Shown here in pieces: positions 1 through 64,000 of a stretch of 64,000 bases of DNA (the stretch's first letter is position 1; each line of letters opens with the position of its first letter). The position numbers and the translations under genes are program-made. The DNA comes from Branchiostoma floridae (taxonomy: Eukaryota > Chordata > Leptocardii > Amphioxiformes > Branchiostomatidae): contig NC_049980.1 of assembly GCF_000003815.2 (NCBI RefSeq), positions 8,047,558 through 8,111,557 on the forward strand. The letters are read 5' to 3'. The notes under the pieces were generated by a model, which was not told the DNA's origin, did no database searches, and saw only the letters and a program-made list of their open reading frames with translations.

Positions 1-1060
1 TGGCATATTGACTGAAAACACGGGATTTATTCTTTGCTGCCGTTGAATAAAAACAACGTAAAACAGCAGTTTGTTTCTGATAACCACATTGTAGTGATAA
101 TTATTATTGGATAGATGATTTCCATCATGAAGGTTTCCGTCATGTGCATAACGGCAAAATATATGCGAAATGAAGTTGAATCCACGTAGTTATTCTCTTG
201 TTCCAACGATGAGAAAGCGACAGCAGTTGATATGTTAAGCAATTTTTTCAGCAAAGTTAACACAGTGAAAGAGCTTTCACACATATTGTCTGGTCATTTC
301 TTATGTAACTTATAGACAGCTTTGGTAATGTTGCTATGATTAAACCTATCTGATCCATAGCTAACATGGGGCGTTTCTTAGCGCATGTGAAAAGCCCTGT
401 AACGTATACAGGCTTTAGAATACTTGTTAGATATGCAGCGCATTAAATGTCACTGTATGTAGAGACTCGTCCCAGACCATTCTTTGATGTCCACTAGATG
501 GCCACTTCGATGTCCAAATGAATCGATAAAAACCGTGCTTTCTTATGTTGGGGCGCGGCCACGTAGGTCCGAGTGCGATCGTCGAACGATTTTGATGCCA
601 TAGCAATTTCAAGCAGGCCGTGACAGAACCAAATACCGACATGGATCCAAAACAGCACTTTGTGTAAAAGACAGTTGAACTTTGCAAGAGACATATTTTT
701 TATCCTCCAAAATGCCTGAAATTAGCACTCGGACGACGATCGCACGACCTATGCGACAGCGCCCTTACGGTAACTGCCCGCTGGATTTTGACTTCAACAG
801 TCGCAACTCTATATTTCATATCGTCCTTTGCCGCGCCGAGTAACCGTCTTGACCATTGTGCCGATTTCTAACGATGTCCAGACGTGATATTTTTTCATGT
901 CTCAGGACCCTTCACCTTTGACATATTGCTCATTCCTGTCACTGCATGTGTACTCGAAACAGTGAACGTGCCTATTCCAGATGCTGACTTGTGTTGTTGA
1001 AATGTCAGAATGAGCCATGTTTGGAAATGTGTCTTACCCTTTAGTCTTGGTAGGTGGCGC
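1..1060. other. Intergenic, left end of the GAL3ST array
   Basis: No supported gene. Bases about 950-1070 resemble about 18830-18930, which lies in the 3' flank of GAL3ST copy 3 (shared text around 'gagccatgtttggaaatg' and the following 'ggtgg-gctatta'). This suggests the left edge of the window is the 3' flank of a further array unit. The short ORFs here have no recognisable domain. Confidence 0.45.
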
Positions 1061-1159
1061 TATTAGATACGCCGTCTAATGCAACACTAGTACACTACCA
1101 TATACCACCATTGCCTAAAATGTGTTGCCTCAGAATGTCAATTTTGCAAAAGTTTGATA

Positions 1160-2840
1160 TAGCATGTAGTGCAACCCGAGCCGAACGACACTCGCCGACG
1201 TCTTTTTCCAATCCTGCATAGTGATTTGTTTCGTACGGCTCTGTACGTTTGCTTTCTTTGTGATTATTATGCCAATCATCACTCTATCTACAAAGCAAAA
1301 ATCATGACGATCCGGTATCCCTTCTTTAGTTACTCTCTTCTAAAGTCTGAAACAAAATCGGGTCCTGCAGTTAAAACAAAAGTTACAGCACTTACTCTCT
1401 ACATCAAAACATATCTACCATGTAAAGATCATGGCCATATTATGAGTTTCAGATCGGAAGTTATGCTGCAGTACCATATGAAAGCCGCTCGTCATCGAAC
1501 ATCGTTTGTCTGGCCCTTGTATACGCGCGAACCAAGTAGGTATCGGTAAAATATCATACTCGTTAAAATATCATACTATAATTAAGGTCCACCCTCAGTT
1601 TTTCGAACTCTGCTGTCCACAGAAGACAAGCTTAGGTCACATTTCAAAACCGGGACCCGGCCGGGTAGCTTTCGGGAGCAAAACTAATGATATAAAAGAT
1701 ATACAAATACACAAAATGTCAAGATAAGATTCATGGGCATGATTTTTATACACTTCTAAGGATACATTTTAATTTTTCGTTTCTTAAAACATCCTGGCCG
1801 GGCCCCGGTTGGAAATGTGACCTAAGCCTAAGACGGCATCAACATTAATATCCTGGCGAATCATCGCCGAATGCAACAACAACATTCCTAACACATGCTT
1901 TCCTTGACTTCTAGGACAAGAAAAACAAACAAGGTGAAGAGAAGTCTTTTGTTAGACACTGAATACGTCATCACTGCTCAGGTTTGTGAACGATGACAAA
2001 TTGCACTGAACTGGAGGCGGGAATGCCACACGGGAACACCATATGTGAGTTTTTTTGTCATTTTCGCTCTCAGCTTGAAAAATATGTCAAACATCATTGA
2101 CAAGTTGTTTTCGTAAATGAGTAATCATAGTACTGCCACAAAGTCGTAAAAGCTTGGGGCAAAAAGAAGTTTAAAAGCAAGGCATATAACTAGGTACTAA
2201 GCGTAACGTTACTTGTACCTTTACCACAGCCGAGGGCACAACTACTCAAATTTCGGGGCATATTCACGAATGATGAGGCCTTTTGTAAATATGAATATAT
2301 CCAACAAAGCTCAAACCATGGGTCCGACGCTATATACCGTTCTTGCTTAAACCATGCATTGTGTTCATAACTTTGGACGCAAGGACGACACTGTTGAAAA
2401 TCAGTAGGTACCGCGGGTGCGGAAGAAATACTTCACCATGTTAGCATAGATTGACTACACAGAAAATGATTAAGTTTAGCTCTCGATCTCCCTATCAAAG
2501 TGCATGTGTCCAGAAAATTAGGAAAAAGTTAAATGATCTGCTGAAACAAACAATGTATAATGTAACGTTTTTTACATGACTAGTTTTGTTATCTACTGGT
2601 TCGATCTAGCCTATGTCCCCTGACGCGAGGCATAAGGAGTCAGGCATATTCAGGTATGCTCAGTCACAACACAACAAGTGAATTTTGTGGATGATGTTAA
2701 CCTTTGCGTCCAATAATTTTCACCTGATTTCTAAACGAAATTACCCTCCAGAAATGGTCAACATACAGAAAATGGAGAAAATATGACGTAAATGTCTTTG
2801 AGTGTGGCCTTACAGGAAGACACGATCATGACAGCCCCCC
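1160..2840 (+). repeat. GAL3ST upstream block, unit of copy 1
   Basis: This stretch is paralogous to about 14400-16440 upstream of copy 3, and in part to 11090-12420 and 26590-27520. It contains one GGGCCCGG-type MITE (1630-1830) and, at about 2010-2050, the conserved motif ending 'gggaacaccatatgtgagtt', a candidate non-coding exon with a GT donor. Near 2840 there is a poly-C run. No coding capacity is visible. The shared order of the block and a downstream sulfotransferase gene in several units indicates that promoter and gene were duplicated together. Confidence 0.6.
1630..1830. mobile_element. MITE, GGGCCCGG family, copy A
   Basis: About 200 bp with terminal inverted repeats: the left end reads 'gcttaggtcacatttc' and goes on into an 'accgggacccggccggg' core, and the right end is its reverse complement ('ggccgggccccggttggaaa' followed by 'tgtgacctaagc'). 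The interior is A+T rich and non-coding. Related copies lie at 14866-15070, 28250-28452 and 40430-40629. No transposase is encoded, so it is a non-autonomous element or a foldback repeat. Superfamily not identified. Confidence 0.75.
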
Positions 2841-2849
2841 CCCCCCCCC

Positions 2850-4440
2850 ACCAAACTTATAATTGTAATTGGCCTGTAACTGTTGTATTTCTTTAAAAAA
2901 ACAACGTGTTATCCGATGTGCAATTCTTAAGCTTGATGAAGTGAAGTACTGACAAGCCCCGTAACAACTATAAGGCTAGATAAAGTAAGCAATGTCATGC
3001 AGGTTGGGTAGGCCAAGCCGCATTTTCTATTTGTCTGCCCGGCGTTAAAACAGGCTTCCGGTTCAGTAGAATTCAGTTGAGACGACGTGAGCATAGCCAG
3101 CATCATGTAGTCACAGTCAATCTTCCCAAGGAGGTTAAAATACCCGAGCTACGAAGATAGTACATAGAGACTTAGCACGTCCGCCTTCTCTCCTTATTTT
3201 AACCTCATTAGTCTGCCTAAAGCTAAAGCTACGGGCACAGCCCGCTGTACGTGCAAATACGTGCTGTCTACGTGCCAAAACGTGAGCAATCTTTTGGGTT
3301 CCGTAAGTGGTAAGTACCGCCTCCGTACGAACTCGTAGGGAATCCGACGGATTTTGGAGCACGCAGTCACGTCCTTAGCTTTAGAAGACACCCACGCTCA
3401 GTGCACTTGCTTTGTCTGTACAGCTGGGACCTTTATTTATCCTTGATGCAAAGCGGCGTGTAAATGCACATTATCCCTTATATATTCAAAGCGGCTTTTA
3501 AAAGAACATCATCCCTGATATTCTATGCAGAACGGTATGTAGTAAAAGAACGTTACCCTTGATGTGCTATGCAAAGCAGCCTTTAATTAAAAGCATGTCG
3601 AGTGACCCTGAACATAGGTTTTTACGCCTGAGTGACTGAATGACAACCTGAGATCTATCTGAATGCCACCGGAATGATCATGTTGCAGCAGTAGGTGTTG
3701 CGGAGTTTGTTTTTACACACATTAACTGCAGCAGCTGTAAGTCTAAGCAATGAATGACAGTTGAACACACAAGGTCTCACAATAGCAGTGAACTTCCCCT
3801 TGCCGTATTGTTTGCACAAGCTTAAGTGTATGGTACAAGGCGACTAATTAGCCTAAGGTCCATAGATAGAAATGGAGGTGCGCGCTGGCTTATAGTTAAT
3901 GTGACCGTTTTCTGTCCATGTTTTTTGTGTGTTTTCATCTCCACGCAAAAAATTGTAGATATTGTTTTAAGTCAATGTGTGTGTGTGTGTGTGTTTTTTA
4001 GAGTTTTGAGATTGTTGCGATAATGTTTGGTATGTAAGTAAATGTTGGGAAGACAATGGCTAGGGTCCGTCGATGTAGGTTAGACACCTAGGTAATATGA
4101 TATGCCAAAAAGCAGTTACTCAAGAAACTGGATATGATTTTGGAAACGGCCAGACGTTTCAGATGATATCCACCATCTTCTGTCAGTGACACTGACGAAA
4201 GATGAGGGTTAGGGTTAATTTTGGGCCCCCTGGTATGTGAGCTTGGTACTACCACAGACCTTCTGTTTCTTTATTTCTTTTTACCTGAACGTGCAATGGT
4301 CTTGATTTGTTAGTGACAGATACTAGTGGCTTGTGGCGAAAGGAAGACGTGGCGTATGTTTGTGCCCCATAGCAGCTTGCTCTGGAACTGCAATGATTTA
4401 ATGTTCTTTTTTTTTCTTGACCTAGGATCGTCGGAGTTGC
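2850..4440. other. Intergenic upstream of GAL3ST copy 1
   Basis: No gene supported. A GT microsatellite lies at about 3978-3995. Bases about 4070-4215 are a partial copy of the repeat whose fuller, inverted-repeat form is at 24781-25392 (shared 'tcgatgtaggttagaca' and 'cagttactcaag-aactggatatg'). The short minus-strand ORFs at about 3135-3390 have no recognisable domain. Confidence 0.4.
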
Positions 4441-4444
4441 AGAC

Positions 4445-5351
4445 ATGGTGACAAACGTGGCGAGCTCGAAAATGATTACGGCGTTTTGGGCGTGGACTTT
4501 TTTGGGTTTTATCGTCTACGTTGGGATCGGCTTCATTTTCACAAACTTGTATGAGGATAGCATGTCGAGTTCAAACTGGGCGCCACCTCACAAGATGCCC
4601 AACAGGTACTGTAACTTACGCTTCATTAATATATTCAGGAAGTTTGTAGCTCATGTGAAGGCAAGGTTCTCCATATCAAACGGTCCCAAACGTGACTGTG
4701 TCTGCATCCCCCCTCGTGTTCGTTCAAAACGAGTGTAGATATCTTGATCTAGATAGATATTAAAATCCAAGTCCTGGTGTGTTATGTATTATATTGTCTT
4801 TCTCTGCTTCCAAAATAGAAGTCAACCTCAACCCGTTTAGAAATAATTAACACTAGGATTCGAGAAGATCTAGCCTCCTTTTACAATAATGTTTATCACT
4901 GTCATGTATGTCTCCTAGCCTCTATAGCAGGCTCTCTGATGCCTTTTGGCTCATAATACACTTTTGCTGGCCATTTCTTTTTGTGCTGGGTCGCTGATTG
5001 CTGGCCTCGCACCATGTACTTGCAATTAGCCTCCGGGCATGAACTTGGAAATAAACTGCCTATATATATTACACGTATCGGTAATAACCAAGTAAACAAG
5101 ATGGATAACGACTTGTGCGTTTCACAAACGCATCAGAAAGTATTACTAGTAACCAATTTTAATTCATTATCAGGAAATTTTCAGGAACGCGAGGTGAAGA
5201 AATCTGTGACGTCAAGCGAAACTTCACCTTCGTGAAGGTACACAAAGCGGGAGGAACAACAGCAACCTGCATCTTCCAACGCTTCGGCTACGAACACAAC
5301 CTGACCTTCGTTCTTCCTATTCTTCTTCCTATTCTTCCAAATTCCAAATGA
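4445..5351 (+). pseudogene. GAL3ST-like sulfotransferase copy 1, truncated
   Basis: Exon 1 (4445-4605) is intact and encodes the cytoplasmic tail, a transmembrane segment and the start of the stem, as in copies 2-4. The intron runs from GT at 4606 to AG at 5173. Exon 2 starts at 5174 and keeps only the first part of the catalytic domain, including the PAPS 5'-phosphosulfate loop (K-V-H-K-A-G-G-T-T). It then passes through a duplicated 'ttcttcctat' and joins DNA that in copies 2 and 4 lies far downstream of the stop codon; TGA is at 5349-5351. The remaining product would be about 112 residues without the 3'-phosphate loop or acceptor site, so enzyme activity is not expected. Calling it a pseudogene is inference: splice sites and the short frame are intact. 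Confidence 0.85.
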
Positions 5352-6060
5352 CGATCCGTCAATCCCTTCTCGAGAAATTTCCCCCTCCAAAGGAATGATA
5401 CAACTGCGCACGCGCGGACTAATTTATGCATAATTCCGTGAATCTTTGCCAATCGAACATATGCTACTCAGTTGGGCTAATATTTTTGTCTATTTCTGCT
5501 ACATATGTCATATGTTTTCGTATCCTGGTATGAAATACAGTGGATTGTCCTCATTATTTTTACACAAACACCCCTGCAGTTCCATAGAAAGCTGCTAGGG
5601 GTCCAAAGCCTGCACCAGTTCGTATCATAAGCTATTTACCACGAAAAAAATTGCATACTCAGGTGAAAAAAAGAACGTTCTGCTGCATACAAATGATGCA
5701 ATACAATGCCATACAGTATGGAGGACCAAAGTCGGCCTTGTCAAACTGAGTTGAGGACAGTTTATTTCCCTTTATTACTTGTTTCTCATTGTGCCGTTCC
5801 TAAGATGATTACCAGAAGATTTATTTTTAAGCACATTTTGAACTTTTTTTTACATATTGCGATACATTTTCGCTTATATTCGGCTTCTAAGTTAAGTAGA
5901 AATGTTTATACTGCTCATGTCCTTCCAAATTCAATGCTAGATATCAATAACACGCCTGGTCATGCATTACAACTTTTTATTCAATACCAATTTGTGTGTA
6001 CAAGGTGCACAATATGTTATTACTCTGTGACTGGAGGGTAACCTCCAGCGATAGAGTCTT
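5352..6060. repeat. 3' flank shared with GAL3ST copy 4
   Basis: Directly after the deletion junction, the sequence matches about 30490-31130 downstream of copy 4 (shared 'gcgcacgcgcggactaattta' region, 'tacagtggattgtcctcatta' region and the run towards 'gtgtacaaggtgcacaat'). Its first about 90 bases also match 10290-10440 after copy 2. Non-coding. It shows that copy 1 lost its catalytic exon body together with the proximal 3' flank. Confidence 0.65.
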
Positions 6061-7440
6061 GTGATCACTTTATGCGTTGAGTGTTCGCACCTATAACTCT
6101 ATGTTCCGTTTGCCGCAATCGTATGTGGTTTGGCATGTCGTCTGTACTCCGTTGCGAAATGACGCACGTTCATTTTTTTTCGTGGTAGCTGTTTTTATCA
6201 TGGATGTAATAATTTCAGTTTTTTTCACCCCTACGCCGCCCGGTAAAGTGGTTCAGGTCTTCGTTATGATCGCGCATTAAGCCTTGAGGTAATTGAATAT
6301 CGTCAAGCAGATGTTGTCCTCGTCGGAATACGCCATCTCGTTCGGGCTTTGCGTTTCCAGTACTGAGGTTGGTTTGATATAACATACTGTTAACATTTTG
6401 CGCGGTTGATAGTCATATGCATTTTATGGTTAGAACGTGTTTGATCCTTGGGTTCTTTTTTTCGCGGTAGCTTTTTTCATTACCGATGTAATAATTTGAG
6501 AAATCACCCCTATTTCCCTGGTATTGTGGAGCAGCTGGCCTATTGGTTCTCCATCTCTGTCTGTGTTGACCGTGAGATTGTACTGTTCTTCTGTCGGCCT
6601 ATGGTTGGTTGGTGGATCTGCCCGTTCAGCATGAGGGATCTTCTCACCTTGGTTCCATGGTGTGTCGCACACCTTGAACCTGACGCTCTGACGCTTTTCG
6701 CTGACTTTCTTCCTCTGCGGCATGGTAGCTCAGAAAAGTGAATCCTATTCTCTGCCTGGATAAAGTCTGATATTCTTGGAGAAACCTGCTCAAGTTTATA
6801 GGATTGCCCTAAATTATAAAAAAAATGTTGTTACTCTGCTGCCCTGCCTTAGCCACTATGTTCCCAGCTAGGCTTGCGATGCCCACCCTGGCCCTTACAG
6901 ACACCTGTTTGATTGATTGCTGTCATATGCTCATTGAATGTCAGAAAGCTTTAATATTTTGTTGTGTGTCGTAGAACTCTCCCCTCTTAACTTTTAAGTG
7001 TAAAAAACATGAATTCTGCCCATTTGGCATCCCCAGTACAGGTCAGACATCAACGTTGCTTGCTCCCATTGAAACCTAGCATAAGAGACAGTGAAACAAG
7101 TCCTTGTAAAAGTGCTTACCTTTATTTCAATCTTAAAAATTCTTCTCCAGCAGTTAGTCACAAGGGAATACTTGAGAAACATGCAAAGAAAACAGGGGGT
7201 TGTTCGGCTCGTTCACCCAGCACAGCTGACAAAAGAAAACAAACCTGACACCTTTGACCCAGTTTTACTGCCATCCGCAGGACTCAATAACTCAGATCTG
7301 TCCCTACTGTTAACTGAAGAAATTTTGACCAAAATAGGAAAGATCAGACCCTACCTGTCACTTCTAACAAAAAGAAAACCTTCAAGGTTGGGCAAAAATT
7401 TCCAAGGAAAAGAAGGATTTTCAAAGGTTTTAAGTAGGGA
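6061..7440. other. Intergenic between GAL3ST copies 1 and 2
   Basis: No supported gene. A short internal repetition is visible: bases about 6187-6230 and 6470-6510 share 'gatgtaataattt' followed by 'caccccta'. The 126-codon ORF starting at 7091 has no domain I recognise, and its end overlaps the GAL3ST upstream block, so it is not called. Confidence 0.35.
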
Positions 7441-7500
7441 AAGCTTGGGGTTAAAGACGCAAGACGTGTAACTAAGATAGCCGAGAGAAACGTTATCTGT

Positions 7501-7545
7501 ACCTGACACTTGAGGCGGGAATACTACACGGGAACACCATAGGTG
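7501..7545 (+). promoter_or_regulatory. Candidate non-coding exon 1 of GAL3ST copy 2
   Basis: The motif 'gaggcgggaatactacacgg' followed by 'gaacaccatag|gtgagt' has close relatives upstream of the other units at about 2010-2050, 15205-15250 and 26645-26685, while the sequence around them diverges more. All keep a GTGAGT or GTGAGA donor-like end. A conserved acceptor (tag|gatcatcaaagttgcag) stands about 20 bases before the start ATG in all copies. A 5' UTR exon spliced to the coding exon would explain both. This is inference; no transcript is available here. Confidence 0.4.
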
Positions 7546-7674
7546 AGTTTTGTTTATCATTTTTGCTCAAGCAACAACACATCCCCCCCCCCCAAACCAA
7601 AAGCCGGCAGCTTGCTCTGGAACTGCAATAATCTAACGGTCTTTTCTAAATATAGGATCATCAAAGTTGCAGAC

Positions 7675-9555
7675 ATGGTGACTCACATGGCGAGCTCGAG
7701 AATGACTACGGCGTTTTGGGGCTGCACTTTTTTGGGTTTCCTCGTCTTCGTTGGGATCGGCTTCATTTCCACAAACATGTATGAGGACAGCATGCCGAGT
7801 TCAAACTGGGCGCCACCTCACAAGATGCCCAACAGGTACTGTAACTTGCGCTTCATTAATATATTCATGAAGTTTGTAGCTCGAAGGCAAGGTTCCCCAA
7901 ATCAAACTGTCCCAAGCGTGACTGTGTCTGTATCCCCCTCATGTCGAGTGCAGATATCCTGATCTAGATAGAGTGTATTTTTTTTAAATTCTAAGTCCTG
8001 GTGTAATATTCATATTATGTCACCTTACTCAGAGTCTGCTTCCAAAAAAAGAAGTCAACCTAAACCCGTTTAGAAATAATTAACACAAGGATTTGAGTAG
8101 ATCTAGCCACTTTTTACAATAATGTTTATCACTGAAATGTATGTCTCCTATGTTTCCACCATGTACTTGCAATTAGCCTCCGAGCATGAACTTGCAAATA
8201 AACTTTCTATATGTATTACATGTATCGGTAATAAACAAGTAAAGAAGATGAGATAACGACTGTTCGGAAACGCATCAGAAAGTATTACTAGTGACCAATT
8301 TCCTTTAAAATTCATTAACAGGAAATTTTCCGGCACACGTGGTGAAGAAATCTGTGACGTCAAGCAAAACTTCGTGTTCGTGAAGGTACACAAAGCAGGA
8401 GGAACAACAGCAACCTGCATCTTCCAACGCTTCGGCTACGAACACAACCTGACCTTCGTTCTTCCAATGAATATCAATAGTGACATCGGCTGGCCCAACA
8501 TCTTCAAACGAGAAGACTTCATTCCGTCGGCGGACGGCACATTTAACCTTCTAGTTGATCACACTGTCTATCATAGGAAGTTGTTAGATCATATCATGCC
8601 TCCCGATACTGTCTACATTGCTATACTTAGACATCCACTAGCTCAACTCAGATCTGTTTTCAACTGGTATGGCCTTGCCAAAAGGTTCCCTGAATTGAAA
8701 GGAGTTCGAGTAGACCCTGTTGCTTCGTTCCTGAAAGATCCCGAAAAATACCAAATTCCTCTCGTTGCCCGGTCAAAAGCACCTCACACCCTTTCCAAGA
8801 ACTTCATGGCGTACGATCTTGGATTCCCTCCAGGACTTTTTGATGACCGATCCTCTGTCGATGAGTTTGTTCAAAAGATAGCTAGAGAAATTGATTTGGT
8901 TCTTATTTTAGAGCACTTCAGCGAATCGCTTGTATTGTTGAGGCGGATGATGTGCTGGAAGTTGAAAGACATTCTGTATAACGTTAGTCCCAAAAATCTA
9001 CGGAAATATACAAAACCTACAACAGAAAATGCAAGTTTAGTTGAGGCTCATCGTCGCTGGAGCAATGTGGATTATTTTTTGTATGATCATTTCAATGCGA
9101 CGCTTTGGCAGAAAATTCAAGACGAGGACAACGATTTTCACCAAGAGGTGCGCCATTTTGAAAACGTACTGCAGTCAATGACCACATACTGTACCAAGGC
9201 AATCCTGGAATTCGAAGTTCAGAAGAGACTGGTCACTCGTAGAGCTAGGGCAGCAATCAAGAAGGTACCAAATGTAACGCTAGTTACTACGTGGGAAGTT
9301 AACAATGCAGCGGGAAGGCAGACAATTCCGAGAACAGCTTGGCACGATCAGTTTGATATAGATCCGCACTTGTGCCTAAAGCTGAGAATGGAATGGCAGG
9401 ACTGGGAATACGTTTTGAAAAAGAAACACAAGCTGATGGTGAAAAACGGTTCAGATACAGTCAGAAGCGCTATACAATTCAACCATCTGAAAATTCTGGA
9501 TCAAACACTACTTTCTAATGTCTTCAACATGACGTACGAACAGGACGTGCAATGA
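7675..9555 (+). CDS. GAL3ST-like galactose 3-O-sulfotransferase, copy 2
   Basis: Two coding exons, 7675-7835 and 8322-9555 (phase 2, GT-AG), give 464 residues, within the usual size of animal GAL3ST proteins. Residues 12-31 are a signal-anchor, fitting a type II Golgi protein. The PAPS 5'-phosphosulfate loop is at 73-88 (F-V-K-V-H-K-A-G-G-T-T), the 3'-phosphate region at 156-167 (L-R-H-P-L-A-Q-L-R-S-V-F), and the family block around 246-266 (L-I-L-E-H-F-S-E-S-L-V-L-L-R-R-M-M-C-W) is strongly conserved. The family transfers sulfate from PAPS to the 3-OH of galactose in glycolipids or glycans; the acceptor of this lancelet-type paralogue cannot be read from sequence. The start ATG is shared by all four array copies. 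Exon 1 and the proximal intron are almost identical to copy 3. Confidence 0.9.
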
Positions 9556-10454
9556 CAAAAGACAGCGTTTTAAAAGTTAGATATTCTTAGTGATTGTGTT
9601 TCTGTAAGCTATATGGATGTCATCTTCTAGGAAGCCCAAAAACTGATGCGAAAATTATTGCCATGGCGACGGTTTTATTGTTTATAAGTATGAATGATTG
9701 TTGGTGTTGGTGTGCTTTACTTTTCGTGTTCTATCCATTCGCCTGACTGTATGAATATGCATTTTACGCGATTAATGTTTGTAGGGCATTGCTGACAACA
9801 AGAAAGGAGGTTTGACTTTCTTATGAGTGAGGAGTGACCTATTGTAAATGTTTCTCATTGATTCCACAAATGAGGTCCTCTTTTGCATAAATCATATCTT
9901 CTCTATCTAAATAACAAAATGCTCATATGAATATAAAAGTCTTAGCAAGGAGCATTTTCTACTAAACTCCAGTTTGCAGTTTTTGCAGTTTACCATTATA
10001 ATGCCAAATGTCGCAAGAATTAAATTCTCATCCTTTGACATTATGCTATTATAACACTTTCTCATGAATTGTGCAAACTAGGTAACAATTTGTACGATGG
10101 GTGTCTGTCGATATTTCTCTATATTTCAGTTACATAAGTCATGTTTGAGTTACATTAGTCATGTTTGAGTGTCCTATTATGAAATGATGTGGATTAATAA
10201 ATTGTCCTCATTAATTATGCAAATTAGCCCCTGATTTGCATTGATAGTCCTTAATTACAGAAGGCATATCCGAAGCTATCTACATTCCAAATATCATGAC
10301 GATCCGTCAATCCCTTCTCGAGAAATTTCACCCTCCAAAGGAATGATACAACTGCGCACGCGCGGACTAATTTATGCATAATTCCGTGAATCTTTGCCAA
10401 TCGAACATATGCTACTCAGTTGGGCTAATAGTTTGTCTATTTCTGCTCATCGAA
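9556..10454. other. 3' flank of GAL3ST copy 2
   Basis: Non-coding, closely similar to 29751-30640 after copy 4, so the duplication unit includes the 3' region. Near 10135-10170 a short stretch ('cagttacataagtcatgtttgag') is partly repeated in tandem. Bases about 10240-10330 contain a dispersed repeat ('atcatgacgatccgtcaatc') also seen at 1300, 5350, 14565 and 30490. The assembly gap starts at 10455. Confidence 0.55.
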
Positions 10455-11089
10455 NNNNNNNNNNNNNNNNNNNNNNNNNNNNNNNNNNNNNNNNNNNNNN
10501 NNNNNNNNNNNNNNNNNNNNNNNNNNNNNNNNNNNNNNNNNNNNNNNNNNNNNNNNNNNNNNNNNNNNNNNNNNNNNNNNNNNNNNNNNNNNNNNNNNNN
10601 NNNNNNNNNNNNNNNNNNNNNNNNNNNNNNNNNNNNNNNNNNNNNNNNNNNNNNNNNNNNNNNNNNNNNNNNNNNNNNNNNNNNNNNNNNNNNNNNNNNN
10701 NNNNNNNNNNNNNNNNNNNNNNNNNNNNNNNNNNNNNNNNNNNNNNNNNNNNNNNNNNNNNNNNNNNNNNNNNNNNNNNNNNNNNNNNNNNNNNNNNNNN
10801 NNNNNNNNNNNNNNNNNNNNNNNNNNNNNNNNNNNNNNNNNNNNNNNNNNNNNNNNNNNNNNNNNNNNNNNNNNNNNNNNNNNNNNNNNNNNNNNNNNNN
10901 NNNNNNNNNNNNNNNNNNNNNNNNNNNNNNNNNNNNNNNNNNNNNNNNNNNNNNNNNNNNNNNNNNNNNNNNNNNNNNNNNNNNNNNNNNNNNNNNNNNN
11001 NNNNNNNNNNNNNNNNNNNNNNNNNNNNNNNNNNNNNNNNNNNNNNNNNNNNNNNNNNNNNNNNNNNNNNNNNNNNNNNNNNNNNNNNN
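10455..11089. other. Assembly gap (635 N)
   Basis: Run of N between the 3' flank of copy 2 and an upstream block without a gene. ORFs reported across it are artefacts. Confidence 0.99.
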
Positions 11090-11225
11090 GAAGCATATGT
11101 CAAACATCAGTGACAAGCCTTTGAAAGTTAATGATCTTTTCTTCGCAAAGGAGTAATCATAGAACTGCCACAAGGTAGGGAAAGCTTGGGGCAAAGACGT
11201 TTAAAAAGCAAGACGTGTGTAACTA
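11090..11225 (+). repeat. Orphan GAL3ST upstream block, left part
   Basis: Matches the blocks before copies 1, 3 and 4 (shared 'tatgtcaaacatca-tgacaa', 'gagtaatcata-aactgccac' and 'gggaaagcttggggcaaaga'). It continues after an inserted transposon at 12311. No GAL3ST coding exon follows it before the next block at 14.3 kb, so it is an orphan. Confidence 0.6.
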
Positions 11226-12310
11226 ACGGGGGCCACCCTAAGATGTTACGCTTTTTTACGCACTCGAACTCACGGTGCTCCATCACTAGTTGCCAAAAAG
11301 TGGTCAAGTCTAGATCAATGAATTTTTAACACATTCATCTAAAGACCATACTTGGATAAGGAATGCATTCATACGGTTCATGAACCCTTCACCCTCCGCG
11401 TTACAACTGGCAAACACCGAGGACGTTATCGTGAATATAACTTCCGATTTTGAGCTGCGTTAGACAGTGCGCCCTAACTTGCCACGCTTGTGTAATTTGC
11501 TCTCTTCGGAATCTGCCTGGTGACCAATTTAGAGAAACATAAATAAAAATTCTACTTAAAGCTAAACGATATTAGCTTTCATTTGACAGTAGAATTGTGA
11601 TTGTGTATGCTTCTTGTCTCCCGCGAGGAGGGCTCAATCTATCACAATCCAGGTCGTGTTTTCATGGGAAATGGGCGAAATGCACTGAATGCTGCGGTCC
11701 GACTAACAAAATCATTACGAAAAACGACAACGCCAAAATCACACAAAAACTCTGTGAACGTATTGGGAAACATATTCGACACCAATCTGTGAAGTTTCAT
11801 TTTTATACACGGTACGAATCATTGTTAGAGTAACAAATCTTTTGGGCGTTCGCTCGTCTGCCACCTTCGGGGCCACACTCCCTGGCCAAACAACGACGGT
11901 GATGCTTATGTTGTTTTTTCTATGGCCGGTCTTCTACTCAACAAACATTTGAAGACCAATAGTGTGTAGTGTTTTGAGAAGCTTTATTTCATATGTGTAT
12001 GACAGTTGTGTGGCTGTTTTGTACAGGTTGTATATTTAGGGACACGAGCCACCAATACCTAGTAACAGGTGACCACAGTGATTCGGCGTTACCAACATTA
12101 TTGTGAAAATTCTGCCTGCAAAAAAAAGGGAAGTGAATATGTGTAAATATTTTTTAATGGAAAAAAAAACAGTTGTTTGTTTGGACTTGGTTTATTTACC
12201 TTTCTAATCATCATAGTCAGTGGCAACAAACACGGCGTACTTATGCATAATACGATCAGCAAAAAGTCTGTGGCATCTTAGGGCAGGAAGCATCTTAGGG
12301 CGGCCCCCGT
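11226..12310. mobile_element. 1.08-kb TIR DNA element inserted in the orphan block
   Basis: The ends are inverted repeats: left 'acgggggccaccctaagatg', right 'catcttagggcggcccccgt'. The uninterrupted versions of the target at about 7465-7480 and 26840-26855 read 'gtaacta-gatagc', which shows an empty site. Small ORFs (for example 11597-11833) carry no recognised transposase domain, so the element is non-autonomous. A second, truncated copy lies in reverse orientation at 38041-38740. Superfamily not identified. Confidence 0.8.
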
Positions 12311-14290
12311 CAAGATAGCAAAACGTTATCTGTACCTGACGCGACATTTGTTTAGTTTGCAGTACCGCAGTTAATCCTGAAAAAAGTTCTCGGCCTCACT
12401 TAGACAGAACCGACGGAAATATTTACGAAGGATGAGGCCTATTATAAAAATGAACACGATCATATCCGGTTTGGTGGTGTTCTGATACCAAGGCAGCTTG
12501 GGTTCCTTGAAGTTCTAAGCCCTTGCGTGGAAAGAATGTTAACTTGTGGCACTGCAGACTAGATAATGCACAGGTTAATCCGGTTACTCAAGTTACACAT
12601 ACCTGTAGCTACTTCCTGCTCTGTCATGATACGGGGCCTATAGGACATCAGTAGCGAATGCCTTATCTGCAAGTCCGACAAAGGGCATCAGTGAACCACA
12701 GAAGAATACCGTTACAAGTCAATGCATCGTCAACCAAGGTGTATGAGTACGTTCCGGGACGATTACACTTGTCCAAATAGATCTGATTACAAACTAGAGT
12801 TCCACGAAACACATACCTTTACCAAACAATCAAGGCTTATTATGGATAATGCCCTTATCAAAGACTTTTAAATTAATAGGTCTTACTCGTGTATTAAGGT
12901 ACCTACCGTGAATGTGTGTTTTCCTCCTTATTTTGTTGATCCTTACTTGGCATGGAAAAGTGAAAGCGTGGTGGCTTGGCCTTGTTTATGAATAAGCTTT
13001 AATCACTTTGACACTGGAAATCAGTTGGGATGGACAAAAGGGAATTTTCAACCGTTATATGCGCAGTTTCATGCAGCCGTTTACTTCTGGTAGGTACTTA
13101 ATACAGGAACAACTTTGCCTGTATTTCTAGGATAAAACTCTCCAAATTAGCACTTCCTGGTGATAATGAGACTGGGACAAAGATTAGTGGCCCTTCTCAT
13201 CCGCAAACAAATAAACATCGTGGCAGGCAAAATAACACACCTGAGGCAAACCTGTCACCAACTGTACACATATGGCATACAGCTGCTAACCAGGAGGCTT
13301 GGAGTGTCCCAGAAAATAGGTCAACATCTGAGGTTCAATTGAAATATTCCTTTTCTTCATTAATTGTTTAGATGAAGCCCAGATTTTCATATAATACATT
13401 TCAGGATTTTAATCATAACCTAAGCTATGTTCATACCAAAAATAATGCAAACTTACACGACTTACTCCCTGCCCAAAGACGTATCCACTAGCCAAAAATC
13501 GTGAACCTGCCACTTGAGGATAACTTTAACACCAACTTCGACGCTCCGCTGCAGTACCACAACTTGTCGCCAGGACGCCCATTATCGAACCGTCGTTTTC
13601 CAAACCCCTAAATAACTACCAAATATTATGCAGGACGATCCACAGCGTCAAAAGTTATCTTGCCCGGAAATACACACACGCACACACTCGCCCCTCTGCA
13701 CTCACGGCGACAGAAAGTGCCAGGTGAACCATTTTCGTACAAAACCTTGGTATACCGAACACTGCCCGAGTTATATGAGATTAACCTACATACTGGGACA
13801 CACAAAAAATTTCTAACCAAAACATAACCTTCTTGGCGAAGGTAATGATCAAATGGGGAACTCCAGTGTTTGAACGTGTACTTCTGCCTACGAAGAGGTC
13901 ACAAAATTATGTCACCGTTCCTTGGAACTGTTAGTTTTCGGGCTTGTATTTTTCATGAAATCCGCAATGGCATTGGTGGCGCTCTTGTACGGACTTGCTA
14001 ATGACTTTCTATGCCAAACTTTGCTTGTCTTGAACCTACACTTAACCTTTGTATTTGTATACATGATAGAATATTAATGTGTCTACTGCCCTCTTTTAAG
14101 TTTTTGTGCTGTGATCTCACGTTATTCAACCGGTGTTACAGCGATGTCGACCCGACTAACCCCCCCCCCCCCACACACACACACACACCCGTTTTACTTC
14201 ACCCAGTGACTTGACAAAAAAAGGCAGGTAGTTTACAGACTATAGGGTGATCTGTAATGATTAAGCAAGTATAAAACAGCTAAACACTAG
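12311..14290. other. Remainder of orphan block and intergenic DNA
   Basis: About 12311-12500 continues the upstream block ('caagatagcaaaacgttatc', 'gatgaggcct-tataaaaatga'). The rest has no supported gene. A run of C followed by a CA microsatellite occurs at about 14160-14190. The ORF starting at 13160 has no recognisable domain. Confidence 0.4.
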
Positions 14291-14865
14291 TATTAGATAC
14301 GTCATCTGATGCAACACCACCTACCGTGACTGTGCACCTTGAACAATTAATTGACTTAAATGTGTGCTGTCTCGTGTTGTCTCAGAATGTTAAGTTTGCT
14401 GAAGTTTGATACCACATGTAGTGCAACCCGAACCAGGTGACACTCGCCGACGTTTATTCCCAATCCCGAATAGTGATTTGTTTCGTACGGCTCTGCACAT
14501 TTATTTGCTTTCTTTGCGTGCATTATGCCAAGCATTACTGAAGCTACCTACATACCAAATATCATGACGATCCAGCATCCCTTCTTGAGTTATTCTCGTC
14601 CAAAGTCTGTAACAAAATCGGGTCCTGCAGTTGAAAATAAACTTACAGCACTTTGTCTCTGCCTCAAAACATATTTACCATGTAAAGATCATGATCATAT
14701 TATGAGTTTCATATCGGAAGTTCTGCTGCAGTACCATAATAAAGTCGCTCGTCATCGAACATCGTTTTTCTGATCCCTATGTACGCGAACCAAGTAGGTG
14801 TCGGTAAAATATCACCCTCAGTTTCTCGAACCATGCTGTCCACAGAAGACAAGCCCTAATTGTAA

Positions 14866-15070
14866 GGATTAGGTCACATTTCAAAACCAGGGCCCGGCCG
14901 AGTAGCCTTTGGGAGCAAAGCTAATGATATAAAAGATATACAAATACATAAAATGTCAAAATAAGATTCATTGGCATGATTTGTGCACATTTCTAAGGAT
15001 ACATTTTAATTTTTCGTTTCTTAAAATATCCCAGCCTGGCCCCGGTTTGGAAATGTGACCTAAGCCTAAG
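14866..15070. mobile_element. MITE, GGGCCCGG family, copy B
   Basis: Same terminal inverted repeats as copy A and at the equivalent place within the duplicated block, so this insertion predates duplication of the copy 1 and copy 3 units. Copy 4 has a MITE of the same family at a different position (in its intron). Confidence 0.75.
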
Positions 15071-15412
15071 ACGGCACCCAAAACATTAACATCTTGGCGA
15101 ATGCAACAACAACAACAACAACATTCCTAACACACGCTTTCCTTGACTTCTGGAACAAAAAAAAACACAAACAAGGTGAATACGTCATCACGATGACAAT
15201 TTGCACTGAACTGGAGGCGGGAATGCTACACGGTAACACCATATGTGAGTTTTTTGTTGTTGTCATTTTCGCTCTCAGCTTGAAGCTTATGTCAAACATC
15301 ATTGACAACCCGTCTTCGTAAATGAGTAATCATAGGACTTCAACTAAGTCGTAAAAGCTTGGGGCAAAGAAGTTTAAAAGCAAGGCATGTAACTAGCTAG
15401 CGTAACGTTACT

Positions 15413-15761
15413 NNNNNNNNNNNNNNNNNNNNNNNNNNNNNNNNNNNNNNNNNNNNNNNNNNNNNNNNNNNNNNNNNNNNNNNNNNNNNNNNNNNNNNNN
15501 NNNNNNNNNNNNNNNNNNNNNNNNNNNNNNNNNNNNNNNNNNNNNNNNNNNNNNNNNNNNNNNNNNNNNNNNNNNNNNNNNNNNNNNNNNNNNNNNNNNN
15601 NNNNNNNNNNNNNNNNNNNNNNNNNNNNNNNNNNNNNNNNNNNNNNNNNNNNNNNNNNNNNNNNNNNNNNNNNNNNNNNNNNNNNNNNNNNNNNNNNNNN
15701 NNNNNNNNNNNNNNNNNNNNNNNNNNNNNNNNNNNNNNNNNNNNNNNNNNNNNNNNNNNNN
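15413..15761. other. Assembly gap (349 N)
   Basis: Run of N within the upstream block of copy 3. Confidence 0.99.
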
Positions 15762-16523
15762 GCCCCGTTCCGAAGACTGCAAGGGAGTCTAAGCTGAGGG
15801 AACAGCTACTCAAATTTCGAAATTTCGGGGAATATTTACGAATGATGATGAGGCCTTTTGTAAATATGAATAAACAAAGCTCAAATCACGGGTCCGACGT
15901 TGTACCGCCCTTGCTTAAACTATACATTGTGCTCATAACTTTGGACGCAAGAACGGCCATCGTTGAAAATCAGTAGGTACAGCGAGAAAAAAACACGGGT
16001 TAGGAAGAAATACTTTACTGTGCTAGCGCATAGACTGACTACACAGAAAAGTTAGGTTTAGCTCTGATCTCCCCAAAGTGTATGTGTCCAGAAAATAATA
16101 TGGGACAAAGGAATAAAAAGTATAATGTAACGTTTTTTACATGACTGGTCTCGTTATCTATTGGTACAATCTAGCTATGTCCTCTGGTCTGAGGCATAAG
16201 GAGTCAGGCATATTCAGGCATGCTACCGGAGGTTATTTATACCTATCACAACACAGCAAGTGAATTTTGTGGAGGACATTAACCTTTGCGTCCACTAATT
16301 TTCACCTAATTTCTAAAGACAATTACCCTCCAGAAATGGTCAACATGCACTTGATGCAGACTGAAATGGGGAAAGATACGACGTAAATGTCTTTCAGTTC
16401 TATAAAAAAAAACGACTTGGTACTGTAAATAGTCATTTTATTTGCACATGTCATGTAACGTTAGAAATTTCTATTTCTATTTGTCTGTCTGGCGGTAAAA
16501 CAGGCTCTCGGTTCAGGAGAATT

Positions 16524-16676
16524 NNNNNNNNNNNNNNNNNNNNNNNNNNNNNNNNNNNNNNNNNNNNNNNNNNNNNNNNNNNNNNNNNNNNNNNNNNNNN
16601 NNNNNNNNNNNNNNNNNNNNNNNNNNNNNNNNNNNNNNNNNNNNNNNNNNNNNNNNNNNNNNNNNNNNNNNNNNNN
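16524..16676. other. Assembly gap (153 N)
   Basis: Run of N about 150 bases upstream of the coding start of GAL3ST copy 3. Confidence 0.99.
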
Positions 16677-16822
16677 TTGATTTTTTTCAGTGACAGATAG
16701 CTTGTGACGAAAGGAAGGCGTGGTGGTGTTTACCCCCTCCCCCCAAAAAGCCTAGCAGCTTGCTCTGGAACTGCAATAATCTAACGGTCTTTTCTAAATA
16801 TAGGATCATCAAAGTTGCAGAC

Positions 16823-18584
16823 ATGGTGACTCACATGGCGAGCTCGAGAATGACTACGGCGTTTTGGGGCTGCACTTTTTTGGGTTTCCTCGTCTTCGTT
16901 GGGATCGGCTTCATTTCCACAAACATGTATGAGAACAGCATGCCGAGTTCAAACTGGGCGCCACCTCACAAGATGCCCAACAGGTACTGTAACTTGCGCT
17001 TCATTAATATATTCATGAAGTTTGTAGCTCGAAGGCAAGGTTCCCCAAATCAAACTGTCCCAAGCGTGACTGTGTCTGTATCCCCCTCATGTCGAGTGCA
17101 GATATCCTGATCTAGATAGAGTGTATTTTTTTTTAAATTCTAAGTCCTGGTGTAATATTCATATTATATCACTGTCATATATGTCTCCGAGGTTTCCACC
17201 ATGTACTTGCAATATGCCTCCGGGAATGAACTTGCAAATAAACTTTCTATATGTATTACATGTATCAGTAATAAACAAGTAAAGAAGATAAGATAACGCA
17301 TCAGAAAATATTACATGTAGTAGTGAACAATTTCCTTTAAAATTCATTAACAGGAAATTTTCCGGCACACGTGGTGAAGAAATCTGTGACGTCAAGCAAA
17401 ACTTCGTGTTCGTGAAGGTACACAAAGCAGGAGGAACAACAGCAACCTGCATCTTCCAACGCTTCGGCTACGAACACAACCTGACCTTCGTTCTTCCTAT
17501 GAAGATCAATAGTGAGGTCGGCTGGCCCAACTTCTTAAAACGAGAAGACTTCATTCCGTCAGCGGACGGCACATTTAACCTTCTAGTTGATCACACTGTC
17601 TATCATAGGAAGTTGTTAGATCACATCATGCCTCCCGATACTGTCTACATCGCTATACTTAGACATCCGCTAGCTCAACTCAGATCTGTTTTCAACGGGT
17701 ATGGCCTTGCCAAAAGGTTCCCTGAATTGAAAGGAGTAGATCCTGTTGCTTCGTTCCTGAAGGATCCCGAAAAATACCAAATTCCTTACGTCACAAAGTC
17801 AAAAGCACCTTACACCCTTTCCAAGAACTTCATGGCGTACGATCTTGGATTCCCTCCAGGACTTTTTGATGACCGGTTCTCTGTCGATGAGTTTGTCCAA
17901 AAGATAGCCAGAGAAATTGATTTGGTTCTTATTTTAGAGCACTTCAGCGAATCGCTTGTATTGTTGAGGCGGATGATGTGCTGGACGTTGAAAGACATTC
18001 TGTATAATGTTAGTCCCAAAAATCTGAAGGAATACAGAAAACCAACAACGGAAAATGCAAGTTTAGTTGAGGCTCATCGTCGCTGGAGCAATGTGGATTA
18101 TATTTTGTATGATTATTTCAATGCGACGCTTTGGCAGAAAATTCAAGATGAGAACAACGATTTTCACCAAGAGGTGCGCCATTTTGAAAACGTACTGCAG
18201 TCAATGACGACATACTGTACCAAGGCAATCCTGAAATTCGAAGTTCAGAAGAGACTGGTCACTCGTAGAGCTAGGGCAGCAATCAAGAAGGTACCAAATG
18301 TGACGCCAGTTTCTACGTGGGAAGTTAACAATGCATCGGGAAGGCAGACAATTCCGAGAACAGCTTGGCACGATCAGTTTGATTTAGATCCGTACTTGTG
18401 CCTAAAGCTGAAAATGGAATGGCAGGACTGGGAATACGTTTTGAAAAAGAAACATGTGCACAAGCCGATGGTGAAAAATGGTACAGATACAGTCCGAAGC
18501 ACCATACAATACACACGTCCCAAAATTCTGCATCAAACCCTACTTTCAAATGTCTTCAACATAACGTCGGAACAGGACGTGTAA
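16823..18584 (+). CDS. GAL3ST-like galactose 3-O-sulfotransferase, copy 3
   Basis: Exons 16823-16983 and 17354-18584 (phase 2) encode 463 residues. Architecture is as in copy 2: signal-anchor at about 12-31, intact PAPS 5' loop (F-V-K-V-H-K-A-G-G-T-T), 3'-phosphate region L-R-H-P-L-A-Q-L-R-S-V-F, and the E-H-F-S-E-S-L-V-L-L-R-R block. Exon 1 differs from copy 2 by about one residue, and the first part of the intron is nearly the same, although the intron is shorter. Odd point: directly after the R-S-V-F motif the tryptophan found in copies 2 and 4 (F-N-W-Y) is glycine (F-N-G-Y). The charged C-terminal insert K-K-H-V-H-K is shared with copy 4, whereas copy 2 has K-K-H-K. Probably functional; acceptor unknown. 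Confidence 0.9.
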
Positions 18585-19560
18585 TTGCAAAAGACGGCGT
18601 TTCAAAAGTTAGACATATTCTTAGTGCTTGTGTTAGCTTCTGTAATTGATACTGTTCATTGTTTTCCTTATATTAATCTGGACACAGCCACTTTTGGCTT
18701 TAGTGTTAGCTAGGCCATGTTGAGTCGATTATATGATGTCATCCTCTGGGAAGCCCAAAACTGATGTGAGCGTACGAATAAAGCGTTTTGCAAAAAAGTT
18801 GCATTCCTACAGTCGCTGCGCATGCGTATTTGAAACGGTGAAAATACTTATTTGAGATGCTGACATGGTTGAGCCATGTTTGGAAATGGTGTCCTACCGT
18901 AACCAGGCAGGTGGTGCTATTATATATAGAGATCACGGGAGGCTTCTTTTTATACTCCTTGCATAAATCAATCATCAAAAGATCATGAAACACCACCATA
19001 CATCCGAGTCCACACCGTGCACCTGGGTGGGAGCAATTGATTATTCTAAAAAATCAGAATTTATAATAAAAAATAAAAAATTTTTAAGACATATATGTAT
19101 AGCAATTTTTTGCACATAACAAAGTCTTCATTTACTTCGCACTGAATTGTCCTGATGAAAATGACAGACGGTGACCGAAACGTCGGCTAGGAAAAATTGA
19201 AACTTGTCAAATACCTCGTACCATTTAACCTCCTTGGTTACATAGTGATTTACTGAGGTGTGTACGTGTATGTGTAACAATAGCGTCCATGGTGATGAAA
19301 CTTGCAAGTGGCATGAGCTTTGCAATAAAAACGTAATGGCATGATGCAAAACTCAATCAAAAGTCCGGACTGTGACTGGACTTTTGCTTACCCGACCCTA
19401 CCTACCCACACTGGAGTCGGGAAAACATCATTATTAAATGAATGAAGACCTTTATTGTACAGTTTTGCCCAACCGAGCTTAGTACAGGTCACAACAAGTC
19501 AAGATATGTACATATAAAAGTATCACAAATCTAGTTTAACACAAAAGTTGATATCCATCG
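18585..19560. other. 3' flank of GAL3ST copy 3
   Basis: The first about 40 bases follow the copy 2 and 4 flanks ('caaaag-c-gcgttt-aaaagttaga'), then the sequence diverges. About 18830-18930 matches the left end of the window (950-1070). At 19141-19200 there is a stretch with 'gacggtgaccgaaacgtcgg'. No gene is visible. Confidence 0.45.
19430..19530 (-). mobile_element. LINE 3' end fragment
   Basis: Read on the minus strand it runs from about 'gtactaagctcgg' to 'caataaaggtcttcattcat', the same layout as the fragment at 38748-38830 (a GTACT-AGC motif, then CAATAAAGG, then a simple repeat tail). This is typical of a 5'-truncated CR1/L2-like non-LTR retrotransposon. Family assignment is inference. 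Confidence 0.45.
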
Positions 19561-19599
19561 TCAGCTCTTTCAGTTATGCTGTCCACAACAAACAGACCT

Positions 19600-22210
19600 A
19601 CAAACTTTATTTGTCCGCTTCTACCATTGGGGACCTACAAACAGCACTCAAAACATGAACTTCAGTTGGCGAATGCAACAACAACAAAAACATTCCTCAG
19701 CAACGCATACTTTCTAGGAGAACCACCATGGCCGAGAAATGCAAACAGCCTTTTGTTGGCCATGGAATACGTCACCTCTCAGGGTTGTGAACGACAAATT
19801 TTTTACATCTCTATATGCCCTTAGAGTGAGACTATTTCAGACGAAGAAGAATTTTGCTCTCAAAGCCCGTATCCATGTATTTTGCTTCCATTCTGGGACA
19901 AGGCGGTCACTCTTGTTCGAGAAAAGCCGCAAAATGCACGGAAAAAAGGTTAAAGTGAGAACAAAAGACTTATATTTGCAATATTACAAGAAGTAAAAAA
20001 AATAGACTAACGTAAATTGCTCAGAGTAGAATGATTGCACTTCATAATGAAATACACAAACTATTTGAAATGTAACAATGTTACACATTGGTCAGAAAAT
20101 ATCATTTTACGGAAACGAAACTGACTAATTGCTGACAGCTATATTCATACATTTATAGAACACGATGTGGAACCATGACTAGTAGTTACTAGATATACGA
20201 GAGACTTTCGCTCTCAAAGCCTGTATTCATGTCTTTTGCCTCTATTCTAGGACAAGGTGGCCACTCTTATACAACAATACAGGCGAAATACACGAAATTA
20301 AAATGCTAAGTGAGAACAAAAGACTTTCAGTCAGTATCTTAAAAAGAAAGAACGCAAAACAAACTAACACCTTGTGACGGATGGTGCAATAGATTTACAA
20401 CAAAACCTGGTACACATTGCCAGTGCGACTATTCTACTGCACAGAGTTCCAACATCTAGCAAAATATAAGCGGCGAGAATCCCAACAAGTACAGGACAAC
20501 TCAAAAGTCCCACTTATTCCCAACATGCGAGGCCCCATACAAAATCATAAGTATAACTATTTTGCTGCATAGAAATCTACTTTGGGCAACGAAATACATT
20601 GGTGAAAACCCCACATATGTGAGGGGAGTGTGGATACATTACTCCAAAGTAACTTATCCCAACATACAAAAGCAGACATTGGAGGGAAATCCTTAAAGAT
20701 GTGACTATTCTGCTGTACAGAAATATAATTTTGACAAGCATAACACCGGTGAAAGGCCCTACATGTGTGTGCTGGCAAAATTGCCAAGATACAAGAATCA
20801 CAAGTAGAATATATCACAATAAAGAGGAAGGCAATCACTTCAATCATGCAGTACAGACAGGTAACTGAGTAACGTTTCAAAAAGACAATCTTTACCAAGG
20901 AAGATGAGAAAAGACTATGGCTAACTCTCAGAAAAGCTTACCTACATGTATGTAACAATATACAATGTACATGACGTCTATAAAGCTGCACAATTTGAAT
21001 TATTCTATGCCTACTTCGTAAATGAAGTTCTTGTTAATCTCAATACAATGCAGACATTAAAATGTTCCATTTTTTCTCATCAGACTTCAGAAATGCTGCT
21101 GATTTGTGATGTTAGATTGCGAGCCTTTAGAACTTAACATACAATCCCATCTGTCTATCTGCGACATCGTCAACAGGGAGAATCGCAATTTCCTGGTTAG
21201 TGACAAGGCGTCGAGCTCGTTTTGTTGACATCTTGAGTAATGTTACTGGTGGTTGATTAGAGCATTCTGAGAGCAGTGACTACTTCTGCACACAGCGCTT
21301 CAGCCATATGCAGTTTCTGCGGCATACAGGCCCGATGTATGGCTGACTCGGTTTCTGTGACTATGCCGATAGTCGGGATTGCATCCGGAGTTACTGGAAA
21401 GTTCAGTCCTTTAGAGAACAGGGACTTCTCTAGTCATGTTAGTTCATAACAACTTAGGCTCTTCAATCACTTATCTTCCTTTCTGTCCCTGGGTCGTCGT
21501 CTTGGTTCGGGACCCAAGATGACGACACAGGGCAGCTTGTGTAATGGTCCAGGTTCCCGACCCATAGACCATCACACAATGCAGAATAGACGGCGGTAGA
21601 AGAACCTAAGCAGCCATAAACTAACAAAACCAGAAAAGTCCCTGCTTTTCAGAGGACGGAACCTCACAGTAACTCCGAACACCACCACGGTCATCAAAGA
21701 ATCACAGAAACCGAAACAGCCACACATTGGGCCTGTACACCACAGAAATCGACTAAAGCCTTGCTTGCAAAAGCAGCAACTACTCACAAAACGCCCCAAC
21801 CCCACACCAACAACATTAATCAGAATGTCAACAAAACATACACAAGCACCTTTCCACCGACCAAGAGATTACAAGTATTCCTCAGGTAGACAGAAGGAAT
21901 CGGTCGTTCAGTTAAAGATATAGAAATATGAAAAACATCACAAATCATTAACTTTTCATCATGTCAATGACAAGTCAGTGCCAGCTGAAGTCTGGGATAT
22001 GTTTTCCGCTCTCCATCTCAGTCTCGATGACACAAATTGCGCATTGACAAAGTTACAATACAAAATACAGAAAAACTGTACAGAAAGTTGACGCATATAC
22101 ACCTTAAGAGTTCTAGAAACAGCTTTCGATGGTTTTCTCATGAAACAAGCAAAACGTATCATTCTAGGCTTGCCTATGAACAGATCCTCTAACAGGGTGT
22201 ACACATGACC
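19600..22210 (+). repeat. Segmental duplicate I with zinc-finger remnant
   Basis: Paralogous to 31110-33540, with matches all along, for example 'tctgggacaaggcgg-cactc', 'cttttgcct-tatt-t-ggacaaggtgg', 'tctgtctatctgcgacatc' and 'gacaaggcgt-gag-tcgttttgttgacatc'. In both units it follows a GAL3ST gene by about 1-1.4 kb, so it belongs to the duplicated unit. It contains a decayed C2H2 zinc-finger exon. No intact ORF. Confidence 0.7.
20425..20850 (+). pseudogene. Decayed C2H2 zinc-finger exon, copy I
   Basis: Translation in shifting frames gives scraps of consecutive C2H2 fingers and linkers: C-D-Y-S-T-A near 20427, S-G-E-N-P for the linker TGEKP near 20473, Y-N-Y-F-A-A near 20551, I-G-E-N-P followed by an R-G-E-C-G-Y-like stretch near 20600-20630, and C-E-R-P-Y-M-C near 20755. 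Stops and frameshifts break every finger. The same remnant is at 31825-32200. Zinc-finger proteins of this tandem type bind DNA; this one cannot make a protein. Confidence 0.6.
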
Positions 22211-22560
22211 ACCGTCTTTCTGACCTCGGAGATGACGAACTTAGCGTTGGGCGACATCTCGTCAGGATCCGTCCCACCGTGAACGTTTGTTACTTGATGA
22301 CTTCGGTTGAGCCTGGAAAGCCCTCGTCTTCAAGTCGGTTTCTCCGATGACTAGAAGTTCCTCTACAGAACCAGGCTGTACGTACGTATCAGCTGCAACA
22401 AACAACAGAAGGTTCAACGGCTGAATAGCGGCACGTGTGAATGAACAAAACAGGTGTGCAGGGTCAAAACGTCAAATACGATGTCATTGTCAAGTAGGGT
22501 ACTAATAACGGTACACCTGGGCATACATTTGGATAACAGCTAATGCTAAGAAACAGTTGT
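22211..22560. other. Unassigned non-coding stretch
   Basis: No ORF with a recognisable domain, no inverted repeats seen. It lies between the end of segmental duplicate I and a tRNA-derived SINE. Confidence 0.3.
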
Positions 22561-22561
22561 G

Positions 22562-23057
22562 TGGGGCCGCGTAGCACAGTGGTAGTGTATTCGGCCCGTG
22601 ACCGAGAGGTCGCCGGTTCGAATCCGCTTGCGGTGTTGCCGGTCTTGTGCCCTTGGGAAAGGCACTTTACACGACTTTCCTCACTTTACTCAAGTGAAAA
22701 ATGAGTCGTCCCTCGGATAGGACGTTAAATGGAGGTCCCGTGTATGGGGAGAGCCATACCCTATGCACGTTAAAGAACCCCCACACGTGCGATGGTGCGG
22801 TGTGCGTTAGTGCAAATCCTTCTGTCGGAAGTTGGTGATTCACTAAAAATCACCCGGATGGAGGCCTGGCGACCTCTGTCTCGTATCAGCCACACATGGT
22901 GATCTACATCATTCACCCGGACGGGTGTGTCACCCCGTAAGGGGCGGTATAACCCGTCGTTGTGCGAACATGTGCGAACATGTATATAGGGCTCCCTTGG
23001 AAATCAGTTACTACGTTAACTGAAGGGACTACCCTAAAGATCAATAAATAAATAAAG
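22562..23057 (+). mobile_element. tRNA-derived SINE 1
   Basis: The head has a Pol III A box (TAGCACAGTGG, 22572-22582) and a perfect B box (GGTTCGAATCC, 22615-22625). A conserved body follows ('ggataggacgttaaatggag', 'gcacgttaaagaaccc') and the end is a short A/T repeat ('atcaataaataaataaag'). The body resembles that of the element at 44718-44970, so the two have a common central domain behind different tRNA-like heads. No protein coded. Confidence 0.8.
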
Positions 23058-24600
23058 AGCCTGCTATTACAATACAGCACAAACAATCTAACAATGCTCA
23101 TCTCGTCACATGCGGTACGGCCATCAAGTCATTGTGGACATAGTGGAAACACAGGTGCTTCAGTATTTTCAGGACTTCACGCACCCTATGATGCACACAG
23201 AAAGATGCCATGTATAAGAAGATTTTATTAAATGCAAGAAGTTAAGCACATAATTTGAATTGCATTATTGCTTAAGCGGGAACAACGAAACTTTTGGTAA
23301 ACAAAAATCAACAAACTGAACGGCTGTCCGATAGTGAGCGTGAACGCGACATACAGTTAGAACTGGACGCCCAGAATGCTACTATTGTCAAGTCTATACA
23401 CTATATACTGCGCAAATACCAGACAAATGGAAATGTGCTTGTCCAAACTGAAAATAGTCCTATCGTAATAGCAACTAAAAGTCGGACAAGTGAAAGAACA
23501 AGTCGTCAATGAATTCATTATCGGCAAGTTAACAGTTTCAAATTATGGACCTTACAATTACAAAATCTGGGTTGTGTTCGGAATCAGTTCTTTTTTTGTT
23601 ATGAGTGCTACAAAACAGCTGTTATTACTCAAAGCCTTCATTCACACAATACAGAATTGAGTATACCTCGTCATGTCTGGCCTTGACGTCGGTGAACCCT
23701 TTTGAAAACCGGTCATTCTCAAGATGCGCCGGGGATTCTCGTGACGTCTACCGAAACTTAAAAGGTTACGCACGGTGACGTTACGCTGACGCTCATCACA
23801 TCGATCCCTTCGGGAGCCCCTGCCTCCTTCAGCTTTCAGACGTTTCAGATTCTCTTGACATCTCCCCGGCCTTACGGTGACGCTTGGTGCATCCCTTCGG
23901 CAGCTCTAGCCTCCCTGGCCCGAGGCAAGACAGTTCAGCGCACGGTGCGGTGAGGAGAAGAGACGAGTATGCGTCATTTGCCTCACCTCTGCTGCAACAA
24001 ACACAAAAGGTTCAACGGCTGTACAGCGGGAGTGGTAATGTGACATACAATACGATGGGAAACCCTTGGATGAACTAGTGAAATTTACCAACTTGTACGA
24101 AGCTAAGGCTAAGCAACCAACAAAGGCTTGCCGGTTTTCCAATACCAAGTGGGAATGTGGCATACAATTAGATTTGAACGCCTCTATTCAACAGCAATCA
24201 ACTAAAATTCTACCTACACGACTATTGCTAAGCAGAGCCAGTTATCAGTCTCACCGATGAAAACGCGGCAGTTCTCCTTGTAGATAAACTCGGAGATTCT
24301 TCTTGCATCTCCCCGGACATTGACGTGAAGAACATCACGGTGACTTTCTCCTGCTCCCTTGCCCAGCCCCTCGCTTCTCTTGCGGAGGACAGACATTCCC
24401 GCTTACGGTATACGGGCTCGTGTGAAGAATTGGGTAAGGTGTTGCTTGGTTGAATAGTCGACCGTCAATGACAAGACAATGGTCTCGGCAGGCTGACAAA
24501 GGTGTGCCCAGAGCAGGTGCAAAAAGCACCACTGGTCTGTGATTGGTCAAGCAATCAATCATCCACGGGCATCATTGGCTGATGCATAGCGACTGGCGAT
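23058..24600. other. Intergenic, no supported gene
   Basis: G+C-richer than its surroundings in parts (23680-23960, 24280-24420). Short ORFs on both strands overlap one another and show no domain. I see no clear repeat boundary. It could be remnant 5' sequence of the zinc-finger unit, but this is not supported. Confidence 0.3.
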
Positions 24601-24856
24601 TGGTCCGTGAAGAGTCATTGACATACAAACATCAATACACAAGATATTAAAAACAATGCTGAAGTAAACATAGTTTAATGTGGGAACAGTGCACTCCTGC
24701 AATGCAGAGAGATCTTTTTTGAATTTGATAAAAAATTAAATTTGATTTAATCTTGGAATAACGTTATACAACTTAAGTTTGTCGATGTAGGTTAGACATC
24801 CAGGTAATAAGATACGCCAAAAAGTAGTTACTCAAGCAACTGGATATGGTTTTGAA

Positions 24857-25000
24857 ACGTTTGTTTGTTTGTTTATTTATTCGCACACAAGTATTACATT
24901 AAAACACAAAACGAAAACAATGGATAAAACAGGTGCAGGAGGAGGGAAAAAGCTTGTGAAGCTTATACTTAACCCTCCTCCTTTAAACTAAACAAAATTG
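24857..25000 (-). mobile_element. LINE 3' end with AAAC-type tail
   Basis: On the minus strand the sequence ends 'gcgaataaataaacaaacaa' followed by 'ac', the simple tail of a non-LTR retrotransposon, after a short region with 'gaggagggttaag'. It lies between the arms of the foldback element. No ORF remains, so it is a 5'-truncated copy. Confidence 0.5.
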
Positions 25001-25009
25001 ATTATGATA

Positions 25010-25255
25010 GATAATAATAAAGTAAAGTAATACATAGAATAATAATAATACAATAAGGATAAACAAGTAATTAATGGTATGAATTAACAATGAATGATAA
25101 AGTAACGTAATATGTAGAAAATGATAATGATGCAATAAGGATAACCAAGTAATTAATGGTTTGACTTAACAATAAATAATAAATCAGCATAATACTTAGA
25201 AAATGATAATAGTGCAATAAGGATAATCAAATAATGGAATGAATTAAGATAATAT
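25010..25255. repeat. A/T-rich tandem repeat, about 90-100 bp unit
   Basis: Roughly two and a half degenerate units, each with 'gcaataaggataa-caagtaattaatgg' features and a GATAATAA-like run (near 25040, 25130 and 25215). Non-coding. Confidence 0.6.
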
Positions 25256-26589
25256 GATTAAAAAGAAAAAAAAATGTGGCTACTACAGGGGGCTCGGATG
25301 GATTAACAGATGGATTTTCAGATTACGTTTAAAAGCCATTCAAAACCATATCAAAACCATATCCAGTTGCTTGAGTAACTACTTTTTGGCGTAACTTAAG
25401 TTTGATTTGTTGAATTAATGATTGTATATTTAAGAGCATGTCATTAACAGATAAGCAAAGAGTTGTTCCATAATTGCGAGTAATGTACAAATGTACATTT
25501 CATAACTTTGCAAGTTGTGAACTAACTGGCATTTGCACAGTCTAATATTATGACCACCCAACACCAAGTGTGCTATTTTGACCATATGTTGCTCTCCCTG
25601 CTGGTTGGGATCGGTATTGCATTATGCTGCACAAGTTTTGGCCACAATTTACCCCTGAATATATACCATCTTTTGGTGATATATACCACCTTTGGGTATG
25701 TGTGAACAATGGACAGGGTGGAAGGCTGATGTCCACAGGAACTCTGCTATTCCTTACATGATTGAACTGTTGAACAAATGCGAATAAACACTGTTATGTA
25801 GAATATATCTATATATCTGAATGTATCGTTAACACTTGTAAGGATGACGACCTTTGTACCATATGTATGTAAATATTTATGTCAATATTATATCGTCCGT
25901 TCAGATTTCTAGCCTATTTAATGCATTCAGAATTTTAAATTTTAGATGTTATGTAAGCAGGGTTTTAACTATTCATTTTTAACCACACAACGTTCTAAGT
26001 TTTTAAGCAAGTCTCCAGTAACGTGTGTATCCGTATGTAAATGCCATCATAATTCCGACTTGATGTTTCAAGTCTGCGAAGTGGTATAATGAATAAAGAT
26101 TTCAAAGACATGGGCAGTGCTAATGGTGAAAAACACTGAAAGACAACCTTGTATGTTTTACTAGTAACCTGCCAAGCCAGCAATGTAGTTGTTATATCCT
26201 GTTGTGAACTTGAGTTGGTCACCCGAGATGCCTCGATGGATCCAGTTACAAGAGTTACTGACCTCTGGGAGTATCTGGTTCAAGTGGAGAAAAAAAGAGA
26301 ATAAATGGTGAGAAGGTGTTGTAATGTAAGGAATCCTATGTCAACACCATTGATGCAGTAAGGTCAAAGTCAGTGCCAAGTCCCGCGTCTTACAACAATC
26401 AACCGTTTCTTATCATTTGTATGGATCAATCCTCAACTGTTGCTTGTGGTACCAATAATGCTCTATCATCAAGGATTTTACTTTATTGGCAACAGTTGTC
26501 AAAAGTTGCCAGCTTGCCAGATATCTGATAACCATTGAGGCATTGAATTGACCAGTCCGGGGAAAGAAGCACAAATAAGTTGATCCACG

Positions 26590-27520
26590 TATTGGGTATT
26601 GAATACGTCACCGCTCAGGATTGTGAACGATAACATTGTGTACTAGACTGGAGGCAAGAATACTACACGCGAAGACCATAGGTGAGATTTTTTTTGTCAT
26701 TTTCGCTCTAGTCTGAGGCATATGTGAAACATCATTGACAAGCCGTTGAGACAATTGCATTTTCTTCGTAAATGAGTAATCATAGAACTGCTACAAAATC
26801 GGGAAAGCTTGGGGAAAAGAAGCTGAAAAGCAAGGCATGTAACTAGATAGCAAAAATTTACATGTACCTGACTCGACAGTTGCTTGGTTTGCAGCACCGC
26901 AGTTAAACGTGAAAAAAGTTCTCGACCTCACTCGGGTACAACCGAGGGCACATACTAGTATAATCAAATTTTGGGGCATATTTACTAAGGATGAGGCCTT
27001 TCATAAAAACATGAATATCCAACAAAGCTCAAACTAAGCATTGTGCTAATAGCTTTGGAGGCAAGGGCGACCGTTTTTGAAAATCAGTACAGCGAGAAAA
27101 ACACGCCCGTCGGTTAAGGAAGAGTAGATTACTACAAAATACGTCTCTACACATAAAAATAGGTTTAACTCTCCCTACAAAAGACAAAGTGCACGTGTCA
27201 AAAAAATGAGGACAAAATTAAACGAACTGCTTAAAAAAAGGCCGGTAAATATAACGTTAGTTACATGAGTGGTTTCGTTATCTATTGGTACGATGTAACT
27301 AAGCCCCCTGGCCTGAAGCATAAGGATTCGTGCATTTTCAGGAGGTTATTTATACCTGTCACGACACAACAAATACATTTTGTGGAAGACGTTAGCCTTC
27401 GCACCCACAAATTGTCACATCACCTGGTTTCTAAAAGAAATTACCATTTGGCAATGGTCAACTTACAGAAAATGGGAAAAATACTACGTAAATGTCTTTT
27501 TGTTCTATAACAAAAACTCC
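26590..27520 (+). repeat. GAL3ST upstream block, unit of copy 4
   Basis: Follows the same order as the blocks of copies 1 and 3: candidate exon at 26645-26685 (here with donor 'ccatag|gtgaga'), 'gagtaatcatagaactgc', 'gatgaggcctttcataaaaa' and 'ctccagaaatggtcaac'-like text near 27450. It lacks the MITE that the other two blocks carry. After it, 27532-27640 is a short repeat ('tctatagcaggctctct') also found in the intron of copy 1 (4919-5010). Confidence 0.6.
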
Positions 27521-27842
27521 GTATGTGCTTAGCCTCTATAGCAGGCTCTCTATGGCCTTTTTTGGCACTTTTGCTGGCCATTTCTTTTTGTACTGGGTCG
27601 CTGATTGCTGGCCTCTCTGATAGCCGGCCATTTTAAAATGGCAGATTACAGAAAAAACACAGATTAACTGCAGCAGCTGTAGTCTCTTGTGCTGCAAAAC
27701 ATTATTGCATTGACATACCAGAAAAGTTTACACATCAAAATCTTTCCACCGATCACACTTGCGGGCTATGATGTGGACAAGAATTCTTATATCAATGATC
27801 TAACGAGTGTTTACTTGATCTAGGATCATCAGAGTTGCAAAC

Positions 27843-29750
27843 ATGGTGACACACATCGCGAGCTCGAGAATGGCGACGGCGTTTTTGGGCTGCACATTCT
27901 TGGGTTTCATTGTCTACGTTGGGCTCGGCTTCACTTTCATAAGCATGTATGAGAGCAGCATGCCGAGTACTAACTGGGCGCCACCTCACAACATTCCCAG
28001 CAGGTACTGTAACTTACAACCCATGAAGTTTGTAGCTCAATTGAAGGCAAGGTTCTTAAATACAAGCGGTCCCAAACGTGACTGTGTCTGTATCCCCCCT
28101 CGTCTCCGTTCAGGACTAGTGTGTATACCCGTCGTCTCAGTTCAAGACCAGTGTGTATCCCCCTCGTCTCCGTTCAAGACGTGTGTTTGAAATATTCTGA
28201 TCTAGGTTGAGTGTATTAAAAAAAAACTAAGTCATGGTGTGTTATATAAGGCTTAAGTCACATTTCCAAACCGGGGCCCGGCGGGGATGCTTAAAGAAAC
28301 AAAAAATTGAAATACGTACCTGGATACATACACAAATTATGCCCATGAATCTTATGTTACATTTCGTGTACTTTGATGTCTTTTATATCATACGTTTCCC
28401 TCCCGAAAGCTGCACAGCCGGGCCCCGGTTTGCAAATATGACCTACGCCTTACACGTATCAATAATAACCAAGCAAAGAAGATAAGATGATGACGTTTCA
28501 CAAACGCATCAGAAAGTATTATTAGTAAACAATTTCCTTCAAAATTTATCATTAGGAAATTTTCCGGAACACGAGGTGAAGAAATCTGTGACGTCAAGCG
28601 AAACTTCACCTTCGTGAAGGTACACAAAGCGGGAGGAACAACAGCAACCTGCATCTTCCAACGCTTCGGCTACGAACACAACCTGACCTTCGTTCTGCCG
28701 ATGAATATCAAGAGTGACGTCGGCTGGCCCAACTTCTTAAAAAAAGAAGACTTCATTCCTTCGGCGGATGGCACATTTAACGTACTAGTTGATCACACTG
28801 TCTATCATAGGAAGTTGTTAGATCATATCATGCCTCCCGATACTGTCTACATCGCTATACTTAGACATCCGCTAGCTCAACTCAGATCTGTTTTCAACTG
28901 GTATAGCCTTGCCAAAAAGTTCACTGGGTTGAAAGGGGAAGATCCTGTTGCTTCGTTCCTGAAGGATCCCGAAAAGTACCAAATTCCTTACGTTACCCGG
29001 TCAAAAGCACCTCTCATCCTTTCCAAGAATTTCATGGCGTACGATCTTGGATTCCCTCTGGGACTTTTTGATGACCGATCCTCTGTCAATGAGTTTGTTC
29101 AAAAGATAGCTAGAGAAATTGATTTGGTTCTTATTTTAGAGCACTTTAGCGAATCGCTGGTATTGTTGAGGCGGATGATGTGTTGGAAACTGAAAGACAT
29201 TCTGTATAACGTCAATCCCAAAAATCTGCGAAACTATACAAAATCGACAACAGAAAATGCAAGTTTAGTTGAGGCTCATCGTCGCTGGAGCAATGTGGAT
29301 TATCTTTTGTATGATTATTTCAATACGACACTTTGGCAGAAAATTCAAGACGAGGACAACGATTTTCACCAAGAGGTGCGCCATTTTGAAAACGTACTGC
29401 AGTCAATGACGACATACTGTACCAAGGCAATCCTGGCTAGGGCAGCAAACAAGACGGTACCAAATGTGACGCCAGTTTTTACGTGGGAAGTTAACAATAC
29501 AGCGGGAAGGCAGACAATTCCGAGAACAGCTTGGCACGATCAGTTTGACATAGATCCGCACTTGTGCCTAAAGCTGAAAATGGAATGGCAGGACTGGGAG
29601 TTCGTTTTGAAAAAGAAACATGTGCACAAGCCGATGGTGAAAAATGGTACAGATATAGTCAGAAGCACCATACAGTACACACGTCTCAAAATTCTGGATC
29701 AAACCCTACTGTCAAATGTCTTCAACATAACTTATGAACAGGACGTGTAA
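27843..29750 (+). CDS. GAL3ST-like galactose 3-O-sulfotransferase, copy 4
   Basis: Exons 27843-28003 and 28556-29750 (phase 2) encode 451 residues. Exon 1 has the same signal-anchor layout but more substitutions than exons 1 of copies 2 and 3. The PAPS 5' loop, the L-R-H-P-L-A-Q-L-R-S-V-F region with the following N-W-Y, and the E-H-F-S-E-S-L-V-L-L-R-R block are intact. It is 12-13 residues shorter than the other copies because a segment after K-A-I-L (E-F-E-V-Q-K-R-L-V-T-R-R in copy 2) is absent, in a poorly conserved region before the C-terminal W-H-D-Q-F-D block. Its intron holds a GGGCCCGG-type MITE. The open frame over 1.36 kb argues for function; acceptor unknown. Confidence 0.9.
28250..28452. 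mobile_element. MITE, GGGCCCGG family, copy C (in GAL3ST copy 4 intron)
   Basis: Terminal inverted repeats 'ggcttaagtcacatttccaa' and 'gcaaatatgacctacgcctt' with inner 'ccggggcccggc' and 'gccgggccccgg'. The introns of copies 1-3 lack it, so it arrived after this unit separated. Confidence 0.75.
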
Positions 29751-31109
29751 TGACAAAAGGCAGCGTTTTAATTAAAAGTTAGATATTCTTAGTGATTGTG
29801 TTAGTTTCTGTAAGCTATATGGATGTCATCTTCTGGGAAGCCCAAAAACTGATGCGAGCGTACAAAGATTATTGCCATGGCGACGGTTTTATTGTTTATA
29901 AGTATGAATGATTGTTTTTGTTGGTGTGCTTTACTATTTGTGTTCTACCCATTCGTCTGGCTGTATGTATATGCATTTTACGCGATCAATGTTTGTAGGG
30001 CATTGCTGCCGACAAAAAAGGAGGTTTGACTTTCTTGTGGGTGAGGAGTGACCTATTGTAAATGTTTCTCATTGATTACACAAATGAGGCCCTCATTTGT
30101 ATAAATCATATATTCTCTATCTAAATAACAATATGCTCATATATGAATACAAAAGTCTTAGCAAGGAGCATTTCTACTAAACTCCAGTTTGCAGTTTTGC
30201 AGATTACCATTATAATGCCAAATGTCGCAAGAATGAAATTCTCATCCTTTGACATTATGCTATTATAACACTTTCTCATGAATTACGCAAACTGGGTAAC
30301 AATTTGTACGATGGTGTCTGTCGATATTTATCTACATTTCAGTTACATATGTCATGTTTGAGTGTCCTACTATGAAATGATGTGGATTAATAAACTGTCC
30401 TTATTGATTATGCAAATTAGCCCCTGATTTGTATTAACAGTCCTTGAGTACAGAAGGCATATACGAAGCTATCTACATTCCAAATATCATGACGATCCGT
30501 CAATCCTTTCTCGAGTAATTTCCCCCTCCAAAGAAAAGATACAAGTGCGCACGCGCGGACTAATTTACACAGAATTCGGTGAATCTTTGCCAATCGAACA
30601 TATGCTACACAGTTAGGCTAATATTTTTGTCTATTTCTGCTACATATGTCATATTTTGGAGTATCCTGTTATGAAATACAGTGGATTGTCCTCATTACTT
30701 TATACAAACGCCCCTGCAGTTCCATAAAGCTGCTACAGGTCCAGCTACCTACCACAAAAAAATTGCATATTTAGGTGAAAAAAACCGTTCTGCTGCATGC
30801 ATTACAAGGTCATACACCATGGGGGACCAAATTCGACCTTGACAAACTGAGTTGGAGAAAATTTTATTTCCCTTTATTACTTATTTCTCATTGTGCAGTT
30901 CTTAAGATAATCAATTAATTGAACTTTGTTCTAAAATATTGCAATACACTTTCGCTTATATTCGACTTAAGCTTCCAATTGCAACATTAACCGTTAGATG
31001 TCATGTATGGCTAGGCGTGTTTTTTCTCTTACAACTGTTTATTCAATATCGATTTTTGTGTACAAGGTGCACAATGTCTTACTCCATTGGGTTTCAATCT
31101 CAAAGTCAC
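29751..31109. other. 3' flank of GAL3ST copy 4
   Basis: 29751-30640 is paralogous to the flank of copy 2, and 30490-31100 to the flank of truncated copy 1. It is the only unit with the full 3' flank, and so shows what copy 1 lost. Non-coding; the ORF at 30939 has no recognisable domain. Confidence 0.55.
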
Positions 31110-33540
31110 GAGAATATGCCAGCAAATTCATAACATCTCTATTTGCCCATAGCTTATTTTAGACGAAGAAATTTCATCTCTCGTATCCATGTACTTTGCT
31201 TCCTTTCTGGGACAAGGCGGCCACTCTTGTACCAGAATAGCCGCAATATACATGTGCACGAAAAATAGGATTAATTGAGAACAAAAGACTTAGTCACTCC
31301 TATACAGAATATAGTAACGAAAATCTACTCTTGCACAAAAAAGTGCGTTTAGAAGAAAAACAGTTACAAGAATATCTAGGTACTAAGATATATGCAATAT
31401 TAAACGAGTTAAAAAAACAAACCAACGTAACTTGCTCTGGGTAGAATTATTACACTTCATATACACAAATAACTTCTTATAACTTAATAGATATTGATTA
31501 GAAACTATCATTTCTACGGAGATAAAAGTTTACAACTGACTTAAATTACTAACAGCTATTTTCATACATGTATAGAACACGATCTAAAAACCATGACTTG
31601 CTAGTAATTACAAAATATGTGAGAAAGAATTTTGCTCTCAAAGCCTGTATTCATGTCTTTTGCCTTTATTTTGGGACAAGGTGGCCAGTCTTGAACCAGA
31701 ATACAGGCAAAATACACTAATGAAAAGGCTTAGTAAGAACAAAGGACTTTCAGTCAGAGTATCTTGAAAAGAACGAGCGCAAAACAAACATTTTATTGTC
31801 AGACACCTCGTCACGGATGCAAATATCAACAGTTCGACTATTCTACTGCACAGAATGCCAACATCTAGCAAACATAAGTGGCGAGAATCCCTGTAAGTAC
31901 AGGACAACTCAAAAACCCCACTTATTCCCAACATGCGAGACCCCATGCAAAAGAAAAAGATAAGAAGTATAACTATTCTGCTGCATAGAAGTCCACCGTG
32001 GACAACGTCAATACACTGGTGAAAAACCTACATATGCGAGGAGAGTGTGGATACAGAACTTCAAATTAACTTATACAACGTACAAGAGTAAACATTGGAG
32101 AAAAACTTACAGGTGCGACCATTCTGCTGTACAGACATATAATTTTGACAAGCATAACACTTGTGAAAGGCCCTACATGTGTGGGGAAGTCTGCTGAAAA
32201 ATTTTTTGCTAAGATACAAGAATCACAAGTGGAAAATATAATCACAAGGAGGAAGGCAAATTCATTTCAATTATACAGTACATGTACAAACAGGTAACTG
32301 AGGAACGTTTAAAAAAGAATCTTTACCAAGGAAGATGGCTAAGACTATGGCTAACACTCAGTACATGTAAGTAACACAATATACATGTCTGTAAAGCTGT
32401 ACACTTTGCGTTAATGAGATTATTAACAATAACTCTTTCTACAACGTAGACATAGAATGATTAGCTGCCATTAAAATTTTTCATTTTTTCTCATCAAGAA
32501 ATTCTGCTGGTGGTAGCAAGATAGGAAGTTAATGATTTGTGACGTTAGATTTTGAGCTTTTAAAAACCGAATGTACAATTCCATCTGTCTATCTGCGACA
32601 TCTGGGAGAATCGCAATTTTTTGGTTAGTGACAAGGCGTTGAGCACGTTTTGTTGACATCCTGAATAATGTTACTGGTGGTTGATTAGAACATCTTGAGA
32701 GCAGTGGCTACTTCTGCACACAGCGCTTCAGCCAGTTTCTGCAGCATACAGGCCCGATGTATGGATGGTTCGGTTTCTGTGACTATGCCGATGGTCGGGA
32801 TTGGATCCGGAGTTACTGCAAAGTTCAGTCCTTTAGAGAACAGGGACTTCTCTAGTCATGTTAGTTCGTAACAACTCAGGCTCTTCAATCACATGTCTTC
32901 CTTTCTGTCCCTGTGTCGTCGTCTTGGTTCGGGACCCAAGATGACGACACTGCGAGGGCAGCTTGCGTAATGGTCCAGGTTCCCGACCCATAGACCATCG
33001 CACAAGGCAGAAAAGACGGCGGTAGAACAACCCAAGCAGCCATAAACTAACAAAACCAGAAAAGTCCCTGCTTTCCAGAGGACGGAACCTCACAGTAACT
33101 CCGAACACAACCCCGGCCATCAACACAATCACAGAAACCTTACCAGCCACACATCGGACCTGCATGCCACGGAAACCGACAAAAGCACTGCCTGCAAAAG
33201 AAGCCACCACTCACAAAACGCCCCAACCCACCACCACCAACATCACTCAAGATGTCAACAAAACACACTCAAGCACCTTCCCACAGGCCAAGAGATTGCA
33301 AGTATCCCTGCCAACATTACCTCAGGCAAACACATGGAATCGCACGTTCAGTTAAAGATATAGATATATGAAAATCACAAATAATTAACTTTCCATCATG
33401 CCAAAGACAAGTCAGTGCCAGCTTATGTCTGCAATATGTTTTCCGCTCTACATCTCAGTCTCGATGACACAAATTGCACATTGACAAAGTTACAATACAA
33501 GATAAAGAAAAACTGTCCAGGTAGATGACGCATACACGGG
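31110..33540 (+). repeat. Segmental duplicate II with zinc-finger remnant
   Basis: Paralogue of 19600-22210. Ends near a palindromic repeat at 33543, which has no counterpart in copy I, where the matching point is about 22100 ('gacgcata-ac'). No intact ORF; the ORF track-length frames at 31638 and 32833 on the minus strand are conserved only as DNA and show no domain. Confidence 0.7.
31825..32200 (+). pseudogene. Decayed C2H2 zinc-finger exon, copy II
   Basis: Near 31975-32110 one frame reads Y-N-Y-S-A-A-stop-K-S-T-V-D-N-V, then R-G-E-C-G-Y-R-T-S-N, then I-G-E-K-L-T. Near 32155 another frame gives C-E-R-P-Y-M-C-G-E. These are the finger and linker pattern of tandem C2H2 proteins (C-D-Y-S-A, T-G-E-K-P-Y), broken by stops and frameshifts. 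It sits at the same place relative to GAL3ST copy 4 as copy I relative to copy 3. Confidence 0.65.
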
Positions 33541-33542
33541 TC

Positions 33543-33730
33543 TACCGAAAGTGCGAAAAGGAACGAAAAGGAACGAAAAGGAACGAAAAGAAACAAACAT
33601 TCCTTTTCGTTCCTTTTCGCACTTTCGGTACTTTCCTTTTCGTTCCTTTTCGCACTTTCGGCACTTTCCTTTTCGTTCCTTTTCGCTTTTTTGCTACCGA
33701 AAGTGCGAAAAGGAACGAATAGGAACGAAG
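33543..33730. repeat. Palindromic array of a 10-bp unit
   Basis: Units of GGAACGAAAA are read forward three times from 33556 to 33590. The reverse complement (TTTTCGTTCC) then follows in three groups from 33604 to 33690, separated by 'cgcactttcgg-actttcc', and the forward form returns at 33695-33730. The whole can fold on itself almost completely. The repeated peptides in all frames are a by-product. Copy I of the segmental duplication lacks it. Confidence 0.85.
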
Positions 33731-34512
33731 TATGAAGCAAACTAAAATAAAATCAATGAGAATATAAGGAACCGGTACTGTGGGCGTTAGAAGCCTATGA
33801 AACGTGTTTTATTTTACTCAGAATTTGGCAATATCAAATTTTTACGGGGCTGTTTTAGGCTGTTGTGTTTGTGTGGCTAAATTATTCTCTGAAGATCAGC
33901 GAAATACAAGGAAACATAACTGAGATAAGAAAGTAAGGACTAAAATTCAGTTACTGGTGGGTGATGGATAAATATCGATTAATATACATTTTCAGAATTG
34001 GGCAAGATTGTAGGAATGTTGTATTTGGGTGGCTTCTGTTCTCCCAAGGAGGTTATCTGAATATAACCTCCTTGGTTCTCCCAAGATGGGAGCGCCGCAT
34101 GCAAATGACCTGCGATTGCAATTGTTTACGTCTAATAGAAGTCTGGTCAGGAAGGATATGCTAATAAACTGCTGCCCCACGAGCATGACAGCTCCCTTCA
34201 ACAGAGCCCACAGCAAGGTTTTCTGGAGACTGGAGACATATCTTCTTGCTCGTTCACGACAAAAGAAAAGCTGTGAAAGGATAGACATGTATACATTGTA
34301 CCAAGGAGTTTCCTTCACGTTGTACCATGAGTATTAATCATTTTGCGGGAAGAAAGGGCCAACGTGAGGAATTTGTGCAAAGGATATTGGGAAACTACGG
34401 AGAGATCTGGCGGGCGACTCACGTCTCCCGTGCAGGTTCGGCAGAAAAAGTCTTTGGAACCAGGCATCAAATTTAAGTCAACGCGGTGTCCCGATTGCCC
34501 GGGCCACTTATA
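33731..34512. other. Intergenic, no supported gene
   Basis: Short overlapping ORFs on both strands (33961-34337) have no recognisable domain. A 16-base piece 'ataacctccttggttc' near 34060 partly repeats the adjacent 'tcccaaggaggttat' in inverted orientation, a short hairpin. Nothing else seen. Confidence 0.3.
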
Positions 34513-37500
34513 TGAATGAATGATTTTATTTGTAAAACATTGCAGCTTGGTAGCTGAATTGCGAGTTACATTACACTAATTGTGGGTTATCTCCACATAC
34601 ATAAATTAACACAATCATCGTGAGTAAAACTAGGCTATTGAATCTCTGCATAAATCTACACGGTATATTCCGACAGTTTACACAGACACTGACTAAGATA
34701 CACTTTAGGACACTAGTCGCCACTTGCGTACAGTAGATCTAAGGCACGTGGGATGAAGGACAACGCATGTCTTTTAGTCTTGCTGATCATTGTTGCACGA
34801 TATGGTCTTCTGCTGCGTAGACCGTAGTGAGTGTCCGTGGGGCTAGTTAAGAATGCCCAGAGTGGAGAAGACTCATCCTGAAGGGTATGTTCAAGAGTTC
34901 TCAGTGTAGCTCTCTCACGTCTACTAGCTAGTGTTGGGATAGAGTCAGCAGAAAGTCCAATGATTCTCATACAACGCTTTTGAACAGATTCAAGAGAGTC
35001 CGAAAGATGATTTGGCAATCCTCCCCACACAGGGCTCGCGTACTCGAGGATCGGTCTGATGAACGTTAGGTAAATCTGGGTTAAGACGTCTACAGAGAGA
35101 CCCGCCTTCTTAGCGATGCAAAGGTAGTAAATCCTCGGCCGGACTCTGCTCAGCATGTATTGTATGTGAGTATCCCAGGTGAGGTCATAAGAGATGTGGA
35201 CACCAAGTAGCTTGAAGGTGGTGACCCTTTGAATCTCATTACCAGCTATGGTAGGATGGGGAGGAAAGGGTATATTAGCCTCTTTCCTGGTGCTGATTAC
35301 CATGTCCTTGTTTTTTTTGCCATTTGCTGCAAGGGAGAAAGACTTGCCCCATTCATCAATACAGTCCAGCGCAAGTTGGGTCTGTCCAGGTAATGACCCC
35401 ATGAGAAACTCTGAAGTTGTCAAGTCGTCAGCATATTTAACCGGAGAGACAGACATTGGCAACTTAACGTCCAGAGTATTTATACAAATCACAAACAGAA
35501 GCGGCGAAAGCAAGCCACCTTGAGGAACAGCAGCCAAGACTTTATGGGGTTTTGACTGACATGAACCCCACTTTACCATCTGGGTCCGGTCTTCAAGGTA
35601 GCTGGAGATTGTAGACCATAGGTCCTGCCGGATACCCAAGTCTGCCAGAGTCCGTAGGAGTTGGCCATGGTCAATTGTGTCGAATGCACGAAGTCAACAA
35701 AGACGGCATGGATATCCATTTTTGGACTGCTGTTTAGTGCGTCATTCCATGATTGTAAAATGTGGATAAGTGCAGTGACTGTCGAGCGTTTTGCAAGAAA
35801 ACCATGCTGTGAGGGAATCAATTGGCTTTCAGTGTCTCGTAAGAGAGCATCTTTCAGCAGACCCTCAAACACTTTCCCCACACTACTGACAAGGGAAATC
35901 TGTCTGTAGTCCAACGGAAATTGGGGTCTAGGTTTCTTGGGGACTGCTCTCACCATGGCGTGTTTCCACATGCTAGGGAATGTGCGGTTTTGGACACAAG
36001 AGTTGTAAACGTCGCACAAGACTGGTGCAAGCTTTTTTCATGGAAAACTTTCAGAGTCCATGATGGGATTTGGTCAGGGCCCGCACCTTTCCGACCGTTC
36101 ACCTTTCTCAGTCTTGACTTTATCTGACCAATGCTAAAGAGTGGCAAAGATGACTGTGACAACTTGTGGGCTACATCCTGTACAGTTGGTACATTCCGGT
36201 CAACCAAGCCCCATACGGAGGCGAAGTGTTCAGCGAGAATGTCGCACTCACGTTGTAGAACTTGAAGGTCAGTACTGGAATTAGCTTGTTTGTCATTTCC
36301 CATACCCATGAGGGTTTTGATGGACTTAAACCACTGACCAGTGTCGGAATGCCTCAGGTGTTCTACCTCCTTTTGATAATATCGTCGTTTTGCATGTTTG
36401 ATTTGTTTAGCTACGAGGTTACGGAGTTTAGAATACACTGTAGTATTACCAGCACGGAAAGCCTGTTGCCTTTTGACTATCAACTCTTTGATTTTGACTG
36501 ACATCCAAGGCTTGTCATTTGTAGTGATTCTTAACTTCCTTGCAGGAACAGCCTCGTTAAGTATAGATTCTACTAATGATGTAAAAAGAGCGACCTTCGT
36601 CTGGGGATCTGGGGTCTCGTACACAAGTGAGAAGTCCGTTGTGTTCATAAGAAGGCCTAGTCTCCTCATGGCATCCGGTGTACACTGTCTTCGCGTGATA
36701 TAGCACGGAGGCTTGGAGGGCCATGGACCAGATGCCCATAGGATGGATTGATGGTCCGAAGACCCAATAGGAGGAAGGTGAGCAGGAGATGTGTACATGT
36801 GATGAACATTAGTAAAAATGGAGTCCAGCTGGTTGTCACCTCTTGTGGCATGTGTAACAACTTGTTTCAGTCCGTACCTGTGGCATAGAGGGTGTGACTT
36901 GAACTTGTTCGTGTCACCGAGGATTACAATTCCAGGCTGAGAAAAGTTACGCTCAATGTTGTCGAGGCAACGCCCAAGGTACTAGTACTCAGTAACTTCG
37001 TTATCTGATTTGGAGGACCGAGACGACTTTGGCGGATTGTACAGAACACCGACAACAAGGGAGTTCAAACCTCGAGGTAGACGGGTAGGCCTGATCCACA
37101 ACCATAGCGCTTCGTGACCATCTTGCTCGAGGCTCGAAAGTCGCTTGTGTTGAAGTTCGGAAGCAATGTACAGTGCAACTCCTCCACCCGCACGGGACGT
37201 CCGGTCACGTCTGTGAACAGTAAATCCCGGTAATGACACTAAGGAGTCGGTAATGTCATCATTCAGCCACGTTTCTGTCACAGCAACGATGCTGGTTCCG
37301 TTGGCCAAAGAGACAGTGTGCAGTTCATCGGTCTTATACCTGAGCGAGCGAACGTTCGCAAGAAGGATACTTGGAAGTTTCATGTGTCTTTGTTGACTTG
37401 ATGACTTCGCATCGATTTGGATTGGGCGCAGCTGTGCGATGCGGTCCACACATTGATGCATCCCCAAACCTGATTTGCATGTGAACGTTGGGAAGGGCCG

Positions 37501-37930
37501 GGGACGATGGCCGACAATCGTAGTGATTTTGCGTACCTTATTTCTTCCAGCCTTTGTCCCACGAGGTCTGCGCAATAAACCATGATGTCTGAGGTTGTCT
37601 TTGACTTTTTCCCTTGTCTGTGGGTCAACCATGGGCATGGCACGTCGCAGACTCTTGAGGAATTCCAGTGAGTAACGGCAGATCCCAGGGGACGCCATTG
37701 TTCCAGCTACACACAGGCCGACACAGTTTGACGATCGTACGACTGTAATAATCCCAAACAGTACGTAATTCCAGTCCAGAACAATCTTCACAAGTTCATG
37801 TAACACATAAGACATACATATTGCACGTTCCCGACATAAAAGACTGGTTGAGGACACCAGAAGCACTCCCGCAGAGGAGAGGTAGAAAACCGCGGCTGCC
37901 CCTGCAGGAGCGCCGACTAACTCAATTTAG
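34513..37930 (-). mobile_element. Non-LTR retrotransposon (CR1/L2/Jockey-like), near complete
   Basis: About 3.4 kb on the minus strand, ending in a 3' simple tail (minus reading 'caaataaaatcattcattca') at 34513-34533. It codes for an apurinic-type endonuclease followed by a reverse transcriptase. The 5' limit is not sharp; coding potential starts by 37866 and G+C-rich sequence goes on to about 37920. No ORF1-type protein is recognised. Beyond it lies a truncated TIR DNA element, so it may have inserted into or next to that element. Confidence 0.85.
34713..37866 (-). pseudogene. LINE endonuclease-reverse transcriptase, broken ORF
   Basis: The reading frame runs from 37866 (a possible internal start is at 37698). 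The endonuclease part shows L-L-A-N-V-R-S-L, T-E-T-W-L, G-G-G-V-A-L-Y-I, and later L-G-D-T-N-K-F and S-S-D-H. An in-frame TAG at 36984-36982 interrupts it (between T-E-Y and Y-L-G-R). The frame continues to the A-homopolymer near 36040, where it shifts, and shifts again near 35695 within the F-V-D-F...A-F-D-T-I-D-H motif. The reverse transcriptase motifs are clear: P-Q-G-G-L-L-S-P-L-L-F and K-Y-A-D-D-L, then I-R-P-I-L-E-Y-A-S-P-V-W in the C-terminal part. The stop is at 34713. Three lesions in about 3.1 kb suggest a fairly recent, now inactive copy, or sequencing errors in the homopolymer case. Confidence 0.88.
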
Positions 37931-38040
37931 GCCGGGACCAATAGAAAACGACTTTGTGACATTTTTGGGACCGTAGGAAAATAACCTACACCAGAATGTC
38001 AACCCGTCAAACGTTTTTCTAGCGCGCTACTCAGCTACTG

Positions 38041-38740
38041 TCATACCAAGTCATACACATAAGAAATAAAGCTTCACAAAACACTACAAATATTGGTCTT
38101 CAAATGTTTGTTGAGTAGAAGACCGGCCATACGCCCCAAAGATGTGTTACTCTTACAAATGATTCGTACCGTCTATAAAAATGAAACGTCGAGTGATGTC
38201 GAATATGTTTCCCAATACGTACACAGAGTTTTTTTGTGATTTTGGCGTTGTCGTTTTTCGTAATGATTTTGTTAGTCGGGCCGCCGCATTCAGTGCATTT
38301 CGCCCATTTCCCATGAAAACACGGCCTGGATTGTGAAAGATTTAGCCCTCCTCGCGGGAGACAAAAAGCACAATCACAATTCTACTGTCAAAAGAAAGCT
38401 AATATATCATAAAATTAGAATTTTTATTTATGTTTGTCTGAATTGGTCACCAGCTTCCAAAGAGAGCAAATTCCAAAAGCGGGGCAAGTTAGGGCGCACT
38501 GTCTAACGCAGCTCAAAATCGGAATTTATATTCACGATAACGTCCTCGGTGTTTGCCAGTTGTAACGCGGAGGGTGAAGGGTTCATGAACAGTATGGATG
38601 CCTTCCTTATTCAAGTATGGTCTCTAGATGAATGTGTTAAAAATTAATTGATCAAAACTTGACCACTCTTTGGCAACTAGTGATGGAGCGCCGTGAGTTC
38701 GAGCGCGTAAAAAAGCGGGCATCTTAGGGCGGCCCCCGCT
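38041..38740 (-). mobile_element. 1.08-kb TIR element, truncated second copy
   Basis: Reverse-oriented relative of 11226-12010: it ends with the TIR 'catcttagggcggcccccgc' at 38721-38740, and contains 'cttcaaatgtttgttgagta' followed by 'gaagaccggcca', the reverse complement of 11925-11960. The match fades at about 38045, so the other terminus is missing on the side of the LINE. Confidence 0.75.
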
Positions 38741-38747
38741 ACATGTC

Positions 38748-38830
38748 AATAATAATAATAGCCTTTATTGCACATTCATGCCCTATCGTATATCGGGCTA
38801 AGTACAGGCATATAGATACAAAAGGTAGTA
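38748..38830 (-). mobile_element. LINE 3' end fragment
   Basis: Minus-strand reading: 'cctgtacttagcccgata', then 'gaatgtgcaataaaggct' and an (ATT)n tail. Short 5'-truncated non-LTR retrotransposon end, related in layout to 19430-19530. Confidence 0.55.
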
Positions 38831-39005
38831 ATGCAGTACACATGGTTTCTAAAACATGTCATAGTGGTCAGTATAGATATTTAACGGCCCGGTAAGAATA
38901 AAGATTAAAACAAGAATTGATAGATAAGAACGCCCCATCGTCTTGGGACGGACGGGGAACAGTCAACGACGCAAGAAACGGGTCTGAGACGTGATTGTAA
39001 CAGTT

Positions 39006-39011
39006 TTTATT
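39006..39011 (-). promoter_or_regulatory. Candidate poly(A) signal of cathepsin H
   Basis: AATAAA on the minus strand about 70 bases after the stop codon of the cathepsin H gene. Chance occurrence cannot be excluded in A/T-rich sequence. Confidence 0.45.
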
Positions 39012-39079
39012 ACAATTTATAGAATTATTCTGCAATAAAGACAGCTCCAAAATCGTAATTTCTGTTAAAATCGTGCGCA

Positions 39080-43115
<4,036 letters not shown>

Positions 43116-44353
43116 TTTTTAGTGCTCGAGTAGTTAAAATGGGGACGGACCAAATGGATCGGAGGGGTGTGTGAAAATGTGCAATAAATGTCCCATAGCA
43201 GACTTGTGTGAGGTTGTGATCATTACTGAAAAGAATAATTCATATTTATATCAGAATACACAGCGCGTTGACGAAGATCCCGGTTAACGTATTTTCAAAA
43301 GGACTGGCGTGCACAATTTGGTCTGTTATAACAGAGGTTAGCTTGATCAATGATGCATGTAATCGACAACAAAGGCTCGTGGGGGTCTCCAAATGATCAG
43401 CTGACAGTCCCGTGATTTTTTTCAGGAAACGGAAGGTCACATTGTTGGGATGACATTGATGACAATGTCAGGTTTTGCCTTGATCCCAAGTCTTCCATCT
43501 CAAGCTTTTACATTTCATAGTATCACGTTATACGCCCCTATGCCCCGATTGTAACCTGTATCAATACAGCAGGTGTATTTACGATATAAGTTTTCGCCTT
43601 TACCGCGACAAAGGGAAACTTTGGATAAGTCCCTGCATAAACAACTATTTATTGTCACCATTGGGCGTAGCTGTTGGTTACCATATACCAGGCTCCACAT
43701 GTCACTGGAAAATAGTGGAGATGGTAGTAGTGCAAATTGGCTAAATAAAAAAATAAAAAAAACTATAAATTTTAGTTATCCGGCAGTTACTTAGAGACTG
43801 TACTTTTTGGTCGGCTAACGTTAACTACTTTAGTGTGTTCTGGCGACATGTGGATACTGGTAGCTAGAGTCTAGCTGTTGGTTAGAAAGTTTGGCTATTT
43901 CCGCACATTTGTAAATGAACCTAATTTCCAACTTGACGCCTTCAAGCAAGACAGAAAGCTGTTTATGTGGTGTGACCATAGACAAGGGGGCGTTACCTGC
44001 GCAAATATTGACCTGCCCAGGGTTATTATGATAACGACATAACGTCAGAAAATCGTACAAGCAGAAACAACTACAATATACTACTGATTCGCTGGTTTGC
44101 AAGAAATCATCAATTTTCGGAATCATCAATTCCCCCACATCTGAGCTCTCCAAGCCCGATTTTAGACAAGATCGGGGATTCCCTTGAAATCAACTCAGGT
44201 CAAAGTTGAAAATGACGTAACTCACTTTCCCTCCACCAATCACAGGCCAGCTATCGGGATTTCCCGCCCGCCATTCAGAACTTGTATTTTTGAAGGGTTG
44301 ACTGTACGATTATGTACATTTTTCATCAGTAGTAGGCGACAAACAGCTACAAC
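43116..44353. other. Divergent intergenic region between CTSH and TUBGCP4
   Basis: The two genes point away from each other and are 1.24 kb apart. No gene or repeat boundary is evident. A short A-rich low-complexity run is at 43745-43765. It must contain the promoters of both genes; no reliable TATA box stands out. Confidence 0.5.
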
Positions 44354-47300
44354 ATGCTTCACGAGGTGCTACTGGCCCTCAGTGGATACCCCGGCAACAT
44401 ATTTGTAGAGAAGGACGGTAGTTTGGAGGTTGGTTTCAATAATTTGATTGTTTTCGATGATGGGGGAGGGGGGCGTTATGACATTTTATTTTACGGTGAT
44501 AAAATTTATTAAAAGAATAGGTCACAGAAACTACTAATAGCATTAGAACCTGGAAGATTATTAGCACTAGCTAAGAAATGCATCTAGAATGTATGGAATA
44601 TTGTTACAGAGAACCACATGCACTGTTGAAAATACGTAGAACTGATATGAATTGACATCTCGTGCATTTTTTGACTGTCTAAAAATGTCGAGATTTGCTT
44701 TGGGTAAAAGTGACAGTATTGTCGTGTGGCATAATGGTTAAGTTGGTATGACCCAAAGGCCCAGGGTTTGAATGCCCTGACATGCCACGATGTCACAAAA
44801 TATCCTCACTTCACTCAGGTGGAATTGAGTTGGGTTGGTTAGGAACATCCCTTTAATAGGATGTAAAATGAAGGTCCTATGTAACAGTATGTTAGAGGAG
44901 AACCACATTTAAACAACCCAACACACTTATGGAAAGGTTTTCTTCCCAGTGTGATTTGATTTAAAAAAAAACAGGTGTGGGAAAAATTGGCATCCACACA
45001 ATCTTTCTGTATTCCCCACACATCTGCTTGCAGATCATGACTACGGCAGTTTATTTGGATTTTTTACGTGTGTATTTTCAGGTTGTTCCAGATCTACCAT
45101 TCATCCATCCCAGCGAGCAAGAGATCCTGTCTTCCCTTTGTAAACTTGGCACGTTCTACATGAAGTTCAAAGCCTTCACAACAAAGTATGGTGGGGCACC
45201 AATTCACCCTGGTACAGAGGAAGGTAAGTCAAATTAGTAGTGAATGTGTGATACTTGTGGTGTAGGAAAATGATGCTGTATTGTAGGTGCAGCAGTTGCT
45301 CATGTTTCCAGTATGTTAACAGTCAGAACACATTTTTGTAAGGCTTTGAGACACATTGGAATAAATGTTATTCAATGCAAATTGCAAAAAGTTCTGATAA
45401 AGGTTTGGTTTACCTTTAACATGGTGATGTCACTGGAAATGCAGCCTTTGCAACACAAAGTTAGGAGGGGAAGCATCTAATTTAGCTGTCTGTGCCTGTG
45501 TAGCTTGTAAAAATCATACCAGTAGCATGGGCAATGCTGTGTCCTTTTTAACATCCCCAATGGAGCGCAATTGACAGTTTGCGGTGGTGACTAGACCCGG
45601 ACGCCCACTTTCAGTTCAATTTTCAAATGGCTATGGGAGTCGTGATTTATGATGGACTGGTGTAATATGGGTAAGACCTTGACTTTGCTGTAGATTTAGC
45701 ATATTATAGAAGGCTTATGAACCTAACTTTTTAGTTAACTTTAAACCTGTGGTGATAGTTGTCCTTTTATTTAATTTCAGCCCACACCTCCGACCTCCAT
45801 GGACTGTACCTGATCGCGTTCTGCAGTGGAGTGGAGAGAGTTCTGGAACCCTACAGACAGGCACTGCTCACCCTGGAGCGCGAGGTAGGTCTAGATGGTT
45901 TATGTACTCTCCAGCAGATATAGGGATCTGGCTGTATGGAGAATGATCCGGATCTTTACATCTGCTTGGAGCTTAATATTCAGATTTCTGTGATGAAGTT
46001 TGTAACTTTCATTCAACACAGCGAAATTGTGTACCTCGAATTTTTGGTTGGACATCAGTTTACTTTATTCAGGAGTGATGATTCAATTACCCTGTGAATT
46101 TTTGTAATTGCCTGGTAAGCGATATTGGCCCCTGTCTCTGTTGACTGGTGTACCTCTAATTGGACAGGTTATCCCTTTCATTCAACCCCAGCAAAACTTG
46201 CTAAACTTTGATATGGATCTTCGACACAGATAAGCTTTCATCCTAGTTCTGGATTCAAACATTAAATAACTTTTGTAAGAACTTTCACTAAAGAATCTTT
46301 TCACCATTCCTATTTGTTTGTTAGATCCTGGAGGACCCTCAGCTGACCGTCTTTCACGTCCAAACTGAACTGATGCAGGTAAGTTCCTTTATTTTTTGTT
46401 GTTTTGGAGGAACAGCATATTTGTATATGTAACATTTACTGAGACTCGGGCACATGAAAGATAGGTAGAAAACAGATATCAAACCCAACATCCCCCAGTC
46501 TATAATTTGCACTTCTGTACAGCTAAAGTTTGCATACCTGGTGGAGAGTTCAAAGTGGCAGATTTATGTCACCTGGTGGTTTAATGTTAATGGAGGTTAC
46601 ATGTCATTACCAGTATGTACAAAATTACATCTTTGATTTCTTCATTTATGTACAGTGCATTTGGTATCCTCAACTACGTGCCTGAAAATTATCATGTTTT
46701 TTTGTTAGGCTCTGCAAGCTATGTGCTCTGACTATGATATAACAAACTAACATTGTAACATTTTGTATGAGCTCCAATCATGCAGTCAATATGCAGTTAT
46801 AAGTTCTAAGCTCCTCTTGCAGTAATGACCTTCTGTTATGTGTTCCTCCCAGTACAAGCTGCTATTCCCAGCCATTGCATCAGTGATCAGACAGGTGGAG
46901 AGCCAGCGAGCACACGGCTGTTACATCCTGGAGATTCTGCACAAAAACTCCTTCTGTGGGATGCCGGAGGTCAGGAGTGCCATGGAGATGTAAGTAACAA
47001 ACTGTGCTGAGCTGTAATAGGTACGTTTCATTGAGTTGCTTTGCTGTTATGAGACTGTTGCTGAGTGGTAATTTTTATTTTTATTTTTTTTTCCAAAAAA
47101 TAGGAGCGAGCGAATCCGTGAACCAAGAAATTAAATTGGTGTGGCCTTAAGATTCTATGCATATATATATTTGTACTTTGAGTGTAAGCGATTGCAGTTA
47201 TGGCTATAATGGTAGCGTGCGCAGTCCAGTGGTTAGCAGCCCTAACTCTGGAACTAGAAGCCATCGGTTTGATTCTGGCCGTGTCGCTTACCTGACATGC

Positions 47301-50300
47301 ACGCTACCAGAAAGGGTTGCAACCCCTAGGACACAACTTTCAGCTGTTCAGAGTTGTCAGCATTCATTGCCCTTGTTGAAAAAAGCTAGGGGAATTTCTC
47401 TGGTACAATAAACCTGTAAATACTGTATATTCTGTCTGTCTCCACTGTCACAACCAGTGGACACCTCTTTAGTGGGTTTGAGATCACTTTCACCTTTATT
47501 TCTTGCAGCTATGGCTCATGGACTTAATTGGTCTCATAAGTTACAAACACATATATGGTAACATTGAATGTAGCTCAGCTTTGTATGATCCTTTTATTGT
47601 CTGTGTATTTTCTTAACCAGCAAATGTTTACTCCATGTCCACAGTGTAACATGATCATAGTTGTTAACACTGACTAAACCTTCACTTCATCAGAATACTG
47701 TACTATTGCCATGGAGTGCTCTACAAGCAACTGTCAGCCTGGCTGCTGCATGGACTCCTGTTGGACAGATATAGTGAGTTCTTCATACACCAAGGAAAGG
47801 TGTGTACTGCGGCAAAACCTTCCTATTCATACATATGTCAATTGGGAAGGTAAAACTACTAAAATGCAGTGGAAAGAGAGCGATGGGCTCCGCCTTCTAA
47901 TACCATACCCTAGACACAGTGGAGAACAACCCACTACCCCTATGATCTCAATAAGGCTATGAGACTCAAAATACCCCCTTGCACACTTGTAAACGCCACC
48001 ACATTTAACTTCATTTTAAACCCAGGTACTGAGGTAGCAATAGTGCTACCTGAAATTTTGCAATTGGAACACCACTTTTCTCCCACCTACGTGCATAAGC
48101 TTTTATATTTATTTCTTGTGAAACAACCAGAGGGGCGAGTAAGAACAGAAAGAAACAACACCCCGACTCCCGGGATTCGAACCCGCGCCGAACCTGGGCA
48201 GCCGGATCACAAATCGAACGTGCAAACCGTTCGGCCAAAGGGCTTAAGCCGTTAGGCGTCTTCGGTTTAGCAGTCCTTGAACACCACTGTTACACTACTC
48301 CCCCTTTTCTTTTCAAGATTCGTCCTCGAATCTCCGAGATCGACATCCCTGTGTGGCACATACTAGCCTGTTAATCACAGGGTCGGCATGGGAACCAATG
48401 AAACAACCAGAGGGGCGAGTAAGAACAGAAAGAAACAACACCCCGACTCCCGGGATTCGAACCCGCGCCAAACCCGGGCAGCCGGATCACAAATCGAACG
48501 TGCAAACCGTTCGGCCATAAAGGCTTAAGCCGTTAGGCGTCTTCGGTTTAGCAGTCCTTGAACACCACTGTTACACTTGATTAAGATAAAACATATTAAG
48601 TAGTTACATGGGAAAGATAATGGATATTACATGTATAACCATTAACTTGGAAGTGGGGCAACCTTAAATGTTGATGGTGCAGCCTGAAAAAAGTATTTTG
48701 AGCACTGCATTTTTATCTCTGCACATTATGTTTCATTACACCTGAGCTTCAGGTTAGTTGTGCTTAACATGTTTTGTGTTGCTGATGCTGCAGGTGTTGG
48801 CAGATGCTGCCCGAGCAGGAAGCCAGGGTGATGATGATGACCTGGGGATCGGAGGGCTGTCAGGGAAGCAGCTGAGAGAACTCATGGTAGGCTTGATGTC
48901 TCTCTTTAGGTTGTCTTCCATCCTTGTTTTCCGAAATAGTTGATTTTATTGGGGTTGTAAGACAATACAATACTTGTGGGTTAGCAGAGGCTGACATTAC
49001 AAACATCAATACACAAGATTGTCCATAAAATTGAATAATAAACAAAGTTTAATGTGGGAACAATTCACTGCTGCAATGCAGAGAGATTTTTTTGACTTAA
49101 ATATCCTTGCTTGAACCAAAGACTGATTGATTCAAGTAAGTTATCCTTGATAGACTTCTAGTTCGCAGAATTTCTCTGCCTGTCATCCCCTACCACTATT
49201 CACAACAGCCTCTTGGAATTAAGAAGTTAAATTTGATTTATTGGATTGATGATTTGTACATTTAATAGCACATTGTTAGCAGATAAACAATCAGAAATCC
49301 AACAATTTTATCATTCTACCCATAAAAGTCTTGGGCAGTGTACATACCATACCTTTGCAAGTTGTATACTAGCTGGCATTTGTTGCAGATGGCCACCCAA
49401 CACCAAGTCCACTGTTTTGATTTTCTAAGGTGTGTTCTGACCATATGTAGCTCCCCCTGCTGGTTGGGGTTTGGTATTGCACTATGCTGCACAAGTTCTG
49501 ACCACGATTTACCCCTGAATATATACCATCTTGGAGTAATAAGATCTGGTGTGTGAACAATGGATAGGGTGGAAGGCTGATGTCCACAATGGATATGGGC
49601 AGTGCTAATGGTACAAAACACTGAAAGGCAACCTTGTATGTTTTACTAGTAACCTGCCATGCCAACAATATAGTTGTTATACCCTGTTGTGAAGTTGAGT
49701 TGGCCACCTGAGATGCCACGATGGATCCAGTTACAGCAGTTACTGACCTCTGGGAGTATCTGTTTCAAGTGGAGAAAAAAAAAGGAATGAATGGTGAAAA
49801 GGTGCTGCAATGTTAGGAACTTCCTGTGTCAACACCATTGATGCAGTAAGGTCATGGTCTTGGGCCAGTGCCCAGTACCACATCTTATAACATTCAACAC
49901 TTTCTTATCATTTGTATTATACCATCCTCTCATCTTAATCCCTAACTGTTGCTTGTAGAACTGGTACTTTATAGTCACCAAGGATTCAAATTCAATTAGC
50001 AACAGTTGTCTGAAGTTACCAGATATCTTAGGACTATTGAGGCATTGAATTGACCAGTCCTCAAAATGGCTTCCAACCAATTGGGAAAGGACCAAAGAAC
50101 CACGAGAACAGGTGTGTTTCTCCCAACAGTGGACTTCCGTTTCAGCAGTGGTCCACCCAGTGATGACAGGTGTTACAAAGAAGATGTCCAGGTTTCTGGT
50201 GCAAGCAGTGTTGATACCCCTTCCAGTGAGACAGGTGTAGCAAAGGAACCATGTTTGGAGTCCGTGCCAGAGCAGTCTACTGGAGAAATGGATCAGGGAA

Positions 50301-53300
50301 CTTGTGTGTCCTCTAGTACACCACCAAGCAGTGAGGGTAACAGTGAGCTCAGTAATGATGACACAAAGACTGTGTCTCTCGCAAGTTCTTCCAGTACAGC
50401 ACAAGTTGCAGCAAGTCCCTTGCCACCTAGTTTTAGTGGAAGTTCAGAATTTGGTAACACTGAGTCGGACACACTACTGCCAAGTGCGGATGTGACGTTT
50501 TCTGAAGATAGGACAAGCATCGGTATTTCATCACGGCAGTCAACACGCAGTATGGATGGCCAAATCTCCATGTACTTCTCAGGATCAGTGTCAGGAACGT
50601 CTAGTGTTGAGCCAGAGCTGATAAACCTGCATTTGCAGTCTGAGGATGATCAACCAACACCAACTCCAACCAAAACCTTCTACACGGAAGAAATGTCCAC
50701 GAATTCCAGTCTATGTAGAAGTGAGATTTTGCCATCTTCATTAGATGACAAAGGTAGCACTGAAGAAGACCCGTCTTTATTGTCAAGTAGTGCAGATCAC
50801 GGAAGTTCAAAGACACTATCTGACTCAAGAATTACTGAGCAACAGTCGAAACCTACAAAGCATGATGATGAATCATCAGATGAAGAAGAGACCGCATCTA
50901 TACCTGATGTGCCATCCTATGAGGAAATTGAGCAGAGGGACCAGTTGCACACAGACTTCTTACAGCTTGCCCTCAAACTGATCCAAGACCAACATCAGAA
51001 GCGTAAACAGTTTCGGAAGGCCTTGCTGGCGCGGATGATTGAAATGCGAACGTGCCTTCAGAGGAAGATATCTAGCCAACACATGCTCGCCACAGTTCCA
51101 TCCACAGTGGATGTGGTTTGGCAAATGTCTTCAGAAAAGCTGCAGGTTCCCATCAGCCAGTCCACCACAGTGGAGGAGATTATTACCTTCATGGCGTCCT
51201 ACTTTGCCATTCCTGTGGAGGAGCATATCTTTCTCATGGACAACGACAGGGCATATCTGAACCCACTCATGACAATGGCTGCCCTCTACAACCCCAGTAA
51301 CTCCAACAAGGAGTCAGCATTATATTCCACACAGTTTACCCTCGTGGCACCACACCTGCAGATGCTCATAACTCAGAAGAGTAAAGAAAAGCTCCTGGAG
51401 ATAGAAAGAACAGCTCGGGTTAAACTGGAGAAGTGGCTGAAGTTTATCAACTATCAACGTGACTCGCCGGCTGTGAGCTTTCATGACATCCCCTGGCCTT
51501 CATGGCTGGAGGAAGACTTCATCACAGACAGTGGAGCTGACGTTGCGGACAACATCTCTAGCAGGATCTTAGGTGTAAGGAAGATGGACACTTTGAAAGA
51601 GAAGCAGGCTAAGTACAAAGAACTGCAGACTCAGTGGGACCCCGCAAACTTCATGTCAAGGTTTGGAGAGAAAATTGTAGCAGAGGACAAGGAGCACGTG
51701 GAAACAAGGCTGCACAAGATCAAATCTGATCTAGAAATTGTGTGGAAGATAACATTAGATGGCACTTTTGTATGAGATAAATTTTGAGTTAGTTTTAGCT
51801 ATAGGTGACAGGCATGTTGACATTTGATATCCAACATGTGACCGTATTGATTCTATGAGGAAATTTGTGATTTGTGAAATTCAATATAAAGTTGTATACA
51901 TCAATAAGATAGAGTAGATGGCTCAAGTTGCTGTTATAAGGAAGTGATTGGAAATTTTTAAAAAGATAACTAGCTTGGCCTTTGCAGAGCCAAACCCTTC
52001 TGATGTTCTGTCAGTGTCCCATAATGCTCATGGGGATGCACCAAAGCTGGTGTAGGAGTTTAGAGGAATTGATTTTAGCTATTGAAATGACTTTTTGTGT
52101 GCTGCAGAGAATAAAATGTCCAATAAAATCATACAGACAATTTTGCCTCATGTGTTGTTTGAATACAATAGCTAAAACTGCATGTTTGTGATGTTATGCT
52201 TTTATACGGAGAAATATTGCTCATAAAAATGGAACATGTAAGAAAAGGAGGGGTAAAGTTAGAAAATTAAAGCTGAGCTACATGCATGCATGACTATACA
52301 TTAACACCAAAAATTGCAGGCAACCATCAGTCTTCATTCATGGCTCAAAATACTGGGTGCATGTTTGCCTCGGTGCACCTAGAATTTGCACTGTGCACCC
52401 AATTTTTTTTTTCTGTGGGTGCAATGGTGCACCCAAATATTTTTTTGGTGCAAAAATTTTTTGGTGACCCAATTTTTTAGGTTAAGAAAATTAATGTCAA
52501 GCCCTGTCATTCCTTTAAACTCAGTGCCATGATATGATTTGATACAAGTTGAAAGTTTTGCTAGGCAGAGTAACTGTGAAAAAGTCTTCATCCTTGTATT
52601 TCTAATCTTCAAAACTGTGCATCTGATTGTATGACAGCAAATAGCAGGAGAAGAAGAGGAGAGGAAGACGTATGTACAGTTTGCCCTGAGACCAGAGATG
52701 CTGCCCTCCTACATCCCTGTCAGGCTGGCTGAGAAGATCCTGTTTGTAGGGGAGAGTATCCAGATGTTTGAGCACGACAAGGACAGGCCCGCCATGAAAA
52801 GAACAGGTGAACATCAGGGACTGTTTGTCAAATTACAGATGGAAGCTTAACTTAATGATAAATTATAAATATCAGCTTTGTCCAATCTTGAACCATTCTT
52901 TCTATTGATCTTGACTGGTACATAAACTAATAATAATTGTGGTTGGATGTGTTGGGAAGCAAAATTTCAAAGACAGCATTCTTTTTCAATGTCTCTGTAT
53001 GTTGAAGTATATCACTAGAAATACGCAAGAAGAGTAAAATGCTATCACGGGATCATATACGAGTGCATTTCTCTCATTTTATTAAAAATTTATTAGAAAT
53101 GTAACAAGTGTATCAATATTTCATCCATGGAAAAATCTTATCGGGCAAGTGGGGTAGGACATGAGCTTGCCCAATCAGCACTTTCACTTGCCTGGGACAA
53201 TTGGGCTAGGGGACTTGTGGCAAAAAAATACAAATGCTAATCAGTATCTGTTTCTTTTAATGTACAGGTTCCATTTTGAAAAACAGTGAGGACCAGTTTG

Positions 53301-55521
53301 CTGAAGAGCTTCATCAGCTCTCCAAGGCCCCTCTGTTCAACCTGGCAGCTTTTGAATCTGTGATTGACAGGATTCGGAAAAGTGTGGCCGAGGTATACCT
53401 TGTGCTTTGCTCATAATCATTGTAGCATAAATGTATGTTGTTATCATCATGGAGTACACGAATTTCTTACAAGGAAGAAGTTGAAAACCATATCTAGATG
53501 CTTGTTTTTTTTTTCTTTCAGCATTTGTGGAAATTAGTTGTTGAGGAGGCAGATCTAATTGGACACCTGAAGGTAGGTGTGATGTGTTTCCTCAGTTATG
53601 TCAGTAGTGTTTATGCACCCTTTTAGTCAACAAGAAAATTGAGCGAAAATCATTATGGAAAGGGAAAAAAGTGTAACATCTAACCCCCACAGGATGGGAA
53701 ACAACAGACGTTAAACCGGAGAGTGAGTCTGTGAGTGAGTGAAAGTATGAACCTCAACTTGCATGACTGCCATCATGTATGTATGTCTATTTATGTAATA
53801 TTGACATCCGACCTTGGAATACAAACCTTTTTGTCCTTCTTGACAGTTGATGAAGGATTTCTACCTCCTGGGGCGCGGGGAGCTGTACCTGGCTTTCATC
53901 GACTGTGCACAGAGCATTCTCAGAGGCCCTCCCACAAATGTCACTGAACATGGTAAACTGTTATCAAATTATGTACCGTGGGTGTCTTGCTGACACCCTG
54001 CATGTAAAATGACATCTTATCCAGTTGTATCAACACAACCTTGCTTTCTCGAAGTGGCAAATTAGTCAATTTCAGGAAAAGTAAGATTCACATAGACCGG
54101 TGCAATAGCTGAGTGGGTAGAGTGTTTGCCTTGCATTTGGTAAGTTGTGAGTTCATCCATGGCGAGACATACCAAAGATTGCACAATGTTGTGTGGCCCA
54201 GGGCTACTGAAACAGAGATAGGCATCACCCTATGCACCATCTGGTGTGGGAAGGACTTTAACTAACTAAAGTTTGACATTCTTGGCTTCCTCAGATGTGA
54301 ATGCAGCATTCCTGCAGGCTGCCAGGGATGTGCTGCTGGATGATGATGAAGTCACACAGTTTCGTCTTTCTGTGCAGACCAAGGGAAAAGGACAGAAAAG
54401 TACAGTATTCTTTTCACCCCTTTATCACATAACGTTCCCAAATGCCACAAGAACCATTTGTTATGTATTGTTCTCAGGTTAAGCTAGTACTGTACATGAT
54501 TATGACAGAGTGACCAGAAGACAGTTTGATGTCCTCATATCCGTCATATTTGGCAAAAATCAATCGGACGACGATTCTGCGGCAATCGTCGAGCCTTGCT
54601 TATGATAATAACTTTATTGCACAACAATTGTACAAGGTACAAAGTATGGCGTATATGTGATGGACGGTTTTCAGTTGAAAAATACATGCAACCCTCTGTC
54701 GCTCTTAAAGATGGTCGATCTTCTATCGATACGCCCGATGACAATGTGACAGGAGTATTAGTAAGTCCTGCCATCACTGAATACATGTGCAGCATGGTTG
54801 TAGATTGTCATTTCAAGGATTGATTTCCTTTCTAAGGACTTGATTTACTACTTACTGAACTATTTATTGCAGAACCTTCAGGACCCATACCATCTGGGGA
54901 GAGTGGGTGGGGTGTGTTGGGTCTCTCCTACTCCGTGCAGTGGCCACTGCATATTCTCTTCACTGAAGCTGTACTAGACAAGTAAGTGGCCTGTGGGTCT
55001 TTAAAAGATTTTACTCATTGATTCTTCTGGGATGCACTTTCTACTGAGCCCAGGTACATGTAGTTAAAAATATACAGCTCAACATAATTACACGGGACTG
55101 TATCAGTATGTCATTTGTGTGAATTGATGTCACTGTTCAAAAGCAAATGCCACCTTCTTTTGGCTGGGAAAGAATATTCAAGGTCTCACTCACTCACTAT
55201 CCGTTGTTTGAATTATAAATGCTGCTGGAGTCCCTGACGCAGGTGTTGGCAGCAGTCGGCTAGTCTTCTCACCACGCTTCCATGTGGCTCTGTCCAGTGG
55301 GTCGACCCGTGCAAGGAAACTAAAAGGATGATTTTTCTGTTAGGTACAACACCATGTTCAGATTCCTGCTCAGTGTGAAGAGAGTTCAGCTAGAACTGCA
55401 GCACTGCTGGGCACTGCAGATGGAAGGGAAACACCTGGCCTCTGAGCAGTCAGACGTGGCCAAATGGCAGCTCCGAACACACATGGCATTCCTACTGGAC
55501 AACTTACAGTACTATCTGCAG
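44354..55521 (+). CDS. TUBGCP4: Gamma-tubulin complex component 4, 3' end missing
   Basis: Fourteen exons with GT-AG introns and matching phases: 44354-44428, 45082-45223, 45781-45884, 46325-46378, 46853-46989, 47694-47799, 48794-48886, 52638-52806, 53268-53392, 53522-53572, 53847-53952, 54295-54399, 54873-54981, 55344-55521. Together 518 codons. The start M-L-H-E-V-L-L-A-L-S-G-Y-P-G, then H-G-V-L-Y-K-Q-L-S-A-W-L-L-H-G-L-L-L, L-P-S-Y-I-P-V-R-L-A-E-K-I-L-F-V-G-E-S, M-K-D-F-Y-L-L-G-R-G-E-L and H-M-A-F-L-L-D-N-L-Q-Y-Y-L-Q are hallmark GCP4 blocks. GCP4 is a subunit of the gamma-tubulin ring complex that nucleates microtubules. The human protein is 667 residues; the last about 135-150 residues of the GRIP2 domain have no exon in this window. 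The frame after exon 14 meets a stop at 55597. Truncation, a distant exon or an assembly fault are all possible. Confidence 0.92.
44718..44970 (+). mobile_element. tRNA-derived SINE 2 (TUBGCP4 intron 1)
   Basis: A box TGGCATAATGG (44727-44737) and B box GGTTTGAATGC (44765-44775). The body has 'aataggatgtaaaatgaagg' followed by 'tcctatgtaacagtatg', a diverged version of the central domain of SINE 1 at 22562-23057. The end is an A-rich run near 44960-44971. Diverged, so probably old. Confidence 0.7.
47208..47445 (+). mobile_element. tRNA-derived SINE 3 (TUBGCP4 intron 5)
   Basis: The head contains an A-box-like stretch ('gcgcagtccagtggttagca') and a B box GGTTTGATTCT (47266-47276). The 3' end is 'aataaacctgtaaatactgt' and a CTGT repeat. 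Its body does not share the central domain of SINEs 1 and 2. Confidence 0.65.
48119..48294 (-). repeat. LTR of the miniature element (3' LTR on minus strand)
   Basis: Minus-strand A box at 48237-48227 and B box at 48183-48173, with a T-arm-like stem around the B box (CGGG-loop-CCCG). A complete cloverleaf is not obvious. Confidence 0.7.
48399..48575 (-). repeat. LTR of the miniature element (5' LTR on minus strand)
   Basis: Minus-strand A box at 48517-48507 and B box at 48463-48453. Differs from the other LTR by two substitutions in the 'cgccaaacccggg' region and a small change after 'ttcggcca'. Confidence 0.7.
48990..50060 (+). repeat. Segment paralogous to 24617-26558 (TUBGCP4 intron 7)
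   Basis: Same order of motifs as in the distant copy but without the inserted foldback element. It ends six bases before the ATG of the intronless gene at 50066, so it probably holds that gene's promoter and 5' UTR. Confidence 0.8.
50066..51775 (+). CDS. Intronless 569-residue protein with Ubl-like and NFKBIL1-like C-terminal parts
   Basis: Single open frame inside TUBGCP4 intron 7, same strand. Residues 1-280 are Ser/Thr-rich and acidic, probably disordered (ending D-E-S-S-D-E-E-E). Residues 284-345 are a charged helical, coiled-coil-like region (Y-E-E-I-E-Q-R-D-Q-L ... R-K-A-L-L-A-R-M-I-E-M-R). Residues 348-427 look like a ubiquitin-like or related fold (V-D-V-V-W-Q-M-S-S-E-K ... V-E-E-H-I-F-L-M-D-N-D-R-A-Y-L). 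The C-terminus (about 510-560) has Y-K-E-L-Q-T-Q-W-D-P-A-N-F-M-S-R-F-G, like the J-like end of NF-kappa-B inhibitor-like 1 (W-H-P-D-K-F-x-x-R-F-G), but without the histidine. These are resemblances judged by eye. No function is assigned. AATAAA signals follow at 52110 and 52122. Absence of introns suggests a retrogene or an intron-poor old gene. Confidence 0.75.
   Translation: MASNQLGKDQRTTRTGVFLPTVDFRFSSGPPSDDRCYKEDVQVSGASSVDTPSSETGVAKEPCLESVPEQSTGEMDQGTCVSSSTPPSSEGNSELSNDDTKTVSLASSSSTAQVAASPLPPSFSGSSEFGNTESDTLLPSADVTFSEDRTSIGISSRQSTRSMDGQISMYFSGSVSGTSSVEPELINLHLQSEDDQPTPTPTKTFYTEEMSTNSSLCRSEILPSSLDDKGSTEEDPSLLSSSADHGSSKTLSDSRITEQQSKPTKHDDESSDEEETASIPDVPSYEEIEQRDQLHTDFLQLALKLIQDQHQKRKQFRKALLARMIEMRTCLQRKISSQHMLATVPSTVDVVWQMSSEKLQVPISQSTTVEEIITFMASYFAIPVEEHIFLMDNDRAYLNPLMTMAALYNPSNSNKESALYSTQFTLVAPHLQMLITQKSKEKLLEIERTARVKLEKWLKFINYQRDSPAVSFHDIPWPSWLEEDFITDSGADVADNISSRILGVRKMDTLKEKQAKYKELQTQWDPANFMSRFGEKIVAEDKEHVETRLHKIKSDLEIVWKITLDGTFV
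51776..52637. other. 3' UTR of the intronless gene and rest of TUBGCP4 intron 7
   Basis: Probable 3' UTR to about 52145 (poly(A) signals at 52110-52115 and 52122-52127). At 52365-52480 there is a low-complexity repeat built on 'gtgcaccca' and T runs. Otherwise nothing seen. Confidence 0.45.
54095..54262 (+). mobile_element. tRNA-derived SINE 4 (TUBGCP4 intron 11)
   Basis: A box TAGCTGAGTGG (54106-54116), then 'gtagagtgtttgccttgcat' and a weaker B box (GAGTTCATCC, 54149-54158). The short body has 'ggcccagggctactgaaaca'. Ends close to the branch region of exon 12. Moderately diverged. Confidence 0.6.
54598..54660 (-). mobile_element. LINE 3' end fragment (TUBGCP4 intron 12)
   Basis: The minus strand reads '...gtacaattgttgtgcaataa' then 'agttattatcata', a CAATAAAG-type end with A/T tail like the other LINE ends in this window. 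Confidence 0.4.
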
Positions 55522-55834
55522 GTACATGTACATAGGTGTAACAGTTTCTTGACGCTACTACTAGCCACAAGCATAACCAATCAAGGTATATTCTGCTAGT
55601 GTCTCAATGGACTGCACTCCTATATGAGACAGCTATAAGTTATTGGGTGGGCTGATAACTCTCCCTTCAGAGCTAGGGGCTGAATTGTGAGGAGCTTACA
55701 GTCGTGGGGATAAATTGCAAGGGCCTGGAGTGGCTACTATTCGGAGCTGACTCTGGTGACCTCAATATACGACTGTCGCAAGGGTCTGGAGCGGCTGCCA
55801 TTCAGCACTATGCCCAGTAACTCAGGAAACCTAA
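55522..55834. other. Sequence after the last TUBGCP4 exon found
   Basis: Contains a diverged direct repeat of about 95 bp ('gcaagggcctggagtggcta' at about 55718 and 'gcaagggtctggagcggctg' at about 55778). No GCP4 exon recognised. Confidence 0.4.
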
Positions 55835-56496
55835 CGGTGCACACCCCAGTTTATTTGGGGTCTCAAATCGAGGCTGCGCACCCCCAAGTCGAGAGGCCGT
55901 CTCTTCAAGAAAATGGATCTAAAGCAGAAAAGCCGTATATGGGAATGACGGATATCACTCCAGCTTTAAGAACAGCCGGGTTTCAGTTTCTTCACTCTCT
56001 CTACTTTTCATAATTTTGGGGGGAGAAAAGTTTTTTTCACGCAAAAAAGTATGCACAAAAAGGGGAATTTTGACGTGGAAATAAACCCATCACCTATAGT
56101 TTAGTCATGAAAATGACTGATATTGTCGGAAAGAGAATACACCTAAGATTAATCAGGCAAAAAATAAAGAAAATCGTAACACTGAGATTTTTACAATAAC
56201 CCGACGCGCGAGGCATACCATCACGGCTCACAGACCGCATATGGACGGGAAATCTGGGTCAACGGCGAATCACTTCCAACGCGTAGAAATACAAGGAAGT
56301 GACCCTCGGGCCCAAAACCAATTTGCACCAAAAACACATTACTTCTTACGCTTTTTAGCCATACCAGTATTAAATGCCACTTCGCAGCAGATTATGAGAA
56401 ATTTGAACTCAAACACGGACCCTCGAGACCCTTCCGTCACATTTTTCTCGCGCACTATCTCGGACCCCTGTCGCGGAAGAATTGGTGTGTGCACCG
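55835..56496. mobile_element. 0.66-kb TTAA-type element, copy 1
   Basis: The ends are inverted repeats CGGTGCACACC and GGTGTGTGCACCG. The right side is flanked by TTAA (56497-56500), the left by CTAA (55831-55834). Identical over its length to 57638-58299 with a constant offset of 1803 bases and no difference seen. No transposase; short ORFs in both copies have no recognisable domain. TTAA flanks suggest a piggyBac-type MITE (inference). Confidence 0.8.
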
Positions 56497-56500
56497 TTAA

Positions 56501-57633
56501 TTAACACAAATTATAATTAATATAGAGTATGGCTTTAGAAAGTCATCTTCTATCATCATGCCAAGTTTGAATTGTCTGTGACATTTCCTTCTCGAATAGC
56601 AGGTGTTTGAAAGTTACCGTCTCCGAAGGCTAATTTTGTCACACCAGGCATTGGTACCATTCACTGTACATAATGCTTCTGACGTCACAATGGTTGTATA
56701 CTCTTGAAGAGGTTTTAGCTCGTTAATTCAGGTTAAACAAACACATGTTGCCAAGGAAAAGGTAGGCATAGGCCAGTTCTTACGATGAAGTAGATTTCCT
56801 ATCCATTTTAGGTTGGAATGAGCGATATAAACCACATGGAACGTAGTTTAGATAATGACGTCACAAAGCCCGCCGCAACAAGATGTATTAAAGTGACAAC
56901 GATACCGTTTTAAGGTCCTCTCTTCAACGGAAAGCATATATGATTTCGTTTTTTGGTCATAGCTGGTAGGTAAGAAACCTAGCATTCCTGTCCAAGCGTT
57001 TCCGCTGCCGAAATGCATTTCATTTTGCAGAAAAACGCAGCCAAATGTTGAATTTGTGGCTAGGACGGAGTCCCATGCCGCACTTCTGGCAACTAGGGGG
57101 GATTAAATGGGCATTTGCTGAGAGAAGACTGTACAGTTACGTGTCGGTCCCGATGGATTACACAAGCCTTGGGATATACCTCCAAATTAGAGCGACTTAT
57201 TTGTCTGAACATTGACTACCCTCGCGAGCCCGAACCTAAAACTTGATTTTGCTGGAATGAACGAAAGTGACGTTATTTGAAGACTTTTTCATTAAAAAAA
57301 GCATTCCCTTCAATGCAGGAGTCGCCATTAAACAGATAAAAGCTATTTCCAAGTGGCCCAGAGATGAAGTAGTACTAAAAAGATGTTTTGGTAAACATAA
57401 CGCCATTGATGTCTAAGCATACACACTTTGAAGGTTATATGACTATGGTAAGGGGGGGGGGGGGGGCGTGGGGAGGGGGGCAAATCATGCATTTTATCAA
57501 CATTATATAATCATTTCAAAAGTTGCGAATTCCGATTTTTTTTCTATATCATTTGGTCAAGGGTACGCACTTTACTGGGGAAAATGCAATTTGTTGACTT
57601 TCTTTGCTTTTAGTTTTTGTAGGAGGGGCCATA
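56501..57633. other. Spacer between the two 0.66-kb elements
   Basis: No ORF with a domain. A run of about 18 G lies near 57452-57468, followed by a further G-rich stretch. No TUBGCP4 exon recognised. It may be ordinary intergenic DNA or the interior of a composite element. Confidence 0.4.
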
Positions 57634-57637
57634 TTAA

Positions 57638-58299
57638 CGGTGCACACCCCAGTTTATTTGGGGTCTCAAATCGAGGCTGCGCACCCCCAAGTCGAGAGGC
57701 CGTCTCTTCAAGAAAATGGATCTAAAGCAGAAAAGCCGTATATGGGAATGACGGATATCACTCCAGCTTTAAGAACAGCCGGGTTTCAGTTTCTTCACTC
57801 TCTCTACTTTTCATAATTTTGGGGGGAGAAAAGTTTTTTTCACGCAAAAAAGTATGCACAAAAAGGGGAATTTTGACGTGGAAATAAACCCATCACCTAT
57901 AGTTTAGTCATGAAAATGACTGATATTGTCGGAAAGAGAATACACCTAAGATTAATCAGGCAAAAAATAAAGAAAATCGTAACACTGAGATTTTTACAAT
58001 AACCCGACGCGCGAGGCATACCATCACGGCTCACAGACCGCATATGGACGGGAAATCTGGGTCAACGGCGAATCACTTCCAACGCGTAGAAATACAAGGA
58101 AGTGACCCTCGGGCCCAAAACCAATTTGCACCAAAAACACATTACTTCTTACGCTTTTTAGCCATACCAGTATTAAATGCCACTTCGCAGCAGATTATGA
58201 GAAATTTGAACTCAAACACGGACCCTCGAGACCCTTCCGTCACATTTTTCTCGCGCACTATCTCGGACCCCTGTCGCGGAAGAATTGGTGTGTGCACCG
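57638..58299. mobile_element. 0.66-kb TTAA-type element, copy 2
   Basis: Identical to copy 1 and flanked on both sides by TTAA (57634-57637 and 58300-58303). Same inverted-repeat ends. Young insertion, recent segmental duplication or an assembly duplication are all possible. Confidence 0.8.
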
Positions 58300-58461
58300 T
58301 TAACTCAATTCTACAGCAATTGCCCCATGTGCGGCCAAAGGACTGTAGGTTTTGGATGACTCACCCGGGAAGGCATTTCGATAAGTGTGGTGGGTTCTTA
58401 TAGGAATGCATGGTATAATTTGGCAGTCCTGTGAGATACCCGCAGGAACCAAAACTGAGTG

Positions 58462-58635
58462 CAGTAGAAGCCGCTTAATTGCACATCCCATGTGCCAGCG
58501 TATTTCGTGCAGTTATCCGGGTGGCGCAATAATGCAAAGTTATCTTGCTGGACCGCACTGGTTTGCGATTTGGGGATTCCATGCAATAAACAGAAGTGTG
58601 CGGTAATCTGTTGTGCAACTAACTGGCTTCTACTG
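58462..58635. mobile_element. 174-bp MITE with CAGTAGAAGCC ends
   Basis: Terminal inverted repeats: left 'cagtagaagccgcttaattg', right 'caactaactggcttctactg', about 24 bases with a few mismatches. The CAGT start recalls pogo/Tigger-type Tc1-mariner elements, but a TA target duplication is not evident on both sides. Non-coding. Confidence 0.7.
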
Positions 58636-58639
58636 TATA

Positions 58640-59622
58640 AAAAATGGAAGGAGGAGATACTATAATTACAACTATCTGGTATCAAAACATATAAACATCA
58701 TACATGCAAGAAAGAAAAGAAGCTGGTCTTGTTTTGAATCAACTGTTTCCTTTATCAATGTTACATGTTATCATACAAAACATCAACTGTTTTGAAGGAA
58801 TCTGCATCTTTTTTACACAGTCTTGGATTTACAATTTTCAAAGTACAACAGTTGAATGTATGCATTTTTAAAAATACATTTATATCAACATAACATATAC
58901 AACAACGATCCCATATGTTGACATTAAGATCTTGGTCCATATCTACTTTGCTAAATGTATATATGTAACACCTTCCCAAAGTTACTACACCTTCCATGTT
59001 CCCACAAAGACAGCTTGCCTTGTTTTCTGCATGATCTTATTTGTATGTAAAGCTGTGACACTGCAATGCTGTACACATCACACTTGTTGCATCTATACAG
59101 ATAAAACTCACACAAAAAAATATCATGATTACTGGTATGCAACATGACAAGCAACAACTTTTATATGATAGGTCCAGAATGCTACCTTCTCTGCACAGTC
59201 TATTTTAGCCTTCTGACATTCCCAGTACATTTTCTTTCCATTTTGCTATTTTTGGTACATTTTTCTTGCCAAAGTCAGGCCCTAAATTCAAAAGCATAAG
59301 GTTTCAACTACATTACCTGCACACAACACATCCATATGTGGTACCAAAAGATACACTACATAAAATGTAATCTGCATACTGTGGCAAGAAGGCAGAAGAA
59401 CTGTAGAGGAAATATTACATTTGTGTTTAACTTAAAGATTTACGTAGCAGGACAGGTCTTAGTTGTGACGGCTACAACTGCAAGTTTTTCCTGCAGGCTG
59501 CAGAGTTTTTTTTTTCTTCCTCGCAAATTCTGTAACTCACACAGCATAAGCTGTCCTGATGCAGAGAACTATCCTTGTGTTGTTAGCCTGGTACAATAGT
59601 ATAGTGGTGTCACTGGTGTGGT
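58640..59622. other. Intergenic and probable 3' UTR of HIGD2A
   Basis: A/T-rich, no gene supported. Because HIGD2A reads leftwards and ends at 59623, a part of this stretch is its 3' UTR; several TTTATT/ATTTA runs prevent choosing a poly(A) site. Confidence 0.4.
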
Positions 59623-61172
59623 TTACTTCTTAGACTTGATGCCATTCCATGCCACCCCTACCAGGATGGCAGCCAGAGTGAAGCCCTGAAACACCACACG
59701 TGCTCGCATCATGGTCTGCAGAGGGAAAAATACAATTTCTTTTATTAAAAGAAGAGAAAGTAACTATCTCAAACAGATGTATTGGTTCCAATTTGGTTCC
59801 TTGCACAAAATAGCCACAACGTTGTCATGCAAGTTAAACTAGCAAACAACAACAGATTATGTGAAAGAAAAAGTATCCTGGTATTCAGAAGTATTATAGC
59901 TCTAGGTCGAGTCTCTTCTGTCTTCCTGACACTAGTGACAGGACAGAAGAAACTCTGGAGTCTGAATATCAGGCTGAAGAAAACGTGAAATGGTCCAAAA
60001 CACAGTTTTTCAGTCACAACTGATCTGTATTCTTTGTTGTGCTATAAACATGATATGACTACCCTCTAATCAAAGGTTCAGCTTTTGCTGTTTTAAATCA
60101 TGTTTTTAGGCCATTTTATTGGGTTTCCTATTTTGTCCTGAAATATCTGCCAGCAGAGATGAAAAAACATTGGGCAAAATAGAATTAGAAAGCCACAAGT
60201 ATAATGTCCTTGCTATAACATGACTACTTGTAGCATATTTCCCATGAGATTTATTAGTCTTAATGAATTAATGAAAGAAAACACCTTAGATAGATAAGAT
60301 AGACTACAATGTATGCCCATATACTTTGCTCTCACCTGTGACCTCCTCCTGTTCCCACTGCTGAAGGTGCTAATGCCATAGATGAGGGCTCCTGCTGTCA
60401 GAGCACAGCCGATGGGAACGGCGGGGTTCTCCATAGTCTTTCTCTTGAACTTCTCCCCAAATCCTTCTTGTGCAGGGGCACGCCATACCTGTCAGAAAGA
60501 TACATTGTAACTACTGCAGTTGCCATTACCAGTGGTAGACAATGAATAAGTTGTGATTGACAATATGGATGTAAACATTATCATTTAAAGGATGTTCTTT
60601 TATATGATGTCCTTCAACCTTGGCTAAACCAAGGGGTTCTACTCTACCTTTAATGCCTACTTGTTCCTACAAATATGTAGTGTTTATGGCTAACACTTAC
60701 AGTATAAACAATGAGGTTGTTTTTCAACCTCCTTGGTATAAAATAACAAGGTCAGCACAGCTGATTTTGTCAGCTACGAAACTAAAGTCCTAATTCATAA
60801 GGAAAGGTGAATATAGAACATTTAATGTCCTGACTCTTAAGTATATTCTCATTGTAAAAATGTGCGAAGAAACTTAGGATGAGTTCTCATACCCAAGATT
60901 TATCCCATCTCTAGCTATTAATTTAGGGGGCGGATTGCATAAGAAAGGCGATATCTCTTTTGTAAATTGCATAAGGGACATCGCTGTTACAGGGCCTTTA
61001 TCTATCCTATTGCTTGCATCTCGCAGCGAAATCGTTTCGGAATAATGTTTCCACGTACCTGAAAACCTTCGATGTGTGGTGGTTGCTGTGGTAAGCCTGC
61101 GTAAGGGTTTGGAAGCGAAGAATCGTCGTAAGCATCACCGCTGGCAGCGTCCTTGCTGTTTCTGTCCGCCAT
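59623..61172 (-). CDS. HIGD2A: HIG1 domain family member 2A, respiratory supercomplex factor
   Basis: Three exons on the minus strand, all in phase 0: 61172-61059, 60488-60336 and 59715-59623, giving 119 residues (human about 106). After a polar N-terminus (about 1-48), the HIG1 domain begins F-K-R-K-T-M-E-N-P-A-V-P-I-G-C, with transmembrane segment 1 at about 60-78, a basic loop (S-S-G-N-R-R-R-S-Q), and segment 2 at about 96-112 (V-V-F-Q-G-F-T-L-A-A-I-L-V-G-V). The family sits in the mitochondrial inner membrane and helps assembly of cytochrome c oxidase and supercomplexes. The start ATG opens an otherwise conserved M-A-D-R. It is head-to-head with KIF14, 614 bases between the two starts. 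Confidence 0.93.
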
Positions 61173-61786
61173 GACTCTGCAGGTCTCCAGGCCAGAGGGA
61201 GGAATGATCCTACGTCATTTCGCCGTTTTCACTTAGAAGTTTAAGTACCAATCCCGCTTTTTTGAAAATAAATATGGTAGCCAATAGATGTAGAGATTGA
61301 AAAGATAATATTAATTTCTTGTATTTTTATTTTAATTGTTAAAGATAAGTTTCAGATGCACATTGTAACGATTATTTTCATAAGTGGGTCACTGGATTCG
61401 ATAGGGTCATTCCTACAGTTAGTCGTAAGGTCAGAGGTCGTGAGTTTATTATCATACCGTTGGCTGTTTGAACAAAGTTTGAAAAGCACCAGCATCCGCC
61501 TTGCTCAAAATGTCGCTTTCTGAAGGATTTTGGAGGTTTGGGATTGTACCAGAAGGCAATGAGTATGTAGACAGCTACAGACTTTAGTGTTTCAGTTGTA
61601 AAGTTTGTGTATAGTCTATTTTCTACTGTCAAAGCGTGCCGTTCTTTTGGGGAGCCGCGACCTGCTTGTGAGTTGGAGCCGACAACTACTTGTGTTGACA
61701 CGGAGATAAACTATCACGCCAGCTCACTCAACGACGGTGTTTTGCTGTAGAATTTCTCTCTTTAGTTCCTATACATCGACAGCGTA
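61173..61786. promoter_or_regulatory. Shared intergenic region of HIGD2A and KIF14
   Basis: 614 bases between two divergent start codons; both promoters must lie here or in 5' introns. Proximal parts (61173-61250 and 61720-61786) have moderate G+C, the centre is A/T-rich. The minus-strand ORF 61378-61701 has no domain and is not called. No TATA box stands out at a fitting distance. Confidence 0.5.
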
Positions 61787-64000
61787 ATGGCTTCGAGGGG
61801 AGCTCGCGTTCGCACGCCGCGGCGGCATCTCCCCGTGACTCCCGGTAAAAAATCCCAGCGTGCCGACCTACTCCACAAGCAACAGTCGGCGCCCGACCTG
61901 TCCCTGCCCGCCGAGTTTCAAACTCCTCCGGGAAGGAAGCAACTTTTCGGAGGCCCCAGTACACCGGAGTGTTTCAGTACCGTGCTTCCACCAACACCCG
62001 GGGAGGAGGAAGACAACGAAACCGAGCGGTTACTCGCCGATATCGCCGAGGAAGGCGAGGATAGCTGTTCGGTGACAGTTGCTGTGAGGGTCCGACCGTT
62101 CAGCCAGAGAGAGGTATGATTTATGACAATCACACTGTGTTTTTGATTGACTTCAAGAGCACTCAATTATGAAGCGTGAAGTCTATTTCGTCCATGTACA
62201 ATATGGCACAATGATTTCATGCAAGCTTGAAACACTAGAGGATAGCCAGAAGTAGAGCTATGTCCGGATGCTACTAACTTGAGTTAGAAGTAGAAAACTT
62301 TATGATAGCCTCAGGCAAAGTGTAGAATAACTGCCAAAATAGATTTTATCAGTGAAGTACCTATTCTTACAATTATTTTGTTTGTATCCAGATGTAACAA
62401 TAATTAGTTTACCATTTTATTTTGAAAAATGTATTCCCACATGACTCCTTCCTGGCCAAAGATATTTAGCTACATCATGTAATGCCACTAATGGTACTTA
62501 CATTTTGTTGTGAATGATTGTTTGAAGAAAAACATAGCATTACCTGGTGTATTTTACTGTAATACTTATTAACTTATTTTGGTTTTCTTTGTCTCGCATC
62601 TAGATAAAAGAACAGGCAAAATGTGTGGTGAGCATGGATGGACCAGCTACCTTGGTCACCCCAGAGAATGGCAACGAACACCTGTTTGCTTACGACCATT
62701 CATTCTGGTCTTTCAAAGAAAGCGACAAGCACTTCGTCGGACAAGAAAAGGTGTACAGAATGCTTGCCCAGCCCTTGTTAGAGAGAGCACTGCAAGGGTA
62801 CAACACGTGTCTGTTCGCATACGGACAGACAGGTTCGGGGAAGTCATACACCATGATGGGATTTGATGGGAACAAAGGAATCATCCCAAGATTTTGTGAA
62901 GACCTGTTTTCGAGACCATCAGCACACAGCAACGTCGACGTAAAGGCTCACGTCGAGATAAGCTTCTTTGAAATCTACAACGAAAAAATCCACGACCTCC
63001 TCGTGTCGTCACCGCAGAAAGAGAAGCGCAGAGCTCCGCTCAAAGTTCGAGAACACCCCCTCTGGGGTCCGTACGTACAGGGACTGTCACAGTTTGTGGT
63101 GAGTTCCTACCGGGACATTGAGGGTTGGTTAGCCATCGGGAACAAGCAGCGAGCAACAGCAGCGACGGGCATGAACGACAAGAGTAGCCGGTCCCACTCT
63201 GTCTTCACCATCATTGTGACCCAGACCACGTGTGAAACGCTGGAGGGAGAGGTGCACGAGCACAGCAGGAACAGTAGAGTCAACCTGATTGACCTGGCGG
63301 GCAGCGAGAGATGCTCAGCTGCACAGACGTCCGGAGACAGGTTACGGGAAGGTGCGAACATCAACAAGTCTCTCATGACCTTGGGGAAGGTCATCCAAGC
63401 TCTGGCTGACCAATCAGTGAACAGGAAGAGAAGAGTGTTCATTCCCTACCGTGACTCCGTCTTGACATGGCTGTTGAAGGAAAGTCTAGGTAGGTAAAAT
63501 TCCATACTTTTGATAGTTTTATTTGTTACCTCCATGAAAAAGGGAGGTATAGTTTTTGGTGTGTCTGTGTGTGTCTTTGTTCTGGATATTTGTGGTCACC
63601 ATAACTTTAGTTTTGAAAGTTTTGTAGCAACATCTTATAGCTGTCAAAGCTCATTGTTTTGTGCACTATAACTGTATAAGTTTTTTTTACCAACTTGAAG
63701 GGAAGTAAAAAACCAAGTTCTTGTAGTACCAACTACCAAGAGTCTGTTCCATCCACTATCAATGTTCTTGAAATGTTGCCATGGGTTGAAATTAATGTAA
63801 GATAATATTATATAATAATAAGTGAACAATGGAGCAATTCAAACCTAAAGTTGTTCTACTGTTCCATGCTACAGGTGGGAACTCTCGCACGGCCATGGTC
63901 GCCAACATCAGCCCCTCCAGTACCAACATGGAGGAGACCCTCAGCACATTGCGCTACGCCAAGCAGGCTCGCAGCATCGTCAACATCGTCAAGGTCAACG
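61787..64000 (+). CDS. KIF14: Kinesin-3-like motor KIF14, 5' part
   Basis: Exons 61787-62113, 62604-63489 and 63875 to beyond the window end. The start is supported by an in-frame TAG at 61763-61765. After about 85 Pro/Arg-rich residues the motor begins [14 protein letters not shown]. The P-loop G-Q-T-G-S-G-K-S is at 183-190, switch I N-D-K-S-S-R-S-H around 300-307 and switch II D-L-A-G-S-E at 339-344. [38 protein letters not shown] and [12 protein letters not shown] point to KIF14 rather than KIF1 or KIF16. KIF14 acts at the central spindle and midbody in cytokinesis. The FHA domain and tail expected next are outside the window. The region before the motor is much shorter than the about 350 residues in human KIF14. 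Confidence 0.92.

Follow-up and report, generated by a model that had tools for sequence, protein, structure and literature searches.

TRIMs with tRNA-like LTRs are known as 'Helenus' (TRIMp3), a name given by Kojima in 2024 (PMC10886601). The Helenus screen used elements under 1 kb, and animal Helenus are described as mobilised by Gypsy elements with the same primer; Pol III transcription of Helenus in general is unproven (PMC10886601). The chordates in Table 1 of that paper are fish and coelacanth, and lancelet is absent from both this table and the main text. As regards primers, retroviral plus strands reach the 5' end of the primer tRNA when it is unmodified, and the products are useless for transfer (PMC13191261).

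We analysed a 64,000-nucleotide stretch of Branchiostoma floridae DNA (the window), in which an element at 48119-48575 (minus strand) is organised as LTR-interior-LTR over 457 bp (177, 104 and 176 bases; Table 1). A sequence-only reading had described a TRIM-like architecture with LTRs, CTTG flanks, a primer site, a purine run and A and B boxes, all of which we confirm on the window sequence. Both LTRs start with TGTAACA and end with GTTTCA on the minus strand, and they differ from each other by three substitutions and one 1-base gap. The order on this strand is 5' LTR, one base, primer site, interior, a 17-base purine tract, TAG and 3' LTR, and CTTG forms a 4-bp duplication on either side. 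Each LTR contains the A box TGGCCGAACGG and the B box GGTTCGAATCC. The same reading had also proposed a tRNA counterpart of the plant TRIM Cassandra; the analogy is right, but such elements are already in print as Helenus (PMC10886601). Since the class is Helenus, whose main text mentions no lancelet, the window family is a new member, apparently of lancelet, of a class that is itself already known.

Table 1. Features of the window element (window coordinates)
Feature	Position	Strand
Target-site duplication CTTG, 5' side of element	48576..48579	none
5' LTR, 177 bp, haplotype B (TTTATGG, T106)	48399..48575	-
Palindrome GGCTTAAGCC, 5' LTR; TTTAT at the position where 34/67 f1 LTRs have TTTT	48522..48531	-
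A box, 5' LTR	48507..48517	-
B box, 5' LTR	48453..48463	-
Interior, 104 bp, non-coding	48295..48398	-
Primer-binding site; 14 nt pair with tRNA-Glu(CTC) 3' end, two G.U pairs	48384..48397	-
Possible pol 3'-end remnant (FEDES-stop if in frame); by-eye lead only	48313..48330	-
Polypurine tract, 17 nt, three bases before 3' LTR	48298..48314	-
3' LTR, 176 bp, haplotype C (CTTTGG, A101)	48119..48294	-
Palindrome GGCTTAAGCC, 3' LTR; CTTT comes next	48241..48250	-
A box, 3' LTR	48227..48237	-
B box, 3' LTR	48173..48183	-
Target-site duplication CTTG, 3' side of element	48115..48118	none

A string similar to the FEDES-stop candidate is found at the element end in one further locus (L020). There, positions 372-420 (+) hold the end of another Gypsy-like element, TTTGAGGACAAATGTT...GGGGGAGGTAG then TGTAACGG, in a layout resembling the end of the TRIM interior. 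Elsewhere in the window, GGTTCGANNCC occurs only at 22615, inside a SINE-like tRNA head. Both Rfam and ARAGORN call a tRNA at 22565-22636 (+), Thr-like with anticodon cgt, which seems to head a longer SINE-type repeat outside the TRIM family.

A search of the 513-Mb assembly with the LTR gave 1081 first-look candidates; the 40 that were scored are all at least 98% identical over the matched part and represent a biased, young sample. We examined 33 loci, the window and 32 further loci picked by similarity to the window LTR. Flush 4-bp duplications bound 23 of them (18 two-LTR elements, three three-LTR elements and two solo LTRs). The remaining ten comprise three truncated or deleted copies (L011, L018, L021), one with an assembly gap (L032), two with a tRNA (L019, L029) and four in which no duplication was seen (L017, L020, L030, L037); later inspection revealed CATT duplications in L029. 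Sampling C1 and C2 evenly, in 20 stretches of 10 kb each, we found one element (L056) in 190,590 bases, with TTCC on both sides as a 4-bp duplication. Adjacent LTR pairs are at most one substitution apart in 17 of 24 cases, and the other seven differ by 2, 3 or 22. The family is large, young and recently active. The LTR search proposed by the sequence-only reading was intended to recover full copies, solo LTRs and short target duplications, and all three were found.

The interior recurs as well. We aligned 30 interiors, 29 of which start with the primer site TGGTTCCCA, and the purine tract is kept in all 30, with small length changes in four. An ordinary tRNA-headed SINE, the window case being a chance tandem pair, had been named beforehand as the refuting case, and the A and B boxes and a tRNA-clan match in a sister LTR would suit it. 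However, single units with an A-rich or LINE-like tail and long duplications are not what the genome copies show. They have TG...CA ends, 4-bp duplications (also around the two solo LTRs) and, in aligned loci, a defined interior with primer-binding site and polypurine tract between the repeats, and no A-rich tail was found on family copies. That these elements are ordinary SINEs is thus extremely improbable, and because the genome copies share the same boundaries and 4-bp duplications, a chance arrangement of the window unit is excluded.

Different LTRs are often joined in one element. Five of the 33 loci combine f1 haplotypes, namely the window (B/C), L009 (C-B-C), L016 (A-B-A), L031 (D/B) and L036 (A-variant/B). 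L037 joins f1 and f2 LTRs, L013 and L014 differ in U5 end between their own two LTRs, and L056 is an f2/f1 element with an intact duplication. These mixtures can be explained by strand transfer between co-packaged molecules or by recombination at a later stage. We rejected LTR divergence as a measure of element age, because mixed elements combine different LTR haplotypes.

Neither ARAGORN nor Rfam at its gathering thresholds detects a tRNA in the window element. A match to the tRNA clan is found for the f2-type LTR of L037, with the tRNA-Sec model (25.7 bits, E=0.0027, below the gathering score of 47), and this LTR has a B-box half in common with the window LTR. Together with the A and B boxes in both window LTRs, this match supports the earlier proposal of a tRNA-like promoter sequence inside a TRIM LTR. 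The B box is unchanged in the 57 LTRs aligned, although conservation of the boxes among recent copies, all chosen by similarity, is weak evidence.

A second element of the LTR may bear on transcription. In all 84 LTR 5' parts compared (67 f1, 11 f2 and 6 f3), a ten-base near-palindrome occupies the same place, with the T run and A box immediately after it; its forms are GGCTTAAGCC, GCTCTTGAGC or GCTCTAGAGC, and GCACTAGTGC or GCACTAGTGT. In seven short representative rows of our own choosing, two of which are unpaired at the innermost position, 94.3% of cells are paired, and three of the five pairs change on both sides in a compensatory manner. Covariation in these rows is 0.571 versus 0.194 for shuffled data (0/500). 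TTTT follows the palindrome in 34/67 f1, 11/11 f2 and 6/6 f3 LTRs and is absent in 33/67 f1, counts that come from loci sampled by similarity to a non-TTTT LTR. Folding of the R-region RNA by itself is weak. By analogy with Cassandra, the palindrome and TTTT before the A box are likely to form a Pol III terminator that gives a short R region. Pol III would start in the LTR at a position that we assume from tRNA gene practice, and the predicted RNA would then end within the 3' LTR, about 10-17 bases beyond the start position. Three elements with two non-TTTT LTRs each (L012, L015, L039) nevertheless carry duplications, so the terminator cannot be essential, and since copies without TTTT also moved, read-through must be tolerated. 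We also considered the lack of a T4 run in the window unit as a sign of selection and rejected it, as P=0.0555 (one LTR plus interior) is not significant and P=0.0035 for the same absence counts the LTR twice.

The element could instead be driven by Pol II, as is usual for TRIMs, with the tRNA-like stretch a passenger. The A box of f2 LTRs, which deviates from the consensus, one f2 LTR of L069 with an altered B box, and the 33 f1 LTRs without TTTT would agree with this. Against it stand the constant B box (in recent copies picked by similarity), the palindrome-TTTT maintained at one place through compensatory changes, and the conservation of A and B boxes in Helenus (PMC10886601). We regard Pol II transcription as unlikely and favour transcription by Pol III.

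The primer could be identified from the primer site and from captured DNA. In its commonest form (23 of 30 interiors), the primer site can form 15 nt of pairing with tRNA-Glu(CTC), including one G.U pair; the window form (5 of 30) pairs over 14 nt, including two. In L019 and L029, the LTR is followed by C and then by the whole antisense tRNA-Glu (75/75 bases) with its CCA complement, and L026 has 68 antisense tRNA bases and resumes in the primer site at the common CCA. A genome search with the L029 junction, which did not require the CCA complement, yielded 41 matches, with 40 scored out of 290 candidates. Of these, 27 begin at the LTR end, three a few bases before the tRNA, eight are gene-like and start only past the CCA complement, two are gene-like and start at it with one mismatch, and one is a second LTR end. 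A pattern made up of CA, one base and the initial 18 bases of the tRNA matches the genome exactly at 47 places, compared to none for the reversed control; since the pattern requires the CCA complement, its presence in these rows is by construction.

We compiled 42 primer-junction loci from 39 of the 47 pattern matches and three mismatched loci from the L029-junction search, calling a TRIM U5 at an alignment score of at least 24 of 66. In 32 of the 42, a TRIM-type U5 and one base precede an antisense tRNA-Glu copy of 32-75 nt that contains the CCA complement; at least 64 nt are present in 25 of these and all 75 in seven. Eight loci without a TRIM U5 at this score have tRNA copies of 39-75 bases, and two (L081, L095) have 20 tRNA bases only. 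The LTR match begins at LTR base 1 in 19 of the 21 TRIM-type loci with the whole upstream side read (exceptions L063 and L073), as expected of plus-strand strong-stop DNA.

What follows the tRNA copy varies. A re-copied U5 end with a matching 4-bp duplication is seen in L029, L062 and L070, and without a matching duplication in L068. L064, L066 and L069 have 2-4 bases and then a second LTR start, resembling circle junctions. The copy continues inside an LTR in L061, L065 and L071, into the U5 end and interior in L078, into the interior in L026 and L084, into an inverted piece in L072 and into the flank in other loci. The inverted TRIM pieces after the tRNA copy in L072 and L100 are like self-integration products. 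In L019 and L076 the tRNA copy is followed by a filler (12 and 10 bases, respectively) with CA at its end and then by the left-flank repeat (TGATG and CTTG, respectively); the fillers may be another element's U5 ends, copied in trans. L079 (171-245, sense) contains a complete tRNA-Glu copy with CCA complement and CGTTTCA on both sides; a TRIM LTR was looked for at this locus and not found, and the copy is perhaps another retroelement's capture.

In our reading, the LTR-tRNA junctions are plus-strand strong-stop DNAs that extended through the primer and became integrated. Insertion of elements beside tRNA-Glu genes, rather than copying of a primer, has hardly any chance of being correct and is not consistent with our data. 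Gene-like matches do exist, several on C12, but eight of these ten begin only past the CCA complement and the other two start at it with a mismatch, and the gene L080 lacks the CCA complement. The 27 LTR-joined matches, in contrast, continue from the LTR end, the junction lies one base past this end at the position of the primer-binding site, and the tRNA copies end at many points before jumping into LTR or interior. It is also quite improbable that a sub-lineage with tRNA-Glu as its interior spread as such instead of arising by many separate captures. The similar length of 25 of the 32 copies (64-75 nt) would fit a sub-lineage, but in the 32 TRIM-type loci the copies end anywhere between 32 and 75 nt, and they also vary in LTR type, in the sequence after the tRNA and in the base that separates CA from TGG. 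Genome copies, 4-bp duplications, solo LTRs and the captured primer tRNA together bear out the suggestion of the sequence-only reading that the element is copied by LTR-retrotransposon machinery. We also asked whether primer capture gave rise to the LTR promoter and rejected this, because the promoter in the LTR has sense orientation and fits a long-variable-arm tRNA model, whereas the captured tRNA-Glu is antisense.

The element is best explained as a non-autonomous LTR retrotransposon of the Helenus type with a Pol III RNA, tRNA-Glu priming and a Gypsy-type helper (probability about 0.82). Pol III would start in the 5' LTR slightly upstream of the A box, transcribe the interior and stop at the palindrome-TTTT just before the 3'-LTR A box, giving an RNA of ~300 nt with a short repeat at both ends; in copies with a mutated TTTT, such as that in the window, the transcript would read on. 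To judge from the captured DNA, the 3' end of tRNA-Glu(CTC) primes the minus strand at a point one base beyond the LTR, and the plus strand extends into the primer tRNA from LTR base 1. It passed tRNA position 58 in dozens of loci, reaching or nearing the tRNA 5' end in many, and was resolved elsewhere in the element or in flanking DNA. Different LTR types in one element would reflect transfer between co-packaged molecules or later recombination. Reverse transcriptase and integrase would be provided by the helper, for which L081 and L095 are candidates. The two loci are 99.6% identical (positions 1-241 of each) and have an LTR end, a perfect 20-nt tRNA-Glu primer site and an unrelated, non-TRIM interior; the LTR end, AAATTCTACA, is similar to AATTTCTACA, a U5 variant present in some TRIM LTRs.

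Incomplete A58 methylation may be the cause of primer over-copying. m1A58 of tRNA-Glu varies between mouse tissues (PMC9943672); such data come from mouse, human and virus papers (PMC9943672, PMC13191261) rather than from this host. A broader proposal is that tRNA-Glu priming with incomplete A58 methylation leads to regular over-copying and has thereby seeded the genome with many CCA-ended tRNA-Glu copies, full or nearly full in length. This would amount to an LTR-primed dispersal of tRNA genes, and the proposal also includes the covarying palindrome-T4 as a Pol III terminator by which the R region is set. We put this forward tentatively, with the odds somewhat against it. In the literature searched, we found no survey of integrated primer-tRNA copies in retrotransposons, nor, in the parts available, a description of captured primer tRNA or the palindrome terminator.

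With this family, Helenus is extended to what appears to be lancelet. Its sequences also give direct evidence of the primer tRNA and of LTR-type copying, the captured tRNA in dozens of relatives revealing the copying route of family elements. With integrated strong-stop DNAs, genome sequence can test whether primer A58 methylation controls plus-strand arrest in retrotransposons; also testable is how a Pol III transcript obtains the terminal repeat required for strand transfer. Antisense tRNA copies may, in addition, confound tRNA gene counts.

Like Helenus, the element combines two LTRs, primer-binding site and polypurine tract at TRIM size, and its LTRs have tRNA-like sequence in the form of A and B boxes, with a tRNA-clan match below the gathering score in the L037 sister LTR. 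The 4-bp duplications of animal Helenus (here 23/33 loci and L056), several families per genome and tandem arrays, such as zebrafish LTR-11_DR, are further likenesses (PMC10886601), and a tRNA-Glu primer is shared with some bivalve Helenus families. The palindrome-TTTT before the A box and the captured primer tRNA distinguish our family from Helenus as described in that paper. PbTRIM of the harvester ant is likewise an animal TRIM with a tRNA 3'-end primer-binding site, a polypurine tract and 4-bp duplications, but its primer is tRNA-Leu and the available text mentions no Pol III promoter (PMC3532108). Cassandra also has a Pol III promoter in its LTR (predicted here), and its RNA starts in one LTR and ends in the other with an 18-bp terminal repeat (PMC10886601, PMC10853983); unlike its 5S rRNA-derived promoter, the window LTR gives no Rfam match to 5S rRNA. 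In retroviruses, the plus strand extends to the tRNA 5' end if the tRNA is unmodified and beyond A58 without the methylase (PMC13191261, PMC12220202), and a reverse-transcribed tRNA has been found between the LTRs of a cloned circle (PMC12220202, citing Colicelli and Goff). Those are laboratory cases with a full-length product unfit for transfer (PMC13191261, PMC12220202), whereas the lancelet genome contains dozens of integrated natural copies.
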